DNA from: Aequorivita sp. CIP111184 | Lineage (GTDB): Bacteria; Bacteroidota; Bacteroidia; Flavobacteriales; Flavobacteriaceae | Length of the DNA stretch: 64,000 nt | Assembly (NCBI RefSeq): GCF_900489465.1 | Contig: NZ_UEFQ01000013.1 | Location: 310,001-374,000, forward strand | Direction: 5' to 3' | Shown: positions 1-64,000 of the stretch, piece after piece | Numbering within the stretch: the stretch's first letter is position 1 | How the letters are laid out: the number at the start of each line of letters is the position of its first letter | Program-made: the position numbers and the translations under genes | The notes under the pieces: generated by a model | What the model saw: only the letters and a program-made list of their open reading frames with translations | What the model was told of the DNA's origin: nothing | The model's database searches: none

Positions 1-730
1 TTGGCGCAGGAGTAGGTGCACAAAAAATTTCAGGCGGTGTAGTATCTCCACCAGTAGTAACTGTAAAAGTACATCCTGATTCCACTGCTGGATTATAAAC
101 CGTAGTATTATCGCTTACCCAGTTTGCTCTATTATTTACAATTGCCCTAATATCAGCTGCTGTTCCTACAACGGCACCACCTGCCAATACACAGCTAAAC
201 TGCCAGTTATCTGCCTCAGGGACTAACCTTACTGCGGTAGTACCAGTAACCAAAGCATTTGGAAGGGCCGAAGTAGAATTGCTATTTGCAACACCATCCC
301 AATTTGCATCATCACCTCCAGCTGTTATATCGTTGGACTGCATACCAGCAATAAATACTGGAGTAGCGGTGGACCCTTGAATAGCAAAAATTTGATCCCC
401 AATGGAACTATAAGAAGCTGGTGCCAACGGAGCCATATTTATTGTTACAACATCACCAGCGCTTCTAGCTAAACCAGAAGTCCAAGTAAACTCACCATCA
501 CCATTGGTGGCAAAAAATCCAGTGCCATCATTCCAACCCATATCAGTAAAAATAATGGTAGTGGCGGCGTCAATATCCTTGAGAAGAACAAAAGTCACAT
601 TATCATCAGCGCTTAACGCATAATCTGTATTACTGCCTATAAAAGCAATATCTCCTGCGGTTAAAGCTGTTTGGCTATTGCTTATGAACGTTGCAAAAAG
701 CAATAAAATTAATAGGGTAATTTTTTTCAT
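1..730 (-). CDS. Secreted surface protein, 3' end beyond the window
   Basis: The frame opens with ATG at 730 and stays open for 243 codons to the left edge, so the C-terminus is missing. The first 20 residues are a Sec signal peptide: two lysines after Met, a run of Leu/Ile/Phe, and a likely cut after SNSQ. The mature part begins with LTAGDIAFIG and contains FTDMGWNDG, a pattern I associate with secreted Bacteroidota proteins of unknown role. Near the edge DTTPPEIFCAP resembles the linker that leads into HYR-type adhesion repeats. A type IX sorting domain may follow outside the window. It lies 64 bp behind the tail-collar gene on the same strand without an obvious promoter, so co-transcription is likely. 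Confidence 0.75.
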   Translation of the reverse strand, partial: MKKITLLILLLFATFISNSQTALTAGDIAFIGSNTDYALSADDNVTFVLLKDIDAATTIIFTDMGWNDGTGFFATNGDGEFTWTSGLARSAGDVVTINMAPLAPASYSSIGDQIFAIQGSTATPVFIAGMQSNDITAGGDDANWDGVANSNSTSALPNALVTGTTAVRLVPEADNWQFSCVLAGGAVVGTAADIRAIVNNRANWVSDNTTVYNPAVESGCTFTVTTGGDTTPPEIFCAPTPAP

Positions 731-794
731 GATTTTTTAATTTTTAGGTAAGTTCAATCTGGGGAGATTTTATTATTAAAGTGGTTCTAATTCA

Positions 795-1310
795 TTAGTT
801 TCTTGAAGGAAAAACACCTTGTAATGCAATAATATATCGTATTACCATATAAGGCTGCATATTGTTTATAGGTTGCCCGCCTCCATTATTTGCTACTGCA
901 GCACCTGACATTACTACGTTTGAAGAGGTACCAAAAGCATTGGTACCATCTCCAGCAATAAAAGCACCCGATGGATCATCAGAAGTTCCTTCATCCTTAG
1001 CATTTATGGCATGACCATGAGATGGCATTTGTGAAAGGGCTATTGTATTCGTTTCACTACCAGATTTTTGCCCTTGTGGCCTCGTGCTAAGGCCAGGGCC
1101 TGTGCCTGTGTGTAAACCAACTCTACCCCTCATGTCCGGAAGCGCAAAGGTTGTTCTCCCGTCACCTCCATATATTGTACCTATTAAAGAAAAAAGAGCT
1201 TGGTATGAATTTATTGGCAATAATTGGCCGTCACAATTGGCCCAGCTTCGTGGCGCAAAATTTCCAGCAAACATGGAAATTTCTGCTATAGTTGGATCTG
1301 AAATTGACAT
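795..1310 (-). CDS. Phage tail-collar domain protein (MdpB type), copy 1
   Basis: 171 residues, no signal peptide. The N-terminal motif FAPRSWANCDGQLLPI, then LFSLIGTIYGGDGRTTF and LPDMRGRV, is the signature of the tail-collar fold (PF07484) found in short tail fibres and in the microcystin-dependent protein family. SQMPSHGH follows near residue 95, and the C-terminus ends in a Gly/Asn-rich stretch plus MQPYMVIRYIIALQG. It is the second of two adjacent paralogues that are nearly identical in their last 75 residues. No capsid, portal, terminase or integrase gene is nearby, so this is the host-encoded type. The biological role of such free-standing copies is unknown; surface display or a contractile-particle tip are possibilities. 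Confidence 0.85.
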   Translation of the reverse strand: MSISDPTIAEISMFAGNFAPRSWANCDGQLLPINSYQALFSLIGTIYGGDGRTTFALPDMRGRVGLHTGTGPGLSTRPQGQKSGSETNTIALSQMPSHGHAINAKDEGTSDDPSGAFIAGDGTNAFGTSSNVVMSGAAVANNGGGQPINNMQPYMVIRYIIALQGVFPSRN

Positions 1311-1341
1311 AATATTTTTTTTTAAAATTAATTATTGTGGT

Positions 1342-1857
1342 TTAATTTCTTGATGGAAAAATACCTTGCAACGCAATAATATAGCGTACTACCAAATAAG
1401 GTTGCATATTATTAATTGGCTGGCCTCCCCCATTATTTGCTACAGCAGCGCTTGACATTACTACATTTGAAGAGGTGCTAAAAGCATTGGTTCCATCTCC
1501 AGCAATAAAAGCACCCGATGGATCATCAGAAGTTCCTTCATCCTTAGCATTTATGGCATGGCCATGAGATGGCATTTGGGCAAGTGTCATTATATTGGTT
1601 TCTACCCCAGATCTTTCTCCCTGCGTGCGCGTGCTAAGTCCAGGCCCAGAGCCTGTATGTACCGCAACTCTCCCTCTTAATTCTGGGAGTCCGAAAGTAG
1701 TTCTGCCGTCACCACCATAAATAGTACCTATTAAAGAAAATAAGGCTGTGTTCTGTGAAATTGCTTGTAATTGACCATCACAATTGGCCCAGCTTCGTGG
1801 CGCAAAATTTCCACCAAACATGGAAATTTCTGCAATGGTTGGATCGTAAATTGACAT
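1342..1857 (-). CDS. Phage tail-collar domain protein (MdpB type), copy 2
   Basis: 171 residues, the same length and motif order as its neighbour: FAPRSWANCDGQLQAI, LFSLIGTIYGGDGRTTF, LPELRGRV, AQMPSHGH and MQPYLVVRYIIALQG. Differences between the two concentrate in residues 30-95, while the segment after PSHGHAINAKDEG is almost unchanged. This points to a tandem duplication followed by divergence of the first half or homogenisation of the second. The genes are 31 bp apart on one strand and form a likely operon running left from about 2442. Product function is not established. Confidence 0.85.
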   Translation of the reverse strand: MSIYDPTIAEISMFGGNFAPRSWANCDGQLQAISQNTALFSLIGTIYGGDGRTTFGLPELRGRVAVHTGSGPGLSTRTQGERSGVETNIMTLAQMPSHGHAINAKDEGTSDDPSGAFIAGDGTNAFSTSSNVVMSSAAVANNGGGQPINNMQPYLVVRYIIALQGIFPSRN

Positions 1858-1890
1858 AATATATAATTTGAATTAGTTAGTAAAATATGA

Positions 1891-2442
1891 TTAGACTGAA
1901 AGGTTAAAATTAATAGTAGCTTCACCTAAAAAGGTTTCTTTTCGCGGGAATAATTTTTCGCCCAGATTCCTGTTTTTGGCCCAATGGTCACTTGTTATGT
2001 GTGCGCCATTTTCAGTTAAAGCCAATTCCGTAAAATAAGTGCTTTCTGAGTTTGAAACTTTAAAATAAATACGCGCACTCTTGCCTTCTTCTTTATTTGG
2101 AAAATCGGTTATAAACTCATATTTGCCATTTTCGTCTGTTTGTAATTTTGCGCGATGTCTATATTTACAGGAGTTTGGGGAAAGATGCCAAACCTCAACA
2201 GTTGCATTCCTTAAAGGTGTAACGCCGTCTATTTCATAGATAATTCCATTCACAACAACTGGATTGCCATTGAAAAAATCTTTTCTTAAGTCGCTTTTGG
2301 TTTCTGCATAAGGGTTATAGCCCAAAAAGGGGCTTTCTGAAGTAGTAAAGGCACTTGTTAATGTGGGGGTTAATACAGCTAAACCCGTTATGGCAAAAGC
2401 AGAATTGCGCATAAAGAGTCTTCGCGAAGTAGTGTTTTTCAT
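1891..2442 (-). CDS. Tat-exported intradiol-dioxygenase-like protein, probably non-catalytic
   Basis: 183 residues. The N-terminus has a twin-arginine motif (SRRLFMRNS) and a hydrophobic stretch ending near TSAF, so export through Tat is expected. The body follows the intradiol ring-cleavage dioxygenase fold: VVNGIIYEIDGVTPLRNATV, VEVWHLSP, LQTDENGKYEFITDFP. Active members bind iron with two Tyr and two His, the His pair lying in an RPaHiHf motif after the TDxxGxY block. Here that place reads SARIYFKV with no histidine, and the second Tyr position (PxxY) reads PNKEEG. Family membership is visible; catechol cleavage is unlikely. It is the first gene of the group with the two tail-collar proteins. 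Confidence 0.7.
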   Translation of the reverse strand: MKNTTSRRLFMRNSAFAITGLAVLTPTLTSAFTTSESPFLGYNPYAETKSDLRKDFFNGNPVVVNGIIYEIDGVTPLRNATVEVWHLSPNSCKYRHRAKLQTDENGKYEFITDFPNKEEGKSARIYFKVSNSESTYFTELALTENGAHITSDHWAKNRNLGEKLFPRKETFLGEATINFNLSV

Positions 2443-2625
2443 AATTTGGTTAGTTAGATTTTAAGAATCAACTAATTAAAAATTTAACAAATAATTTTGA
2501 AAAAGTTAACGCATAAATATTTGATATTGCAAGTTATAAGATAATGGTTAAACCTATATACGTAGTAACACGTAAATTAAATTGTTCTATTTAGATGTAT
2601 ATTAGCGGTGCTAAAAAAACAAAAT

Positions 2626-3660
2626 ATGCCTACCATTGCTAAAAAAAAACTAGCTGAAATCACTCAAAACTTACTTTCTGAAAATATTGAGAATGCTTTT
2701 TTAAAAAAAACATTAGAAGAGCTAAAACTACTTTTGGTAGAAGTTTCTGGGCTAAATCAGGAAGCTGCCGTTAACTCCGAAAATATATTTTTATCCTCCG
2801 GAAAAGCAATTGGCCCCAAGTGGGCGGGAATGTGCCTTGAAGACATTCCCCGAACACATAAATTCATAAAAGCTATTCAACAAGCAGTACAGGAAACTCT
2901 CAAAAAAAATCCCCAAAAACCTGTTACCATTCTCTACGCGGGCACAGGGCCTTTTGCAACATTGGTATTACCATTATTATCTCTTTACAAACCTTCGGAA
3001 TTACAACTTATTTTGCTGGAAGTAAACACAATTAGCATTGAAAGCTTAAAAAGAATAATAAAAGGTTTTGATGTTTTTGAATATATAAAGGCTATTTATC
3101 ATTGTGATGCTTCAAATTTTATAGTCCCTTCAGAATTTGATGCAGACATACTTTTAATAGAATGTATGCAACACGCACTGCTTCGCGAACCGCAAGTGGG
3201 TATTTCCTATAATCTTTTACCGCAAATGAAAAAAGAAGCGGTTTTGATTCCCGAAGAAATTTCGCTGCATTTGGCACTAATTGATACAGAAAAAAAAGAT
3301 GAATATTTAGCAATAGAAAACAACGAAGAAAATAGGGATTATTACAAAAATTCCGAAGCCGTTTTTACGCTCAACAAAATTGAAATAATTGAGAACTGTA
3401 CTAATTTTAAAAAAGAAGGTTTTCAATTTCCTGAAAAAGAAACTCATTTTTCCGAAGAGCAACTCAGTAATCATGACCTAATTGGAGTTTCAACAGAAAT
3501 TACAATATTTAAAAATATCTCATTGAATACTGATGAAAGCGGACTTACAGTTCCATTATTATTAGCAGATTTAAACCACGATCAATCTGTAATTGGAGCC
3601 AAAACACAATATATTGTAGGTTCAGAACCAGGCCTTGAAGCTCAATTGGTTCGATCTTAA
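2626..3660 (+). CDS. PRMT-like class I SAM-dependent methyltransferase
   Basis: 344 residues from ATG 2626; an in-frame GTG at 2608 would add six residues (MLKKQN) and cannot be excluded. Motif I appears as ILYAGTGPFATLVLPLL around residue 106, followed by an acidic end of strand 2 (LILLEVN). DADILLIECMQHALL near residue 177 and LPQMKKEAVLIPEEISL resemble the double-E region and the pre-strand-6 segment of protein arginine methyltransferases. The substrate is unknown. It is transcribed away from the Tat/tail-collar group and is followed by a 132-bp spacer with a new promoter, so it is probably monocistronic. Confidence 0.6.
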   Translation: MPTIAKKKLAEITQNLLSENIENAFLKKTLEELKLLLVEVSGLNQEAAVNSENIFLSSGKAIGPKWAGMCLEDIPRTHKFIKAIQQAVQETLKKNPQKPVTILYAGTGPFATLVLPLLSLYKPSELQLILLEVNTISIESLKRIIKGFDVFEYIKAIYHCDASNFIVPSEFDADILLIECMQHALLREPQVGISYNLLPQMKKEAVLIPEEISLHLALIDTEKKDEYLAIENNEENRDYYKNSEAVFTLNKIEIIENCTNFKKEGFQFPEKETHFSEEQLSNHDLIGVSTEITIFKNISLNTDESGLTVPLLLADLNHDQSVIGAKTQYIVGSEPGLEAQLVRS

Positions 3661-3762
3661 ACCGTGTTTTCTACTTTTATGAAATAATCTGTAAAATTGT
3701 TTCAGCATCATTTTACTTTTTTTGAACAAGCATTGTATGAATGTGCAAGTGTTATAATTCAA

Positions 3763-3770
3763 TACCTTTG
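3763..3770 (+). promoter_or_regulatory. Bacteroidota -7 promoter element
   Basis: TACCTTTG matches the TAnnTTTG -7 consensus and lies 22 bp before the histidine kinase start. No convincing TTG/TTTG -33 element is seen at the expected spacing. Confidence 0.45.
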
Positions 3771-3792
3771 AAAAAAGTTTGAAGTTGTTTTT

Positions 3793-4881
3793 ATGACATT
3801 GGAGAAAAACCTTAAAGAACGAATTAAAGAGCTTACATGTTTGTATGAAGTCTCTTCCATTATTGTAAATAACGATTATAAGGAGCTGGACAAAACCCTT
3901 TTTTCCATTGCCCTGAGCCTTCGAAAATCATTGCAATACAGCAAAAATGCTACTGTAGAAATCATTTCAGAACCCTATCATCTCATATCGTCTGCACTTC
4001 CGTCTAAAACCGTTTCTATTGAGAGTACTATCAACGTTTTTAACGAACCCAAAGGCTTCATTAAAATTCACTACCCTGCAAAAAAATTCACTAAAAAAGA
4101 TTTTTTAACCGAAGAGAAAAAATTGCTAAAAAACGTGGCAATCAATGTTGGTGATTTATTGGAACGGGTAGCGATTCGCGAAAACGAAGCCGTCGTAAAG
4201 CGGAAAATGGAGCACGCAGACCGACTCGGTATTTTAGGCGAAATAACTGCAGGAATAGCACACGAACTCAACACACCGCTCGCCAATATTTTAGGCTTTG
4301 CGGAACTGTTGAAAAGTAAAGAAACTGATAATACGCAAACCAGTAAAGACATTGATAAAATTATAAACAGTGCCATTTTTTCACGTGAAGTGGTAAAAAA
4401 ACTAATGTTCTTCGCGTGCGAAATGCCGCAAAATCTAGGACAGACAGACATCGTTCCCGTTATTAACGAAGCCATGAATTTGCTGGATCCAACGTTTAAA
4501 AAGAACGAGGTAAAATATAAGGTCACACTTCCAAAAGGAGAAGTTTTACTGAAAGCAGATACTATTCAATTAACGCAGGTTATATTCAACCTTGTTTTAA
4601 ATGCAATCTATTTTTCACCCAAAGATGGTTTAATAAAAATCACTTTGGAAGAAACGAAAAAGAAAATAATACTAAAAATTTCTGACGAAGGTCCCGGTAT
4701 TTCTGCTGGAAATGTTCAAAAAATTTTTCAGCCCTTTTTCACAACAAAAACCGTTGGCGATGGTTCTGGTTTGGGCTTGAGCGTTGTTCACGGAATAATT
4801 AGAAGTCACCGCGGAACAATAGATTATCAACCAAATATTCCCACGGGAGCCACTTTTATTATTACTTTTCCAAAACAATAA
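3793..4881 (+). CDS. Cytosolic sensor histidine kinase
   Basis: 362 residues with no transmembrane segment. Residues 1-140 look like a GAF-type sensory domain (LYEVSSIIVNN at the start, IRENEAVVKRKM linker helix at the end). The HisKA box is HELNTPLANILGF with the phospho-accepting His at residue 157. The ATPase domain shows the N box NLVLNAIYFS (about 266), G1 DEGPGIS (about 298) and G2 GDGSGLGLSVV (about 322). It is separated by 5 bp from the sigma-54 response regulator downstream, so the two form a cognate two-component pair. The signal is cytoplasmic or arrives through a partner; its nature cannot be read from the sequence. Confidence 0.9.
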   Translation: MTLEKNLKERIKELTCLYEVSSIIVNNDYKELDKTLFSIALSLRKSLQYSKNATVEIISEPYHLISSALPSKTVSIESTINVFNEPKGFIKIHYPAKKFTKKDFLTEEKKLLKNVAINVGDLLERVAIRENEAVVKRKMEHADRLGILGEITAGIAHELNTPLANILGFAELLKSKETDNTQTSKDIDKIINSAIFSREVVKKLMFFACEMPQNLGQTDIVPVINEAMNLLDPTFKKNEVKYKVTLPKGEVLLKADTIQLTQVIFNLVLNAIYFSPKDGLIKITLEETKKKIILKISDEGPGISAGNVQKIFQPFFTTKTVGDGSGLGLSVVHGIIRSHRGTIDYQPNIPTGATFIITFPKQ

Positions 4882-4886
4882 AACCA

Positions 4887-6203
4887 ATGCTTCAAAAGGA
4901 AAATATACTTATTGTAGATGATGACATCAATATTTTGGAACTGCTCCAAAGGCATTTGCATTCGCTTGATTATCACACATACAAAGCAATTTCCGTTAAA
5001 GAAGCCGTCGCCATTTTGCGCGATACAGAAATAGATTTATTGATAACCGATTTAAAAATGCCCGAAGTGGATGGCTTCCAACTCATTCAATTTGCTTCGG
5101 AACATTACCCAAATATGCCAAAACTGGTGGTTACAGGCTATCCTTCAATACAAGACGCACTTTCTGCCATAAAATCTGGCGCGGTAGATTATTTGGTGAA
5201 GCCATTTACAAAGGAAGAATTGAAACAGAGTGTTTTGAAATCGCTTTCCACAAAAAAGAAACGAAAAACCGCAACCGAAACTGCTGAAACAAAAAAATAC
5301 AACGAAATAATTGGCGAAAGTGAAGTCATTAAAAATGTAACCCAAATAATTGATCGTGTAAAAGACAACAAAGCTACCATTTATATTAGTGGCGAAAGTG
5401 GGACGGGAAAAGAACTCGTGGCACGTTCAATTCATTATAACGGCAAGTTTTCACGTGCGCCTTTTATTGCAGTAAATTGCGGCGGAATTCCCGAAAATCT
5501 TTTGGAATCTGAACTTTTTGGGTACATAAAAGGCGCCTTCACCGGTGCTAACGATAATAGAGAAGGATTTTTCCAAGCGGCGGAAGGAGGTACTATTTTT
5601 CTAGATGAAATTGGTAATGCCTCATTAGCAGTCCAATCTAGACTTTTGCGGGTTTTACAGGAAAAGGAAGTAGTAAAAGTAGGTGCCCGTAAAAGTGAAA
5701 AAATTGACATCCGCGTTATTGCCGCCACCAATAGCAATCTGAAAGAAATGATTGCAAAAGAAACTTTTCGTGAAGATCTCTTTTATAGATTAACAGTTGT
5801 TGAAATCGAGGTGCCACCGCTTCGAGAGCGAAAGGAAGATATTCCATTGCTGGCTGATAAATTCCTCTTTAAATATGGCAATGAATATAAGGACCGCTAC
5901 ATTACTTTAGATACTGAAGCGCTAGCACTTTTACAGCGTTATGATTGGCCCGGCAATATTCGTGAACTTGAAAACGTGATTCAGCGCGCTGTGATTATGT
6001 GCGACAGGACCATAGGTGTAAAAGATTTGCCCGACACCTTAAAATATCAAATAGACTTCCCCAAAGATAGCTTACTTTCATTAAAGGAAATGGAGAAAAA
6101 GTATATTGAAAAAGTACTTGCAGCAACAAATAATAACCAAACTAAAGCCGCAGAAATTCTTAAAATTGACCGGAAAACACTTCGCGGAAAAACGAAAGAA
6201 TAG
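4887..6203 (+). CDS. Sigma-54-dependent response regulator, NtrC family
   Basis: 438 residues. A receiver domain occupies 1-120 with the phosphorylated Asp at about residue 55 (ITDLKMPEVDGF) and the conserved Lys in LVKPF. The AAA+ domain has Walker A GESGTGKE (about 169), the sigma-54 contact loop GAFTGA (about 216), Walker B GGTIFLDEI and the arginine-finger region FREDLFYRL. A Fis-type helix-turn-helix ends the protein (NNNQTKAAEILKIDRKTL). The tail after the HTH is short, yet complete for the family. A sigma-54 promoter with upstream direct repeats lies 170 bp behind its stop codon, making the downstream genes its most likely target. Confidence 0.95.
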   Translation: MLQKENILIVDDDINILELLQRHLHSLDYHTYKAISVKEAVAILRDTEIDLLITDLKMPEVDGFQLIQFASEHYPNMPKLVVTGYPSIQDALSAIKSGAVDYLVKPFTKEELKQSVLKSLSTKKKRKTATETAETKKYNEIIGESEVIKNVTQIIDRVKDNKATIYISGESGTGKELVARSIHYNGKFSRAPFIAVNCGGIPENLLESELFGYIKGAFTGANDNREGFFQAAEGGTIFLDEIGNASLAVQSRLLRVLQEKEVVKVGARKSEKIDIRVIAATNSNLKEMIAKETFREDLFYRLTVVEIEVPPLRERKEDIPLLADKFLFKYGNEYKDRYITLDTEALALLQRYDWPGNIRELENVIQRAVIMCDRTIGVKDLPDTLKYQIDFPKDSLLSLKEMEKKYIEKVLAATNNNQTKAAEILKIDRKTLRGKTKE

Positions 6204-6214
6204 ATTTTTCCAAC

Positions 6215-6249
6215 TTCTCAATACTCAGTACTCAATTCTCACTACTAAA
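6215..6249. repeat. Period-7 degenerate micro-repeat, five units
   Basis: Five consecutive 7-mers lie directly behind the regulator stop codon: TTCTCAA, TACTCAG, TACTCAA, TTCTCAC, TACTAAA. The same heptamer family occurs in reverse orientation at 8409-8429, and a different heptamer family at 10298-10383, each time right after a stop codon. Confidence 0.7.
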
Positions 6250-6260
6250 TAGGGTAATCT

Positions 6261-6287
6261 CTCCCCAACGAGGAAAATACTCCCCAA
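6261..6287 (+). promoter_or_regulatory. Candidate enhancer site for the sigma-54 activator
   Basis: Two direct copies of CTCCCCAA start at 6261 and 6280, 19 bp apart, in an otherwise AT-rich spacer. They lie about 90-115 bp upstream of the -24/-12 promoter, the usual distance for activator binding sites of this class. That the neighbouring NtrC-type regulator binds here is inference. Confidence 0.4.
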
Positions 6288-6375
6288 TTACTTCTTCATA
6301 AATATTTCATCTAAAAATATTTAAACATCTATTTATTAATTAGTTAAGTATTCATTGTAAAATAATTTATGTTGA

Positions 6376-6391
6376 TGGCACACCCATTGCC
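6376..6391 (+). promoter_or_regulatory. Sigma-54 (-24/-12) promoter
   Basis: TGGCAC, five bases (ACCCA), then TTGCC: this fits the TGGCAC-N5-TTGCW consensus except for the last base and keeps the invariant GG-N10-GC spacing. The expected start point is near 6402, 17 bp before the ATG at 6419. It directly follows the gene for a sigma-54 activator, which strengthens the call. Confidence 0.8.
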
Positions 6392-6418
6392 AATAGGAAT
6401 TGCAAACAATAAGTAACT

Positions 6419-6592
6419 ATGAATACAAATCCTATAAATCTTTGCCCTAATTGTGCGCATGCTCCTTATTGTGTGTTGACGCATAACAAAAGTGTGGTGT
6501 TTGCGTGTAGCGAATTTGATGAGCTACAGTACCAAGCCCCTATGCCAATAATAAACATTAAAAAAAGGAAACCAGAACTGGTAACAGTTTAA
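6419..6592 (+). CDS. Small cysteine protein, possible metal binder
   Basis: 57 residues, ATG 6419 to TAA 6590. Four cysteines are spaced C9-PN-C12, C18 and C30 in an N-terminal half that reads NLCPNCAHAPYCVL; the C-terminal half ends in a basic patch (NIKKRKPELV). The arrangement suggests a zinc or iron-sulfur site. It is the first gene behind the sigma-54 promoter and ends 13 bp before the glutamate dehydrogenase start, so both should be on one transcript. I do not recognise a named family; a redox or metal sensor for the operon is speculation. Confidence 0.7.
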   Translation: MNTNPINLCPNCAHAPYCVLTHNKSVVFACSEFDELQYQAPMPIINIKKRKPELVTV

Positions 6593-6605
6593 AAAATTAA
6601 TTAAA

Positions 6606-7901
6606 ATGATAAACTCACAAACAGTGAAAAAACCCAAACCTGTAAAAAGAGGAATGTTAGACAACGTGTTGGAACAATTCAACAGTGCCGCAGACTTAAT
6701 AAATCTGAACCCAAACGTTCGCAAAATTCTTAGTATTACCAATACGGAAATCATTATTCACTTTCCAGTGAGAATGGATAATGGCGAAGTAGAAATATTT
6801 ACCGGCTACCGCGTGCAGCACAATAACGCACTCGGTCCTTACAAAGGCGGTCTTCGTTACCATCCAACAGTAGACATAGATGCTGCACGTGCTTTGGCAA
6901 TGTGGATGACATGGAAAACATCTTTGGCAGGTTTGCCTTACGGAGGTGCGAAAGGAGGTATTCAGATTGATCCATCAAAATATTCTAAAAGTGAATTGGA
7001 GCGCATTACGCGCAGATTCACTTATGCTTTAGGTGAAAATATTGGCCCTGAGCACGATATTCCAGCGCCAGATGTAAATACTAACGACCAAACCATGGCG
7101 TGGATTGCTGACACCTATATGAGTACAAAAAGCACAAGTGAGCGTTCAAAAAATCAGCACGTAGTTACGGGAAAACCTGTAGGTAGTGGTGGTTTGGAAG
7201 GTCGTGACCGTGCAACAGGCTACGGTGTGTTTTTAACTATTAAATTTTGGGCCGAAAAAAACAATGAAACCCTAAAAGGAAAAACATTCATCGTTCAGGG
7301 ATTTGGAAACGTGGGCTATTGGGCCGCGCATTTCCTTGAAAACGAAGGCGCAAAAATGGTGGGTGTACAAGATGCCTTCGGAAGTGTTCAAAACAAAGAA
7401 GGAATTACCGTAGAAGATCTTTTTAACTACGGAAAAGCCAATAATGGTAGTATCGTAGATTTCCCAGAAGCTACTGCTATGGATGGTAAAAATTTCTTTG
7501 GTTTGGATTGTGATATCTGTATTCCTGCAGCATTAGGAAACCAGATTACAAAGGAGAATGCACATTCAATAAAAGCTACTTTAATTGCTGAAGGCGCCAA
7601 TGGCCCAACAGATGTTGAAGGAGAAAAAATACTTATTGAGCGTGGCATCACTATTATTCCAGACATTATGTGCAACTCCGGTGGCGTAATAGGGAGTTAT
7701 TTTGAATGGCTTCAAAACCGTAATGGAGAGCTATGGCAAATGGATGAGATCTTGGAAAAACTGGAGAAAAAACTTCGATCTACCTTCAAGAAAGTCACCG
7801 CCTATTCCGAAGAAAATGGAGTGGATATGCGCACTGCCGCTTTTGCAATTGCAATAGAGCGAATTGAAAAAGCATACATTTTAAGAGGGATTTTCCCATA
7901 A
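6606..7901 (+). CDS. Glu/Leu/Phe/Val-type dehydrogenase, probable glutamate dehydrogenase
   Basis: 431 residues. The enzyme interconverts glutamate and 2-oxoglutarate plus ammonium using NAD(P). The substrate site is GPYKGGLRYHP near residue 78, with the catalytic Lys in GGAKGGI near residue 116 and PAPDVNT near 155. The Rossmann motif GFGNVG starts near residue 232. It belongs to the short catabolic-type subfamily and is clearly different from the second enzyme at 25463-26806. Co-transcription with the cysteine protein behind a sigma-54 promoter, and with transhydrogenase genes downstream, suggests a role in balancing nitrogen assimilation with NAD(P)H supply. Cofactor preference cannot be fixed from sequence alone. 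Confidence 0.93.
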   Translation: MINSQTVKKPKPVKRGMLDNVLEQFNSAADLINLNPNVRKILSITNTEIIIHFPVRMDNGEVEIFTGYRVQHNNALGPYKGGLRYHPTVDIDAARALAMWMTWKTSLAGLPYGGAKGGIQIDPSKYSKSELERITRRFTYALGENIGPEHDIPAPDVNTNDQTMAWIADTYMSTKSTSERSKNQHVVTGKPVGSGGLEGRDRATGYGVFLTIKFWAEKNNETLKGKTFIVQGFGNVGYWAAHFLENEGAKMVGVQDAFGSVQNKEGITVEDLFNYGKANNGSIVDFPEATAMDGKNFFGLDCDICIPAALGNQITKENAHSIKATLIAEGANGPTDVEGEKILIERGITIIPDIMCNSGGVIGSYFEWLQNRNGELWQMDEILEKLEKKLRSTFKKVTAYSEENGVDMRTAAFAIAIERIEKAYILRGIFP

Positions 7902-7917
7902 TCGAACTGAACCAATA

Positions 7918-7969
7918 AAGGTGGAACATCTATTCTTAACCGTCATTAATGGCAAGGATGTTCCACCTT
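7918..7969 (+). other. Intercistronic hairpin with 13-bp perfect stem
   Basis: AAGGTGGAACATC at 7918-7930 is the exact reverse complement of 7957-7969, enclosing a 26-nt loop. No T-run follows, so it is not a standard terminator. It could trim or stabilise the upstream glutamate dehydrogenase message and lower expression of the genes behind it. Confidence 0.6.
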
Positions 7970-7991
7970 AAATAATAATGAAATAGAAATC

Positions 7992-8408
7992 ATGAAATAT
8001 GGAAATTTGATATTAGAAAAAAAGGAATACGTTTTTTTAAAACGCCTTTTGAATGTTTCTGGCTATTACAAAGATGAAAACACAAAGGTTTCACTCAAAA
8101 AATTAAGCAGTGAACTTACTAGTGCAATTATTTATGATCACGAAGAAATGCCAGCAGATGTAATTCGCTTTAACAGTGTCGTTAAAGTTCTGTCCGGAAC
8201 ATGGCAAACAGAATTTCAGTTAGTAATTCCTACGTCCCGAGATATTGCAGCTAATAAAATTTCCATTTTAGCTCCAATGGGCTCAGCGGTTATGGGTTAT
8301 GCTGAAGGTGATTCAGTAGTATGGAATTTTCCAAATGGCACTAAAGAATTACAAATTACCAGCGTAAAGCAGGCGGAAAGACCAATTGATATAGACGTAC
8401 TATTATAA
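7992..8408 (+). CDS. Rnk/GreA-GreB C-terminal domain protein
   Basis: 138 residues. The second half (NKISILAPMGSAVMGYAEGD, then VVWNFPNG) is the FKBP-like C-terminal domain of GreA/GreB transcript-cleavage factors. The first half is too short for the GreA coiled coil that enters the RNA polymerase channel, as in Rnk (regulator of nucleoside diphosphate kinase). It therefore probably binds RNA polymerase without stimulating cleavage. It lies in the run of genes between glutamate dehydrogenase and transhydrogenase. Function in Bacteroidota has not been settled to my knowledge. Confidence 0.75.
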   Translation: MKYGNLILEKKEYVFLKRLLNVSGYYKDENTKVSLKKLSSELTSAIIYDHEEMPADVIRFNSVVKVLSGTWQTEFQLVIPTSRDIAANKISILAPMGSAVMGYAEGDSVVWNFPNGTKELQITSVKQAERPIDIDVLL

Positions 8409-8429
8409 GTATTGAGAATTGAGAATCCA
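8409..8429. repeat. Period-7 micro-repeat, reverse orientation
   Basis: TATTGAG, AATTGAG and the partial unit AATCCAA follow the stop codon at 8408 with no gap. The units are the reverse complement of the CTCAATA/CTCAATT heptamers at 6215-6249. Confidence 0.55.
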
Positions 8430-8451
8430 AAAATCAGTAATATTTTAAATT

Positions 8452-8832
8452 ATGCAGATTTACGATCACGACACCCCAGAAACAATCACATTTAAGAATA
8501 ACTGTATTGAATTGGATAACTGGATAAATCACTTCGGTTATATTGAAAAAGAGATAGACAACCTGCTAAACCTTAGCAAAGGAGATCTCTCCAATACGCT
8601 GCAGAACGAGGATGTTTTAAATAAACTTTCAATTAAAAAAGAAGAAAATATTATTAATCTGAACGCTTTCAGAAAATACAAGGATAGTTTACCTCAAGCT
8701 GCAGAATGTGAAGATGTTGACTGTGACATGTTTTATGTGAACGAGCATGAAAAATACAGAAAAGCATATATGTTTCATTTAGAAAAATACAGAAATATAA
8801 AAGAAGAATACTTCAATATTTTAAGTAAATAA
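8452..8832 (+). CDS. Unknown helical protein in the transhydrogenase gene run
   Basis: 126 residues, rich in Glu, Lys, Asn and Asp, with no signal peptide or membrane segment. The sequence is mostly predicted helix (WINHFGYIEKEIDNLLNL; HEKYRKAYMFHLEKYRNIKEE), so a small helical bundle or coiled coil is likely. A short acidic loop contains two cysteines (ECEDVDCD) that could bind metal. It starts 43 bp behind the Rnk-like gene and ends 32 bp before pntAA, so it is probably co-expressed with both. No family recognised. Confidence 0.7.
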   Translation: MQIYDHDTPETITFKNNCIELDNWINHFGYIEKEIDNLLNLSKGDLSNTLQNEDVLNKLSIKKEENIINLNAFRKYKDSLPQAAECEDVDCDMFYVNEHEKYRKAYMFHLEKYRNIKEEYFNILSK

Positions 8833-8864
8833 TAAATTGAAAAATTTAGTTCAGAAAAAAAATT

Positions 8865-9998
8865 ATGAGCGAACAGCCGCAGCCCAACACAATAGGAATT
8901 CTAAAAACCCCAAACGATCCGCGGGTTTGTTTGTTGCCCAAAGAAGTGAAACGTCTTACCGGGGAGTTAAAGCTCAAATTACTTTTTGAGCCCGGGCTGG
9001 GTAGCTCGCTTCAAATTGATGATACAGAATATGAAGAAGCTGGCGCAACGTGCCAATCTCGGGAATCAATATTTAAAAATTCGGATACCATAGTATCTAT
9101 TAACCATACTTTTAGCGAAGTGGAAATGAAGGGGGGTTGTTGCTTCATTGGTATTTTCAACCCCCTCTTTCATGAATCCAAACTCGCTATTTATCAAAAA
9201 CACGGCGCTACGGTTTATAGTTTAGACCTTTTGCCCCGAACCACTTTAGCGCAATCCATGGATGTGCTATCATCCATGGCGTCCTTAGCAGGTTATAGGG
9301 CGGTTATAAAGGCTTCGGAAACATATAACGGTGTATTTCCCATGTTTACTACTGCTGCCGGAACACTTACTCCTGTGAAAATTTTGGTACTCGGCGCAGG
9401 TGTTGCAGGTTTACAAGCCATAGCCACTGCCAGACGTTTGGGCGCAATAGTAGAAGCTTTTGACGTGCGCAAATCTGCTGGGGAAGAAGTGCGGAGTCTT
9501 GGCGCAACCTTTATTGAAGTGGAAGGTTATACCGAATCTTCAAATGCCGGAGGTTATGCCGTTGAGCAAAGTGAAGCATACCAAAAAAAACAGAAAGAAT
9601 TGATTCACAATCATATTCTTACCGCAAACATTGTAATAAGTACAGCAAATATTCCTGGAAGAAAAGCACCTTTATTAATTGAAACCCGCTCAGTGGAAGC
9701 CATGCAATCTGGTAGTGTAATTATTGACTTAGCAGCTGAACAAGGTGGAAACTGTGAGCTTTCAAAAAATAAAGAAACAATCAATTACAAAGGTGTTACT
9801 ATTCTAGGAAACTCAAGCCTTGCTGCTGAAATACCTGCTGCAGCTTCAAAATTGCTTTCAAATAATTATTTCTCCTTTATAAAATATAAACAAAAAGCAG
9901 AAAGTCAAAGCGATGATCCATTATTAATCACCTGCCAAATAATGAATGAAGGCGAATGGACGCATCCACATTTCACCAAACAACTACAACTAGTTTAA
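8865..9998 (+). CDS. pntAA: NAD(P) transhydrogenase subunit alpha part 1 (domain I)
   Basis: 377 residues. This soluble subunit binds NAD(H) in the proton-translocating transhydrogenase that moves hydride between NADH and NADP+. It is related to alanine dehydrogenase: TIGILKTPNDPRVCLLP at the start, QSMDVLSSMASLAGYRAV in the middle, and the Rossmann motif GAGVAGLQA near residue 177 followed by EAFDVRKSAGEEVRSLGA. GSVIIDLAAEQGGNCE closes the dinucleotide fold. It ends 3 bp before the membrane subunit, showing the split three-gene form of the enzyme. Confidence 0.93.
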   Translation: MSEQPQPNTIGILKTPNDPRVCLLPKEVKRLTGELKLKLLFEPGLGSSLQIDDTEYEEAGATCQSRESIFKNSDTIVSINHTFSEVEMKGGCCFIGIFNPLFHESKLAIYQKHGATVYSLDLLPRTTLAQSMDVLSSMASLAGYRAVIKASETYNGVFPMFTTAAGTLTPVKILVLGAGVAGLQAIATARRLGAIVEAFDVRKSAGEEVRSLGATFIEVEGYTESSNAGGYAVEQSEAYQKKQKELIHNHILTANIVISTANIPGRKAPLLIETRSVEAMQSGSVIIDLAAEQGGNCELSKNKETINYKGVTILGNSSLAAEIPAAASKLLSNNYFSFIKYKQKAESQSDDPLLITCQIMNEGEWTHPHFTKQLQLV

Positions 9999-10001
9999 AT
10001 T

Positions 10002-10298
10002 ATGGACTTCATAAATCAACACATCCAAGAGATTTATTTTGTTATTTTCTGTGTCTTTATTGGTATAGAAGTAATCTCCAATGTTCCCGCTATTTTGCAC
10101 ACACCGCTTATGAGTGGCGCTAACGCCATTAGCGGCGTTATTTTAGTTGGTGCAATCATTGTAATGCTTAGAGTGCCGGGAGACGATTACCTAAACCTCA
10201 CTTTAGGGGGAATCGCTGTTTTTCTTGGCACTCTTAATATTTCCGGAGGATTTTTTGTTACAGGCCGAATGCTGAAAATGTTCAGTCCAAAAAAATAG
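10002..10298 (+). CDS. pntAB: NAD(P) transhydrogenase subunit alpha part 2 (membrane)
   Basis: 98 residues with three hydrophobic segments (IYFVIFCVFIGIEVI; AISGVILVGAIIVML; LGGIAVFLGTLNISGGFFVTG). The motif SNVPAILHTPLMSGANAISG is typical of the short membrane part of the alpha subunit, which with PntB forms the proton channel. It follows pntAA with 3 bp between the genes. Confidence 0.92.
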   Translation: MDFINQHIQEIYFVIFCVFIGIEVISNVPAILHTPLMSGANAISGVILVGAIIVMLRVPGDDYLNLTLGGIAVFLGTLNISGGFFVTGRMLKMFSPKK

Positions 10299-10383
10299 AC
10301 GTAAGAATGAATGATATAAGACGTAAGACGGTTTCGGCAAGAAAATTAGTCCTACGTCTTATGTCTTTTCGTCCTTGGTCCTT
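10298..10383. repeat. Inverted pair of period-7 micro-repeat arrays
   Basis: The left arm (10298-10333) reads GACGTAA, GAATGAA and related units; the right arm (10349-10383) reads GTCCTAC, GTCTTAT, GTCTTTT, CGTCCTT, GGTCCTT. The two arms are roughly reverse complements (ATAAGACGTAAGAC against GTCCTACGTCTTAT), so RNA from this spacer could fold into a long imperfect hairpin between pntAB and pntB. Confidence 0.65.
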
Positions 10384-10404
10384 CACAAATAATTTCAAAA
10401 TAAA

Positions 10405-11793
10405 ATGTACGCAATCATAGAAGTAGGTTATTTAATTGCCACCCTTTCCTTTTTGGGAGGATTGAAGTTTATGAGTTCCCCAAAAAATGCAAAAACCGGA
10501 AACCTAATTGCTGCTATGGGCATGGTCCTGGCCGTGGTGCTCACGTTTTTAGCAGCAATTACAGCCACAGTTCCATATACTAATTTAGTAATCATGCTTT
10601 TGGCTATTGCCATTGGAACTATTATTGGCAAACGTCTTTCAGACAAAGTTGAAATGACCGGAATGCCACAACTAGTTTCGCTATTCAATGCAACGGGCGG
10701 TGGTTGTGCCATGCTTTTAGGGCTGGTTGAAGCCAACCAAATAGATCTTTCAACCGCAATTCTGGGTAATAAAATTTTATTGATTGCAGGTTTAATTACA
10801 GGTGCCATCGCCTTAACGGGAAGTATTATTGCAGAGCGAAAACTTGCCGGAAAAGTAAAAGATAGACGCAGTAAAACCGTAATCTTTTCAGCAAGAATAC
10901 TTTTAGTATTGATGGTATTATTGCCAGTACTCTATTTCATCGGGATCATTCCAATTGGTTTTAATGCTCTTATGTATATTTTGGCAACTCTCGCAATGCT
11001 TTATGGCGTTCTTTTTGTATTGCCCATTGGTGGCGCAGATATGCCCGTGGTTATTTCACTTTTAAATAGTATTACAGGTATTGCCACTGCTTTCGCAGGT
11101 TTCGTATACGGAAACAAAGCAATGATTGCAGGTGGTATTTTTGTGGGTGCAGCGGGAATTTTGCTTACACTTTTAATGTGCAAAGCGATGAACCGTTCAT
11201 TATTAAAAGTTCTTGCCGGAACATTCAAAAAGAGTAAAAACGGTATAGTTGAAGAAGAGCAGGATATAAAGGAAATCAGTATTTCAGAAACAGCTTTATC
11301 GCTTTCTTTCGCTCAAAAAGTTGCGATTGTTCCTGGGTATGGACTTGCAGTTGCACAGGCGCAACACATTTGCGGACAATTGCAACAGTTATTGGAAAAG
11401 CGCCACGTGGAGGTAGATTACATAATCCATCCTGTCGCAGGCCGAATGCCGGGGCATATGAATGTGCTGCTTGCTGAGGCCAACGTCGAATATTCCCACT
11501 TAAAGGAAATGGACGAAGGCAACGAAAACATGGAACAATACGATGCCGTTTTAGTAATTGGAGCCAATGACGTGGTAAACCCCGCAGCTGAAAACAATCC
11601 CGATAGCCCAGTTTATGGAATGCCCATCATCCGCGCTTATGAAAGTAAGCAAGTAATCGTGATGAAACGCAGTATGGGCAAAGGCTATGCGGGAGTGCAG
11701 AATGACCTTTTTGGATTAGACAATTGCAGTATTCTTTTTGGCGATGCAAAGGCTTCTTTACAGGAAATTGTGAATCAGCTGAAATTGATATAA
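10405..11793 (+). CDS. pntB: NAD(P) transhydrogenase subunit beta
   Basis: 462 residues. The N-terminal 270 residues hold about eight or nine membrane segments, including the family motif SLFNATGGGCAMLLG and LPIGGADMPVVISLLNS. The C-terminal domain III binds NADP(H): KVAIVPGYGLAVAQAQH near residue 305, HPVAGRMPGHMNVLLAEA, VIGANDVVNPAA near 386, and MKRSMGKGYAGVQN. It completes the enzyme with pntAA and pntAB and converges with the exporter gene at 11797. Confidence 0.95.
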   Translation: MYAIIEVGYLIATLSFLGGLKFMSSPKNAKTGNLIAAMGMVLAVVLTFLAAITATVPYTNLVIMLLAIAIGTIIGKRLSDKVEMTGMPQLVSLFNATGGGCAMLLGLVEANQIDLSTAILGNKILLIAGLITGAIALTGSIIAERKLAGKVKDRRSKTVIFSARILLVLMVLLPVLYFIGIIPIGFNALMYILATLAMLYGVLFVLPIGGADMPVVISLLNSITGIATAFAGFVYGNKAMIAGGIFVGAAGILLTLLMCKAMNRSLLKVLAGTFKKSKNGIVEEEQDIKEISISETALSLSFAQKVAIVPGYGLAVAQAQHICGQLQQLLEKRHVEVDYIIHPVAGRMPGHMNVLLAEANVEYSHLKEMDEGNENMEQYDAVLVIGANDVVNPAAENNPDSPVYGMPIIRAYESKQVIVMKRSMGKGYAGVQNDLFGLDNCSILFGDAKASLQEIVNQLKLI

Positions 11794-11796
11794 TTA

Positions 11797-12738
11797 TTAT
11801 AATGCCATAATTACCAAAAGTGAACTCACTGAAATAAATATCCACAATAAAAAACCAAGGATCATTGGTTTCCAACCGGCAGATTTTATTTTTTCAATTG
11901 AAAGTCCGGCGCCTATTAAAAAGAGGGTAAGTACCAATAATGATTTCGAAATACTTGTAATTCCATGGGTCAAAAATTCAGGGATTGGCATGTAGCTATT
12001 CAGAATAATCGCCAATATAAAAAGAAAGATGAAATAGGGAACTTTTACGCTTTTACCTTTTCCTTTAAATAAGAATACAGAAAGAATTGAAAGTGGAATG
12101 ATCCAAAGCGCACGTGCAAGTTTCACAGTTGTTGCTACTTTTAAGGCTTCTTCTCCAAACGTATAAGCCGCCCCAACAACAGAACTTGTATCGTGAATTG
12201 CAATAGCACACCAAAGCCCAAACTGATGTTGGCTCAATCCGAACAAATGGCCTAAGGGTGGAAAAATAATCAGTGCGATGGAATTCAACAAAAAGATTAC
12301 GCCAAGGGAAATTGATATATCTTTTTCGGAAGCATTTATAACTGGAGCGACTGCTGCAATAGCACTACCGCCACAAATGGCTGTTCCGGAAGAAATAAGA
12401 TGGCTACTTTTTCGATTCATTTTTAAAAGTCTTCCCAAAAAATAGCCAAGAATCAAAGTGATAGAAATTGAAAAAATGGTAAGCAGAAAACCGTCTTTCC
12501 CTGCGGCCAAGGTTTCTTTTAAATTCATTCCAAAACCTAATCCAACAACTGCTATTTTTAGTAACCAGTTTACTGCTTTGCTGTTCAATGTTATAAATGG
12601 ATTTCCTAAAAAATAGGAAAATAAAAATCCACCCACCAAAGCTACGGGGCTACTTACATAACCCAAAATGCAAAACACCATACAAAGTATATATAGTACT
12701 TTTACTAGCGTTTCATTCCTTATTGCCCACTCCTTCAT
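11797..12738 (-). CDS. YeiH family (UPF0324) putative exporter
   Basis: 313 residues with about nine to ten hydrophobic segments. Family motifs are visible: GLGFGMNL, SSGTAICGGSAIAAVAP, IFPPLGHLFGLS and AIHDTSSVVGAAYTFG. Members are annotated as putative sulfate exporters, but the substrate is not firmly established. The start overlaps the stop of the upstream MscS-type gene by 4 bp, so the two are translationally coupled. It ends 3 bp from the convergent pntB. Confidence 0.88.
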   Translation of the reverse strand: MKEWAIRNETLVKVLYILCMVFCILGYVSSPVALVGGFLFSYFLGNPFITLNSKAVNWLLKIAVVGLGFGMNLKETLAAGKDGFLLTIFSISITLILGYFLGRLLKMNRKSSHLISSGTAICGGSAIAAVAPVINASEKDISISLGVIFLLNSIALIIFPPLGHLFGLSQHQFGLWCAIAIHDTSSVVGAAYTFGEEALKVATTVKLARALWIIPLSILSVFLFKGKGKSVKVPYFIFLFILAIILNSYMPIPEFLTHGITSISKSLLVLTLFLIGAGLSIEKIKSAGWKPMILGFLLWIFISVSSLLVIMAL

Positions 12739-13871
12739 TCTTTATTATTCTCTTCTTTTTCATAATCTCTCTTATCATTTTCACTCTCCGCTTTACTGTT
12801 TTTGAAAACTACAGTTCGGTATGGAAAGGGTATTTCGATTCCTTCACTGTCAAAACGTTTTTTGATGCTTTCCAGCAAATCACAACGCATGTCAAAAGCA
12901 TCCGAAAAATTTTGGGCCCACGCCCAAGCACGAATTGTGACGGAAGAATCATTTAAGGAGGTGAGCGCCGTACGAACAATCGGATTGCCATTTAATATGT
13001 CCGTTGCGGAACGGTTATCTAAAATATTCGGATGTTTTTCGCATTCTTCTTTCATGATTTTTTTGGCAAGATCTATATCGCTGTCATAAGATATTCCAAT
13101 TTCTATGCGTTCGCAGATTTTAAGTTCACCCAAATCATAATTAATAAGTTTCTCTTTGTTAATGATAGCATTGGGGATGACAATCATTTTATTTTCAAAA
13201 TTCCGGATTACTGTATGCCTAAGTGTGATATCTACAACGGTTCCAACCATATTATCAGTTACTTTAATTACATCGCCAATCTTGAAAGGTTTGAAAGAAA
13301 TTATAAACACACCGCCCACTAAATTTGAAAGCGCTTCCTGTGAAGCAACCCCAGCAATAAGGGCAATGACTCCCGCCCCTCCGAGAGCGGTTTGCGCTAC
13401 ACCTTTTAAGGAAGGAAAAGCCAAAAGCGCAAAAAGAACACCCGTTATGTAAATTCCAATAACGGCCATATAACGCAAAAACTTGAAGCTAGTAGGGTCT
13501 TCCGCATTTTCAACTTTTCTTCGAATGCTTACGCGGAACCATATATTTGCAGAAGCCGCCGCCACAATGGTTAGAACGGACACAACCCCTAAATAAAGTA
13601 TTATTTGGAAATTGTGCCTAAGCGCACTAGATCTTTCTTCATTTACAAAAAGAAAACTCAAGGCTATAAAACCTAAAACAAGCCACAGCGCATTCAAGAT
13701 TCGTCTTACCCAATTTATAGCCTTCGGCTTTACGTCTGGATATTTTTTAATTTCTTGCTTAAGCAGCCATTTGTGAAGCACATTAGTAAGCAAACTGAGC
13801 ACAATCACAAACCCGATAATAATCAAGCTATTAATAATTTGCGACTTATACTCTTGAAAAAACTCTAACAT
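12735..13871 (-). CDS. Small-conductance mechanosensitive channel, MscS family
   Basis: 378 residues. Four hydrophobic segments precede the pore and beta domain. The pore-lining helix is VAQTALGGAGVIALIAGVAS, followed by QEALSNLVGGVFIISFKPFKIGD, the hallmark of the family, then VVDITLRHTVIRNFENKMI and VIPNAIINKEKLIN. The C-terminus is a charged tail. It is a longer, four-helix member. It leads an operon with the YeiH-type gene. Role: release of solutes on hypo-osmotic shock. Confidence 0.92.
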   Translation of the reverse strand: MLEFFQEYKSQIINSLIIIGFVIVLSLLTNVLHKWLLKQEIKKYPDVKPKAINWVRRILNALWLVLGFIALSFLFVNEERSSALRHNFQIILYLGVVSVLTIVAAASANIWFRVSIRRKVENAEDPTSFKFLRYMAVIGIYITGVLFALLAFPSLKGVAQTALGGAGVIALIAGVASQEALSNLVGGVFIISFKPFKIGDVIKVTDNMVGTVVDITLRHTVIRNFENKMIVIPNAIINKEKLINYDLGELKICERIEIGISYDSDIDLAKKIMKEECEKHPNILDNRSATDILNGNPIVRTALTSLNDSSVTIRAWAWAQNFSDAFDMRCDLLESIKKRFDSEGIEIPFPYRTVVFKNSKAESENDKRDYEKEENNKE

Positions 13872-14130
13872 AGACCTAAAAAATTAGTAGTGTTTCTATT
13901 TAAATTATCCAACAATTAACTTGACGTTTGTTTCATTTCTTCTTTCTCTGGATTAAATAAATTTTCTACAAGATAAACATTCCGCCATTTACATATCATC
14001 TACATATATTCAATAAATAGAAAAATAGAAAACCGTTTCCAAAGTTTATGGATTTGTGGTTAATTCATAAAAACCAAGTGTGTAGCTAAAAAAAGTTAGT
14101 GATAAAACTGAATAAAGCGAAGACTAAATT

Positions 14131-14547
14131 TTAATTTTTTAATACAATCTTCAAAGAATGATTTGATTTTATAGCAAATTGACAATCCTCAAAAGTTGGT
14201 GCGGAAAACTTAGGGCGAAAGTTGTTTGAAAATCCATAGGGTTCTGTGGGAATACCCAAAAAATTACGATTGCATTTTCCATCAGCATTTTCGTCGTGAT
14301 ACATTGAAATAGCATAGGTACCCTTGGGTAAATTTTTAATTACCACCGTTTCTGAGTCTGCTTGAACTTTAACCGAGATCGTTTTAAAAGCCTGTCCTTC
14401 TTCCAAAAAACGTTCATTGTTATTAAAAAGTCCTATTTCCAGAGTTCCTTGTATATTTTCAATATTGGTAATATTAATAGTCAAGTTATTAGTTTCATTT
14501 GAAGGGCTTCCAAAAAGAAGGTAAAAAAATAATACGAGGTAGTTCAC
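14131..14547 (-). CDS. DUF2141 family protein, secreted
   Basis: 138 residues. A short hydrophobic N-terminus (MNYLVLFFYLLFGS) acts as signal peptide. The remainder matches DUF2141: LTINITNIENIQGTLEIGLFN, then LPKGTYAISMYHDENADGKC and NFLGIPTEPYGFSNN. These are small beta-sandwich proteins common in Bacteroidota with no known activity. The 259 bp upstream of 14131 up to the MscS-type gene hold nothing recognisable on either strand. It follows the decayed META-domain gene on the same strand. Confidence 0.85.
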   Translation of the reverse strand: MNYLVLFFYLLFGSPSNETNNLTINITNIENIQGTLEIGLFNNNERFLEEGQAFKTISVKVQADSETVVIKNLPKGTYAISMYHDENADGKCNRNFLGIPTEPYGFSNNFRPKFSAPTFEDCQFAIKSNHSLKIVLKN

Positions 14548-14577
14548 GGTTTGAAAATTAAGTTAAAAATGATTTTA

Positions 14578-15021
14578 TTAATTGAAATAAATAGCTTCAA
14601 AAACTGCCAATGGTGAGCTGTGGGCAATATTCAGCGAAAAAACATCTTCAGTGATACTATGGTTACTAGCTAATTCAAAATCTTTCAAATATTCTGATTC
14701 ATTAACATTCAGGTTTGGGCAGGCTATTCTTGCGGTAGCCATCTGCGAAAAATGAATTCTATTCCGTTCTTCCAACGTATAGGTTCTCGAAAATGTGTTG
14801 CAACCCGCAACCCCTATTACCCGATTTTCATGGTTTTTCAATGTAAAATAAATTTCTCTTTCTTGGTTTTCAGACATTTTCAGGTGTTGATCTCCCAAAA
14901 TTTTAAGCTTCCACTATTTTTCGGTGATTGGGTTTTTAACTACTGAACTATTATTATTTTATGTCGCCGCAAGCTTGAGTTATGAATAGTGCTAAAGTAA
15001 TAAAGATAGTTTCAGTTTCAT
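14578..15021 (-). pseudogene. META-domain (HslJ-like) lipoprotein, broken by three lesions
   Basis: The intact 3' part (from about 14913) encodes WKLKILGDQHL, GVAGCNTFSRTYTLEE, FSQMATARIACPN and SSPLAVFEAIYF, the META domain. Reading back from there, the frame meets TAG at 14914-14916, where TAT would give TEKYWKL. Further upstream the sequence of a lipoprotein signal is present in shifted frames. ATG at 15021 gives MKLKLSLLL, then one missing base leads into LALFITQACGDIK with a lipobox cysteine. One extra base then leads into NNSSVVKNPITEK. One deletion, one insertion and one nonsense change within 110 bp indicate decay rather than a single sequencing error. A truncated cytosolic product from an internal start remains conceivable. 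Confidence 0.75.
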
Positions 15022-15057
15022 AGTTTATCTTTCTAAGAATTATTTAGGAAGCATTAC

Positions 15058-15836
15058 CTAAACCTCTTTAGACTTGATACGTTCCGTTTCTTGTTTTTCG
15101 ATTCTTTCTTCCTCTTTTTCAACAAATTGTTTATGTGCTAAGGAAGCCACAAAATCCTTTTTTCTGGAATAGAGATTTTTTATTACCTCTGCCTTTCCGT
15201 ATATGGTAATTAAATCACCGGGAAGTATCTGAAAACTGCCAGTAGGGGCGAACCAATATAATCGCAATCGGCACGGTCTATTCCCAAAATTGTAATGCCT
15301 TCGTGGCGTAAATCGAGTTCTTTTAATGTTTTGTTAGCCATCCAGTTATTCATTTCGACCTTTTTTTCGCTGATTTTATAGTGATCCTTCAAGTGTAGTA
15401 CGGCCGCATAATCCTGAATTTCTAAATCTGTGTATTTTTTTAGCATCCTATTTATAAGTTTGGAGAGGCCACGGTCAACCCATTTACTATTTACCGCCCA
15501 CCAAACTAAGCTCAAACCAATAACTACAATAACCAAACCATACAGTTTAGAAGATAAAGTATCTGGTAATACAAAAGTTAAAATTAACGAAGACATTACA
15601 GTTACAATACCTGCATTACCTATTAACATGAGATTAAATACAATTTTACGACGTACGGGATGGTTCATTATTTTTTCGGACTCTGCGGTGGTAAAACCAG
15701 CACCTGTATAGGCTGAACGCGCTTGAAATCGAGCACTTTGGGTAGATAGACCGGTATGTATTAACGCGATAGTGGCAATTTTTGTAATTAACGCAGAAAG
15801 GGCTACTACTAAAAATAATGTTATGGCTGCTATCAT
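15058..15836 (-). pseudogene. Membrane protein with TrkA-C (RCK) domain, frameshifted
   Basis: The frame from ATG 15836 encodes two or three membrane helices (MIAAITLFLVVALSALI; RKIVFNLMLIGNAGIVTVMS; LYGLVIVVIGLSLVWWAV). It continues into ELDLRHEGITILGIDRADCDYIG, the start of a TrkA C-terminal regulatory domain, and then goes wrong and stops at 15210. The missing remainder APTGSFQILPGDLITIYG continues at once in the next frame from about 15250 to the stop at 15058. Joined, the protein would be about 258 residues. The break is a one-base loss near 15245-15252, next to GGGGCG. Intact members are linked to potassium channels or cation/proton antiporters. Confidence 0.75.
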
Positions 15837-16015
15837 ATATTCTCAAAATTAAGAAGAAATAGGTCGTTGTATCTCTTATTTATTAAAATATTATAGTTTT
15901 TAAGAAACAATATTGGGGGAGAAATGAACTACTTGTGATCCAAACATATTTTTAAAATCGACTATGTAATGGTTTTTTGAATACTTTTGAAATCATATCA
16001 CAGAAAATTTTTAAC

Positions 16016-16045
16016 TTGATTTCTTTATCAAAGCTGGTATCTTTA
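16016..16045 (+). promoter_or_regulatory. Promoter of the serine hydrolase gene
   Basis: TTG at 16016-16018 and TATCTTTA at 16038-16045 with a 19-bp spacer fit the Bacteroidota -33/-7 pattern, apart from the last -7 base. The start codon is 25 bp downstream. Confidence 0.55.
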
Positions 16046-16069
16046 TGTCCAGCAATTTAAATTCTTTAT

Positions 16070-17638
16070 ATGAAAACTCTTTCCTTGAAAATTCTTGCGT
16101 TAAGCTCCCTGTTTTTATTTTTCAATTCCATCGTAAATGCACAGGCTTTGAGTGGTTCGGAGATTGACAGTATTGTTCAAAAAACAATGAAAACCTTTGA
16201 TGTTCCCGGAATGGCGGTAGCAGTTTTGAAAGATGGCAAGATTTATCATAAAAATACTTACGGCGTTCGTTCGCTAAAAACTAAAGCCGAAGTAAACGAA
16301 AACACACTTTTTGGCGTAGCTTCAAACACCAAAGCTTTTACGACGGCTGCTCTCGGACAACTTATAGACCAAGGAAAACTTACTTGGGACACAAAAGTAA
16401 CAGACATCATTCCAGAATTTAAACTGAATGACTCCTACGTTACCAATGAATTTACAGTACGCGATCTTATTACGCATCGCAGCGGACTTGGTCTTGGAGC
16501 TGGCGACTTGATGGTTTTTCCAGCAGGAAACACAACTACCAAAGCCGAAATGATTCACAATCTCCGTTATTTAAAACCAGTTTCTTCTTTCCGAAGCAAG
16601 TTTGATTATGACAACTTGCTTTACATTGTTGCCGGTGAAGTTATTGCAAGAGTTTCGGGAAAAGACTTTGACGATTATATTTCAGAAAACTTCTTTAAGC
16701 CTTTGGAAATGAACCGTTCCTTGCTTTCCATTACTAAAATAAAAGCAGATGATAACAGAATTGATGGACATGCTCCAGTAAATGGAAAACTGGAATTAAC
16801 AGCCGATACTTTCACCCAAATCGCAACACCTGCTGGCGGAATTTTCGCTTCAATAAACGATATGAGCACTTGGGTACAAGCACAATTAAATGATGGAAAA
16901 TACGGCGAAAAATTACAGGACAGTCTTTTCAGCAGTAAAGTACATAACGAAATGTGGACGCCCCAAACCATTTTAAGAAGTGGAAAAGGTCCATACAACA
17001 CACACTTTTCAGCTTATGGTCTTGGTTGGTTTTTAAGTGATGTGAACGGTTATTTTCAGGTTACCCACACGGGAGGATTAAACGGAATTGTTAGTCAAGT
17101 TACCCTTATTCCAGAAATGGATTTGGGGATTATCGTGCTTACAAATCAACAAAGTGGGGCGGCGTTTACGGCAATTACTAATTCAATAAAGGATGGGTAT
17201 TTTGGCATAAAAGGCGAAGACAGGATTAAACAATACAATGACCGACGTTTGGTAGGCGAAAAAGAGGAAGACAGCATTGTTTCATCAGTGGAAAAAGACA
17301 TTGCGGCACAGCTGAAAAGCAAAACTCCAAAACCCAATCCGGCAGATTATTTAGGAACTTATAAAGATGTTTGGTTCGGCAAAGTTGCCATTAGCAACCC
17401 AAACGGAAGTCTTCATTTTAAAGCGGAAAAATCTCCCGACTTAACTGGAACAATGACTTTTTATAAAGGAACAACGTATGTGGTTCGTTGGAATGACACT
17501 TCTCTGAAAGCAGATGCTTTTGTAAATTTCAATTTGAATACAGAAGGCAAAGCGGAAAGTTTCACGATGAGTCCAATTTCGCCATTGACTGATTTTAGTT
17601 ATGATTTTCAAGATTTGGAGTTTCGGAAAGTAAAATAA
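16070..17638 (+). CDS. Class C beta-lactamase-like serine hydrolase
   Basis: 522 residues. A signal peptide ends at VNAQA near residue 26. The serine hydrolase core has the SxxK motif SNTK with Ser at about residue 85, the Tyr motif YDN near 179, and HTGG near 333 in place of KTG. The last hundred residues (NPADYLGTYKDVWFGKV onwards) form a DUF3471-type beta domain seen in peptidase-like members of the family. It is periplasmic or surface-located and may be a D-amino-acid peptidase or esterase; true beta-lactam resistance is unlikely. It stands alone with its own promoter. Confidence 0.88.
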   Translation: MKTLSLKILALSSLFLFFNSIVNAQALSGSEIDSIVQKTMKTFDVPGMAVAVLKDGKIYHKNTYGVRSLKTKAEVNENTLFGVASNTKAFTTAALGQLIDQGKLTWDTKVTDIIPEFKLNDSYVTNEFTVRDLITHRSGLGLGAGDLMVFPAGNTTTKAEMIHNLRYLKPVSSFRSKFDYDNLLYIVAGEVIARVSGKDFDDYISENFFKPLEMNRSLLSITKIKADDNRIDGHAPVNGKLELTADTFTQIATPAGGIFASINDMSTWVQAQLNDGKYGEKLQDSLFSSKVHNEMWTPQTILRSGKGPYNTHFSAYGLGWFLSDVNGYFQVTHTGGLNGIVSQVTLIPEMDLGIIVLTNQQSGAAFTAITNSIKDGYFGIKGEDRIKQYNDRRLVGEKEEDSIVSSVEKDIAAQLKSKTPKPNPADYLGTYKDVWFGKVAISNPNGSLHFKAEKSPDLTGTMTFYKGTTYVVRWNDTSLKADAFVNFNLNTEGKAESFTMSPISPLTDFSYDFQDLEFRKVK

Positions 17639-17729
17639 GAACGACGAACAAAAAGCTTCTTAAAAAAACGATAATTGCTTTGAATATTTTCGGTATTTGT
17701 TTAATTTCATAGTGATTAAAAAAATTATT

Positions 17730-18179
17730 ATGAAAACTTCAGAAAGATTGGATGCAGCTTTGACCAAACTATATACTGCCTTTCATAACAAAACATTAAA
17801 TCCTGAGTGCTGCAACCATTGTGCGGTGGGGAATATATGTAATAATACCGATAGCTGGAAACACCTCAGCGACAATCACGGTTCGCTGCAATTGAACTAT
17901 GTTGGTCTTTTTCACGAAAATTTGGGGCGTAAATTTCAAGGTTATACACCTTTGGAACTTCTGAAAATTGAAACTGAATTTTTAAAAGGCTGTGGCTATA
18001 TTCTTCCTTTGAATCACAAAAATCCCAAGCCAAAAAACCCTACTTCCCAAGAAACACTATTCAACGGATTGTGTGCCACAGTTGAATTTTTGTGTTCTCT
18101 TGATGGAATAAAAAATGTAATGGATTATTATCCAATATTTCAAAAGGAGCCAAAAGCCCTTGAATTGGAAACTGTTTAA
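17730..18179 (+). CDS. Unknown cysteine-containing cytosolic protein
   Basis: 149 residues from ATG 17730; a TTG at 17697 in the same frame would add eleven hydrophobic residues and seems less likely. The N-terminal third has PECCNHCAVGNICNN, four cysteines in 10 residues that could hold a metal. More cysteines follow (KGCGYI, GLCATVEFLCSL). I have a memory of this family being labelled as a subunit F of sodium-translocating NADH-quinone reductase, but nothing here supports that: no FAD, NAD or ferredoxin domain is present. The product ends just before a bidirectional terminator. Confidence 0.7.
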   Translation: MKTSERLDAALTKLYTAFHNKTLNPECCNHCAVGNICNNTDSWKHLSDNHGSLQLNYVGLFHENLGRKFQGYTPLELLKIETEFLKGCGYILPLNHKNPKPKNPTSQETLFNGLCATVEFLCSLDGIKNVMDYYPIFQKEPKALELETV

Positions 18180-18185
18180 TAAAAA

Positions 18186-18222
18186 AAACCTCCCCTATCA
18201 GCTTTGCCAATAGAAGAGGTTT
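18186..18222. terminator. Bidirectional intrinsic terminator
   Basis: AAACCTC (18186-18192) pairs with GAGGTTT (18216-18222), with an inner CTAT/ATAG pairing. It lies between two converging genes and has an A-run on the left and T-rich sequence to the right. Confidence 0.75.
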
Positions 18223-18245
18223 CATAACAATTTTTCTTTTTTCAA

Positions 18246-18746
18246 TTATACTTTTAAATCTCCGTGCTCACCCAAATCTGGTTCGTTTCCGGTTATTGCG
18301 CCTTGAGCCATTTTTAATAACGAAATCACTTTTCCGTTTTTGGTATCCCAATAATGTGCATCATTAGGTTGAACTTTAATAGCAGTAATATTTGGGTCGT
18401 CAACACCATCAAACCAAGCGTCATCACCGCTTCCGTAAAGTTCCTTAATTCTGTTTCGATCTGTGCTGATGGATGCATGTCCATAAATGCTTAGAAATTC
18501 AAAGTTTCCTTTGTCGGCATAAATCAATTGCGTTTTGTTTTCTCTTTCAATGTTTTTATTGTGCTCGCTGTTTTTGTTACTGAGAAACCAAATGTTTCCA
18601 CTATCATCCACTTCTTTCGTGCTCATTGGCACTACGTGAAAAGGTTGACTCTTCAGATTTGTTGCCATCATTGTAAAGTCAATGGACTCTGCCATTTCCT
18701 TAATTTTTTTTCTTGCTTCTTCGTTACTAAGATTTTTTGTGCTCAT
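18246..18746 (-). CDS. Pyridoxamine 5'-phosphate oxidase family protein (general stress type)
   Basis: 166 residues with the split-barrel flavin fold: IDFTMMATNLKSQPFHVVPM, then DDSGNIWFLSNKNSEHNKN and LIYADKGNFEFLSIYGHASI, and KELYGSGDDAWFDGVDDPN. This pattern fits the general-stress subfamily that binds FMN, FAD or F420-like cofactors rather than PdxH itself. Substrate unknown. Monocistronic, ending at the terminator at 18186-18222. Confidence 0.85.
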   Translation of the reverse strand: MSTKNLSNEEARKKIKEMAESIDFTMMATNLKSQPFHVVPMSTKEVDDSGNIWFLSNKNSEHNKNIERENKTQLIYADKGNFEFLSIYGHASISTDRNRIKELYGSGDDAWFDGVDDPNITAIKVQPNDAHYWDTKNGKVISLLKMAQGAITGNEPDLGEHGDLKV

Positions 18747-18872
18747 AGTTTTTTTATTTTGAAGGTACTAAACTATCAGCTTGTGGACTTTTAAGGAAAT
18801 CATAAAGTTTATTAATTTCAGAAAAAGAGTGAACAAAATACGCTTTCGATACAAATTGCACGTTTTGAAAAC

Positions 18873-20153
18873 CTACTTTCCAGTGTAGGCAACTCTCCAA
18901 ATATGACCGGTTGTATCATCCGTTATCAACATAGCACCATCTGGCATTACTACTGCCCCTACTGGTCTTCCTCGTACTTCATCTTTTTTTGGATCAACAA
19001 TGAAACCTGTGAGAAAATCTTGGGATTTACCAGCTGGTTTTCCGTTTTCAAAAGGAATAAAAACTACGCGGTAACCAGAAAGTATATCTCGATTCCAAGA
19101 ACCGTGCTGTACCACAAAAGCTCCATTTTTGTATTTCTTCGGAAAAGTATTTTCCGTGTAAAAAACCAATCCCAAAGAAGCAGTGTGCGAACCCAAAGAA
19201 AAATCTGGCTCAATTGCCTTCCGCAATCGAACGTAAGGCGGAATAGGAACACGCGGATCGTAATTACTGCCCCAATAAGTATAGGGCCAACCGTAATAGC
19301 CACCTTCCTTTACCGAAGTTAAATAGTCTGGCGCCAAATTATCGCCCAAACCATCACGCTCGTTCACAGAGGTCCAAAGTGTTTTTGTGATTGGTTCCCA
19401 GTCCATTCCCACAGGATTTCTAAGTCCAGAGGCATAAACTTCTAAATCACTACCATCGGGATTCATCACTAAAATATTGGCACGCATCACTTCGTTTTCC
19501 ATTCCTTTTTCACCAATATTATCGCCGCTGCCCACGGCAATATATATTTTGGAATTATCAGCATTTGCAATAATGTTCCGGGACCAATGTCGGTTTACTT
19601 TTCCTGCGGGAAGATCGGCAACCTTTTCTCCTACTTCATTAATTTTTGTTTGCCCATTTTTGTATGGGTAGCGCAACACAGCATCCGTATTTGCAACATA
19701 CAACCAATCTCCAATGATAAGCATTCCGAAAGGCTGATTAAGGCCTTCTTTTTTGGTGAGCAAAGTTTCTCGCAAATCCGGTACTCCGTCATTATTTGTA
19801 TCACGGAGCAAAGTAATAACATCTGCACTGTGCTTCAAATTGTTGGAGCCACCCGCACCAATAATAGTAGCTCCAATTTGCTTAAGAATACTGTAGTTGC
19901 TATTACTTTCAGCTACCAAAATATCGCCATTTGGCGTAACATACATCCAACGCGGATTTTCAAACCCATCAGCGTATTTTGTTACTGTAAATCCCTCTGG
20001 AGCTTTAGGCGTTTCAGCGTCTTTCCAACCAATTACATTGGAATAATTTGAAACCGATTTTGTTTCAAAGGGCTCAGGCAATTCTTTTGAATCTTTAACT
20101 TGTGCGAAAAGTGAAAGCGGAAAAGCAATTAAAAACAGAAAATATATTTTCAT
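18873..20153 (-). CDS. PQQ-dependent sugar dehydrogenase (sorbosone dehydrogenase type)
   Basis: 426 residues with a signal peptide ending at LFAQ. The six-bladed propeller of soluble glucose/sorbosone dehydrogenases is indicated by GFENPRWMYVTPNGDILVAE, QPFGMLIIGDWLYVANTD, NRHWSRNIIANADNSKIYIAVG, YASGLRNPVGMDWEP, and the late QHGSWNRDILSGYRV and RPVGAVVMPDGAMLITDD. The Arg in ASGLRN and the His in QHGSW correspond to conserved cofactor-site positions. It would oxidise aldoses or related sugars in the periplasm, provided PQQ is available; no PQQ synthesis genes are seen here. It may share a transcript with the aldehyde dehydrogenase upstream (33-bp gap). Confidence 0.85.
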   Translation of the reverse strand: MKIYFLFLIAFPLSLFAQVKDSKELPEPFETKSVSNYSNVIGWKDAETPKAPEGFTVTKYADGFENPRWMYVTPNGDILVAESNSNYSILKQIGATIIGAGGSNNLKHSADVITLLRDTNNDGVPDLRETLLTKKEGLNQPFGMLIIGDWLYVANTDAVLRYPYKNGQTKINEVGEKVADLPAGKVNRHWSRNIIANADNSKIYIAVGSGDNIGEKGMENEVMRANILVMNPDGSDLEVYASGLRNPVGMDWEPITKTLWTSVNERDGLGDNLAPDYLTSVKEGGYYGWPYTYWGSNYDPRVPIPPYVRLRKAIEPDFSLGSHTASLGLVFYTENTFPKKYKNGAFVVQHGSWNRDILSGYRVVFIPFENGKPAGKSQDFLTGFIVDPKKDEVRGRPVGAVVMPDGAMLITDDTTGHIWRVAYTGK

Positions 20154-20186
20154 TATTGATAATTAGATGTTTCAGAAAAATATTGA

Positions 20187-21581
20187 TTAGCCTTTAAGAC
20201 GCATAATAGCTTTTGTATTTACGAATTCCTTCATTCCAAAGCCACCATGCTCACGACCATAACCAGAATCTTTCACTCCGCCAAAAGGCATGTTTGGTTG
20301 CGCAAGACCAAAGCTATTTATAAAGACCATTCCCGTATCAAAATGTTTGCTGGCCAGTTCCATTGCTTTTTCTTCATCTTTTGAAAAAATTCCACCACCA
20401 AGGCCGTATTTACTATCGTTGGCAATTCGCATAGCATCCTCAGTATCCTTCGCTTTAATCAATGATGCAACTGGTCCAAAAAGTTCATCATCATAAGCAG
20501 GCTGACCTGGTTTTACATTTTCAAGAACGGTTGCTGGATAGAAAAAACCTTTCCCTTTCGGCATTTCGCCACCACACAGAATTTTTGCGCCTTTCTTCAC
20601 ACTTTTTTCCACCTGCTCGTGAAGTGTTTCGCGAAGATCTTCACGCGCCATCGGACCAATTTTTGAATCTTTATCCGTTGGGTCACCATGTTTCATTTTC
20701 TTCATCTGTTCTACAAACGCTTCTTTAAATGCATCGTAAACTTTATCAACCACCACAAAACGTTTTGCCGCAACGCAGGTTTCTCCATTGTTGTAAGTTC
20801 TTCCTTGCACGCACATTTTAACGGCTAGATTTAAATCTGCATCTTCCAAAACAATGTATGCGTCATTGCTTCCCAACTCCATAACGGTTTTCTTTAACGC
20901 AGCTCCAGATTTTTTTGCAATATCTCTTCCTGCTCCAGGGCTTCCGGTAAGGGTAACACCGCGCACCAATTTGTGCTTTATAATTTCATCGCTCTGTTTG
21001 TGTGATATTTTAAGTACGGTAAAAAGGTTTTTAGGAAGTCCTGCCTTTTCATATATTTTTTTTAGCATTAAAGCTGAACCCGTAACGTTTTCAGCGTGTT
21101 TTAGAAGAATCCCATTTCCCGCCATTAAGTTGGCAATGGAATAACGAATTACTTGATATACAGGGAAATTCCATGGTTGAATACCATAAATTACCCCTGT
21201 TGGAGAATAAGTGACCAATCCCTTTCCTCCACCGGGGAGTTCGCGTTCTTCGTCTTTTAAACTCTCTGGTCCGTTTGTTGCCGTCCAATCACAGATTCCT
21301 GCACAAAGATCAATTTCCTGTTTGCTCTGTTTTAGCAATTTTCCCATTTCATCGGTCATCAATTTTGAAAGTTCATCAGAATTTTCCTTTAGCTCCTTTC
21401 CAATTGCTTTAATTATTTTGGCTCTTTCTTTAGATGAAACCATGCGCCAGTCCATAAAAGCTTTATGACATTTTTCCACGGCTTCATCAGCCTCTTTATC
21501 TGTCATAATTGGGTATTTTTTAATCTCTTTTCCTGTAGTTGGATTAATTGTAACTAGTTCTGTTTTTTCTTCTTTTTGCAT
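20187..21581 (-). CDS. NAD(P)-dependent aldehyde dehydrogenase (succinate-semialdehyde type)
   Basis: 464 residues. Catalytic residues are the Glu in VMELGSNDAYIV near 235 and the nucleophile Cys in NNGETCVAAKRF near 268. The cofactor motif is TGSPGAGRDIAKKSG. The N-terminus (INPTTGKEIKKYP) and the C-terminal MPFGGVKDSGYGREHGG match short succinate-semialdehyde dehydrogenases of the GabD2 kind, which are about 455 residues. The substrate is inferred from similarity only. It precedes the sugar dehydrogenase gene on the same strand. Confidence 0.88.
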   Translation of the reverse strand: MQKEEKTELVTINPTTGKEIKKYPIMTDKEADEAVEKCHKAFMDWRMVSSKERAKIIKAIGKELKENSDELSKLMTDEMGKLLKQSKQEIDLCAGICDWTATNGPESLKDEERELPGGGKGLVTYSPTGVIYGIQPWNFPVYQVIRYSIANLMAGNGILLKHAENVTGSALMLKKIYEKAGLPKNLFTVLKISHKQSDEIIKHKLVRGVTLTGSPGAGRDIAKKSGAALKKTVMELGSNDAYIVLEDADLNLAVKMCVQGRTYNNGETCVAAKRFVVVDKVYDAFKEAFVEQMKKMKHGDPTDKDSKIGPMAREDLRETLHEQVEKSVKKGAKILCGGEMPKGKGFFYPATVLENVKPGQPAYDDELFGPVASLIKAKDTEDAMRIANDSKYGLGGGIFSKDEEKAMELASKHFDTGMVFINSFGLAQPNMPFGGVKDSGYGREHGGFGMKEFVNTKAIMRLKG

Positions 21582-21707
21582 AATATTATTCTTTTAAAGG
21601 AAATATATTATTTTACAACAAGAGTCTGTCTTAAAAAACTGTTATACTTTTAAAGAGTAAAATTGGAGATGCTTCCAAAACATTTCTCTTTTCATAAATT
21701 TATAATT

Positions 21708-22286
21708 ATGAAACCCGATGTAATTAGAAATATTCGTACCGCCCGTCCTGAAGATTTTAAGCAAGTTGCTCCACTCATTGTACAGGCGATGGAAGACTTG
21801 GCGTGTACATTTGCAAATACAAAGGATCCTCAAAAAACGTTTCCACTGTTTGAATATTTTTTTCAGCAGCGTGCCAATCAGTACAGTTTTGAAAACACAT
21901 TAGTCTATGAGGAGAATGGAAAAATTGCAGGCTCAATAATAGCGTATGATGGAGCTTTGCTTTCCACTTATCGTGAACCCTTTTTAGAATATATAGCAAT
22001 TAATTACAACGTAAAGAATCTGGTAATTGAAGACGAAACCTTAAAAGGTGAACTCTATATAGATACCTTGAGCGTTTACCCAAAACATCAGGGAAAAGGA
22101 ATTGGCAGTAAGCTTTTAGGTGCCATTAAAGAGCGTGCTCAAAAAGAAGGTCACCGAAAACTGGGGTTGTTAGTAGATTTAAAAAACCCCAGCGCCAAAA
22201 AATTATATTCGGCGTTGGGGTTTGAGACGATCGGTAAAAAACAACTTGGTAATAGTGTTTACGAGCATTTGCAACTTAATCTTTAA
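21708..22286 (+). CDS. GNAT family N-acetyltransferase
   Basis: 192 residues from ATG 21708 (MKPDVIRNIRTARPEDF). In-frame TTG 21663 and ATG 21669 lie upstream, but the fold begins at IRTARPEDFKQVAPLI, so the later start is preferred. The acetyl-CoA motif is LSVYPKHQGKGIGSKLLGAI around residue 125, followed by LLVDLKNPSAKKLYSALGFE. The acceptor is unknown. It converges with recO, with 14 bp between the stop codons. Confidence 0.88.
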   Translation: MKPDVIRNIRTARPEDFKQVAPLIVQAMEDLACTFANTKDPQKTFPLFEYFFQQRANQYSFENTLVYEENGKIAGSIIAYDGALLSTYREPFLEYIAINYNVKNLVIEDETLKGELYIDTLSVYPKHQGKGIGSKLLGAIKERAQKEGHRKLGLLVDLKNPSAKKLYSALGFETIGKKQLGNSVYEHLQLNL

Positions 22287-22300
22287 CCTTCCTTATTGAT

Positions 22301-23020
22301 TTAAGAAAATAATTGGTTTAGCACCGCAAGTGATTTTGGTTTTTGATAACCTTGTACGTGAAAACTGTAATAAGATAACACCAGTTCCAACAGGTTTTGG
22401 CGTTCGTTTTTTGAAAGTTTTATTTTGTTTATAAATTCAAAATCTACTGTGAAGAAATTTTTAAAATTTTCTATTTGCTGGCCTTCTAAACAATAGTTAT
22501 TTGTATTTACAGCTTGAAAGTTCCCCTCCATTATATTGAAATATTTGGCTTCGATATTTGTGGCATCGGGATAAAAACCCAGATACATACTTAACTGCAA
22601 TAAGAAAAAAATATGAAAATTGGCGACCTCATCATTTTGATCTAGCCACAATAAAGAGTTTTCCAAAAAACCGTAAAGCTCCGTATTGGCTTCTTCCTCG
22701 CGGATACAGTTTCTTAGCATTTCAGACAAAAACATAACTAATCCAGATTTTATTATATCTGTATGAAGTGTTTGGTAAGGTTGAAAAACTTTAGCTTCCT
22801 TGATATATTCAAGAGTGCCCTTATTTTTATGTTCTGCAATTATTTCTAGTTGAGTGAGGGGTTGAAAATAGGAGGCTTTTAGTTTGCCTTTCTTTGATTT
22901 TAGAATATTGCGCAATAAATAGCTTTTAATTCCTGCAACTTCTGTAAAACAACTTACAATAAGGTCTGCTTCGGAATATTTTATTGCTGAAAACACAATG
23001 GCTTTGGTAGCAACAACCAT
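22301..23020 (-). CDS. recO: DNA repair protein RecO
   Basis: 239 residues. The OB-fold N-terminus reads VVATKAIVFSAIKYSEADLIV and ILKSKKGKLKASYFQPLTQL, followed by the helical part (LSEMLRNCIREEEANTELYGFL). RecO anneals strands and loads RecA with RecF/RecR. The zinc-finger cysteines of many RecO proteins are absent, as in other Bacteroidota copies. Its start shares a base with the stop of porZ, so the two are coupled. Confidence 0.88.
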   Translation of the reverse strand: MVVATKAIVFSAIKYSEADLIVSCFTEVAGIKSYLLRNILKSKKGKLKASYFQPLTQLEIIAEHKNKGTLEYIKEAKVFQPYQTLHTDIIKSGLVMFLSEMLRNCIREEEANTELYGFLENSLLWLDQNDEVANFHIFFLLQLSMYLGFYPDATNIEAKYFNIMEGNFQAVNTNNYCLEGQQIENFKNFFTVDFEFINKIKLSKNERQNLLELVLSYYSFHVQGYQKPKSLAVLNQLFS

Positions 23021-25326
23021 CAGCGGATGATCATAATTTTAGAAACTTTGGTTTCCGCATTATCTTCTGTGGTTACGAGAACTAAGTAAACCCCTGAGCG
23101 AACTTTATACCTTCCAAAAGCTGTGGTATCCCACAGTACGCTACCTCCTTCAGAAGTTTCTTCAAAAACAAGATTTCCAGTAATATCAGTTATTTTTACA
23201 TTGGCCTGAGACGTAAGCCCATCAATAGTAACATTGCCATTAAACCCAGGTCTTACAGGATTAGGAAACGCATGAACATTTTCAAGATTATCGCTTGGTG
23301 CAGTTGCGGTTCCTTTATAGGCTACTAGCCCCTGTGTTGTTGCAAAATAAACTACTCCTGTAAATGGATCTATGGCAATATCCTGAACGTTGTTGGTAGG
23401 TAATGGCGAATTATCTTTTGTGAACCTGAGCAATGTTTCTTGCCCATTTGGAGATAAGTAGAAAACACCAGAAGCTGATGTTGCAACCCATTTATTATTA
23501 GAGCCATCTACGGTAATATCGGTTATTGATTGTTCATATAAAAGTTCTTGTGGCACATTATCCTCAAGTATAATAATCGCTTGTGATTGTGGTGATGCTC
23601 CTTGTTCAAAAAAACTGCCGGGACTATATAACACTCTAAGCCCTCTTAAAGTTCCTATCCAAAGTCTATTTTGACTATCAAAAGCTAGAGCCCTCACATT
23701 ATCCGTCGGCAAATTGCCCTCATTAGCCCCTATTTTATTGAATGTATCTGTAGTAGCATTATACCCTATTAATCCGTTGCCATATGTTCCGAAAAAAATA
23801 TAATTTTCACGACTGAGCGCTAATTTAGTTAAAGCCAAATCAGCCACAGGATTAAATATAGCTGAAATGTCTGTTTTTTGAAACTGCCCACTAGGCGTCA
23901 ATTTTATTAGTCCCTCATCCGTTTTACTTTGAAGGAACCAGAGATTTCCTTGGTTATCGAATTGCGAACCATATAGTCTAATACCGGCATCGCCCGTTCC
24001 TCCACCAGGCACAGGAATACTGATTCTATCTAAGGGGCTATTAGTTTCATCATAAAGTATTGTAGGAACTTCATCCACAATTTTCAACAATCCTTTTTGA
24101 AAAGAACTCATAAAGACTTCATTGGGAGCTTGGGGATTGATTGTTGCTTTTATCAAATCTGTTGGTTCGCCATTTACAGCTGTGCTCAAATCTTCGTAAG
24201 AAATGTTTGTCCAAAGGGTATCCTTAAGATGGCTTACCCCAAAACGAGAATAAGGGTTAGGGTCAAAATCTCTAGTTGTTTCCCCAAAAGTCACCCAAAG
24301 TTGTCCCGGCGTTGCATCAAGTGCAAATGGTTTGTTCCTAATAGGGCCATTGGGTAAAACTTGCGTAGCTTGCATAGTTCCAAAAGGAACAATTAAAAGT
24401 CCGTCTTCTACTGTACCTAAATAGAAATTGTTTTCGAAACTATAACCCGAAAGAAGATCAATATCATAATTGAGCACATTGTTTACTACTGCTTCCTGCA
24501 CAAAACCTTCTGAATAAGCTTGAATAGAGTTTTTTGTAGTAATAGTCAATAGGTTATCCGCTAACCTAAATTTAAGTACTTCAGAACTAAAATTAGTTAC
24601 TACACTAGTAATACCTTGTGGAGTAAAGCGTAAAATTGAGTTAGATAGATTTGAAGCGTATAATTCATTTCCCAATTTTTCAGCTGCTCTAAACCCACCC
24701 GTTATAATTGTTGTCCAGTTTTGGTAATCAATTAAATTGTCATCTGCCACAAATGCCCTTCGCATTCCATTAGAAGAACTGGCAGCAAAAATATAAGGTT
24801 CTTGCACGATGGTCTGCACAATGTCTATTTGGCTGCCTCCATCACCAATAAAATATGTGTCTCCAAACTCCAACGCTGCAAGATCATAAACTGATATGCC
24901 ATATTGTGTGGAAATGTATACTTTCCCGTCATATTCGTTGAAATTATTGATGCGTTTTCTGTCTGGGGGAATAGTCTGTTTGTCAAGAATATCAACTACT
25001 TTCAGAATGTTTTCCTCTCCATTTTTTGCAATTTCTATCAGCCCATTTTCATAGCCAATTAGTAACAGTCCAAAAGCTTCACTGTAATGGATGCTGGAAA
25101 TAAAATCTCCAGACAAACCATTAACAGTTGATAGGGTTTTGGTTACGTTTGTTGAAAGATCGTAAGTAAACACTGCATTTTCAGCCCCCACAAAAATTTT
25201 GTTGTCTCCCTGAGATATATCTTTAACAGAAACATAAGAGAAATGGCCCGTCCAGCTTTTTTCAAAATTCTGGGCGTTTGTCAGAAAAGGAACTATCAAT
25301 AAGAAAGCAATGGCCCACCGCTTCAT
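23020..25326 (-). CDS. porZ: Type IX secretion protein PorZ
   Basis: 768 residues from ATG 25326 (MKRWAIAFLL); an upstream in-frame start would break the signal peptide, which ends at LTNAQ. Two beta-propeller domains of the two-component-regulator kind fill most of the protein: NKIFVGAENAVFTYDL and YNATTDTFNKIGANEGNLP, with the repeat NLPTDNVRALAFDSQNRLWIG. The C-terminal 85 residues are a type A sorting-like domain (AFPNPVRPGFNGNVTI to SKIMIIR). PorZ sits on the surface in the attachment complex that delivers anionic lipopolysaccharide to secreted cargo. The neighbour recO is the common partner in Flavobacteriaceae. Confidence 0.88.
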   Translation of the reverse strand: MKRWAIAFLLIVPFLTNAQNFEKSWTGHFSYVSVKDISQGDNKIFVGAENAVFTYDLSTNVTKTLSTVNGLSGDFISSIHYSEAFGLLLIGYENGLIEIAKNGEENILKVVDILDKQTIPPDRKRINNFNEYDGKVYISTQYGISVYDLAALEFGDTYFIGDGGSQIDIVQTIVQEPYIFAASSSNGMRRAFVADDNLIDYQNWTTIITGGFRAAEKLGNELYASNLSNSILRFTPQGITSVVTNFSSEVLKFRLADNLLTITTKNSIQAYSEGFVQEAVVNNVLNYDIDLLSGYSFENNFYLGTVEDGLLIVPFGTMQATQVLPNGPIRNKPFALDATPGQLWVTFGETTRDFDPNPYSRFGVSHLKDTLWTNISYEDLSTAVNGEPTDLIKATINPQAPNEVFMSSFQKGLLKIVDEVPTILYDETNSPLDRISIPVPGGGTGDAGIRLYGSQFDNQGNLWFLQSKTDEGLIKLTPSGQFQKTDISAIFNPVADLALTKLALSRENYIFFGTYGNGLIGYNATTDTFNKIGANEGNLPTDNVRALAFDSQNRLWIGTLRGLRVLYSPGSFFEQGASPQSQAIIILEDNVPQELLYEQSITDITVDGSNNKWVATSASGVFYLSPNGQETLLRFTKDNSPLPTNNVQDIAIDPFTGVVYFATTQGLVAYKGTATAPSDNLENVHAFPNPVRPGFNGNVTIDGLTSQANVKITDITGNLVFEETSEGGSVLWDTTAFGRYKVRSGVYLVLVTTEDNAETKVSKIMIIR

Positions 25327-25385
25327 AGAGTAACTGGTTTTGTTTATTAACACGCTAAAATAGTATTTATTGCGGTATATGAATC

Positions 25386-25439
25386 AAAAAAGCCTTTCCA
25401 TATCTTTTTATTTGAACAAAGATATTCAGAAAGGCTTTT
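25386..25439 (-). terminator. Intrinsic terminator of gdhA
   Basis: AAAAGCCTTTC near 25388-25398 pairs with GAAAGGCTTTT at 25429-25439, extended by ATCTTT/AAAGAT inside. Read on the minus strand, the stem is followed by a T-rich tract. Confidence 0.75.
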
Positions 25440-25462
25440 GCTCTATTTTGGATTTGGAGTAA

Positions 25463-26806
25463 TTATACCACCCCTTGCGCCAACATTGCTTCGGCTACTT
25501 TAACGAAACCTGCAATATTTGCACCTTTTACGTAATCTACATATCCATCACTATCTTTTCCGTATTGAACGCAGGCGGCGTGAATATCATTCATAATACC
25601 GTGAAGTTTTTCATCCACTTCGGCAGCAGTCCAACTTAAACGCAATGAGTTTTGGGACATTTCCAAACCAGAAGTTGCAACCCCACCGGCATTTGATGCT
25701 TTTCCAGGAGAGAATAAAATCTTTGCTTTTTGGAATGCTTCAATTGCTTCTGGCGTACAAGGCATATTAGCCCCTTCGCCTACACAAATACATCCGTTAT
25801 TTAAAAGCATTTGTGCTTCTTCGCCATTAAGTTCGTTTTGGGTTGCACAAGGCAATGCAATATCACATTTTACCTCCCAAGGGCGTTTTCCGTCAACATA
25901 TTTTGCGTTTGGATATTTCTTAGTGTATTCTGAAATTCGGCCGCGCTTTTCGTTTTTTAAATCCATTACGAACGCTAGTTTCTCTTCGTTGATGCCTTCC
26001 GAATCAAAAATATATCCAGCAGAATCTGAAAAAGTAACAACTTTTCCACCAAATTCAATTGCTTTTTCAGCAGCATATTGTGCAACGTTACCTGAACCAG
26101 AAACCACTACGGTTTTTCCTTTGAAACTTTCACCTTTAGTTGCTAGCATGTTTTTTGCAAAATAAACGTTTCCATATCCAGTAGCTTCTGGACGTATAAG
26201 AGAACCGCCATATGAACGACCTTTACCGGTAAGCACTCCCGTAAATTCATTACGGATACGCTTATATTGACCAAACATAAAACCAATCTCGCGGCCACCA
26301 ACTCCAATATCTCCTGCTGGAACGTCAGTGTCTGGACCAATATGTCTTGAAAGTTCTGTCATAAAACTTTGACAGAAACGCATAATTTCAGCATCGCTTT
26401 TGCCTTTTGGTTCAAAGTTTGCTCCCCCTTTACCACCACCCATAGGGAGTGTGGTCAAGCTGTTTTTGAATGTTTGTTCAAATCCTAAAAACTTAAGAAT
26501 ACTAAGGTTTACGGAAGGGTGAAAACGCAAACCTCCTTTATAGGGTCCGATTGCTGAATTAAATTCAATTCTATATCCTTTGTTTACATGTATTTCACCT
26601 TTATCATCTGTCCACGGCACACGGAAAAGGATGGTGCGTTCAGGTTCCACCATTCTTTCCAACAATTTTTTGTTTGCATACTTTTCGTTCTCTTCAATAA
26701 ACGGGATAACGGTTTCAGCAACTTCCGTTACTGCCTGCAGAAATTCAGGTTCATTGGGATTGAGTTTTTCAACTTCAAAAATGAAATCTTTTATACTTTG
26801 CTTCAT
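25463..26806 (-). CDS. gdhA: NADP-specific glutamate dehydrogenase
   Basis: 447 residues, the usual length of hexameric anabolic enzymes of the E. coli GdhA type. Motifs: RVPWTDDKGEIHVNKGYRIE, NSAIGPYKGGLRFHPSVN, the catalytic Lys in LPMGGGKGGANFEPKG, TDVPAGDIGVGGREIG, and the Rossmann segment VVVSGSGNVAQYAAEKA. It makes glutamate from 2-oxoglutarate, ammonium and NADPH. It is a different subfamily from the enzyme at 6606-7901, so the cell has separate anabolic and probably catabolic routes. It has its own promoter and terminator. Confidence 0.94.
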   Translation of the reverse strand: MKQSIKDFIFEVEKLNPNEPEFLQAVTEVAETVIPFIEENEKYANKKLLERMVEPERTILFRVPWTDDKGEIHVNKGYRIEFNSAIGPYKGGLRFHPSVNLSILKFLGFEQTFKNSLTTLPMGGGKGGANFEPKGKSDAEIMRFCQSFMTELSRHIGPDTDVPAGDIGVGGREIGFMFGQYKRIRNEFTGVLTGKGRSYGGSLIRPEATGYGNVYFAKNMLATKGESFKGKTVVVSGSGNVAQYAAEKAIEFGGKVVTFSDSAGYIFDSEGINEEKLAFVMDLKNEKRGRISEYTKKYPNAKYVDGKRPWEVKCDIALPCATQNELNGEEAQMLLNNGCICVGEGANMPCTPEAIEAFQKAKILFSPGKASNAGGVATSGLEMSQNSLRLSWTAAEVDEKLHGIMNDIHAACVQYGKDSDGYVDYVKGANIAGFVKVAEAMLAQGVV

Positions 26807-26938
26807 TGTTTAAATTTTTATTTTACTTTTAGCGAATTCCGTTGATATCTGTTTGTTTAATAGCATTTTATCAAATTTCCTTTTTAAGGATTTAATAAAA
26901 AAAACTATTTTAAATAAACTATTCACATAAGGAAGGCA

Positions 26939-26946
26939 CAAATATA
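26939..26946 (-). promoter_or_regulatory. -7 promoter element upstream of gdhA
   Basis: On the minus strand the sequence is TATATTTG, an exact TAnnTTTG match, giving a leader of roughly 125 nt before the gdhA start at 26806. No clear -33 element was found. Confidence 0.4.
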
Positions 26947-27028
26947 AGCGTTATGATAAAAACTGTGCGTCAATTTTTTACAAATTAGCTAAATAGCATT
27001 ATTAATTTCACTGTTAAACATGTTTTTA

Positions 27029-27036
27029 TATATTTG
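27029..27036 (+). promoter_or_regulatory. -7 promoter element of the outer-membrane-type gene
   Basis: TATATTTG, exact match to TAnnTTTG, 28 bp before the ATG at 27065. Confidence 0.45.
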
Positions 27037-27064
27037 CTATGTCTCAATCTAAACCCAAATTATA

Positions 27065-27865
27065 ATGAATACCAGATTTTTGCTATTGGTATTTTTCTTG
27101 TTGGTATTTTCGAAACAAGAAGCTTACAGTCAATTTGGCTTTTCTCACGAAGTGGGTTTAATTACAGGTCCTGTTGTTTTCTATTCAGATTTTGGGCAAC
27201 GTAACAACTTTGAAACAAATGGCAAGAACACAGGTTTTGGTATTGGGCTTATTCATTATCTCAACTTTTCCTATCGTGCGGACTGTAACTGTTATACCCG
27301 CGATAAATATTTCAATGACCACTTTAAAGTGCGTAATGAAATAGATTACCACAAAACAAGTTTAGCACATTATGGTCGTTGGGTAGATCCTGATCAAACT
27401 TCACTGTTTGCAGACCAGCTTCGTGCCATGAGTGGTTCGGTTAGCGTTTTTGAAATTGGTTCCCAACTTGAATATTTTCCGTTGAGCATCCGCGATTTTG
27501 CTGCAGGTGCTTATAAGATTGCACCTTTTATAAGCTTTGGTGTACACTATGTAAATTTTGATCCTGAAGTTGAATCATCTTTGGGTCCATTAAATAGTCC
27601 TATAACTACCCCCGATAAATATTTTAATTCCTTTCAACAGGATCCAGGTTCTACTTGGGCTGTTGTTGGTAGTGTCGGAATTCGTTATAAACTAACGCCT
27701 TTGAGCGATCTTATGCTGGATAGCCGTTGGGAGTATTATTTTTCTGATTATGTGGATGGACTTAGCCCAAGCCTTGATAACAACGGAACAACACCAGTAC
27801 CTGAAAACAAAGCCAATGAATGGATTTATTGGTTGAATATTGGCTATATTTATTATATCGATTAA
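27065..27865 (+). CDS. THC0290_0291-like family protein, probably outer membrane
   Basis: 266 residues. A signal peptide (MNTRFLLLVFFLLVFSKQEAYSQ) precedes FGFSHEVGLITGPVVFYSDFG, a beginning I associate with the flavobacterial family named THC0290_0291. The remainder alternates hydrophobic and polar residues with many aromatics (GIGLIHYLNFSYRADCNCYT; APFISFGVHYVNF; WIYWLNIGYIYYID). It ends in an aromatic residue-rich strand, as in outer-membrane barrels. No function is known. Single gene between a promoter and a strong bidirectional terminator. Confidence 0.78.
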   Translation: MNTRFLLLVFFLLVFSKQEAYSQFGFSHEVGLITGPVVFYSDFGQRNNFETNGKNTGFGIGLIHYLNFSYRADCNCYTRDKYFNDHFKVRNEIDYHKTSLAHYGRWVDPDQTSLFADQLRAMSGSVSVFEIGSQLEYFPLSIRDFAAGAYKIAPFISFGVHYVNFDPEVESSLGPLNSPITTPDKYFNSFQQDPGSTWAVVGSVGIRYKLTPLSDLMLDSRWEYYFSDYVDGLSPSLDNNGTTPVPENKANEWIYWLNIGYIYYID

Positions 27866-27880
27866 AAAAATACTGCATTA

Positions 27881-27917
27881 AAAAAAGGGTCTGATTTTTT
27901 AAATTCAGACCCTTTTT
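27881..27917. terminator. Bidirectional intrinsic terminator
   Basis: AAAAAAGGGTCTGA (27881-27894) pairs with TCAGACCC (27905-27912) followed by TTTTT. It serves both converging genes. Confidence 0.85.
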
Positions 27918-27939
27918 ATTTTCTATTAATAAATTTGAA

Positions 27940-29082
27940 TTAACCTATTGCCTGCTCCAAATCTGCAATCAAATCGTCCACATCTTCAATACCTACAGAA
28001 AGACGGATCAACGAATCCACAATCCCGGTTTTTTCACGTTCCTCTTTTGGAATGCTTGCATGCGTCATACTAGCGGGATGCCCGGCGAGACTTTCAACAC
28101 CGCCCAAGCTTTCCGCCAAGGTGAAGATTTTTAGATTTTCCACTATTTTTATGGCATCTTCATAATTGTTCCCTTCGGTTACAAATGAAATCATTCCGCC
28201 AAAATCCTTCATTTGATCCTTCGCAATTTTATGATTTGGATGACTTTCAAAACCGGGCCAATATACTTTTTCAATTTTCGGATGCTTTGCCAAATACTCT
28301 GCAACTACTTTCCCATTTTCACAATGGCGCTGCATCCGAATGTGAAGTGTTTTCAAACCTCTCAAAACAAGAAAACTGTCCTGTGGCCCACAAACTGCAC
28401 CACTTGCGTTTTGGATAAAATAAAGTCTATCTGCAAGATTTTTATCTTTCACAACTAACGCACCCATCACCACATCACTATGTCCACCAAGATATTTTGT
28501 GGCGCTGTGCATCACTATATCTGCACCCATTTCCAATGGTTGTTGCAAATAGGGTGTTGCAAAAGTGTTGTCAACCGCAAGTAGAACTTTGTGTTTTTTT
28601 GCAATTAAAGCCGCCTGTTTAATGTCTATGATGTTCATCATTGGGTTGGTTGGAGTTTCCACCCAAATGAGTTTGGTTTTATCATTTACGTAATCTTCAA
28701 TTTTATCGGCACTTTCCATCCCGATGAAATGAAACTTTATACCGAATCCTTCAAAAATCTTTGTGAACAAACGATAAGTTCCGCCGTAAAGATCATTGGT
28801 TGAAATTACTTCATCGCCGGGCTTCAAAAGTTTCATAACCGCATCAATTGCCGCAAGACCGCTTCCGAAGGCAAGACCAAACTCTCCATTTTCAATACTG
28901 GCGAAAGCGCGTTCTAAAGCAGCCCGCGTTGGGTTTCCACTTCTGGAATATTCAAAACCTTTATGGCCGCCGGGGGTAGTTTGTGAATAGGTTGAAGTTT
29001 GGTAGATTGGCGGCATTACAGAACCATAAGCTGGATCTATATTATGTTGGCCTCCATGTATTGTTTTCGTGTTGAATTTCAT
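27940..29082 (-). CDS. Cystathionine gamma-synthase/lyase type PLP enzyme
   Basis: 380 residues from ATG 29082 (MKFNTKTIHGGQ); twelve more residues to an upstream in-frame start look non-conserved. Trans-sulfuration motifs: YQTSTYSQ, EYSRSGNPTRAALE, FGSGLAAIDAV, the PLP lysine in HSATKYLGGHSDVVMG near residue 198, and SLGGVESLAGHPASMTHASI near the end. The family joins O-acyl-homoserine with cysteine or splits cystathionine; the sequence alone does not settle which. Monocistronic. Confidence 0.9.
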   Translation of the reverse strand: MKFNTKTIHGGQHNIDPAYGSVMPPIYQTSTYSQTTPGGHKGFEYSRSGNPTRAALERAFASIENGEFGLAFGSGLAAIDAVMKLLKPGDEVISTNDLYGGTYRLFTKIFEGFGIKFHFIGMESADKIEDYVNDKTKLIWVETPTNPMMNIIDIKQAALIAKKHKVLLAVDNTFATPYLQQPLEMGADIVMHSATKYLGGHSDVVMGALVVKDKNLADRLYFIQNASGAVCGPQDSFLVLRGLKTLHIRMQRHCENGKVVAEYLAKHPKIEKVYWPGFESHPNHKIAKDQMKDFGGMISFVTEGNNYEDAIKIVENLKIFTLAESLGGVESLAGHPASMTHASIPKEEREKTGIVDSLIRLSVGIEDVDDLIADLEQAIG

Positions 29083-29177
29083 TTGAATACTATAAATTAT
29101 AAAATGATAATGGAGCACTATTAAAACTATATTTTAGGTTTTAATATAACTTTCACAATACCTGATTTTAAAGTTAT

Positions 29178-29185
29178 TACTTTTG
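29178..29185 (+). promoter_or_regulatory. -7 promoter element
   Basis: TACTTTTG, exact TAnnTTTG match, 57 bp before the lipoprotein gene start at 29242. Confidence 0.45.
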
Positions 29186-29241
29186 AAATACAAATGTAAG
29201 AGTTTCATTTGTGATACCTAACTAGCTATTCCTTTTGACTT

Positions 29242-30000
29242 ATGACTAACAAAATTACGGTCGTGGCTTTGATTGCGCTTATAAGCGTAGGCTGCAACCA
29301 AGAAAAAAATATTGAAATTTCTTCTGAAAGTTTTACTGAAAAGGAACTAAAGATTTGTAAAAATAGCAAGTGCCCCGAAGTAACTATCAATTATGTGGAA
29401 GTTTTTGGCGATGATGAAGTTTCAGAAAAAATAAACAACAAAATAAAAAACTTTATCTTCTCTTCCCTTTTGATGGGTGAAGATACTATCCCCACCGCCA
29501 AAACTATTCAAGAAGCTGCAACTGGTTTTATTGAAGCTTATAATGCAGATAAAGCCCAATTCACCGATATGGCTGGGGAATATTTCGCTGAAATCTCTGT
29601 GAATGAAATTTATTCTTCAAAAGAACACTTGTGTTTTGAAATGCGTCAATATCTTTTTACTGGAGGCGCACACGGTTATGGTACTACTTCATTTTTGAAC
29701 ATTGACCCCACAACGGGGGAAGAACTTACCTCAAAAAAACTTTTTAAAAACAATAAAGAATTCATCGCATTTGCTGAAAAGAAATTTAGATTGCAACAAA
29801 AAATAGCGAAAGAGCAATCCATTAATGATAACGGCTTTTGGTTTGAAAATGATAAATTCTATCTTCCCGAAAGCGTTGGTTTCACTCAGGACAGTCTTAT
29901 TTTTGTTTATAACCAATACGATATCGCAAGTTATGCCGATGGACCAATTGAATTAAAAATAGACATAAAAGAAGCAGAGCCTTTCTTAAGTATTGATTAA
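29242..30000 (+). CDS. DUF3298/DUF4163-type lipoprotein
   Basis: 252 residues. The N-terminus VVALIALISVGC is a lipoprotein signal with the modified Cys at residue 18. CPEVTINYVEVFGDD and INNKIKNFIFSSLL match the DUF4163 part, and LFTGGAHGYGTTSFLNIDPTTGEEL with the end LIFVYNQYDIASYADGPIEL is the DUF3298 part, also found in the anti-sigma factor RsiV of Bacillus. Role unknown, probably periplasmic. It heads a three-gene run with the ArsC-like and EamA genes. Confidence 0.85.
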   Translation: MTNKITVVALIALISVGCNQEKNIEISSESFTEKELKICKNSKCPEVTINYVEVFGDDEVSEKINNKIKNFIFSSLLMGEDTIPTAKTIQEAATGFIEAYNADKAQFTDMAGEYFAEISVNEIYSSKEHLCFEMRQYLFTGGAHGYGTTSFLNIDPTTGEELTSKKLFKNNKEFIAFAEKKFRLQQKIAKEQSINDNGFWFENDKFYLPESVGFTQDSLIFVYNQYDIASYADGPIELKIDIKEAEPFLSID

Positions 30001-30009
30001 TTTTGGAGT

Positions 30010-30366
30010 ATGCAAAAAGTATATTATTTATCAAGTTGTGATACCTGTAAACGAGTGATGGACGAAATAGAAATTCCTTCCTCATTCATAAAACAAGATA
30101 TAAAAGTACAGGGCATCACTGAAGAAGAATTGGATGAACTTTTCAACCTCACTGATAGTTATGAGGAGCTTTTCAGCCGAAGAGCAAAGCTTTATCAAGA
30201 ACGAAGTTTAAAAGATGAAAACCTTTTGGATGAAGATTATAAAGGCCTCATCTTGGAGCATTACACTTTTTTAAAGCGCCCCATAATAGTAAACAACGAC
30301 AAAATTTTTATCGGCAGTAGCCCAAAGACTGTTGCGGCTGCTAAAAAATCTATTTATAGCAATTGA
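30010..30366 (+). CDS. ArsC/Spx-like thioredoxin-fold protein
   Basis: 118 residues. KVYYLSSCDTCKRVMDEI carries a CxxC motif at residues 9-12 (CDTC), and FLKRPIIVNNDKIFIGSSPK is the conserved Arg-Pro region of the arsenate-reductase family. Middle residues (LFSRRAKLYQE) also fit. True ArsC uses a single Cys in CxxS, so this is more likely a Spx/YffB-type oxidoreductase or regulator. Its stop overlaps the start of the next gene by 4 bp. Confidence 0.82.
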   Translation: MQKVYYLSSCDTCKRVMDEIEIPSSFIKQDIKVQGITEEELDELFNLTDSYEELFSRRAKLYQERSLKDENLLDEDYKGLILEHYTFLKRPIIVNNDKIFIGSSPKTVAAAKKSIYSN

Positions 30367-31265
30367 CCAACCAACGCATTTTTGCGCTTTTGGCAGCAAC
30401 TACTGCCAGCACTATTTATGGCATAAACCACACAATTGCCAAAGGGTTAATGCCAGATGTAATCAAGCCGTTTGGTTTTATATTACTTCGCGTTTCTGGT
30501 GCTGCAGTGATTTTTTGGATTTTAAGTCTTTTCTTCCCTTCAGAAAAAGTGGAACGCCGTGATTGGTTTCGATTTGTAATCTGTGCTTTTTTCGGAATGG
30601 TTTTGAATATGCTTGCCTTTTTTAAAGGTCTCAGCCTTTCCACCCCTATCAACAGTTCGGTTATTATCACAGTTTCACCAGTTTTATTATTAGTGCTTTC
30701 TGCCTTTATTTTAAAAGAGAGGATAACCTGGGTGAAAACACTAGGCATATTTTTAGGACTAGGCGGAGCGTTGGTTTTAATTCTCTTTGGATTGAAGGAA
30801 CAGCCTAATGCTCCAAATATTCCTCTCGGAAACCTTCTCTTTATAATAAACGCAACCTCTTATTCTATTTACTTAATTTTAGTGAAACCGTTAGTGCCTA
30901 AATACAGTTCCATTACTTTAATGAAATTTCTCTTTCTGTTTGCTTTCCTAATAAATCTGCCAATTGGTATTTCAGAATTTACTGAAGTAGCCTGGGCCAG
31001 TCTTCCCTTCGAGGATCTTTGGAAACTAGGCTTTGTGGTTCTATGTACTACAGTTATGACTTATCTTCTAAATATTTACGCTCTGAAACAATTAAGTCCA
31101 TCCACTATTGGCGCATTTATTTATTTGCAGCCCGTAATTGCGGTGATTTTTGCTGTAATAGTTGGCGCGGACAGCCTCACTACTTTACGAATAGGCGCCG
31201 CGGTTTTAATATTTTTGGGTGTTTACCTTTCCACGATAAAACGTGCCCGTAAATTTTCAAATTAA
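30363..31265 (+). CDS. EamA/DMT family transporter
   Basis: 300 residues with ten hydrophobic segments in two EamA repeats (residues about 5-140 and 155-295). IYGINHTIAKGLMPDVIKPF in helix 1 and the internal TLGIFLGLGGALVLI are typical. The only start that keeps helix 1 is TTG 30363, which overlaps the previous stop codon; this favours translational coupling. Substrate unknown: amino acids, nucleosides or other metabolites. It converges with a thioesterase gene and overlaps its end by 4 bp. Confidence 0.88.
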   Translation: MTNQRIFALLAATTASTIYGINHTIAKGLMPDVIKPFGFILLRVSGAAVIFWILSLFFPSEKVERRDWFRFVICAFFGMVLNMLAFFKGLSLSTPINSSVIITVSPVLLLVLSAFILKERITWVKTLGIFLGLGGALVLILFGLKEQPNAPNIPLGNLLFIINATSYSIYLILVKPLVPKYSSITLMKFLFLFAFLINLPIGISEFTEVAWASLPFEDLWKLGFVVLCTTVMTYLLNIYALKQLSPSTIGAFIYLQPVIAVIFAVIVGADSLTTLRIGAAVLIFLGVYLSTIKRARKFSN

Positions 31266-31735
31266 AGATCTATTGGCCGTTGGCTATACTTTCGGGTGTT
31301 TTCTTTAGTAAGAATTCTGAAGTCATCCGTCTTTTCCAATGAATCGAATTTATCATAAAACTCCTTCGGAAGGTCTACAAGTGTTCTTTTTTTCAAATCA
31401 ATCCACCCTCCCATCATTTCACAACGAGCGCAGTTTTTTCCGTTTTCATCATAAAAATTATGAAGAAATTCAAAATACATTCCACCTTCCGATAAGCCCT
31501 TCAATTGAAGCGAAACAGTAACTGGTTTTCCAGGAAAAAATTCCTTGAAATAATACATATGCTCATAAAATGCCACCGGACCCAAATTATACTCTGATAA
31601 ATGAAACTGATCCATCCCACATTCCATCAAAAAACTCATCCGGGTATGACTCATGTAGTCTATATAGGCGCTATTGCGCAAATGACGGTTGGCATCTACA
31701 TCGCTCCAGCGTATTTCAAATTGTTTTGTATACAT
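31262..31735 (-). CDS. Acyl-CoA thioesterase, 4HBT hotdog family
   Basis: 157 residues. WSDVDANRHLRNSAYIDYMS is the hotdog active-site region, with the conserved Asp in SDVDANRH. EHMYYFKEFFPGKPVTVSLQ is the central-helix follow-up. It hydrolyses acyl-CoA or acyl-ACP thioesters; chain specificity is not readable. Single gene transcribed toward the EamA gene. Confidence 0.85.
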   Translation of the reverse strand: MYTKQFEIRWSDVDANRHLRNSAYIDYMSHTRMSFLMECGMDQFHLSEYNLGPVAFYEHMYYFKEFFPGKPVTVSLQLKGLSEGGMYFEFLHNFYDENGKNCARCEMMGGWIDLKKRTLVDLPKEFYDKFDSLEKTDDFRILTKENTRKYSQRPIDL

Positions 31736-31761
31736 CTTATAATTTTTCTACAAATTTAAAG

Positions 31762-31769
31762 TACTTTTG
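31762..31769 (+). promoter_or_regulatory. -7 promoter element
   Basis: TACTTTTG, exact TAnnTTTG match, 53 bp before the hydrolase start at 31822. Confidence 0.45.
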
Positions 31770-31821
31770 TTATGCAAGCATAGTAAATATGTTTAGTTTG
31801 TGTTAAAATTCTATTTAGAAA

Positions 31822-32778
31822 ATGTCGCTCATTAAAAGCAATTACAAACCTACATTCCCTTTTAAAAACGGACACTTCTCCACTATTTATTCTGCCAAAC
31901 TTCGTCCTTCGCCATCTTTAATCCAAGAACGCGAACGCATACAATTGTTCGATGGCGATTTTATGGATATCGATTGGTCTTTTTCTAAAACGCCAACACA
32001 AAAAGTAACAATCCTGCTCCACGGTTTGGAAGGAAACGCCCAACGGACCTATATGAAAGGCCAAGCAAAGATTTTAAACCAAAATGGCTGGGATGCTGCT
32101 GCGGTAAATTTTAGGGGCTGTAGCGGGGAGGCAAATATTTCCTATCAATCATACAACGCGGGAAAAACGGACGATTTGGAAGCGGTTATCAATTCGATTC
32201 TTAAAAAGAATAAATACAGTGAAATTGTTTTGATGGGTTTCAGCCTTGGAGGAAACTTACTTTTGAAATATTTGGGCGAACGCGAATCTTTTCCGAAGGA
32301 AATTAAAAGAGCCGTCGCCATTTCAACTCCCTTGAGTTTAAAAGGTTCTTTGGAATCCCTGAATGAATTTTCCAATTGGGTATATCGAAATTCCTTTTTG
32401 ATAAATCTTCGGAAAAAATACAAATCCAAAATGAAGGATTTTCCTGAAAAAATGAACCCTTCAGATTATAAAAAAATTACCTCGCTATTACAATTCGACA
32501 ATGTTTATACTGCACCAGCGCACGGATTTAAGGATGCTTTTGACTATTACGAAAAGAACAGTAGTTTACAATTTCTTCCGAATATTGAAATTCCAGTCTA
32601 TATTTTGAATGCCGAAAATGACAGCTTCCTTTCTTCAGATTGTTATCCAATAGCATTGGCATCAAAAATGAAAAACCTCTATTTAGAAATACCAAAATAT
32701 GGTGGCCATGTGGGTTATCACCAAACCAATAAACTTTATTACAGTGAAGAACGAGTTGTGCAATTTCTTAAAGAATAA
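31822..32778 (+). CDS. YheT-type alpha/beta hydrolase
   Basis: 318 residues. FKNGHFSTIYSAKLRP at the start and ILLHGLEGNAQRTYMKGQA are family marks, with the nucleophile elbow GFSLGGN near residue 142. An Asp in NAENDSFLS and a His in GGHVGYH near the C-terminus complete the triad. Members are esterases of uncertain substrate (human ABHD1/3 relatives). It precedes yicC by 80 bp, but a new promoter lies in between. Confidence 0.85.
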   Translation: MSLIKSNYKPTFPFKNGHFSTIYSAKLRPSPSLIQERERIQLFDGDFMDIDWSFSKTPTQKVTILLHGLEGNAQRTYMKGQAKILNQNGWDAAAVNFRGCSGEANISYQSYNAGKTDDLEAVINSILKKNKYSEIVLMGFSLGGNLLLKYLGERESFPKEIKRAVAISTPLSLKGSLESLNEFSNWVYRNSFLINLRKKYKSKMKDFPEKMNPSDYKKITSLLQFDNVYTAPAHGFKDAFDYYEKNSSLQFLPNIEIPVYILNAENDSFLSSDCYPIALASKMKNLYLEIPKYGGHVGYHQTNKLYYSEERVVQFLKE

Positions 32779-32830
32779 TTTCCTTTTAAAACCCGCCTAC
32801 ATCACTCCACTACCTCCCGCCTAATTTTCT

Positions 32831-32838
32831 TACCTTTG
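32831..32838 (+). promoter_or_regulatory. -7 promoter element of the yicC-gmk-nadD operon
   Basis: TACCTTTG, exact TAnnTTTG match, 20 bp upstream of the yicC start. Confidence 0.5.
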
Positions 32839-32858
32839 CCCTTCAATAAAACAGGAAT

Positions 32859-33716
32859 ATGATTCAATCCATGACGGGCTACGGCAAAGAAGTTGTTCAA
32901 TTGCCATCCAAAACCATTACCATTGAAATAAAATCACTAAACAGTAAAGGGCTAGACCTAAATACGCGCGTTCCATCTACCTATCGTGAAAAAGAACTCG
33001 AAATCCGCGATTTGCTAGCAAAATCATTACAACGGGGGAAAGTAGATTTTTCACTTTATATTGAAGTTACGGGTGAAGAAGTTACAACCAAACTAAACGA
33101 AAGCGTTGTTAAACAATACATGAAGCAGATGGCAAATGTTGTAAACGCAGATCCCGTGGAGCTATTAAAAATGGCGGTACGTATGCCCGATGCTTTAAAA
33201 ACCGAACGCGAAGAAATTGACGAAAAAGAATATGAAGTAATTTTAAAAGGAATCGAAAAAGCCCTGGAAGCTATCAACAAATACAGAACAGACGAAGGTT
33301 TAGTATTAGAGAACGACTTTTGGGAACGCGCTAAAACCATTTCAAAATTATTAGAAGATGTTATCGCTATAGATCCCGAGCGTGTAGATGCGGTAAAGGA
33401 AAGACTTAGAAAAGCTGTTTCAGATTTACAAGAAAAGGTAGACGAGAACCGTTTTGAGCAGGAATTGATTTATTACCTGGAAAAATACGACATTACCGAA
33501 GAAAAAGTTCGTCTTAAAAACCATTTGGAATATTTTGAAGAAGCATTAAAATCACACGATTCCAACGGTAAAAAACTGGGTTTCATAACACAGGAAATAG
33601 GCCGTGAAATAAATACCATTGGTAGCAAAGCAAATTATGCACCTATGCAACAAGTGGTAGTACAAATGAAGGACGAGCTTGAAAAAATTAAGGAACAAGC
33701 CCTAAATGTTTTATAG
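32859..33716 (+). CDS. yicC: YicC family endoribonuclease
   Basis: 285 residues. MIQSMTGYGKEVVQL at the start and the C-terminal GKKLGFITQEIGREINTIGS are the two conserved blocks of the family. E. coli YicC has been described as an endoribonuclease acting on small RNAs. The stop codon abuts the start of gmk with no gap, an order (yicC-gmk) seen in many bacteria, and nadD follows. Confidence 0.92.
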   Translation: MIQSMTGYGKEVVQLPSKTITIEIKSLNSKGLDLNTRVPSTYREKELEIRDLLAKSLQRGKVDFSLYIEVTGEEVTTKLNESVVKQYMKQMANVVNADPVELLKMAVRMPDALKTEREEIDEKEYEVILKGIEKALEAINKYRTDEGLVLENDFWERAKTISKLLEDVIAIDPERVDAVKERLRKAVSDLQEKVDENRFEQELIYYLEKYDITEEKVRLKNHLEYFEEALKSHDSNGKKLGFITQEIGREINTIGSKANYAPMQQVVVQMKDELEKIKEQALNVL

Positions 33717-34289
33717 ATGGAAGGAGGAAAATTGATAGTGTTTTCGGCGCCTTCCGGAAGTGGGAAAACAACCATTGTACAACATTTGTTAAAACAAGAA
33801 GACTTGAATTTAGAATTTTCGGTTTCCTGTACTTCTCGGGAAGCCCGTGGCGATGAAAAGCACGGCGAAAATTATTATTTCATTTCACTCAAAGATTTTA
33901 AGCAACACATAAAAAACGATGATTTTTTGGAGTGGGAAGAGGTGTATCGCGATAATTTTTACGGAACTCTAAAAAGTGAGGTGGAACGTATTTGGAGCCA
34001 CGGAAAAAACGTGATTTTTGATATTGACGTTGTTGGTGGACTTCGCATTAAAAAGAAATATCCCGAAAGAACCTTAGCTGTTTTTGTAAAACCCCCGAGC
34101 ATTGACGAACTAAAAATTCGTTTGAAAAAGCGTAAAACCGAAAGCGACGAGCGTATCAATATGCGCATAGCAAAAGCTTCAGTTGAGCTGGCTACGGCAC
34201 CGCAGTTTGATTACATCATTAAAAACCACGATTTGGAAACTGCTTTAAACGAAGCCCACGATTTAGTGGAAGGTTTTATAAAAGAATAA
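33717..34289 (+). CDS. gmk: Guanylate kinase
   Basis: 190 residues, normal length. P-loop SAPSGSGKTTIV at residues 10-21; the GMP-binding segment CTSREARGDEKHGENYYF; EWEEVYRDNFYGTLKSE; and RLKKRKTESDERINMR in the lid. It phosphorylates GMP to GDP with ATP. Middle gene of the yicC-gmk-nadD operon. Confidence 0.96.
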   Translation: MEGGKLIVFSAPSGSGKTTIVQHLLKQEDLNLEFSVSCTSREARGDEKHGENYYFISLKDFKQHIKNDDFLEWEEVYRDNFYGTLKSEVERIWSHGKNVIFDIDVVGGLRIKKKYPERTLAVFVKPPSIDELKIRLKKRKTESDERINMRIAKASVELATAPQFDYIIKNHDLETALNEAHDLVEGFIKE

Positions 34290-34305
34290 AAAATCATATC
34301 TAGAT

Positions 34306-34896
34306 TTGAAATCTTCAAAAAAAATAGGACTCTATTTTGGCACCTTCAACCCAATTCACATTGGTCACTTGATTATTGCCAACCACATGGTGGAGTTCAG
34401 CGATTTGGATGAAGTATGGTTTGTGGTTACGCCACATAATCCACATAAAAAGAAAAAAACACTTTTAGAAGACCATCATCGGCTAGCGATGGTTCGCATT
34501 GCAGTGGAAAACTATCCTAAACTGCAGGCCAGCAATGTAGAATTTGATTTACCTCAGCCAAATTATACGGTAAATACATTAACCTATTTGGAAGAAAAGC
34601 ACCTTAAAAAGAATTTTTGCTTAATTATGGGTGAGGATAACTTGAAAAGTCTTCACAAATGGAAAAACTATGAGGTTATTTTAGAAAGATATTCAATTTA
34701 CGTTTATCCAAGAATTTCCGAAGGGAATGTGGAAACACAATTTGACAATCACGAAAAAATAAAAAAAGTGGGAGCCCCTATTATCGAGCTTTCTTCAACT
34801 TTTATTCGCAAAGGAATAAAATCTGGAAAAAACATACGGCCTATGCTTTCAGCTGAGGTTTGGAAGTATTTGGATGAGATGAATTTTTATAAGTAA
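34306..34896 (+). CDS. nadD: Nicotinate-nucleotide adenylyltransferase
   Basis: 196 residues from TTG 34306; no ATG is available that keeps the N-terminal strand. The nucleotidyltransferase motif GTFNPIHIGHL lies at residues 12-22, with FVVTPHNPHKKKK, IMGEDNL and the late SSTFIRKGI. It joins ATP and nicotinate mononucleotide in NAD synthesis. Last gene of the operon, 16 bp behind gmk. Confidence 0.94.
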   Translation: MKSSKKIGLYFGTFNPIHIGHLIIANHMVEFSDLDEVWFVVTPHNPHKKKKTLLEDHHRLAMVRIAVENYPKLQASNVEFDLPQPNYTVNTLTYLEEKHLKKNFCLIMGEDNLKSLHKWKNYEVILERYSIYVYPRISEGNVETQFDNHEKIKKVGAPIIELSSTFIRKGIKSGKNIRPMLSAEVWKYLDEMNFYK

Positions 34897-34900
34897 AAAA

Positions 34901-34931
34901 CCGCCCCACCAAACTAGCACTTGGGGAGCGG
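34901..34931 (+). terminator. GC-rich hairpin behind nadD, weak terminator
   Basis: CCGCCCCACCAA can pair imperfectly with TTGGGGAGCGG. There is no T-run, so termination is uncertain. The rest of the 304-bp gap to gpsA holds only AT-rich sequence and the gpsA promoter. Confidence 0.4.
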
Positions 34932-35067
34932 CCTTAACTAAATAACCAACCAAAATCATTAAAATAATTCCAAAAAAAATTTGGAAATTCTACTTCAATA
35001 ATCAAACCCAATAACGTCATAAAAGAAGAAAACATTGTATAGCCATTCTTAAGCTACTGTTAAATGT

Positions 35068-35096
35068 TTTGGAAACACTAGAATTGTGTACTTTTG
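35068..35096 (+). promoter_or_regulatory. gpsA promoter
   Basis: TTTG at 35068-35071 and TACTTTTG at 35089-35096, 17 bp apart, fit the Bacteroidota -33/-7 pattern. The untranslated leader would be about 95 nt. Confidence 0.6.
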
Positions 35097-35200
35097 AAAT
35101 GCTAATTAATAATAAGCAAACCAACTGAAGATGTAGAATCTGAGCATTCCATCTTCCGTTTATAAAATATTTTTTACAGATGAATTTATCAATTAAACCA

Positions 35201-36205
35201 ATGTCAGAAAAACCAAAATTTGCGGTCATCGGCGGTGGAAGCTGGGCCACGGCAATTGTAAAAATGCTTTGCGAAAACCTGGATGAAGTGGGTTGGTATA
35301 TGCGTAGTAAAAGCTCCTTGGATTTTATAAAAAAACACGGACACAATCCCAACTATTTAAGTTCTGTAGAATTCAATTTAAAGCAATTAAAACTCAGCAA
35401 CGATATAAATGAAACCGTTTCAAACGCTGACTGTCTTATCTTTGCAATTCCTTCAGCCTTCCTTCATCAAGAGCTCGAAAAATTAACCGTTTCTTTGGAG
35501 GACAAAATTATTTTTTCAGCAATTAAAGGAATCGTTCCAGAAACCAGCCTGATTGTTGGCGACCATTTTAATACTTTTTACAAAGTTCCTTTTAATAACA
35601 TTGGCGTTATTTCTGGTCCCTGCCACGCAGAGGAAGTAGCCTTGGAAAGGCTTTCATATCTTACCATTGCAAGCGCAGACGCTGAAAAGGCAAAAATGAT
35701 TGCAGAGGTTTTAAGCAGTGATTATATTAAATGCACCATTAGCGACGATGTTCTCGGAACCGAATATGCCGCAATGCTGAAAAACATTTACGCCGTTGCC
35801 GCCGGTATTGCGCACGGGCTTGGTTATGGTGATAATTTTCAAAGTGTGCTGATGAGCAATGCCATCCGTGAGATGAAAAAATACGTGAAAAAAGTCCACA
35901 AAATGAAGCGCGATATCAATGATTCTGCTTATTTGGGTGATTTGTTAGTTACGGGTTATTCCGTTTTTAGCCGAAACAGATTATTTGGAACAATGATTGG
36001 GAAAGGCTACACAGTGAAAAGCGCTCAACTGGAAATGAGTATGGTTGCGGAAGGCTACTATGCAACCAAAAGCGCCTATTTTCTAAATCAACAAAAAGGA
36101 AAGAAAAAGGCTAAAACTCCAATAATTGATAGTGTCTACGAAATTCTATATGAAAATAAGGACCCCAGAAAAACTTTTAAAAAATTAACTGAAAAGTTAG
36201 ATTAG
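35201..36205 (+). CDS. gpsA: Glycerol-3-phosphate dehydrogenase [NAD(P)+]
   Basis: 334 residues from ATG 35201 (MSEKPKFAVIGGGSWATA); an in-frame ATG at 35180 adds seven residues of no evident value. The nucleotide motif GGGSWAT is at 11-17, the catalytic Lys in FSAIKGI near 107, and SGPCHAEEVA and EYAAMLKNIYAVAAGI follow. It reduces dihydroxyacetone phosphate to sn-glycerol 3-phosphate for phospholipids. Single gene with its own terminator. Confidence 0.94.
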   Translation: MSEKPKFAVIGGGSWATAIVKMLCENLDEVGWYMRSKSSLDFIKKHGHNPNYLSSVEFNLKQLKLSNDINETVSNADCLIFAIPSAFLHQELEKLTVSLEDKIIFSAIKGIVPETSLIVGDHFNTFYKVPFNNIGVISGPCHAEEVALERLSYLTIASADAEKAKMIAEVLSSDYIKCTISDDVLGTEYAAMLKNIYAVAAGIAHGLGYGDNFQSVLMSNAIREMKKYVKKVHKMKRDINDSAYLGDLLVTGYSVFSRNRLFGTMIGKGYTVKSAQLEMSMVAEGYYATKSAYFLNQQKGKKKAKTPIIDSVYEILYENKDPRKTFKKLTEKLD

Positions 36206-36238
36206 AAAAAGCCCCGTTATTTATGACGGGGCTTTTTT
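36206..36238. terminator. Bidirectional intrinsic terminator
   Basis: AAAAAGCCCCGT pairs perfectly with ACGGGGCTTTTTT around an 8-nt loop; it serves gpsA and the converging prolyl oligopeptidase. Confidence 0.92.
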
Positions 36239-36244
36239 CCATTT

Positions 36245-38389
36245 TTATATTTTTACAGGCAATTCTTTAAAACCCATATTGAAGAGGGTAAATCCAAAAA
36301 TATCGGCATATTGCTCAATGGTTTTGCTCACGGGAGTTCCAGCTCCGTGACCAGCATCAGTTTCAATACGGATTAAAACGGGGTTATTTCCAGTTTGCTT
36401 GGCCTGAAGTTCGGCAGCAAATTTAAAACTATGCGCGGGTACAACCCTGTCATCGTGATCGCCAGTGGTAACCAAAGTTGCAGGATATTCAGCTCCTTCT
36501 TTAATATTATGCAATGGTGAATACCCTTTTAAATATTCAAACATTTCCTTGCTGTCTTCCGAAGTTCCATAATCATAAGCCCAACCAGCTCCAGCGGTAA
36601 ATGTGTGGTAACGCAACATATCCAATACCCCAACAGCTGGAAGTGCTACTTTCATTAAATCGGGACGTTGGGTCATTGTTGCGCCCACTAGCAAACCCCC
36701 GTTTGAACCTCCGCGAATGGCGAGATAGTCGTGGGAAGTATAATTGTTTTTAATTAAATATTCTCCCGCTGCAATAAAATCGTCAAATACGTTTTGTTTT
36801 TTCATCTGTGTTCCGGCATCGTGCCATTTCTTACCATATTCACCGCCACCTCGAAGATTGGGTACTGCATAAATCCCGCCTTGCTCCATCCATACAGCAT
36901 TTGCAATGCTGAAACTGGGTGTAAGACTGATGTTGAATCCACCATAACCGTAAAGAATCGTTGGATTTTTACCGTCCATTTTTAGCCCCTTTTTATGGGT
37001 GATAATCATAGGGATTTTTGTTCCATCCTTTGAAGGATAGAAAACCTGATTGCTTTCGTAATTCTCTGGATTAAAATCTATTTTAGGTTTAATAAATAAT
37101 TCTGAATTGCCATTTGCAATGTCAAATTTATAAATACTTCCAGGCGTTACATAATTAGTAAAGGAATAGTAAAGTTCCTTCTCTTCCTTCTTTGTTCCAA
37201 AACCACCTGCAGAACCTACTCCTGGTAGCTTGATTTCACGAATTAGTTTACCATTATAATCATATTGCATTACCTTGGAAACTGCATCTACCATATAGTT
37301 CGCAAAAATATAACCACCCCCTGTGCTAGGCGAAAGTACATTTTCAGTTTCAGGTAGAAATTCCTTCCAATTATTTGGAGTTGGGTTCTTGGCATCAACT
37401 GTTACAATTTTTTTATTTGGCGCATTCCTATTGGTAACAATGTACAGTTTGGAACCTACGTTTTCAATTATATAAGTGTCTGTATCGGTATTATCCAAAA
37501 TGGTTATAAACTTGCTATCTTTCTTTGTAAGATCTTTTATGAAAAGTTTATTTCCGGAAGTAGAAGTACTGGCCCTTATGATTAAATAATTATTGTCTTC
37601 GGTTACATTAGCGCCAATATAGCGGTGTTTCTCGTTGGGTGTTGCGCCAAAAATCAATTTATCGTCACTTTGCGGCGTTCCCATTTTATGGTAATAAACT
37701 TTGTGTTGATCGGTCTTTGCAGAAAGTTCGCTGCCCTCGGGCTTGTCATAGCTAGAATAGTAAAATCCTTCTTCGGCTTTCCAAGAAAGACCGCTGAATT
37801 TAATATCTTTCAAGGTATCGCCTACCAACTTTTTTGTTTCAGTATTCATCACGAGTACCTTACGCCAATCGCTACCGCCTTCTGAAATACTATAAGCCAG
37901 TTTGCTGCCATCTTTTGAAAAACTTGTTTCTCCCAAAGAAATGGTTCCATCCTCTTTAAATGTATTTGGATCTAAAAATACTTCAGCTGTTTTTGGGTCT
38001 TCGCCAGTTTTGTAACGGTAAATAGCGTATTGGTTTTGCAGTCCGTCATTTTTATAGAAATAGGTAAAATTTCCTTCGTGAAATGGCGCGCTAACTTTTT
38101 CATAATTCCAAAGATCGGAAAGACGTTTTCTCAAATCTTCACGAAAAGGTATTTTTTCCAAATAACCAAAGGTTACTTCGTTTTCATCTTTTACCCAAGC
38201 TGCGGTTTCTGCACTGCGATCATCTTCCAACCAACGGTATGGGTCTTTCACTTCAACACCAAAATAGGTGTCCACAGTATTTATTTTTTTTGTTTGAGGA
38301 TAGGTCACTGGAATTACTTCTTTTTTAGACTGTGCATTCCCAATAAACATAGAAAGCACCACGATTACAGATACGATTGAAAATTTCAT
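36245..38389 (-). CDS. Prolyl oligopeptidase family serine peptidase (S9A)
   Basis: 714 residues with a signal peptide ending at GNAQS. A seven-bladed propeller fills the first part ([19 protein letters not shown] at its start). The catalytic domain has the nucleophile Ser in [11 protein letters not shown] near residue 562, Asp in [13 protein letters not shown] near 645 and His in DAGHGAGTP near 680. It cleaves short peptides after proline, here in the periplasm or outside. Length is usual for the family. Confidence 0.93.
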
Positions 38390-38453
38390 GGAATTTAATT
38401 TTTAAGAATTGTAAATGTAATGCTTTTCTCTTTAATCAAAATATTACGCAAAA

Positions 38454-38481
38454 AAAAAGGCTCCCATTTGGCAGCCTTTTT
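38454..38481 (-). terminator. Intrinsic terminator of the DoxX gene
   Basis: AAAAAGGCT (38454-38462) pairs with AGCCTTTTT (38473-38481); it lies just behind the stop of the minus-strand DoxX gene. Confidence 0.8.
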
Positions 38482-38502
38482 CTTTAACTGGAACACTGAT
38501 TT

Positions 38503-38883
38503 TCAGTGAAATAATGGTCTGTATACTTTCCAATGTTTATATATTAATACGATATTCAAAACCACTACAACTAAAGCCACAAAAAGGCCAGGAGTATCCA
38601 TAAATAGATGGAATAGCAAAACATTTAATGTAATGGGTGCTAATAAAAGCAAAGCAAAAGGAACCCATTTATTAATAAGCAACAGCAAACCAACAAAGAT
38701 TTCAAAAGTTCCAATAACTTTTAAAATATAGCCCGTGTTACTGAGTGAGTCAATAAAAATAGCCGCATCTCCTGTATAAATATGCGTTGGCATAAAGTTG
38801 AAATTAATCATCTTACTCAGTCCAAAAAAGAGTAATCCTAAGCCTAAAAAGATCCTCAGGATTTTAGTAAAAGTTGAATTCAT
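38503..38883 (-). CDS. DoxX family membrane protein
   Basis: 126 residues with four hydrophobic segments. The first contains ILRIFLGLGLLFFGLSKMINF, typical of DoxX-like proteins, and the second GTFEIFVGLLLLINKWVPF. Their role is not defined; some take part in quinone-linked thiosulfate oxidation. Single gene with its own terminator. Confidence 0.85.
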   Translation of the reverse strand: MNSTFTKILRIFLGLGLLFFGLSKMINFNFMPTHIYTGDAAIFIDSLSNTGYILKVIGTFEIFVGLLLLINKWVPFALLLLAPITLNVLLFHLFMDTPGLFVALVVVVLNIVLIYKHWKVYRPLFH

Positions 38884-38926
38884 AGGCTTTACGTTTAAGG
38901 GTTAATGTTTAAAGGTACTGAAAAAT

Positions 38927-38960
38927 AAAAAACGCACCTTGATTAAAAGTGCGTTTTTTT
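38927..38960 (-). terminator. Intrinsic terminator of asd
   Basis: AAAAAACGCAC pairs with GTGCGTTTTTTT; on the minus strand it follows the asd stop codon. Confidence 0.85.
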
Positions 38961-39001
38961 AACAAAATTTTAAAAGTATTTGTAATTTTTATCTTAAAAA
39001 T

Positions 39002-39991
39002 CTATACCAGTTTGTTGTTTACCAAGTATTCTGCAATTTGAACGGCATTGGTTGCAGCGCCTTTGCGAAGATTATCACTAACTATCCACATATTTAATGT
39101 GTTAGGTTGCGTTTCATCCCGACGAATTCTTCCAACAAACACATCATCTTTATCGTGGGCATATATTGGCATTGGATATGTGTTTGTATCGGGATTGTCT
39201 TGCACTATTATTCCTGGGGTTTCGTGCAATATTTTTCGAATATCACTCAATTCAAAATCATTTTCAAATTGCACATTTACTGCCTCGCTATGGCCTCCCG
39301 CCGTAGGAATTCTTACTGCTGTAGCAGTAACTGAAAAAGTACGGTCATTCAATATTTTTTGAGGCTCGCGCGCTAATTTCATTTCTTCTTTAGTATATCC
39401 GTTATCCTCAAAAACATCACAATGCGGTAATGCGTTTTTGTGGATTGGATATGGATATGCCATTTCGCCTTTTATACCAGCCATTTCGTTCTCCATTTGT
39501 TGGACAGCTTTTAAACCAGTACCTGAAACCGATTGATAAGTGGAAACAACAACGCGCTTCATTTTGTATTTTTTATGAAGCGGCGCCAGAGCCATCACCA
39601 ATTGTATTGTTGAGCAATTTGGGTTAGCTATTATTTTATCATCCTTGTTTAACAAATTCGCATTAATTTCGGGAACTATAAGCTTTTTGTCAGGTTCCAT
39701 ACGCCAAGCAGAAGAGTTGTCTATTACCGTTGTTCCAACCTCAGCGAATTTTGGAGCCCATTCTAAAGATATGTTCCCGCCAGCTGAAAAAAGCGCAATA
39801 TTGGGCCTTGCCGCAACAGCTTCCTTTAATCCTATTACTTTATAAGTTTTCCCTTTAAAAGTTATCTCTTTTCCAACAGATTTTTCCGAAGCTACCAAAA
39901 GTAATTCGTCAATAGGGAAGTTGCGTTCTTGTAAAACTTTCAACATTACTTCACCAACCATTCCTGTTGCACCGATTAAAGCTAATTTCAT
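39002..39991 (-). CDS. asd: Aspartate-semialdehyde dehydrogenase
   Basis: 329 residues. NADP motif GATGMVGEVML at residues 8-18, catalytic Cys in ANPNCSTIQLVMALAPL near 127, active-site His in IPTAGGHSEAVNVQFE near 235. It makes aspartate semialdehyde for lysine/diaminopimelate, threonine and methionine synthesis. Single gene ending at a strong terminator. Confidence 0.95.
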   Translation of the reverse strand: MKLALIGATGMVGEVMLKVLQERNFPIDELLLVASEKSVGKEITFKGKTYKVIGLKEAVAARPNIALFSAGGNISLEWAPKFAEVGTTVIDNSSAWRMEPDKKLIVPEINANLLNKDDKIIANPNCSTIQLVMALAPLHKKYKMKRVVVSTYQSVSGTGLKAVQQMENEMAGIKGEMAYPYPIHKNALPHCDVFEDNGYTKEEMKLAREPQKILNDRTFSVTATAVRIPTAGGHSEAVNVQFENDFELSDIRKILHETPGIIVQDNPDTNTYPMPIYAHDKDDVFVGRIRRDETQPNTLNMWIVSDNLRKGAATNAVQIAEYLVNNKLV

Positions 39992-40057
39992 TGTTATTGA
40001 ATTTTACGCAAAAGTAGTTTATAGCATGTTATTTTTTCTGAATATAACGTAAAAAAG

Positions 40058-40088
40058 AACCCTCCATCGCGTAAAGCTTTAGAGGGTT
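40058..40088 (-). terminator. Intrinsic terminator of mscL
   Basis: AACCCTC pairs with GAGGGTT; on the minus strand the stem is followed by CTTTTTT. It lies 37 bp behind the mscL stop. Confidence 0.75.
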
Positions 40089-40124
40089 TAAGGTTAAAAT
40101 ATGTAATGCAGCGGTGGCTGAAAA

Positions 40125-40535
40125 TTATTTTTTTCGAAGTTCATCGCGAATTTCCATCAACAAATCTACTTCTGATGGTCCCGGATCTGGCGCGGGTGCT
40201 GCTTCTTTCTTTGCTCTTACTTTAGCATATGCTTTTACAATCAAGAACAATACAAAACCTACAATTATAAGGTTAATGAGTGCATTGATCCATTTTCCCC
40301 ACATTATAGCGTTTTCAGGTTTGGCCACTTCACCGTCTGGACCAATTACAGCAGGATCAAGCACATATTTAAGGTCGGCAAAATCCATTCCGCCAGTAAA
40401 ATGCCCCACTATTGGCATGATTATATCATTTGTAAATCCTGTAACAACAAGCCCTACAGCTCCAGCCAGAATTACGGCAACAGCCAAATCGACCACATTA
40501 CCGGTCATAATAAAATCTCTGAAATCTTTTAACAT
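40125..40535 (-). CDS. mscL: Large-conductance mechanosensitive channel
   Basis: 136 residues. KDFRDFIMTGNVVDLAVAVI is the conserved N-terminal amphipathic helix and pore helix, GFTNDIIMPIVG follows, then a periplasmic loop and the second membrane helix IVGFVLFLIVKAYAK. A charged tail (EVDLLMEIRDELRKK) forms the cytoplasmic bundle. It opens on extreme turgor. With the MscS-type gene at 12735, it is one of two osmotic safety valves in the window. Confidence 0.96.
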   Translation of the reverse strand: MLKDFRDFIMTGNVVDLAVAVILAGAVGLVVTGFTNDIIMPIVGHFTGGMDFADLKYVLDPAVIGPDGEVAKPENAIMWGKWINALINLIIVGFVLFLIVKAYAKVRAKKEAAPAPDPGPSEVDLLMEIRDELRKK

Positions 40536-40611
40536 ATTGATTGGTTTAGTTGTTAATAGCCACTAATTTAGTTAAAAAGAATTCATTTCTAAAAAAATTT
40601 GTTTGATAAAT

Positions 40612-41721
40612 TTACTTTCTCAGCACTACTCGCTTCACTCTTTGTGAAATTGCAGTTATCAATTCATAGGAAATAGAATTGATGGCAGCAGATAGCTCTT
40701 CAGCAGTTGTGGAAGGCCCAAAAATAATTGCTTCATCTCCTTCTTCACAATTTATATTAGTTACATCAACCATAATCATATCCATACATACATTTCCAAG
40801 AATAGGGGCCTTTTCATCATTAATAGTGACCCAACCCTTGCCTTTGCCGTAGGAACGTGGAATACCGTCTGCATGCCCAATAGAAAGCGTAGCCGAACGA
40901 GTTATTTTTTCAGCAATAAATCCACGGTTGTAGCCCACACTTTCCCCTTTTTGAACGGTGTGAATTTGTGAAATAATCGTTTTTAAAGTTCCGATAGGTT
41001 TTAAATGTTTGTTTTCTTCTTTATCGTTTCCAAAGCCATAAAGACCAATTCCTGTTCTAACCATATCAAAATGTGCTTCGGGATAATTGATAATGCCAGA
41101 AGTGTTTGCACAATGGAGCAAAGGTTTGTAGCCAAGTTTGGATATTAATTTTTCGGAAATTTTTCGGAATGTTTCAATCTGACCGAGAGTGAATTCTCTA
41201 AGATTTAAATCTTCACTCGCAGCAAGATGCGAAAAAACTGATTTTACTTTTATACTTTGGCTTTTGGACAGTATTTCGGCAATCCATGAAATATCTTCCT
41301 CAACAAAACCCAAACGATTTAAACCTGTATTGAATTTTAGATGAATTGGATAATTGGTCTGCTTTTTTTCTTCCGCAAAAGCTATAAATTCTTCCAAAAT
41401 TTTCCGTGAATAAATGCTTGGTTCCATGCACCGATCCACAATCTCTTCAAAATTAACGGGAAGAGGATGCAGTACTAAAATCGGGGTTTCAATCTTTGCA
41501 TTTCTTAGTGTTGTGCCCTCGTTGGCATAGGCAACTGAAAAGTAATCAACGCCCAGTTCCACAAGCTCCTTTGCAACAACTACAGAATCGCTTCCGTAGG
41601 CAAAGGCTTTCACAACGGCAAGAACTTTAGTTTCAGGTTTTAATTTTGAAGTAAGGTATCTGTAATTATCGTCAAGTGCATTAAGGTCTATCTCCAATAA
41701 TGTTTCTTTGGCTTTGGGCAT
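40612..41721 (-). CDS. alr: Alanine racemase
   Basis: 369 residues from ATG 41721 (MPKAKETLLEIDL); an upstream in-frame start inside tdk would add nineteen residues not in the fold. The PLP lysine is K38 in VLAVVKAFAYGSD, where most family members have KADAYG, and VGYNRGFI holds the second catalytic Tyr. VRTGIGLYGFG and NVCMDMIMVDV are also conserved. It supplies D-alanine for peptidoglycan. It begins within a base of the tdk stop, so both share a transcript. Confidence 0.94.
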   Translation of the reverse strand: MPKAKETLLEIDLNALDDNYRYLTSKLKPETKVLAVVKAFAYGSDSVVVAKELVELGVDYFSVAYANEGTTLRNAKIETPILVLHPLPVNFEEIVDRCMEPSIYSRKILEEFIAFAEEKKQTNYPIHLKFNTGLNRLGFVEEDISWIAEILSKSQSIKVKSVFSHLAASEDLNLREFTLGQIETFRKISEKLISKLGYKPLLHCANTSGIINYPEAHFDMVRTGIGLYGFGNDKEENKHLKPIGTLKTIISQIHTVQKGESVGYNRGFIAEKITRSATLSIGHADGIPRSYGKGKGWVTINDEKAPILGNVCMDMIMVDVTNINCEEGDEAIIFGPSTTAEELSAAINSISYELITAISQRVKRVVLRK

Positions 41722-41722
41722 A

Positions 41723-42382
41723 TTATGCTTGTTTTCCAGTTTTTTCGGAAGATTTGTTCTCATTAATTTCTTCGGCATCCTTCACTTCCAGTTTTACTAC
41801 TTTATCCCGAAGTTGTGCTTTATAAAAAGCCGCACGGCTCAAAGGCTCATATTCTTCGGTTTCCCCGAGCAAAACCAAGGCTTCACTTTTTGCTTTTCGA
41901 TAACTGTAATGAGCTAGATTTCCAGTACGGGTACAAACTGCATGTACTTTGGTAACATATTCAGCAGTTGCCATTAAAGCCGGCATGGGGCCAAATGGGT
42001 TTCCTTTATAGTCCATATCGAGCCCTGCAACAATTACACGTACGCCCCGATTGGCGAGGTCATTACACACTTTTACGATTTCGTCATCAAAAAATTGAGC
42101 TTCATCAATACCAACTACATCACAATTATCTGCTAGGATTGGAATATTTGCTGCAGCCGGAACAGGCGTAGAACGAATCTTATTACTGTCGTGGCTGGTT
42201 ACAGCATCTTCAGCATATCGCGTGTCTATTGAAGGTGTGAAAATTTCTACTTTCTGACGGGCAAATTGGGCACGTTTCAACCTCCTGATAAGTTCTTCGG
42301 TCTTTCCTGAAAACATAGAACCGCAGATAACTTCAATCCAGCCAAATTGTTCTTTCTGATTTACGGTATTTTCAAGAAACAT
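41723..42382 (-). CDS. tdk: Thymidine kinase
   Basis: 219 residues. Walker [13 protein letters not shown] at 21-32, the catalytic region [13 protein letters not shown], and [15 protein letters not shown], part of the zinc-ribbon/lasso region. It phosphorylates thymidine for salvage. First gene of the tdk-alr pair. Confidence 0.94.
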
Positions 42383-42565
42383 AGTTTAATTTTACGCGAA
42401 ACATTAGGCATCAATAATATTTCCAAAAGAATATTCAACTTGAAGATTGCTTGAAACCATTAAAAATTATGGATTTAAACAAGAAAACAAAAATAGTTGA
42501 CGTTTACATAAAGGATGCGTAAATTTATAAAAACAAAATAGAAATTCAGTTTAATTTAAAAAGAT

Positions 42566-43357
42566 ATGAAGAAGAAAATCCGCGAGCAGGTAATAGTGCT
42601 GGCACAGCAATTGATTGATGAAGAGAAAACTTTTAAAACCGCTTCCATAAAGAGGTTGGTGAGCGAATTATATGAAAAATTGGCCATTCTTGAATATCTT
42701 GAAAATCAAGTTGGAGATGATTCACGAGAACCTAATGTAGAATCTTTAGACTCAAAAAGTTTTAGGGAAGAAAATTGGTTTACGGAGCCCGAACCCGTGC
42801 CACAGCCCGATCATAAAGAAGATCTTATTGAGCCCCTAATGGAAAAAATAAAAGATATTGTGGCGCAAATGCCAGAAGAAAGTGAACGCATTGATGAATT
42901 GCTGGACGAAATGCTTCCTAAAAATCAAGAAACAGTTCGCCCCCAGATTGAAGAAAAACAATCTGTAAAATACACGAAAAACGATTTAGAAGAATTTGCT
43001 TCAAACTATCAGCAAATGCCCGAATTTGAGCGTAAAACCCTAGAGCTTTTCCCAAAATCCATTGAAGGAAAAGAGGCCAGTAAAACAATGACCGAATCTC
43101 GCGCCAGATCTTTGAATGATTCAATAAACAAAGGATTGAACATTGGGCTAAACGACCGCTTGGCATTCATAAAACATCTTTTTGAAGGACAGGCCGAAGA
43201 TTATACCCGCGTGCTTTCACAGATAAACACCATGGAAAATTATGAAGAAGCCCAAAGTTTTATAAAGGGCAAAGTGAAGCCAGATTATAACTATTGGCTA
43301 AACAAAGAAGAATATTCTGAGCGGTTTATGCACATTATAGAAAAAAGTTTCAACTAA
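42566..43357 (+). CDS. Unknown acidic cytosolic protein
   Basis: 263 residues, rich in Glu, Lys and Gln, with no signal or membrane segment. The N-terminal 50 residues are helical (IREQVIVLAQQLIDEEKTF; VSELYEKLAILEYLENQ). A low-complexity acidic linker rich in Pro and Glu follows, then a conserved-looking C-terminal domain: SINKGLNIGLNDRLAFIKHL, FEGQAEDYTRVLSQINTM and YEEAQSFIKGKVKPDYNYW. This C-terminal block is familiar from Bacteroidota proteins of unknown role. It is followed by the DoxX-like gene and rsmI with short spacers, so it heads an operon. Confidence 0.8.
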   Translation: MKKKIREQVIVLAQQLIDEEKTFKTASIKRLVSELYEKLAILEYLENQVGDDSREPNVESLDSKSFREENWFTEPEPVPQPDHKEDLIEPLMEKIKDIVAQMPEESERIDELLDEMLPKNQETVRPQIEEKQSVKYTKNDLEEFASNYQQMPEFERKTLELFPKSIEGKEASKTMTESRARSLNDSINKGLNIGLNDRLAFIKHLFEGQAEDYTRVLSQINTMENYEEAQSFIKGKVKPDYNYWLNKEEYSERFMHIIEKSFN

Positions 43358-43367
43358 ACCCGCATTT

Positions 43368-43724
43368 ATGGCAGCCCAAAAAATCATCTATTGGATAGCC
43401 ACAGGACTAATCAGCGCCCTGTTTCTGTATTCGGCATTTATGTATTTAACAGACACCGCGGTAATTGAAGGCTACTATCAGGATTATCAATATCCATCCT
43501 ATTTAGTAATTCCGATGGCCCTTGCAAAAATTTTAGCAATCGTTTTTATCTTATTGCGAAAACCGAAATGGGTAATGGAATGGGCCTACGCCGGACTTTT
43601 TTTTGATATGACACTTGCGTGCTTTGCGCATTATAACATCAGTGATCCTGGAATTACCTTACCCTTAGTGGGAATTGTATTATTGCTAACTTCCTATTTC
43701 TTTGGGAAAACAGTTCGCCCTTAA
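43368..43724 (+). CDS. DoxX-like membrane protein
   Basis: 118 residues with four hydrophobic segments: IYWIATGLISALFLYSAF, YLVIPMALAKILAIVFILL, EWAYAGLFFDMTLACFAHY and TLPLVGIVLLLTSYFFG. The pattern matches DoxX-like family proteins of unknown function. It starts 10 bp behind the acidic protein gene and ends 3 bp before rsmI. Confidence 0.82.
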   Translation: MAAQKIIYWIATGLISALFLYSAFMYLTDTAVIEGYYQDYQYPSYLVIPMALAKILAIVFILLRKPKWVMEWAYAGLFFDMTLACFAHYNISDPGITLPLVGIVLLLTSYFFGKTVRP

Positions 43725-43727
43725 ACT

Positions 43728-44399
43728 ATGGCAAAACTCTATTTGGTGCCCACGCCCATCGGCAATTTAAAAGATATGACCTTTCGCGCTATAGAAGTAC
43801 TGAAAGATGTAAATCTCATCCTAGCCGAAGACACCCGAAACAGCGGAAAACTTCTGAAGCATTTTGAAATCGGTACTCAAATGCACTCCCACCACATGCA
43901 CAACGAGCATAAAACGGTGGAAGGCATTGTAAAAAGAATTCAAAGCGGTGAAAACATTGCGCTAATTAGCGATGCCGGAACTCCAGCCATTAGCGATCCT
44001 GGATTTTTATTGACTCGCGCCTGTGTGGAAGCTGGTATTGAAGTAGATTGCCTTCCCGGTGCCACCGCTTTCGTTCCAGCATTGGTAAACAGCGGATTTC
44101 CAAATGATAAATTTATTTTTGAAGGCTTTCTCCCCGTTAAAAAAGGAAGACAAACCCGACTCGAACTTTTAGCCGAAGAAACTCGCACAGTTATTTTTTA
44201 TGAATCACCGCATAAGCTGCTTAAAACACTCGCCCAATTTGTTGAATTTTTTGGAGCAGAAAGACAAATTTCCGTTTCGCGAGAAATCACGAAGCTACAT
44301 GAAGAAACCGTTCGGGGTTCTGCGGAAGAAGTTTTAAAGCATTTTGAAAACAAACCGCCAAAAGGTGAGATTGTGGTTGTTGTTGCGGGTAAGAAATGA
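43728..44399 (+). CDS. rsmI: 16S rRNA (cytidine(1402)-2'-O)-methyltransferase
   Basis: 223 residues. LYLVPTPIGNLKDMTFRAIE at the start, AEDTRNSGKLL, LISDAGTPAISDPGFLL and LPGATAFVPALVNSGFP are hallmark segments. FYESPHKLLKTL follows. It is on the short side (E. coli has 286) because the C-terminal extension is lacking, as in other Bacteroidota. It modifies C1402 in the ribosomal P site. Confidence 0.95.
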   Translation: MAKLYLVPTPIGNLKDMTFRAIEVLKDVNLILAEDTRNSGKLLKHFEIGTQMHSHHMHNEHKTVEGIVKRIQSGENIALISDAGTPAISDPGFLLTRACVEAGIEVDCLPGATAFVPALVNSGFPNDKFIFEGFLPVKKGRQTRLELLAEETRTVIFYESPHKLLKTLAQFVEFFGAERQISVSREITKLHEETVRGSAEEVLKHFENKPPKGEIVVVVAGKK

Positions 44400-44425
44400 G
44401 AAAAATCTATTGAAAAAAATAACGA

Positions 44426-45184
44426 ATGAGAGAGCTTTTAGTATTAATGATTTTAATTGCTTTTTCTGGATGCAAGAAATCTGATGCTGAAAAAAAGGAA
44501 ACAATTCGCGTTTCCGAAGAATTAAATGAAAAAGGTATTATTGAAAATTCTGAATGCCCACCAGGCTTATTATATGGAGTTGCACAGTTAGATGGTTTTA
44601 AAGTATACCTTCAAAAAACAAACAAAAGTGATTTTGAAAAACGAAACGCCGAAGACTTTATAAAATTCCATAAAACAGAAAATAGTGATTCATTAGAAAA
44701 AGCAGTTCAAAAAAGGTTCCCAGATATTTTCTACAAAAATGATGGCTGTTATTTATTCCACTCAAAAAACCAAAAGGAAGAGATTATTGTAATGAATTAT
44801 ATTTCTCCAGATACGAAGAGTTCTGGGGCATATAAGTTTGTTGGCTCATACAAAGACTTCATTTTAATAAATAAGCAATATTATGAAGGAGAAGGTTATC
44901 TTGTTATTAATACAGCTAATAGAGAAATGTATTCATTTGCAAATGAACCAAGGTTTATGAACGAACACAGATTATATAGCCTCGGAGATAATTATGGCAC
45001 CACAGATCTGCAAGTATATGATTTCGAAGAAGACAGGTATATGGCAATCGAAATTAGTAACTTACAAGGTTTTAGACCTAGAGAAAATTATCCTCATTAT
45101 AATGGATCTCTCGTTAGTATAAAGTTCGATCATTCATTAGGTTCTAGCTTTTATGAATTTCATATCCAAGAAAATTCTCGCTAA
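44426..45184 (+). CDS. Unknown lipoprotein
   Basis: 252 residues. LLVLMILIAFSGCKK is a lipoprotein signal with Cys at residue 16. The mature part is soluble and mixed alpha/beta, with YLVINTANREMYSF and DLQVYDFEEDRYMAIEISN suggesting a beta-rich second half. Two further cysteines (ENSECPPG, NDGCYLF) could form a disulfide. No family recognised. It follows rsmI by 26 bp and may be on the same transcript. Confidence 0.78.
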   Translation: MRELLVLMILIAFSGCKKSDAEKKETIRVSEELNEKGIIENSECPPGLLYGVAQLDGFKVYLQKTNKSDFEKRNAEDFIKFHKTENSDSLEKAVQKRFPDIFYKNDGCYLFHSKNQKEEIIVMNYISPDTKSSGAYKFVGSYKDFILINKQYYEGEGYLVINTANREMYSFANEPRFMNEHRLYSLGDNYGTTDLQVYDFEEDRYMAIEISNLQGFRPRENYPHYNGSLVSIKFDHSLGSSFYEFHIQENSR

Positions 45185-45193
45185 TTTTTTTCT

Positions 45194-45271
45194 TTATATA
45201 TGTTTCCCTTTATTCCACCCATGCTTTCCAAGATATTGCTCCCCACTTTCTATAGCGCCATCTTTTAGACA
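45194..45271 (-). pseudogene. 3' remnant of a second carboxymuconolactone-decarboxylase-type gene
   Basis: On the minus strand the segment reads DGAIESGEQYLGKHGWNKG, then KHI and a stop. This matches the C-terminus of the intact gene at 45349-45939 (DGAVESGEQYLGKHGWNKG, KHV, stop), with many silent differences. Upstream of DGAIE the similarity ends. It is the tail of a lost tandem copy. Confidence 0.75.
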
Positions 45272-45284
45272 ACGCAACGGAAAG

Positions 45285-45326
45285 TTTTAAAAAATCAAGA
45301 AGAAAAAAGTTCTTGATTTTTTAAAA
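45285..45326 (-). terminator. Perfect 17-bp stem hairpin, likely terminator
   Basis: TTTTAAAAAATCAAGAA and its exact reverse complement flank an 8-nt loop. A-runs and T-runs on both sides allow termination in either direction. It lies between the intact gene and the remnant of its lost copy. Confidence 0.7.
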
Positions 45327-45348
45327 CAACCACCATACACCACGGGAA

Positions 45349-45939
45349 CTAAACATGCTTCCCCTTATTCCATCCATGCTTCCCAAGATACTGCTCGCCA
45401 CTTTCCACCGCACCATCTTCAATGGAAGTCCCCATAGAATCATTCCAGCGGTTTAAATATCCAAAGAGTGAAATAACGCCTAACATTTCCACGATTTCAC
45501 CTTCGTTCCAGTATTTGTAAAGTCTTTGTTTAATTTCTTCATTAACTACATTTGGTACTTGGCTGGCGGCCAAAGAAAAATCGAGCGCAGCACGCTCAGA
45601 TTCCGAAAAAGCGGAATGAGTTCTATATTCCCAAATATTGTCCAATTGCTCCTGCTCCGCTCCGTAACGTTCTGCAGCGCGAATGGCGTGTGCTTGGCAA
45701 TAACGGCAACCCGTGGCATTGCTGCTTACCCAAGCAATCATTCTTTTTAAAGCTGACGTAACCTTGCCTTCATTTGCCATTACTGCTTTATTGAGATTTA
45801 TAAATGCTTTGCTAATTGCTGGACGATGCTGCATAGTGAGCACGCTGTTTGGGCAAAAGCCAAGTGTTTCGTTAAAAAATTCAGCCAATTGTTTAGTTTC
45901 GGCGTCGTGGTTTGGGGAAAGTGGGGTTACTAATGGCAT
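45349..45939 (-). CDS. Carboxymuconolactone decarboxylase family (peroxidase-related) protein
   Basis: 196 residues. The AhpD-like redox motif is CRYCQAHAIRAAERYG near residue 77, with the Cys pair and the His three residues later. FNETLGFCPNSVLTMQHRP and SEREALDF-like ESERAALDFSLAA fit the peroxidase-related subfamily. It probably acts as a thiol-based hydroperoxide reductase. A decayed copy of its 3' end lies just downstream. Confidence 0.87.
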   Translation of the reverse strand: MPLVTPLSPNHDAETKQLAEFFNETLGFCPNSVLTMQHRPAISKAFINLNKAVMANEGKVTSALKRMIAWVSSNATGCRYCQAHAIRAAERYGAEQEQLDNIWEYRTHSAFSESERAALDFSLAASQVPNVVNEEIKQRLYKYWNEGEIVEMLGVISLFGYLNRWNDSMGTSIEDGAVESGEQYLGKHGWNKGKHV

Positions 45940-46068
45940 TTAAAATATTTTTGAACTTCCAAAATACAAAATAGAATTTGTAATTTTACAACTCTCCCCT
46001 TTATTTAATATTCACAACCAATCCATTTTTGGAATTTGTAATTTTAATCTTTTGAATTTACGAAGTAT

Positions 46069-47760
46069 ATGCGCTGGACCATAAAACCAAAACCCGATCC
46101 CGAAAAAGTGAATTCGCTTTCAAAAGCTTTGAAGGTGGAACCAATAATCGCTTCCCTTTTGGTACAGCGCGGTGTGGAAACTTTTGAGGAAGCCGAAAAA
46201 TTTTTCCGCCCAAGTCTGGACGATCTTCACAATCCTTTTTTAATGCAGGATATGGACAAAGCCGTTCTTCGAATTGAAAAAGCAATCGAAAAAGAAGAAA
46301 ATATTTTAATCTACGGCGATTATGATGTGGATGGAACTACAAGTGTAGCGCTGCTTTCTTCATATTTAAAAAGTTATTATCCAAATGTTTCAACTTACAT
46401 TCCTGACCGATATGACGAAGGTTACGGAGTTTCCTATAAAGGAATTGATTATGCTGAGGACAATGGTTTTTCGCTAATCATTGCCTTGGATTGCGGTATA
46501 AAAGCAATTGAAAAAGTGGCTTATGCTTCTGAAAAAAATATCGATTTCATTATCTGCGATCACCACCGACCGGGAAAGGAAATACCAAAAGCCATTGCGG
46601 TGCTCGACCCAAAACGCGAAGATTGTGAATATCCGTACAAAGAACTCTGTGGTTGCGGCGTTGGGTTTAAACTGATTCAAGGGTTGGCAACAAAAAGAGA
46701 CCAGAAAATTGAAGATTTGTTGCTTTATTTAGATCTGGTAGCCACCGCAATTGCGGCAGACATTGTTCCAATCACTGGCGAAAATAGAATACTCGCACAT
46801 TACGGACTGAAAGTGATAAACAGCAATCCGCGGACGGGAATTCAGGCAATTTTAAAACAAGTAAAAAAAGAAACGCTCACCATTACTGATGTAGTTTTCA
46901 TTATCGCTCCACGCATCAATGCCGCCGGAAGGATGAAACACGGAAACCACGCCGTCACCTTACTTACAGAAACTGATTCTGAAAAAGCTGAAACCTATGC
47001 TGCTGAAATTGAAACCTTCAACACAGATCGCAGAGAAGCCGACAAACAAATTACAGAAGAAGCGCTTCAGCAAATAATTCAAAATAAAGAGGAAGAACGA
47101 AAGACCACGGTGGTTTATCAAGAAAACTGGCACAAAGGCGTTATCGGTATCGTGGCTTCCCGCTTAACCGAAACCTATTATCGTCCAACTTTGGTGTTTA
47201 CAAAAAGTGGTGAGAAGCTTGCTGCTTCCGCCCGTTCCGTAAAAGGTTTTGATGTTTACAATGCTTTGGAAAGCTGCTCAGAGCATATTGAACAATTTGG
47301 CGGACATATGTATGCGGCGGGTTTGACCCTTTTCGAAAAAGATTTCGAAAACTTTAAAAATGAATTTGAACGTGTAGTTTCTGAAACTATTGATCCGCAT
47401 TTACTTACACCTGAAATTAGAATAGATTCCGAAATTGATTTAAATGAAATTACTCCAAAATTTTTCAGAATTTTAAAACAGTTTGCACCCTTCGGCCCAG
47501 GAAATATGACGCCAACGTTTATGACACAAAACTTAAAAGATACTGGCTGGGGGAAATGTGTTGGTGAGGACAAAACACATCTACGTGTTGTGGTGAAGCA
47601 AGGAAATTCCAATCAATTTACAGGAATTGGTTTCAGTATGGCTGAAAAAAGTGATATTGCTTGCAACGGAAAACCCTTTAAAGCTGCCTATTGTATTGAT
47701 GAAAACGAATGGCAGGGAAATGTGAGCTTACAGCTTCGTTTGAAAGATATTATGGAGTAA
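46069..47760 (+). CDS. recJ: Single-stranded-DNA-specific exonuclease RecJ
   Basis: 563 residues, typical length. LIYGDYDVDGTTSVALL holds the first DHH-family motif, ALDCGIKAIEKV follows, and ICDHHRPGKEIP near residue 164 is the DHH motif. VFIIAPRINAAGRMKHGNHA and the DHHA1 domain with EQFGGHMYAAGLTL come later; an OB-fold ends the protein. It degrades single strands 5' to 3' in RecF-pathway and mismatch repair. The 3' end overlaps the convergent lpxH gene by 11 bp. Confidence 0.96.
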   Translation: MRWTIKPKPDPEKVNSLSKALKVEPIIASLLVQRGVETFEEAEKFFRPSLDDLHNPFLMQDMDKAVLRIEKAIEKEENILIYGDYDVDGTTSVALLSSYLKSYYPNVSTYIPDRYDEGYGVSYKGIDYAEDNGFSLIIALDCGIKAIEKVAYASEKNIDFIICDHHRPGKEIPKAIAVLDPKREDCEYPYKELCGCGVGFKLIQGLATKRDQKIEDLLLYLDLVATAIAADIVPITGENRILAHYGLKVINSNPRTGIQAILKQVKKETLTITDVVFIIAPRINAAGRMKHGNHAVTLLTETDSEKAETYAAEIETFNTDRREADKQITEEALQQIIQNKEEERKTTVVYQENWHKGVIGIVASRLTETYYRPTLVFTKSGEKLAASARSVKGFDVYNALESCSEHIEQFGGHMYAAGLTLFEKDFENFKNEFERVVSETIDPHLLTPEIRIDSEIDLNEITPKFFRILKQFAPFGPGNMTPTFMTQNLKDTGWGKCVGEDKTHLRVVVKQGNSNQFTGIGFSMAEKSDIACNGKPFKAAYCIDENEWQGNVSLQLRLKDIME

Positions 47761-48514
47761 ATGTTTTCAGCTCAAAATTTTCCCCATTAAAAACGCCGTA
47801 GGTATAATGGTTTATCCAATCGCCAAGGTTATAATATTTTGAGTTTTCACCTACTTTAATTTCCATTGGTAAATGACGATGGCCAAAGATGAAATAATCA
47901 AAATGCTTACTTTCCAGTTTTCGTTTTGAATATTGTGCCAGCCATTCCCGATCTTCACCCAAAAACTGCTTATCCTCGTCGCCAGAAATCAATTTATTTT
48001 TTACTGAAAGATGCTGTGCCACACGCACGCCAATATCTGGATGTAACCAACGGAAAAGCCATTTAAAGAATGGATTGGTAAACACTCTCTTCATTCTTTT
48101 GTAACCTTTATCACCCGGACCTTTTCCGTCGCCGTGGCCTATAAAAAAATGCTTGTTATTAAATACAAATTCCTTGGGGTTATGGTAAACGGGAATATTC
48201 AGTTCCTTTTCAAAATAGTCGTGCATCCACAAATCGTGATTTCCTACAAAAAAATGTATTTGAATACCACTATCACGAAGTTCAGCCAACTTGCCTAAAA
48301 CACGTATAAAGCCTTTTGGCACAACGGTTCTGTATTCAAACCAAAAATCGAAAAGATCACCGAGCAAGAAAATTACTTCAGCGTCGTGTTTAATACTGTC
48401 CAGCCATTTCACAAAAATTTTTTCGCGTGGCAAGCTTTCGACCTGTGTGGGCGCGCCAAGATGGTTGTCGCTAGAAAAGTATATTTTTTTACCTGGCGGA
48501 ATTTGCATATTCAA
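47750..48514 (-). CDS. lpxH: UDP-2,3-diacylglucosamine diphosphatase family phosphoesterase
   Basis: 254 residues. Metallophosphoesterase motifs: FSSDNHLGAP, FLLGDLFDFWFEY, FVGNHDLWMHDYF, FIGHGDGKGPGDKGYKRMKR and IFGHRHLPMEI. The GDKGYKR segment is typical of LpxH-type enzymes in Bacteroidota. It removes UMP from UDP-2,3-diacylglucosamine in lipid A synthesis. The start motif DNHLG replaces the more common DLHL. It and queD are on the same strand, 21 bp apart. Confidence 0.88.
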   Translation of the reverse strand: MNMQIPPGKKIYFSSDNHLGAPTQVESLPREKIFVKWLDSIKHDAEVIFLLGDLFDFWFEYRTVVPKGFIRVLGKLAELRDSGIQIHFFVGNHDLWMHDYFEKELNIPVYHNPKEFVFNNKHFFIGHGDGKGPGDKGYKRMKRVFTNPFFKWLFRWLHPDIGVRVAQHLSVKNKLISGDEDKQFLGEDREWLAQYSKRKLESKHFDYFIFGHRHLPMEIKVGENSKYYNLGDWINHYTYGVFNGENFELKTFTP

Positions 48515-48534
48515 AGATAGGAAAGAGATTCGGT

Positions 48535-48984
48535 TTAATTATCCCCAGCAAACCACTCTGCATAACTGCTGTCGGTTTCCTGTAATTTTAGGGAGTGAAG
48601 CTGAATATTTTTTGGTAAACGGTTTTTTATTTTTTCAGAAAAATCAATTACCATCATTTCGCTGGTTGGCTGATAATCTACGAGTAGTACACTGTGGCCG
48701 CGATCGCTTAATTCTTTTGCCAATTCTACGTGCGGCGTGTTTTTATTGAAAACGGTGGAATGATCAAAAACATCTACAATTTCTTCCTTTACTATTTTTT
48801 TTAGATCGCCAAAATCTATAACCATCCCAAATTTTACGTTTTTGTTATCTTCAATTGGAGCACCAATTACGGTTACAGAAAGCTTATAACTGTGCCCGTG
48901 AACATTTCTACATTTACCGTCGTAGCCGTATAGGGCGTGACCGGTTTCAAAAGAAAAAATTTTGGTAATTCGTATTGCTTGCAT
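48535..48984 (-). CDS. queD: 6-carboxytetrahydropterin synthase (QueD/PTPS family)
   Basis: 149 residues. The zinc ligands and active site are in FSFETGHALYGYDGKCRNVH and GHSYKLSVTVIG, with the Cys nucleophile in GKCRN. MVIDFGDLKKIV and FDHSTVFNKN follow. It converts dihydroneopterin triphosphate on the way to queuosine. It precedes lpxH by 20 bp. Confidence 0.9.
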   Translation of the reverse strand: MQAIRITKIFSFETGHALYGYDGKCRNVHGHSYKLSVTVIGAPIEDNKNVKFGMVIDFGDLKKIVKEEIVDVFDHSTVFNKNTPHVELAKELSDRGHSVLLVDYQPTSEMMVIDFSEKIKNRLPKNIQLHSLKLQETDSSYAEWFAGDN

Positions 48985-49090
48985 GGCTTTACTTTAGGCT
49001 TCAAAGATACTGTTTTTGAAAGGAAAATTATTTTCTGAAAACCTATAGATTTCTAGCATATATTTGTCCACTTTTTTAAAGGAAACGAAA

Positions 49091-49726
49091 ATGACCGAAG
49101 AACTTTTTGAACAACTGGAATTTATTGAAAACCCGCTGTTTGAAAATATTATTGCCAACCTGCTTAAGCAGCAATACAGCATTGTAAATAATTTTTTTTC
49201 TTCGGAAGAAGTTGCCATTTTACGCAATTCATTACTTGCGAAATATGAAGCAGATCGTTTTAAAAAATCGGCAATTGGCAATCGTACCAACGAAGAAATT
49301 GATAAAACGATACGCGGCGATTTTATTCTCTGGATGGATGAAAAGAATGCTAATGATGCCGAACTGCTTTTCTTCAAGAAAATAAATGAGCTTGTCAATT
49401 ACTTAAATAAAACCTGTTTTTTAGGAATTCTACATAAAGAGTTTCACTACGCCGTTTATCCCAAAGGCACTTTTTACAAGCGGCATTTAGACACTTTTCA
49501 AAACGATGATCGTCGAAAACTTTCCATTGTTTGCTATTTGAACGAGGATAATTGGCTTCCCGAAAATGGTGGCGAGCTTACTATTTATACTGAAAAAGAG
49601 GCATTAGGTATTTTACCACTTCCGGGACGGTTAGTTATTTTTGAAAGTCAATTGTTAGAACACGAAGTGAAAGTGGTAAAAGCTTCGGAGCGTTTGAGTA
49701 TTACCGGTTGGTTAAAAACACGCTAA
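49091..49726 (+). CDS. 2OG-Fe(II) oxygenase (prolyl 4-hydroxylase type)
   Basis: 211 residues from ATG 49091; an in-frame TTG at 49064 is possible but adds nothing conserved. The iron triad is H-x-D in FYKRHLDTFQ near 135 and His in LLEHEVKVV near 193, with the 2-oxoglutarate Arg in SERLSITGW. LSIVCYLNEDNW and GGELTIYT are typical beta strands. It hydroxylates a protein or small molecule; target unknown. Confidence 0.87.
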   Translation: MTEELFEQLEFIENPLFENIIANLLKQQYSIVNNFFSSEEVAILRNSLLAKYEADRFKKSAIGNRTNEEIDKTIRGDFILWMDEKNANDAELLFFKKINELVNYLNKTCFLGILHKEFHYAVYPKGTFYKRHLDTFQNDDRRKLSIVCYLNEDNWLPENGGELTIYTEKEALGILPLPGRLVIFESQLLEHEVKVVKASERLSITGWLKTR

Positions 49727-49737
49727 CGCATTCTTTA

Positions 49738-49836
49738 CTATTTTTTCTTCAATTTTTGATATACCACAACAGCAATAACTAAAACTGCCAATATTAAAAA
49801 AAGGCCGGGGCCACCGAGAAATTTAAGAATATCCAT
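49738..49836 (-). CDS. Small single-pass membrane protein, 32 residues
   Basis: ATG 49836 to TAG 49738. MDILKFLGGPGLF leads into a hydrophobic stretch (LFLILAVLVIAVVVY) and ends in the basic tail QKLKKK. The layout, one membrane helix with a cytoplasmic basic end, is that of known small membrane proteins. It lies 25 bp behind the MATE stop/start region on the same strand and may be co-transcribed with the exporter gene at 49862. Confidence 0.5.
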   Translation of the reverse strand: MDILKFLGGPGLFLILAVLVIAVVVYQKLKKK

Positions 49837-49861
49837 TGCTTACGATTTTTAGTAAATGTAT

Positions 49862-51196
49862 TTAATTTTCAATTAGCGGAATATATTTTCTTCGGAATTT
49901 GATCATCAACGCTACCGCGCGATATGCTACCCAAACTATAAGTGCTGCCCAAATTCCTATTAAACCCCAATGCATATACTTTGAAAAATAGAGCACTGGA
50001 ATAAAACCGAAAATGGTTGCTCCCAACAATACATTTCTTAGATAGCTCATTTCACCCAACCCCTTAAAAATGGAATCTAACGTAAATGCCATTGCGTTAA
50101 ATGGCAAACAAATAAGCACCATAAAAAACATGCTATAAAATATAGAAAGCACTTTTTCATCTTTATTGAAGATAAGGCCCAAAGGTTCGTAAAGTAAAAG
50201 CCCAACCAGGACGAGCATGGCAGCAACTCCAAAATTATATAGATTTACTTTCTTGGTTAGTTTCCAAAGCGAGCTGTAATTGCGTTCGCCCAAAAGTTTT
50301 CCGCTCAGAATATTTCCTGCAGCCCCGTAACCGTCAATAAAAAAAGCTGTGAAAATCCAAATATTGAATGCTATTGTGTGTGCGGCAATATATTCCTTTC
50401 CCAAATCAGCAGCTTCGCGGGTTGCAAGAATTAGTGCAGTATTTAAAGCCACGGAGCGTAAAAAAAGATTTAAACTCATATTGACCAAGCGTTTAATTTC
50501 AGGATGTAAAGGAAGTTTCAGTTTTAATGAGATTTCAGTTTTCTTCATAAGAAAAATAAAAGCAATGATAGCCATTACTGCTTGTGAGAAAAGGCTTGCC
50601 CAAGCTGCGCCCTTAATTCCCATAGGTGAAATATATCCGTCAATTCCATAGACCAATGCGAAATCCAGACCAATATTTAGCACAGCCCCAATGGCTGCGA
50701 TAATCATTGGCCAAAAGGTATTTTGAAGTCCGCGGAAGAGTCCAAAAACCGCAAAAGTGAAAAGCGTAAGCGGAAAGCCCCAAACGCGAATGTTGTAATA
50801 ATCAATACTGAAAGAAAGAATCATTCCTTCAGCATTAAGTAATTTAAAAATTTCTTCAACAAAAAAATAGGTTGAAAACAATACTATTATGCTGAGGGCA
50901 ATATTGAAATAAATTGCTTGCGCAGGAAAATTGTGAAGATCCTTTAATTTTCCGGCACCCAGATTTTGTGAAACAATGGCAGAAATAGCACTTCGGGTCT
51001 GCCCTAAAATCCAAATTAAAGCTGAAAGAAAAGAACCAACAATCCCTACAGCTGCAAGAGATTCGATACCGAAATCTTTTATATTTCCCACAACAGCGGC
51101 ATCTGTGGCAGAAAGTACCGGCTCTGCAATCCCAGAAATAATAGCTGGAATGGCGAGTTGTTGGATTCGTTTAAAAGAAATGTCTGTATGTAGCAT
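49862..51196 (-). CDS. MATE family efflux transporter
   Basis: 444 residues with about twelve hydrophobic segments. IQQLAIPAIISGIAEPVLSATDAAVVGN in helices 1-2 and GILGQTRS-like WILGQTRSAISAIVSQNLGAG in the third fit the DinF/NorM group. It exports drugs or organic cations against sodium or protons; the substrate is not readable. Confidence 0.92.
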   Translation of the reverse strand: MLHTDISFKRIQQLAIPAIISGIAEPVLSATDAAVVGNIKDFGIESLAAVGIVGSFLSALIWILGQTRSAISAIVSQNLGAGKLKDLHNFPAQAIYFNIALSIIVLFSTYFFVEEIFKLLNAEGMILSFSIDYYNIRVWGFPLTLFTFAVFGLFRGLQNTFWPMIIAAIGAVLNIGLDFALVYGIDGYISPMGIKGAAWASLFSQAVMAIIAFIFLMKKTEISLKLKLPLHPEIKRLVNMSLNLFLRSVALNTALILATREAADLGKEYIAAHTIAFNIWIFTAFFIDGYGAAGNILSGKLLGERNYSSLWKLTKKVNLYNFGVAAMLVLVGLLLYEPLGLIFNKDEKVLSIFYSMFFMVLICLPFNAMAFTLDSIFKGLGEMSYLRNVLLGATIFGFIPVLYFSKYMHWGLIGIWAALIVWVAYRAVALMIKFRRKYIPLIEN

Positions 51197-51309
51197 TTTG
51201 GAAAAGCAAAACTACGGAAATGTGAAAAGTATAGCAGAATGGTTTTGATATAAAAATTTATAATTATTTCAAATTGTTAAACAATTATACGTTTAATGAT
51301 ATTTAACCT

Positions 51310-51317
51310 TAATTTTG
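51310..51317 (+). promoter_or_regulatory. -7 promoter element of the stress protein gene
   Basis: TAATTTTG, exact TAnnTTTG match, 28 bp before the start codon at 51346. Confidence 0.5.
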
Positions 51318-51345
51318 CATTCAATTAAAAAAGAAGTTTCAGATT

Positions 51346-52140
51346 ATGAAAAATATTTTGGTACCCGTTGGGTCTTCACCAAACTCAATCAGTAATTTAC
51401 AATATGCCATAGATTTGGCCGAATCTATAAGTGCGAATGTGTATGTGGTTTCTGTATTTCAGGAACTTTCAAAAGTTGGCGGTCTTTCAAAAGTGAATGC
51501 CATTTTAAAAGAAGAATCTGAAAACCGTTTGGATGAAGTGCTTTCACAAGTGGATAAAAAGGGAGTCCAAGTAATTGCACACCCAGTAAAAGGTGAAGTT
51601 TTGGAAGGAATAGGACGAATAAGCAAACAAGTGCCAATAGATTTAATGGTCCTTTCTCCGCGAAGCAACTCTATAAAAGAAGAAGTTTATTTGGGAAAAA
51701 CTTCCGGCAAACTTTTAAAACAAACAAACATTCCAATTCTAGTTGTTCCCGAAGGAGGAAAATTTCAGCCACCAAAAACGATGTTGATGGCTTTCAAAAA
51801 CGGCACTTTTGAACGAGATGAACTTTTGGAAGCCGTTCGTCAATTCAAAAACAGTTTTGGTACAGAAGTTAACGTTCTTCACGTGGAAACTCCCGAAAGT
51901 ACAGAGGAAATGAAAAACGTAACCGATAATTTAAAAGCATTACAGACTACTTATACACAAGTGGAAGCTGCGACAACTTTTCAAGGGGTAATTGAATATT
52001 TTCAGCAATATAATCCAGATATGCTTTGCGTCATTAGACGTAAGCGCGGTTTTTTCAAAAAGCTTTGGGAAAAGAACGAAATTCTAAAAAAGGAATTTTA
52101 TACAAGCAAACCACTCTTGGTTTTACCTGTTCAGGAATAA
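51346..52140 (+). CDS. Universal stress protein, two-domain
   Basis: 264 residues. The first UspA domain spans about 1-140: MKNILVPVGSSPNSISNLQY, VIAHPVKGEVLEGI and YLGKTSGKLLKQTNIPILVV, where the G-x2-G ATP motif is degenerate. A second, shorter domain (PPKTMLMAFKNGTFERDELL to PLLVLP) follows. Such tandem proteins are common in Bacteroidota; they are induced by starvation or redox stress. Single gene with its own terminator. Confidence 0.87.
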   Translation: MKNILVPVGSSPNSISNLQYAIDLAESISANVYVVSVFQELSKVGGLSKVNAILKEESENRLDEVLSQVDKKGVQVIAHPVKGEVLEGIGRISKQVPIDLMVLSPRSNSIKEEVYLGKTSGKLLKQTNIPILVVPEGGKFQPPKTMLMAFKNGTFERDELLEAVRQFKNSFGTEVNVLHVETPESTEEMKNVTDNLKALQTTYTQVEAATTFQGVIEYFQQYNPDMLCVIRRKRGFFKKLWEKNEILKKEFYTSKPLLVLPVQE

Positions 52141-52145
52141 AATAA

Positions 52146-52173
52146 AAAACCACCGTTTTCGCGGTGGTTTTTT
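52146..52173 (+). terminator. Intrinsic terminator of the stress protein gene
   Basis: AAAACCACCG pairs with CGGTGGTTTTTT. The stem ends 2 bp from the 3' end of the convergent tRNA gene. Confidence 0.88.
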
Positions 52174-52174
52174 G

Positions 52175-52248
<74 letters not shown>

Positions 52249-52329
52249 TTAAAGTGTTTAATAGCTCGCAGAGCACAGAAACATTGACTGATTAGGATGC
52301 CAAAAATAGTAAATTTTTCAATACAAGCT

Positions 52330-53169
52330 TCAATTTAAAAAATCTATTGTTTTTTCAACAACTTTTTTTAAAATGTCAGGTAAACTGCTTTCCTCCCAAG
52401 GATGTTTTGCGTTAAAAACGTGGTCTGCGGCATCTATTATTACCAATTCACTATTAGTATTCCATGATTTAATCAATTTTGCTTCTTCTAGAGAAACCGT
52501 TGGATCATCACTTCCATGAACGATGAGTTGAGGAATTCTTAAATTTTCTACAGCACGATGGATTGAAAACCGGTTTTCATTTTCTTTAAAATCTTTATAA
52601 AACTGAAAGTTGTGCGGGAGCATTTGTTTCGTTCTGCTGTTTTCAACGTGTGTAATACCTGTTAGTTTCCAAGATTCAAATTCCTCCGTTCCCTCTTGAA
52701 ATCGTGCTTTAAAATCACTTACACTTGCCCATGTTACCACTTTTTCAATACGCTTATCCTCTTCACCTTTTATCAATACAATGCCTCCACCCCGACTGTG
52801 ACCAATTAAGGAAATGGTTGAGGTTTTCTCTGGAAAAAATTCATTCCCATTTTCAATTTCATTTAAAACTCTATCCAAATCATCCAGCTCCAAACTAAAA
52901 TTATTTTCAGCAAAAGCATCTAAATCCGGAAAATCTATGGGCTCTTCTATTGTACCCCCATTATGTGAAAAATTGAATTTCACAAAGCAATAGCCTGCTT
53001 CCGCAAAAGCTTCTGCAACTATATGCCACGACCCCCAATCTTTGAAACCTTTGTAACCGTGGCAAAAAATTACTACCGGTTGAGGCTCTTTGTTTTCATT
53101 ATAGAAAACATCATACAGAATTGGTTTTTTATTTTCGGAAGTGAGTATTTGGTTTTTTCTAATTAGCAT
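52330..53169 (-). CDS. Alpha/beta hydrolase (dienelactone-hydrolase-like)
   Basis: 279 residues. FCHGYKGFKDWG is the oxyanion region, IGHSRGGGIVLI near residue 122 the nucleophile elbow, HGSDDPTVSLEEA the Asp and DAADHVFNAKHPW the His segment. The substrate is not known. It overlaps the stop of the nuclease gene upstream by one base, so both are co-transcribed. Confidence 0.87.
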   Translation of the reverse strand: MLIRKNQILTSENKKPILYDVFYNENKEPQPVVIFCHGYKGFKDWGSWHIVAEAFAEAGYCFVKFNFSHNGGTIEEPIDFPDLDAFAENNFSLELDDLDRVLNEIENGNEFFPEKTSTISLIGHSRGGGIVLIKGEEDKRIEKVVTWASVSDFKARFQEGTEEFESWKLTGITHVENSRTKQMLPHNFQFYKDFKENENRFSIHRAVENLRIPQLIVHGSDDPTVSLEEAKLIKSWNTNSELVIIDAADHVFNAKHPWEESSLPDILKKVVEKTIDFLN

Positions 53170-55895
53170 CAGTCTATTTCTTTTTCAATGAAGGGAATGT
53201 TTGGATCACAAATTTCTAAAATTAATTTCTTTAATTCAACTGTAAATTTCTCTAATGTATCTGCGGAAATTTGTTGATCACGCTTACTATATGCCGAAGT
53301 TTTTGTTCCAAATTTCAAGAATCCACTGCCCAAATTTTTAAATGAAATTATACCTGCTTCAGCATTATTTATAGGAATTTCTTTGTTCATCATTAAAGCA
53401 TATGTCAAAATTTGAAAGGCTTTGCTGAATTTATAATCTTGGTTCAATACTTCCCAATCAATTATTTCTACATCGCCTTGATTTACCAATCCAGTTTTAT
53501 AATCAATTATTCTGAGTTGGCCATTATATTCATCAACTCTATCTACTTTTCCATGTATTTTTACTGGAAAATTTAGTTCTGGAATTAGAATATCCAAAGT
53601 AAGATTAGTCTCAATTTTAATGACTTTTATACTGTTTCCAGCTTTAACATCAGAAATTTCACGATCTATAAAATTTGAGATGTAACGTTTTGCTACTTCA
53701 AAAATGATAAGATTTTTTCCTTTGGAAAAAGTGCCGCCTTTGAACGTTTTTATAAACTGTTTTGTTACTTCTTCGTGAATCTGCTCCTTCATATCCAACA
53801 AGTTCTGAATACTCAAGTTAGCCCCCTCCAAAGGTTGATAAAATGTTTCCAAAGTGTCATGGACAATGGTTCCTAAAGTATTTGCCGCTACTGTTTCCTC
53901 TACCTCTTCAAAGTCGTTCAACTTCAATATTTTCTGAAAATAAAAATCCAAAGGATTGCGGATATAACTTGTTAACGCAGAAGGCGAAAATCCCTTTTCG
54001 GCAATTTCACGAATGCGTTGCATTACAGCTTCTGTTTTTTTGATTTCCTTTAAGGACTGCTTTTTAATATGAACTTTGGGTGAAACAATTTGTTTTTCAA
54101 GAGTATGGTTTTTATGATTTTCAATTTCCAATTGTCTTATAAAACGGCTCTTTTCACCTGTATTTATACCTTCTGAATGATTGTTATAAAGTAAAGTAAC
54201 ACTTTTTGCGCGCTGCAATAATCTGTAAAAGTGATAAGTGTAAATAGCATCCTTTTCAGTATAAATGGGTAGATTGAACTGTTGTTTCAAATCGTAAGTT
54301 ATAAAAGAAGCGTTCGACTTTCCTGAGGGGAAGATACCTTCGTTTACAGAAGTGATTATCACATTTTCAAAATCGAGTACGCGCGTTTCCAAAACTCCCA
54401 TTAATTGAAGTCCGGTATAAGCGTCACCTTCAAAATCAAGCGAAGTTGAAGAAGCCATTTCCGAGAAAATAAGCAGCATACTTTTGATTGATTTAAGAAA
54501 AGGAAACTGTTCATTAAGTGCTTCAATTTTACTGAAAATTGCCGTTAATTGAGCTAGTACAACGCGATCGATTGCGTTTATTTTTTGCGTTTTTTGGAGT
54601 TCAGAAAGTATTTGTAGTGAAATATTTACAGCAGTTTTACTATCATCATTCCAATCTTTAAAAAGAAGTTGAAGGTTATTATTTTCTACATCTTTTGTAA
54701 GTTCATAAAGCTTTTCAGAAGAAATGTGAGTGATGTTTTCACGCGTTAGGGTATTGGCAATACTTTGTCCATTTTTAATTAAATTATTTCCCAAGGGATG
54801 ATTTAAGATTGAAAGTATATCTTTATAATATAGTGTTTCTGTATCTCGTAGATGAATGGCAAAAAGTAGTTCAAAAAAAACAACTGCGGGAAAGTTTTTT
54901 AACGAGACGCCCATTGTAACATTCACATTCCTAACATTTTCCGGAAGGGAATAAAGCAAAGGAATTAGTAGATTTTCATCTCCAAGTACAATTGCAGTTT
55001 TATTTATTTCATCATCTGAAAGTTGTGAAAGCAATTCACCAACATATTTTGCTTGTCCAACATTTTTTTGAACCTCTACAAGTTGAAAATGTTTCGGTCT
55101 TTCAAAATTAGAAGAGATAAAATTGGGTGTTTCGTCTTGAAAATATTTCCACTCCTTTATATATTTTCTTACAAAGTAAGACGCACTATGTTTTGAATCG
55201 TTGTAGAAAGCAAAATCGGTATCCCAATAAATCGTGGTATCTCCAGTCTCTAAAAGACCTTGTACTATATGCTGTTCAGCAATGTTTAGGGCGTTAAAAC
55301 CAATAAAAATATGTGTCTTATTTTCATTATTGTTAATATAGTATTCGAGGTTTGAAACCGCCTCGCGATATACCATACCCTGGTAGCCCACACTTTCTCT
55401 TAGCAATAGCGATTGTATGTTTTCATAAAAAGATGGGAGACTTTCCCAAAAGCGTAAATAATTATTGATTAGTTCAGTTTTTTCATCACTTACCCCCCAA
55501 CGTTCCAAAGTTTTAATACTTGATAAATAGCTAAAAAATGGCTTTGGTTCAACCAAATATCGATCTATTTCATTAAAATCGTTAAGTAAGGTAGTTGCCC
55601 AAGAGGAGTAGGTTTCGAAATCATCTTTTTCAAGGATAGAAGAGGTTTCTAAGTAAGCTTGATAACTTTTGAAAAGCAATTCAGTATTGTCAATTATTGC
55701 AATGTTAGAGAGCTCTTGTATGAACTCTTCAACATCTAATATTCGTGGCGCAAATTGTGTTTTTGAAGTTTCTTTTTTTAATTCTTGCATCAAAAACCCT
55801 CCCGCTCTTTTACTAGGAAGAATAAAGGTAATTTCAGATAAATCTGAATGGTTATTTTTTATGTGGGCTAGAGTTTCTTGAAGGAATGTTACCAT
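53169..55895 (-). CDS. AddB-like PD-(D/E)XK nuclease with degenerate helicase domain
   Basis: 908 residues. The N-terminus ITFILPSKRAGGFLMQEL stands where AddB proteins have a Walker A, but no GxxxxGKT is present, so the helicase part is probably structural. The middle resembles the AddB helicase fold (TRVLDFENVIITSVNEGIFP, LYNNHSEGINTGEKSRFIRQ). The C-terminal nuclease has SPSALTSYIRNPLDFYF, KVDRVDEY and RIIDYKTG near residues 775-800. It would form the partner of the UvrD-type protein at 58711-61869 in double-strand-break processing. Gene order with the alpha/beta hydrolase is tight. Confidence 0.85.
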   Translation of the reverse strand: MVTFLQETLAHIKNNHSDLSEITFILPSKRAGGFLMQELKKETSKTQFAPRILDVEEFIQELSNIAIIDNTELLFKSYQAYLETSSILEKDDFETYSSWATTLLNDFNEIDRYLVEPKPFFSYLSSIKTLERWGVSDEKTELINNYLRFWESLPSFYENIQSLLLRESVGYQGMVYREAVSNLEYYINNNENKTHIFIGFNALNIAEQHIVQGLLETGDTTIYWDTDFAFYNDSKHSASYFVRKYIKEWKYFQDETPNFISSNFERPKHFQLVEVQKNVGQAKYVGELLSQLSDDEINKTAIVLGDENLLIPLLYSLPENVRNVNVTMGVSLKNFPAVVFFELLFAIHLRDTETLYYKDILSILNHPLGNNLIKNGQSIANTLTRENITHISSEKLYELTKDVENNNLQLLFKDWNDDSKTAVNISLQILSELQKTQKINAIDRVVLAQLTAIFSKIEALNEQFPFLKSIKSMLLIFSEMASSTSLDFEGDAYTGLQLMGVLETRVLDFENVIITSVNEGIFPSGKSNASFITYDLKQQFNLPIYTEKDAIYTYHFYRLLQRAKSVTLLYNNHSEGINTGEKSRFIRQLEIENHKNHTLEKQIVSPKVHIKKQSLKEIKKTEAVMQRIREIAEKGFSPSALTSYIRNPLDFYFQKILKLNDFEEVEETVAANTLGTIVHDTLETFYQPLEGANLSIQNLLDMKEQIHEEVTKQFIKTFKGGTFSKGKNLIIFEVAKRYISNFIDREISDVKAGNSIKVIKIETNLTLDILIPELNFPVKIHGKVDRVDEYNGQLRIIDYKTGLVNQGDVEIIDWEVLNQDYKFSKAFQILTYALMMNKEIPINNAEAGIISFKNLGSGFLKFGTKTSAYSKRDQQISADTLEKFTVELKKLILEICDPNIPFIEKEID

Positions 55896-55909
55896 AGCCT
55901 AAAAATAAG

Positions 55910-55937
55910 AAACGCCCCCGAAAAATCGGAGGCGTTT
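55910..55937 (-). terminator. Intrinsic terminator of ompA
   Basis: AAACGCCCCCG pairs with CGGAGGCGTTT with one mismatch around a 6-nt loop. It lies behind the OmpA gene and before the nuclease gene. Confidence 0.75.
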
Positions 55938-55969
55938 AAATATAATTTATTTAAAACTTTCGTTTGAAA

Positions 55970-57361
55970 TTATTTCTTTAAAGAAATTTCAACACGACGG
56001 TTTTGTTGTCTTCCTGCTTTAGTAGCATTAGTTGCAATTGGTTTTGATTCACCGTAACCAACTGAAGTCAATCTGTTTCCTTGCATACCTATAGTAGTAA
56101 GGTAATCTTTTACAGATGCAGCTCTTGCGTCAGATAATTTCATGTTTAATGCATCACTACCTTGACTGTCTGTATGTCCTTCAATTTCGAAACTTGCATT
56201 AGGATATTCTTTCATAATATCAGCAATGTTTTGAAGTACAGCGTAAGATTCTTTACGGATAGTAGATTTACCTAAGTCAAACAAAATTGTTTTAGAGTAA
56301 TCATTCAATTGCTTAATGATTTCAACAGAAACTTCTGGACAACCTTTGTTAGCTACAGTACCAGCAACATCTGGACACTGATCATCTTTGTCAAGAACAC
56401 CATCACCATCTCTATCTTTGTAAGGACAACCGTTGTTAGCTTTTGGACCAGCTTCGTTTGGACAAGCATCATCTTTATCAGCGATACCATCACCATCTGC
56501 ATCTGGACAACCGTTAAGAGCAGCTAAACCAGCAACAGTAGGACATTCATCCTGTGGATCAGCAACACCGTCACCGTCAGTATCAGGACAACCATTGAAT
56601 TCAGCTAAACCTGGAGTGTTAGGACAAGCATCATTTCTATCTTCAATTCCGTCACCGTCAGTATCAGGACAACCGTTAAATTCAGCTAAACCTGGAGTTT
56701 CAGGACATTCGTCATCTTTATCATAGATTCCATCACCATCAGTATCTTTTCCACCAAATTGGAATACAATACCAGCAGAATGTTGGAAGTGAGTGATTCC
56801 GTAGCTATCCTCAAATGCATTTTTATAAGTTGATTGTAAGTTAAGAGCTATATTGTCGTTGAACCAGAACTTAACACCTGCAATTGCATTAGCAGTACCA
56901 AAACCGATATCATCAACCCAAGTGTAACCACCACCAATACCAAGAGAAGGATCAAACCATCCACCTGGACCGTTAACTAGATTTCTGAAACTATATTTAA
57001 TTTCACCATCAGCACTGTAGTAACTCAAATCATCTACAGAAATGTCGCCTAATTTATCAATTTTGTTGATAGAACCAGCGGCAGTAAATACAAAACCACT
57101 ACCAATATATCTACTGATAGCAAGTCTAGAAACTGAAGGAAGAATGTTCCAGTGGTCATTTGCGTTAAAATACTCGTCAAAAATATCCCCTCTAGCAGCA
57201 GCTGGGATACGTACTTGATTCTCATTGAGTCCGGCTGGATAAACGTCAACAGCGTTTGCACCAACTTCAACAGCCCAAGGATTGTTTTCGTCTTGCGCGT
57301 TCGCTACTCCTATTCCCATGAATAGAATGGCAGCAACTAATAATCTGTTAAGATGTTTCAT
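55970..57361 (-). CDS. OmpA family outer-membrane protein with thrombospondin type 3 repeats
   Basis: 463 residues. A signal peptide ends at GVANAQD. Residues about 23-200 form a beta-barrel-like domain ([39 protein letters not shown]). Five thrombospondin type 3 repeats of 26-27 residues follow (about 205-341), each with a calcium-binding DxDGDGxxDxxDxCP. The OmpA C-terminal domain (about 345-463) binds peptidoglycan with [20 protein letters not shown] and [13 protein letters not shown]. It is a major anchoring protein with its own strong promoter and terminator. Confidence 0.95.
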
Positions 57362-57396
57362 ATTCGATTGTTTAATTTTTAAGTGTTAATTATGAG

Positions 57397-57427
57397 CAAA
57401 AGTAAGTTGTTAAATTTTATAAACAAA
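57397..57427 (-). promoter_or_regulatory. ompA promoter
   Basis: Read on the minus strand: TTTG at 57427-57424, 19 bp, then TACTTTTG at 57404-57397. Both elements match the Bacteroidota consensus exactly, as expected for an abundant protein. The ATG lies 36 bp downstream. Confidence 0.75.
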
Positions 57428-57483
57428 AGCAAATCTAATAAAATTTTCCTAAAATCAGTGTGTTTGATACGTAAATACTGGTT

Positions 57484-58683
57484 TTACTTACCAATTACCT
57501 CCAATTTTTTTCCAATCTTAATAAAGGCTTTTATTGCTTTGTCCAAATGCGCTCTATTATGCGCTGCTGAAAGCTGTACGCGGATTCTGGCTTTGCCTTT
57601 TGGTACTACTGGAAAAAAGAATCCAATTACATAAATTCCTTCCTCCAATAACATATCTGCCATTTGTTGGGAAAGCTTCGCATCATAAAGCATTACGGGT
57701 ACTATAGCAGAATCTCCATCAATAATATCGAATCCCGCTTCTTTCATTCCTTTTTTAAAATAAGCGGTATTTTCTGCAAGTTTGTCTCTTAGGGAAGTGT
57801 CATTAGAAAGCATTTCAAACACCTTAATAGAAGCCCCAACAATTGCGGGTGCCAAAGAGTTTGAAAATAAGTATGGCCGAGAGCGCTGGCGAAGTATTTC
57901 AATAATTTCTTTTTTACCAGTAGTATAACCGCCCATAGCGCCACCAAGAGCCTTACCTAGCGTTCCTGTAATGATATCTATTCTGCCCATTACACCTTTT
58001 TCTTCCAAAGTCCCCCTTCCGGTATCACCTATAAAACCAGCAGCGTGGCATTCGTCTATCATGACCATTGCATCATATTTATCCGCCAAATCACAAATTT
58101 TGTCCAAGGGAGCAACTAAACCATCCATTGAAAATACCCCATCTGTAACAATAATTTTGAAACGGGCTCCCTTTTCGTTTGCAGCAATAAGTTGCTTTTC
58201 CAAATCTTCCATATTGCTGTTTTCATAGCGATAACGAGCGGCTTTACAAAGACGCACGCCGTCTATAATTGAAGCATGGTTTAAAGAATCTGAAATGATT
58301 GCATCCTCTTCGCCCAGAAGTGGTTCAAAAACACCGCCATTGGCGTCAAAAGCTGCGGCATATAATATGGTGTCTTCTGTTTGATAAAAATCAGCAATTT
58401 TTTGCTCTAATTCTTTATGGATATCCTGCGTACCGCAAATAAAACGGACAGATGACATTCCAAAACCGTGCGTGTCCATTGCATCTTTAGCTGCTTGAAT
58501 CACATCTTTATGGGACGACAAGCCCAAATAATTGTTAGAACAAAAATTTATAACCGTTTCCCCAGTAGAAATAGTAATTTCAGCATCTTGTGGCGATGTT
58601 ATTATTCGTTCCTTTTTATATAGGCCGTTATCCTTTATTTCTTCGAGTTCTTTCTGTAGATGTTCCTTTATTTTTCCGTACAT
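57484..58683 (-). CDS. kbl: Glycine C-acetyltransferase (2-amino-3-ketobutyrate CoA ligase)
   Basis: 399 residues. Alpha-oxoamine synthase motifs: [61 protein letters not shown] and the PLP lysine in [15 protein letters not shown] near residue 244. It cleaves 2-amino-3-oxobutyrate with CoA to glycine and acetyl-CoA in threonine breakdown. No tdh gene is adjacent. It lies between the two halves of the AddAB-like pair. Confidence 0.93.
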
Positions 58684-58710
58684 AATTATGCTTTATTTAA
58701 AGTTTCAAAA

Positions 58711-61700
58711 TTAAACTTTATTTATTACTATTTCACCCTCATTACTATAGATAAGCATTTTTTCTGAAACAATAAAACCCATATCCTGCAATGCATTTGC
58801 ATAATCAATCAATTGATCGCTATGCCAAATATTGGGACTGCCTGTTTTATAATCAATTAAAGTTGAAGTGTTTTCTGAACTGATATTTATTCTATCGGGC
58901 CTTAAAATCAACCCATCTTTTGTAATTATGTTGCGTTCATTAAAAACCTTGTCAGTTCCATCAAACAACTTTTTTAAATTGGAATGGTAAACAATTTGAT
59001 CAACTGTTTTCTTTAGAGTATCAAACTCATTCTTTGGAATAATTGCCCGTTCTTCCAATTCATTCAAAACGCGCTCGGCATCAGCTTCCGAATAAATTTG
59101 AGCCATAGTATCATGAAGCAGATTTCCGGCAGTAATTGCCGCAGCCGTGTCAGTATCTAAATAAATATCTTCCGAAGAAACTATTTTCAATCCGTGCACA
59201 TTGGGGTTGCTTGAAAGATATTGTGGTTCCATTTGGGAAACAATTTCTTTCTTTTTGGAAATTTTTTCTGAATTTTTCCCAAATTCATAAATCATTTGGT
59301 CGTTATTCCATATTCCCTTTTGTTTCAAAAATTCCATAAAAAGATGGTTATAGGTTGTAGGAATTCCATCTTTTGATTCGCTAGGCATTTCTGCAAAAAC
59401 AAAGAGTTTTTCAACTGCTCGCGTTAAGGTTACGTATAGCAAATTAATAGTGTCCAACTCCAACTGGCTTCTGTGTTCATTGTACATTTTTTCACCAACT
59501 TCGCCATAATTTGCAATCTCAGATTTAAAATTTATTTGTGCTTCTTTAAAATTGAAATCTTCATTTTCCAAGGGATACCAAAGTTTATCGTATTTCCCAT
59601 CATATAATTGAATGTCAGCAAACGGAAAAATAACAACTGGAAATTCAAGCCCTTTTGCTTTATGAATGGTCATTAATTGAACTGCATTTGTACCTTCGCT
59701 GGCGGGAATGGATGCGCTGTCCTTTTTAGTTTCCCAATGATCCAAGAAGGAAATTTTATCGGCCTGCGGCTTTTGTTCAAATTCAAATACCAAATCCATA
59801 AAACCGAAAAGATAGGCATCAGCATTACCAGCAATTTTGAATTTTTCAATACAGTATTCAAAAGCTTCGTAAAGTGAAACGGAGCGCATTTCTGAAAACG
59901 TAAAATCAACATCATGCCTTTTTAAGTTTTCAGTAAATGTATTTTCAGAAATATTTAAAAACTCGGTAAAAAAAGTATGTTTTTCTTCAGAAATATTTAG
60001 GTGGTCATGCAACAAATCCAGCAACTGAATTTTGGCTTCGTCATTGTTTGGATACAAGCAAACCTGCAATGACAAAACCAATATTTGCACTAAATTGGAA
60101 GATTGCAATAACAATGTTTCCGAAGATATTACAGAAACACCTTGTTCCATTAAAAAAGCGCCAAGCACAATTCCATCAGCTTTTTTTCGGGTTAAAATAC
60201 AAATGTCGCTTTCTGAAAAGCCCTTGCTCTTTAAACTGTTAATTGATTCAAGAACTAGGTTTGAGTATGCTTGTTCTTTATCAGCCTTATTTTGTTTTTC
60301 AATGAATTCAAATTTAATGTAGCCATCTTTTTTGTTATTTTGATTTTGCTTGTTTCCATTTTTATAGAGCCTTCCGTGGTCTTCATTTGCAAAATAGGAA
60401 GAGACGAATGTGAAAAATTGATTATTGAAATCTATAATTTGGGCACAGCTACGGTAGTTTGTATCTAATGAAAGTACTTCTTTTTCCCTCGAAAAAGGGT
60501 TTGTATTACCATACAAATCCATAAACTGCTCGGGCAAACCACCACGCCATCGATAGATGGATTGTTTGGCATCACCCACGAGCAAAAGGCTTCCAGAGTT
60601 TGGCTCCAATATTTGTGACAGAGCGTTATCTATTAACGGAATCAAGTTTTCCCACTGTAATTTTGAGGTATCCTGAAATTCATCAATATAAAAGTGGCGG
60701 TATTTTTCGCCTAAACGTTCATAAATAAATGGCGCTGGCTGGTTTTTAATTTCTTTATTTATAAGCGAATTGAATTCTGAAATGGGCAGAATATTTTTTT
60801 CTTCCTTTATCGTTTCAATCTCTCGATTTACCAAATTTATTACGGAAAGCGGGGTAATGTTTTTTAAGATAGAATCGTAAAGATTGTATTTATTTACACT
60901 TTCCTTAATTTCAATATAGTTAGAAAGGAGATTTGGAATTAAATTATCAATAGTTGATACTATCAAAGCATCTTCCTTTACTTTGTAAAGTCCTTTTCCT
61001 TCTTCAAGATTTTCTTGAAGTTTGTTTGCATACACATTGTAATTTCCTTCTTTCAATTTTAGAAAGTGATTTGGCAGGGTCCCTCTCGTAAAATCTGAAT
61101 GCTGCAAACCACTTTCTTCAATAAGTTGAAGTGTCTTCGAAGCTATAGTTTCAATTTCCTTCGAAAGATTTTTCTTTTTAAGAATCAACTGTTTTTTGAA
61201 TTCCAAAAAATCTTCCAAGGATTTCTGTTTCAAAATAGAAACATGACTCGAATCATTTTCATTATAAAGTAATCTGGCCGCGCTGGCAATATCTCGTGAA
61301 ATATCCCAAGATTTATCATCATCTGTTTTTTCAAGTGCAAAATCAAGCAACACTTTTGTAATTTCCTTGTTTTGCCCCGCTTTGCTCAATAACAAATCTA
61401 CGGCCTCGGTTAAAAGTTCATTGGTTTCAAGCGTAACTTCAAAATTGGTGGCCAATTTTAAATCACGCGCAAAGGTGCGAATAAGCCGATGGTTAAATCT
61501 ATCAATGGTCTCTACGCTGAATGCTGCATAATTGTGTAATAGATTTTTTAGAATTTTTCGGGATTGAATCTGTATTTCAATCAAACTTTTCCCTGTTTCA
61601 TCTGCAATTTTAAGCATCATCGGCAGTGGTTCTGTAACGCTTTTATCATCACTAAAATTCACCAATGTTTCAACGATACGTTGTTTCATTTCAGCCACCG

Positions 61701-61869
61701 CCTTGTTTGTAAATGTAATAGCCAAAAGATGTTTAAAATAATCCTCATTTTGTGAAGAAAGGATTTGTTTCAAATATTCTTTTACGAGTGTGAAGGTTTT
61801 TCCGCTCCCTGCTGCGGCATCATAAATAGAAAAGGAGGATTGTTTTTCCAAGGTATTGTCATTTTGCAC
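58711..61869 (-). CDS. UvrD-type helicase-nuclease (AddA-like)
   Basis: 1052 residues. Helicase motifs: Walker A YDAAAGSGKTFTL near 18-27, motif II IDEFQDTSKLQWEN near 396, LLVGDAKQSIYRWRGG near 436, motif V LMTIHKAKGLEFPVVIF and motif VI LLYVTLTRAVEKLFVF. The C-terminal nuclease has LIDYKTGSP near residue 1003. Together with the nuclease at 53169-55895 it corresponds to the AddAB complex that resects double-strand breaks for RecA. In contrast to Bacillus the two genes are separated by about 2.8 kb with ompA and kbl between them. Confidence 0.9.
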   Translation of the reverse strand: MQNDNTLEKQSSFSIYDAAAGSGKTFTLVKEYLKQILSSQNEDYFKHLLAITFTNKAVAEMKQRIVETLVNFSDDKSVTEPLPMMLKIADETGKSLIEIQIQSRKILKNLLHNYAAFSVETIDRFNHRLIRTFARDLKLATNFEVTLETNELLTEAVDLLLSKAGQNKEITKVLLDFALEKTDDDKSWDISRDIASAARLLYNENDSSHVSILKQKSLEDFLEFKKQLILKKKNLSKEIETIASKTLQLIEESGLQHSDFTRGTLPNHFLKLKEGNYNVYANKLQENLEEGKGLYKVKEDALIVSTIDNLIPNLLSNYIEIKESVNKYNLYDSILKNITPLSVINLVNREIETIKEEKNILPISEFNSLINKEIKNQPAPFIYERLGEKYRHFYIDEFQDTSKLQWENLIPLIDNALSQILEPNSGSLLLVGDAKQSIYRWRGGLPEQFMDLYGNTNPFSREKEVLSLDTNYRSCAQIIDFNNQFFTFVSSYFANEDHGRLYKNGNKQNQNNKKDGYIKFEFIEKQNKADKEQAYSNLVLESINSLKSKGFSESDICILTRKKADGIVLGAFLMEQGVSVISSETLLLQSSNLVQILVLSLQVCLYPNNDEAKIQLLDLLHDHLNISEEKHTFFTEFLNISENTFTENLKRHDVDFTFSEMRSVSLYEAFEYCIEKFKIAGNADAYLFGFMDLVFEFEQKPQADKISFLDHWETKKDSASIPASEGTNAVQLMTIHKAKGLEFPVVIFPFADIQLYDGKYDKLWYPLENEDFNFKEAQINFKSEIANYGEVGEKMYNEHRSQLELDTINLLYVTLTRAVEKLFVFAEMPSESKDGIPTTYNHLFMEFLKQKGIWNNDQMIYEFGKNSEKISKKKEIVSQMEPQYLSSNPNVHGLKIVSSEDIYLDTDTAAAITAGNLLHDTMAQIYSEADAERVLNELEERAIIPKNEFDTLKKTVDQIVYHSNLKKLFDGTDKVFNERNIITKDGLILRPDRINISSENTSTLIDYKTGSPNIWHSDQLIDYANALQDMGFIVSEKMLIYSNEGEIVINKV

Positions 61870-61963
61870 TAAAATACTGTTTTTATAGCTTTGGAATCAA
61901 ATTAATCTATACCCACATAGAAATCTTATAAAATCTATAACACTTTAAAGAGTTGAGATTGTC

Positions 61964-61971
61964 TAAATTTG
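61964..61971 (+). promoter_or_regulatory. -7 promoter element of sod
   Basis: TAAATTTG, exact TAnnTTTG match, 39 bp before the superoxide dismutase start. Confidence 0.5.
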
Positions 61972-62010
61972 AGTGAATTTAGTAATAACCAATAAAAAAA
62001 CGATATAATT

Positions 62011-62619
62011 ATGTCATTCGAATTACCAAAATTACCGTATGCATTTGATGCATTGGAGCCTAACATCGACGCTAAAACGATGGAGATACACCACGACAAA
62101 CACCACCAAGGTTATACAGATAAATTGAACGATGCCATTAAGGGTACCGATATGGAAGGAAAAACCATAGAAAATATTTTGACAAATCTTGATATGGAAA
62201 ATAAAGCCGTCCGTAATAATGGCGGCGGATTTTACAATCACAGTCTTTTTTGGAAAGTAATGTCCCCAAATGGCGGTGGAAAACCTTCGGGCGATTTAGC
62301 AAAAGCTATTGATGATGCCTTTGGAAGTTTCGATGCTTTTAAAGAGAAATTTTCAGAAGCTGCAAAAACACAATTTGGTTCAGGTTGGGCTTGGCTTTGC
62401 GTTCATAAGGGCGGAAAAGTGGATGTATGTTCAACTCCAAATCAAGACAATCCGTTAATGCCAAAAGTAGGTTGCGGCGGAACTCCAATTTTAGGATTGG
62501 ATGTTTGGGAACACGCCTATTATTTGAAATATCAAAATAAGCGCCCAGATTATGTAGGTGCCTTTTGGAATGTAATTAACTGGGAAGAAGTTTCTGTTAA
62601 CTACGCAAAGAATAAGTAA
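62011..62619 (+). CDS. sodA: Superoxide dismutase, Mn type (Fe/Mn family)
   Basis: 202 residues. Metal ligands: His27 in MEIHHDKHH, His in [11 protein letters not shown] near 76, Asp and His in [10 protein letters not shown] near 164-168. NQDNPLMP and the GG in front of FYNHSLFW are closer to manganese than to iron enzymes; cambialistic use is possible. No signal peptide, so it protects the cytosol. Single gene with promoter and strong terminator. Confidence 0.94.
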
Positions 62620-62644
62620 TACTTCTTATAAATATAAAATCTGG

Positions 62645-62683
62645 AAAAATCCGCAATCAAAATTTTGGTTGCGGATTTTTTTT
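62645..62683 (+). terminator. Intrinsic terminator of sod
   Basis: AAAATCCGCAA pairs with TTGCGGATTTTTTTT; the T-run is eight bases. Confidence 0.9.
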
Positions 62684-62793
62684 AAAAAAAATAGCACGCT
62701 TGTTCAAGAAAGTTTTGGTGAAAAATTTCTAGAGTCACTTCATCTGAAAAACAATGCTCTATTTAAAATATCACTCTACTAAATTTCGCGCAT

Positions 62794-62869
62794 AAAAAAA
62801 GGCAAACAAGTGTTTGCCTTTTTTTGCCCCAAATCTACCATGAACTTAACCTACTTATGCTAATGGTAT
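62794..62869 (-). ncRNA. Candidate small RNA, copy A
   Basis: On the minus strand a TATATTTG -7 element (62880-62873) is followed by an about 76-nt unit. It holds a 5' hairpin with stem TACCAT/ATGGTA, a conserved loop part TAAGTAGGTTA, the unpaired linker ATTTGGGGCA, and the terminator hairpin GGCAAAC/GTTTGCC with flanking A- and T-runs. Copy B at 63058-63133 has the same order of parts, with changes that keep pairing. No reading frame of note is present. No clear -33 element is seen. Confidence 0.6.
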
Positions 62870-63057
62870 GTTCAAATATATGTCAATAAAGTATTCAAAA
62901 TTATGGTTTTAGATGAATTACCTGTTTTTTCGTTAAAAAACATATTTTGATTATAATCAGTCAAAAAATCATCTTTTGTATAGAAATTTTAACACTAAAA
63001 AAGTAGAAATAGCTCAATAACATAACCCACAATATTCTTCACCTCAATTTGGATATG

Positions 63058-63133
63058 AAAAAAGGCAGGCTTTCGCCTACCTTTTTTGCCCCAAATCTTA
63101 CCATAGACCTAACCTACTTACGCCTTATGGTAA
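63058..63133 (-). ncRNA. Candidate small RNA, copy B
   Basis: Same architecture as copy A: TATATTTG at 63144-63137, 5' hairpin CTTACCATA/TATGGTAAG, loop part TAAGTAGGTTA, linker ATTTGGGGCA, terminator GGTAGGC-GAAA-GCCTGCC with one G-T pair, then a T-run. The terminator stem sequence differs from copy A while the structure is kept. An inverted repeat ACACTA-AAG-TAGTGT lies just upstream at 63156-63170 and could be an operator. The gene lies about 110 bp behind the purF stop on the same strand. Confidence 0.6.
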
Positions 63134-63243
63134 GTTCAAATATAATTCAACTTTAGACACTAAAGTAGTGTTAATCAACAAATTCGATTAAGTGGAGTGG
63201 GTTCCCGATAAACGGCAAAGCCTGTGTTAAAATTCAAATAAAT

Positions 63244-64000
63244 TTAATAGGCACGCTCTGAATTACCTTCATAAAAGTTTATATAGGCACGGTTCACGAC
63301 CCTATTACCACCGGCAGTTGGATAGTTTCCTGTAAAGTACCAATCACCAAGGTTTTTTGGGCAAGCTTTATGCAAATCGTCCACAGATTGAAATATAAGT
63401 TTCACTTTTGCTTGAATGTTTTCCTCACTAATTATTTCAGCTATCTTATCTGAAATCTCTTCGTCAGTAAAGGGTGCGTAAAGTTTTTTAACATGATTAA
63501 TGACTGAAACATCCTCCATTTCAACCTGATCTTTACATTTGTGATAGATTTCTTCAACAATCGCATAGGTGCCACGATCTTTGTGAAGTTCCAAAGCAGC
63601 TTGAAAAGCTACCAGATGTTCAAGACGTGCCATATCTATCCCATAACAATCTGGGTAGCGAATTTGCGGTGCAGATGAAACTACAACAATCTGTTTAGGG
63701 TGAAGCCTATCAAGCATTTTCAAAATACTTTTCTTTAAAGTGGTACCACGAACAATACTATCGTCTATGATTACCAAATTATCGTCAGGTCTTACCACAC
63801 CATAAGTTACGTCATAAACGTGGGCAACTAAATCATCACGACTGCTATCATCTGTAATAAAAGTTCTAAGCTTTACATCTTTTATAGCAATCTTCTCCGT
63901 GCGTATTTTATGCGATTGTATTTGCTGAAGTCTTTCTGGAGTTAACTTTTCCTTTTCGTTCAGAATAGCTTCGTTTTTCTGTTTATTCAGTTCATCCTGC
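63244..64000 (-). CDS. purF: Amidophosphoribosyltransferase, 3' part
   Basis: The frame is open from 63999 to the stop at 63244 (251 residues plus stop); the 5' part lies outside the window. The PRPP-binding motif is VIIDDSIVRGTTLKKSIL, followed by SSAPQIRYPDCYGIDMA. TDDSSRDDLVAHVYDVTYG precedes it. The C-terminal GDWYFTGNYPTAGGNRVVN is typical of the longer Bacteroidota enzyme. It makes 5-phosphoribosylamine, the first step of purine synthesis. Confidence 0.92.
   Translation of the reverse strand, partial: QDELNKQKNEAILNEKEKLTPERLQQIQSHKIRTEKIAIKDVKLRTFITDDSSRDDLVAHVYDVTYGVVRPDDNLVIIDDSIVRGTTLKKSILKMLDRLHPKQIVVVSSAPQIRYPDCYGIDMARLEHLVAFQAALELHKDRGTYAIVEEIYHKCKDQVEMEDVSVINHVKKLYAPFTDEEISDKIAEIISEENIQAKVKLIFQSVDDLHKACPKNLGDWYFTGNYPTAGGNRVVNRAYINFYEGNSERAY

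Follow-up and report, generated by a model that had tools for sequence, protein, structure and literature searches.

In the type I toxin-antitoxin systems IstR-1/TisB and OrzO/ZorO, a small RNA represses the mRNA of a small peptide. IstR-1 is ~75 nt long and pairs in the leader of its target, and TisB has been described as a peptide of 29 aa. Systems of the Qrr and CsrB/RsmYZ type place several sibling sRNAs under one response-regulator-type operator, and Firmicutes possess peptide-LytTR systems in which the peptide is the signal. To our knowledge, Bacteroidota outside Bacteroides have yielded few base-pairing sRNAs for which a target is defined. Within Bacteroides, FopS/GibS (RF04319) are described as multicopy paralogous sRNAs with canonical sigma promoters that pair near the start codon, FopS bearing a single-stranded 5' seed before its terminator and targeting susC (PMC11697453). 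The account of Rfp18 from F. psychrophilum presents it as a trans-encoded sRNA conserved in Flavobacterium (PMC9723704).

Here we describe two tandem units between purF and sod in a 64,000-nt stretch of DNA from the marine flavobacterium Aequorivita sp. CIP111184 (the window). With a probability of roughly 0.8, we regard them as genes for paralogous trans-acting base-pairing sRNAs, conserved across Flavobacteriaceae, that belong to a LytTR-type regulon and most likely keep a micropeptide message from being translated. As in IstR-1/TisB and OrzO/ZorO, a small RNA would repress a small-peptide mRNA, repression being predicted in the present case. In contrast to both, 1 to 6 sRNA copies lie far from the target and have the same operator motif as it, the peptide is unrelated, conservation is family-wide, the regulon is wider, two genomes have probable anti-sRNA genes, and antisites occur inside coding sequence. 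As in the Qrr and CsrB/RsmYZ-type systems, several siblings share one kind of operator. Unlike in those systems, the target lies under the same motif, and the operator consists of LytTR-like direct repeats, by analogy to the E. coli YpdB sites described in PMC4847170. Multiple paralogous copies, canonical sigma promoters and pairing near the start codon are features held in common with FopS/GibS, from which the present RNAs differ in seed, targets and phylogenetic range.

Within 62794-63144 and its immediate upstream flank, both units display the order operator, -7 box, hairpin, linker and terminator on the minus strand (Table 1). The original prediction of two tandem minus-strand units at this place was therefore correct, the predicted RNAs being 75 nt (copy B) and 74 nt (copy A) in length. 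It had, however, taken TATATTTG as the first part of the RNA, whereas this sequence appears instead to be promoter and to lie outside the transcript: the Bacteroidota sigma-A -7 box is given as TAnnTTTG, at -12 to -5 in F. psychrophilum (PMC9723704). Since TATATTTG fits this box, the +1 would be the first hairpin base, 63132 in copy B and 62868 in copy A. Both units look like sRNA genes, with a sigma-A -7 box, a predicted RNA of ~75 nt, a 5' hairpin, a linker and an intrinsic terminator. As judged by sequence and fold, they have the anatomy of trans-encoded sRNAs, namely their own promoter and terminator, an intergenic position and no ORF; a small ORF within the sRNA was ruled out because the frame between the ATG and the terminator shifts from copy A to copy B. 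Compared to shuffled sequences, the 75-nt B transcript and an 81-nt piece around it folded with z scores of -6.4 and -6.3, respectively, and an 87-nt piece around copy A with -3.8; the weakest case was a 72-nt piece of copy A (z -2.7, 3 of 200 shuffles equally good).

Table 1. Features of the sRNA locus and its neighbours, in window coordinates.
Feature	Coordinates	Strand	Remarks and basis
sRNA copy B	63058..63132	-	75 nt, upstream member of the pair; R2 76.1 bits, R1 99.3 bits; +1 placed from the -7 box
Copy B sigma-A -7 box TATATTTG	63137..63144	-	sequence; TAnnTTTG consensus as given in PMC9723704
Copy B operator	63186..63212	-	direct repeats TTTATC (63212-63207) and TTAATC (63191-63186), spacing 21 bp
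Copy B 5' hairpin	63099..63132	-	fold, alignment; loop seed TAAGTAGGTTA at 63120-63110
Copy B linker seed AGATTTGGGGC	63088..63098	-	column conservation, pairing
Copy B intrinsic terminator	63058..63087	-	fold, covariation
sRNA copy A	62795..62868	-	74 nt, downstream member of the pair; R2 77.8 bits, R1 92.3 bits
Copy A sigma-A -7 box TATATTTG	62873..62880	-	sequence
Copy A operator	62912..62937	-	direct repeats TTTAAC (62937-62932) and TTCATC (62917-62912), spacing 20 bp
Copy A 5' hairpin	62836..62868	-	fold, alignment; loop seed TAAGTAGGTTA at 62857-62847
Copy A linker seed GATTTGGGGC	62826..62835	-	column conservation, pairing
Copy A intrinsic terminator	62795..62825	-	fold, covariation
purF 3' part	63244..63999	-	upstream neighbour on the same strand, runs past the window end; TIGR01134 1.4e-10 (partial, under cut-off); PDB PurF chains 3.5e-10
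Fe/Mn superoxide dismutase (sod)	62011..62619	+	convergent neighbour; PF02777 2e-43, PF00081 2.1e-31

At gathering level, a tRNA was the sole Rfam 15 match in the whole window, and the sRNAs reached the gathering score of no family. At a permissive E-value their best match was FopS-like and far under threshold, copy A scoring 21.2 bits against the RF04319 gathering threshold of 56, which makes it not FopS by the Rfam threshold; other weak matches were likewise far under theirs. Mimicry of a tRNA D-arm by AAGTAGGTTA was an idea set aside once antisense leaders turned up. The purF 3' part had no match in Pfam. At window positions 62648-62684, an inverted repeat (TCCGCAA...TTGCGGA) followed by T is probably the sod terminator, convergent with copy A.

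The two stem-loops are conserved in distinct ways. Among 130 distinct aligned units, 12 of the 13 terminator-stem pairs displayed double changes and 99.7% of cells were paired, whereas the 5' hairpin displayed a double change in 1 of 12 pairs, its outermost pair being open in 40 units and one P3 pair in 26. Because the loci of these units were chosen by exact core, the count was repeated on 53 distinct units identified solely by covariance model; double changes were then present in 9 of 13 terminator pairs and 2 of 12 hairpin pairs, and one P3 pair was open in 23 of 53 units. The loop GTAGG, the 3'-arm TGGT and the linker ATTTGGG were identical in all 53 units, while one base of ATGGT was kept in 52. 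What is conserved in the terminator is its structure, and in the 5' part the sequence more than the structure. Near invariance of the 5' hairpin and linker is likely due to target pairing, which would fix the sequence as in a seed shared with targets. The original prediction of compensating stems thus stands for the terminator but fails for the 5' stem, and its description of loop and linker as nearly unchanged is borne out. In one unit of arrays L045, L047, L049, L055, L056, L057, L058, L060, L061 and L070-L073, the linker ends in GGGAC (GGGAT in L047) rather than GGGGC. Linkers of the GGGAC type are exactly complementary to GTCCCAAATCTTACC, with which both the own-genome target leader and the sponges discussed below begin.

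A model built from Aequorivita sequences (R1) was searched against 149 Flavobacteriaceae genomes representing 148 genera. At E<=1e-4, 121 of the 149 contained the sRNA family, in 1 to 6 copies each, and the remaining 28 gave nothing or E >1e-3. The expected homologues with conserved structure are thus found family-wide, with a covarying terminator. Within Aequorivita, BLAST and model R2 agreed on sRNAs in 22 of 28 genomes; copies A and B are distinct from each other, and each is almost frozen in the genus. The two window copies are the only good matches in their own genome, the next (E 0.006) lying on the opposite strand over the copy A terminator. Among 196 genomes of the order, R2 gave E<1e-9 in 26 of the 30 same-family genomes listed and in none elsewhere, the best match outside the family being 5e-6; among 296 genomes of the phylum, the best outside the family was 8.8e-5. 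Four outside-family loci (L096-L099) were rejected, as they align mainly over the terminator and the AGTAGGTTA core is absent. The sRNA family was thus not found outside Flavobacteriaceae among the order and phylum genomes searched, nor was the exact core found in viral contigs.

An exact-core scan of named genomes returned at least 118 stretches. Among the 80 listed, titles naming a genus or family indicate Flavobacteriaceae, to which we take the named genera to belong; 5 read Bacteroidetes or Bacteroidota bacterium and 1 Flavobacteriia bacterium. Both purF and sod flank the core at 57 of these 80 loci, purF only at 10, sod only at 9 and neither at 4. The four with neither (L102, L111, L153, L163), and likewise L036, hold sRNA units among other genes, L111 near the locus end and L153 beside genes judged by eye to be purC-like and phoH-like. 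Arrays reach six units, spaced mostly 0.1 to 1.1 kb start to start, with a few wider gaps (1.8 kb in G144, 3.8 kb in G104). Spacer near sRNA terminators in other Aequorivita genomes and in G104 (L011:1590-1800, L009, L005, L015, L016, L285) contains tandem repeats GGGGTGGCGAGC...GCGAGCCGTTT, which partly include the terminator 3' half plus GCCCCAAAT, the complement of the linker.

The anti-linker CCCCAAATCT was counted in a 10-genome panel, where 57 non-self matches compared to 42 in the control (55 of the 57 inspected, and at least one true-looking leader, G066:113380, adjoining an R3 match, lost to the self-filter) amounted to no overall enrichment; two Aequorivita genomes gave 20 versus 5 in the control, and the rest of the panel 37 versus 37. 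As a blind target screen the anti-linker was rejected, matches being mostly antisense to open frames and unenriched overall, yet one intergenic match that recurred among genomes led to the micropeptide locus. This locus (L328; G000:C35) is intergenic, between scoB (3-oxoacid CoA-transferase B) and a convergent gene for a dipeptide-type ABC ATPase, on the same contig as the sRNA genes and ~318 kb from them. In order, it contains an operator motif and a stretch resembling a promoter, followed by the leader GTCCCAAATCTTACCAACTTAACCTCATATGG, an ORF of 29 codons (MEKVFRSFKSTKELVLNVLFIFKKVFLLV), the anti-linker and a terminator. The leader GTCCCAAATCTTACCAACTTAACCTCATATGG is antisense to the sRNA; since the locus was found via the anti-linker after the ORF, the leader match was not what the search selected for. 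BLAST revealed the same arrangement in further genera. In one Aequorivita genome (G009:C1:1218358-1219589), three micropeptide leaders lie in tandem.

Duplex energies, all computed without the sRNA's own folding, were -40.9 (B) and -37.6 (A) kcal/mol with the own leader, and 0 of 1000 shuffled own leaders were as strong for either copy. For 13 genomes of 12 genera, each sRNA with its own leader gave -27.6 to -42.3 kcal/mol (z -3.8 to -8.5), the leaders in other genera having been picked by similarity to that of the own genome; 12 of these duplexes beat 200 of 200 shuffles, 1 of 200 was as strong for G080, and 0 to 3 of 440 background start regions equalled them. Three further genomes (G068, G114, G151) gave -39.0, -46.7 and -42.0 kcal/mol, respectively; in each case none of 200 Markov controls was as strong. 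Complementarity to a distant mRNA is therefore conserved, in the window copies and in a total of 16 genomes of 15 genera, at about -28 to -47 kcal/mol. In all 16, the loop TAAGTAGGTTA and the linker GATTTGGGG pair with UAACCUACUUAUG, containing the start codon, and UCCCAAAUC of the leader, such that ~35 conserved nt of sRNA are complementary to micropeptide mRNAs over the leader and start codon. After the promoter, the best-kept columns in 15 picked leaders were the complements of linker and loop, the terminal ATG being fixed by the cutting scheme. The loop and linker, proposed earlier as seeds for target prediction, are the parts that pair in these computations, and the homologues together with this pairing support the earlier suggestion that the units represent a trans-acting regulatory RNA family.

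We propose that each sRNA starts at the 5' hairpin and ends at the terminator, and that the hairpin loop CAUAAGUAGGUUA and the linker GAUUUGGGG would serve as a double seed, pairing with UCCCAAAUC ... UAACCUACUUAUG over the 5' end and start codon of an mRNA for a small cationic amphipathic peptide. Because this pairing covers the 5' end and start codon, translation initiation is most likely blocked, though the conserved duplex could instead activate translation.

Co-occurrence of sRNA and leader was assessed in the same 149 genomes using a sequence model (R3) that covers the operator and the leader (match, E<=1e-3; many matches are of the operator only). Both were present in 103 genomes, the sRNA only in 18, R3 only in 2, and neither in 26 (Fisher p 3.7e-15 with kinship ignored, many sRNA-negative genomes being small or incomplete); of 9 listed sRNA-negative genomes that were near-complete and >2.4 Mb, 1 had an R3 match. 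The 18 of 121 sRNA-positive genomes without an R3 match, among them the large, 99%-complete G076 and G106, indicate that the leader is not universal or that R3 misses it. Matches were partial in G058, G155 and G316, and weak in the sRNA-negative G037 and G138. Within Aequorivita, which has six sRNA-negative genomes, the two searched with R3 (G005 and G022) lack both sRNA and leader (best R3 E 0.006 and 0.036), while G000, G002, G007 and G009 have both. R3 also weakly matched the antisense strand of sRNAs in G104, G065, G127, G058 and G002 (E 0.016-0.11), and its operator half matched DNA upstream of sRNAs in G058, G316 and G155 (E 2e-4 to 0.08).

The operator, which precedes the -7 box, is common to the units as direct repeats with a spacing of 20-21 bp. 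Its position-wise consensus is GCATTTCATCGA-N8-GCATTTTATCTAAAA with a 20-bp period, the second repeat also being given as GCATTTTATC. A strict rule of two TYAWC cores found 116 of 388 unique units, compared to a mean of 3.9 and a maximum of 8 in 100 Markov controls, and missed 272; a loose rule found 235, compared to 26.8 in Markov controls. LytTR regulators are described as binding a pair of 9-11-nt repeats separated by 11-13 nt, and E. coli YpdB as binding GGCATTTCAT repeats (PMC4847170); the consensus, with its 20-bp period, conforms to the pattern of paired direct repeats. Based on this resemblance, we infer that the operator is bound by a LytTR-type regulator. LytTR genes are present in all 28 Aequorivita genomes, at 5 to 12 matches per genome, sRNA-negative genomes included. 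The best candidate class of LytTR protein (L248) was tried as the regulator and set aside: it occurs in most sRNA-positive genomes of the genus among the matches listed, yet also in the sRNA-negative G022. The motif is common to the sRNA array, the target promoter and genes for secreted and other proteins. Since array and target promoter carry the same kind of operator, a single regulator would activate both the message and its inhibitor, which would constitute an incoherent feed-forward or pulse circuit.

Other genes bear the motif as well. A likely regulon member, present in several genomes (L412:766-1476 of the own genome, L385, L387, L423), is a secreted leucine-rich repeat protein; its gene has the operator motif, and a C-rich stretch immediately precedes the ATG. 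Proteins of 81-88 aa with CxxC motifs are encoded under the operator motif at L381, L382, L383, L419 and L428; two of them, scanned for families, gave no confident match. A gene for a T9SS-sorted protein (L393) has the operator motif and an antisite in its leader. At L342, L353, L355 and L372/L425, the motif precedes a conserved ~150-nt non-coding stretch with its own terminator, which starts near GTGTACTAAATAACA and holds GACCC(C/T)AAAT(C/T)T.

The predicted target mRNAs encode a conserved, apparently hitherto unnoticed peptide of 29-42 aa (..YVAKKVFLLM / ..YLTKKIFML). The 29-codon ORFs (n=11) differ by codon position as 538/317/872, as for a coding sequence. In the first class the C-terminus is close to YVAKKVFLLM; members of the second, mostly 40-42 aa, read MNxATNLPEPTY...YLTKKIFML. 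Fifteen second-class leaders contain 42 sites for the consensus sRNA compared to 11.4 in shuffles, some within the NLPEPTY codons. Each of five peptides analysed for these properties is amphipathic and cationic, with a charge of +3 to +6, and one peptide per class had no match in Pfam or NCBIfam at E<=0.01.

These peptide properties would suit a membrane-active toxin with the sRNAs as trans-encoded antitoxins, a type I module of the TisB/IstR-1 or ZorO/OrzO kind, which is a special case of our main reading and one that we consider possible but doubtful. Pairing of a short sRNA over leader and start codon, the joint presence or absence of sRNA and leader, and the three tandem leaders in G009 all fit such a module. 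Against the definition of a peptide of <~60 aa repressed by RNA pairing, size, coding signature and pairing agree, and repression is predicted. A self-contained module would not, however, be expected to have its operator motif in common with genes of secreted and other proteins; moreover, the sRNAs are near-universal in the family rather than patchy, and the distance between sRNA and target genes in the own genome also speaks against this reading.

It is unlikely that the sRNA is one already reported from Flavobacterium transcriptomes, e.g., Rfp18, such that targets and spread alone would be new. At named Flavobacterium loci the array sits between purF and sod. Rfp18 is described as conserved and strongly folded (PMC9723704), and sRNA candidates of F. 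columnare without an Rfam match have been reported (PMC5395568). In contrast, the pairing region given for Rfp18 is a third stem-loop, with metalloprotease targets (PMC9723704), while the purF-sod RNAs have two stem-loops, the two being compared by description only.

Some antisense leaders seem not to belong to peptide messages. G155 has four tandem short RNA-like genes (L358:918-1600) and G146 has one (L354:1511), each starting with an antisense leader and ending in a terminator; the antisense starts give -32 to -47 kcal/mol with the consensus sRNA, and inspection of these genes by eye revealed no sizeable ORF. They are probable natural anti-sRNAs, or sponges. BLAST pieces of the anti-sRNA part occur in further genomes, e.g., G028, G045, G130 and G134. 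Such genes raise the question of whether micropeptide mRNA and anti-sRNAs serve mainly to free other targets, such as T9SS-secreted proteins, from the sRNAs, the peptide being secondary. The antisite in the T9SS-sorted protein leader points the same way, as does a second anti-linker site after the own micropeptide ORF (-25.7 kcal/mol with B, -28.2 with A). We nonetheless judge this quite improbable, since the peptide has a coding signature and the antisites cover its start codon. A protein-binding RNA (CsrB- or 6S-like), with complementarity as by-product, is very hard to credit: the sequence-conserved 5' hairpin and the arrays would suit it, but antisense leaders lie under the same operator motif in many genera, the duplexes beat nearly all controls, and there is no Rfam match.

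Returning to base-pairing sRNAs that silence a micropeptide message, we tentatively suggest, partly by analogy, a core Flavobacteriaceae circuit in which a LytTR-type response regulator would turn on both a membrane-active or exported micropeptide and the tandem sRNAs silencing it. In some genera the NLPEPTY codons may have been shaped by sRNA sites, in others non-coding sponge arrays may have joined or replaced the peptide message, and the peptide may be the circuit's signal. Within the open-licence literature searched, this control circuit is apparently undescribed. Each of its links is checkable with few mutants in a tractable flavobacterium. The sRNA family occurs in the majority of the genera sampled from this large environmental family, whose members include fish pathogens. 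Its seeds, its probable direct target and an operator motif can be named, together with probable natural anti-sRNAs in two genomes, and it leads to a conserved family of micropeptides for which neither Pfam nor NCBIfam has a model, as judged from the one peptide scanned per class.
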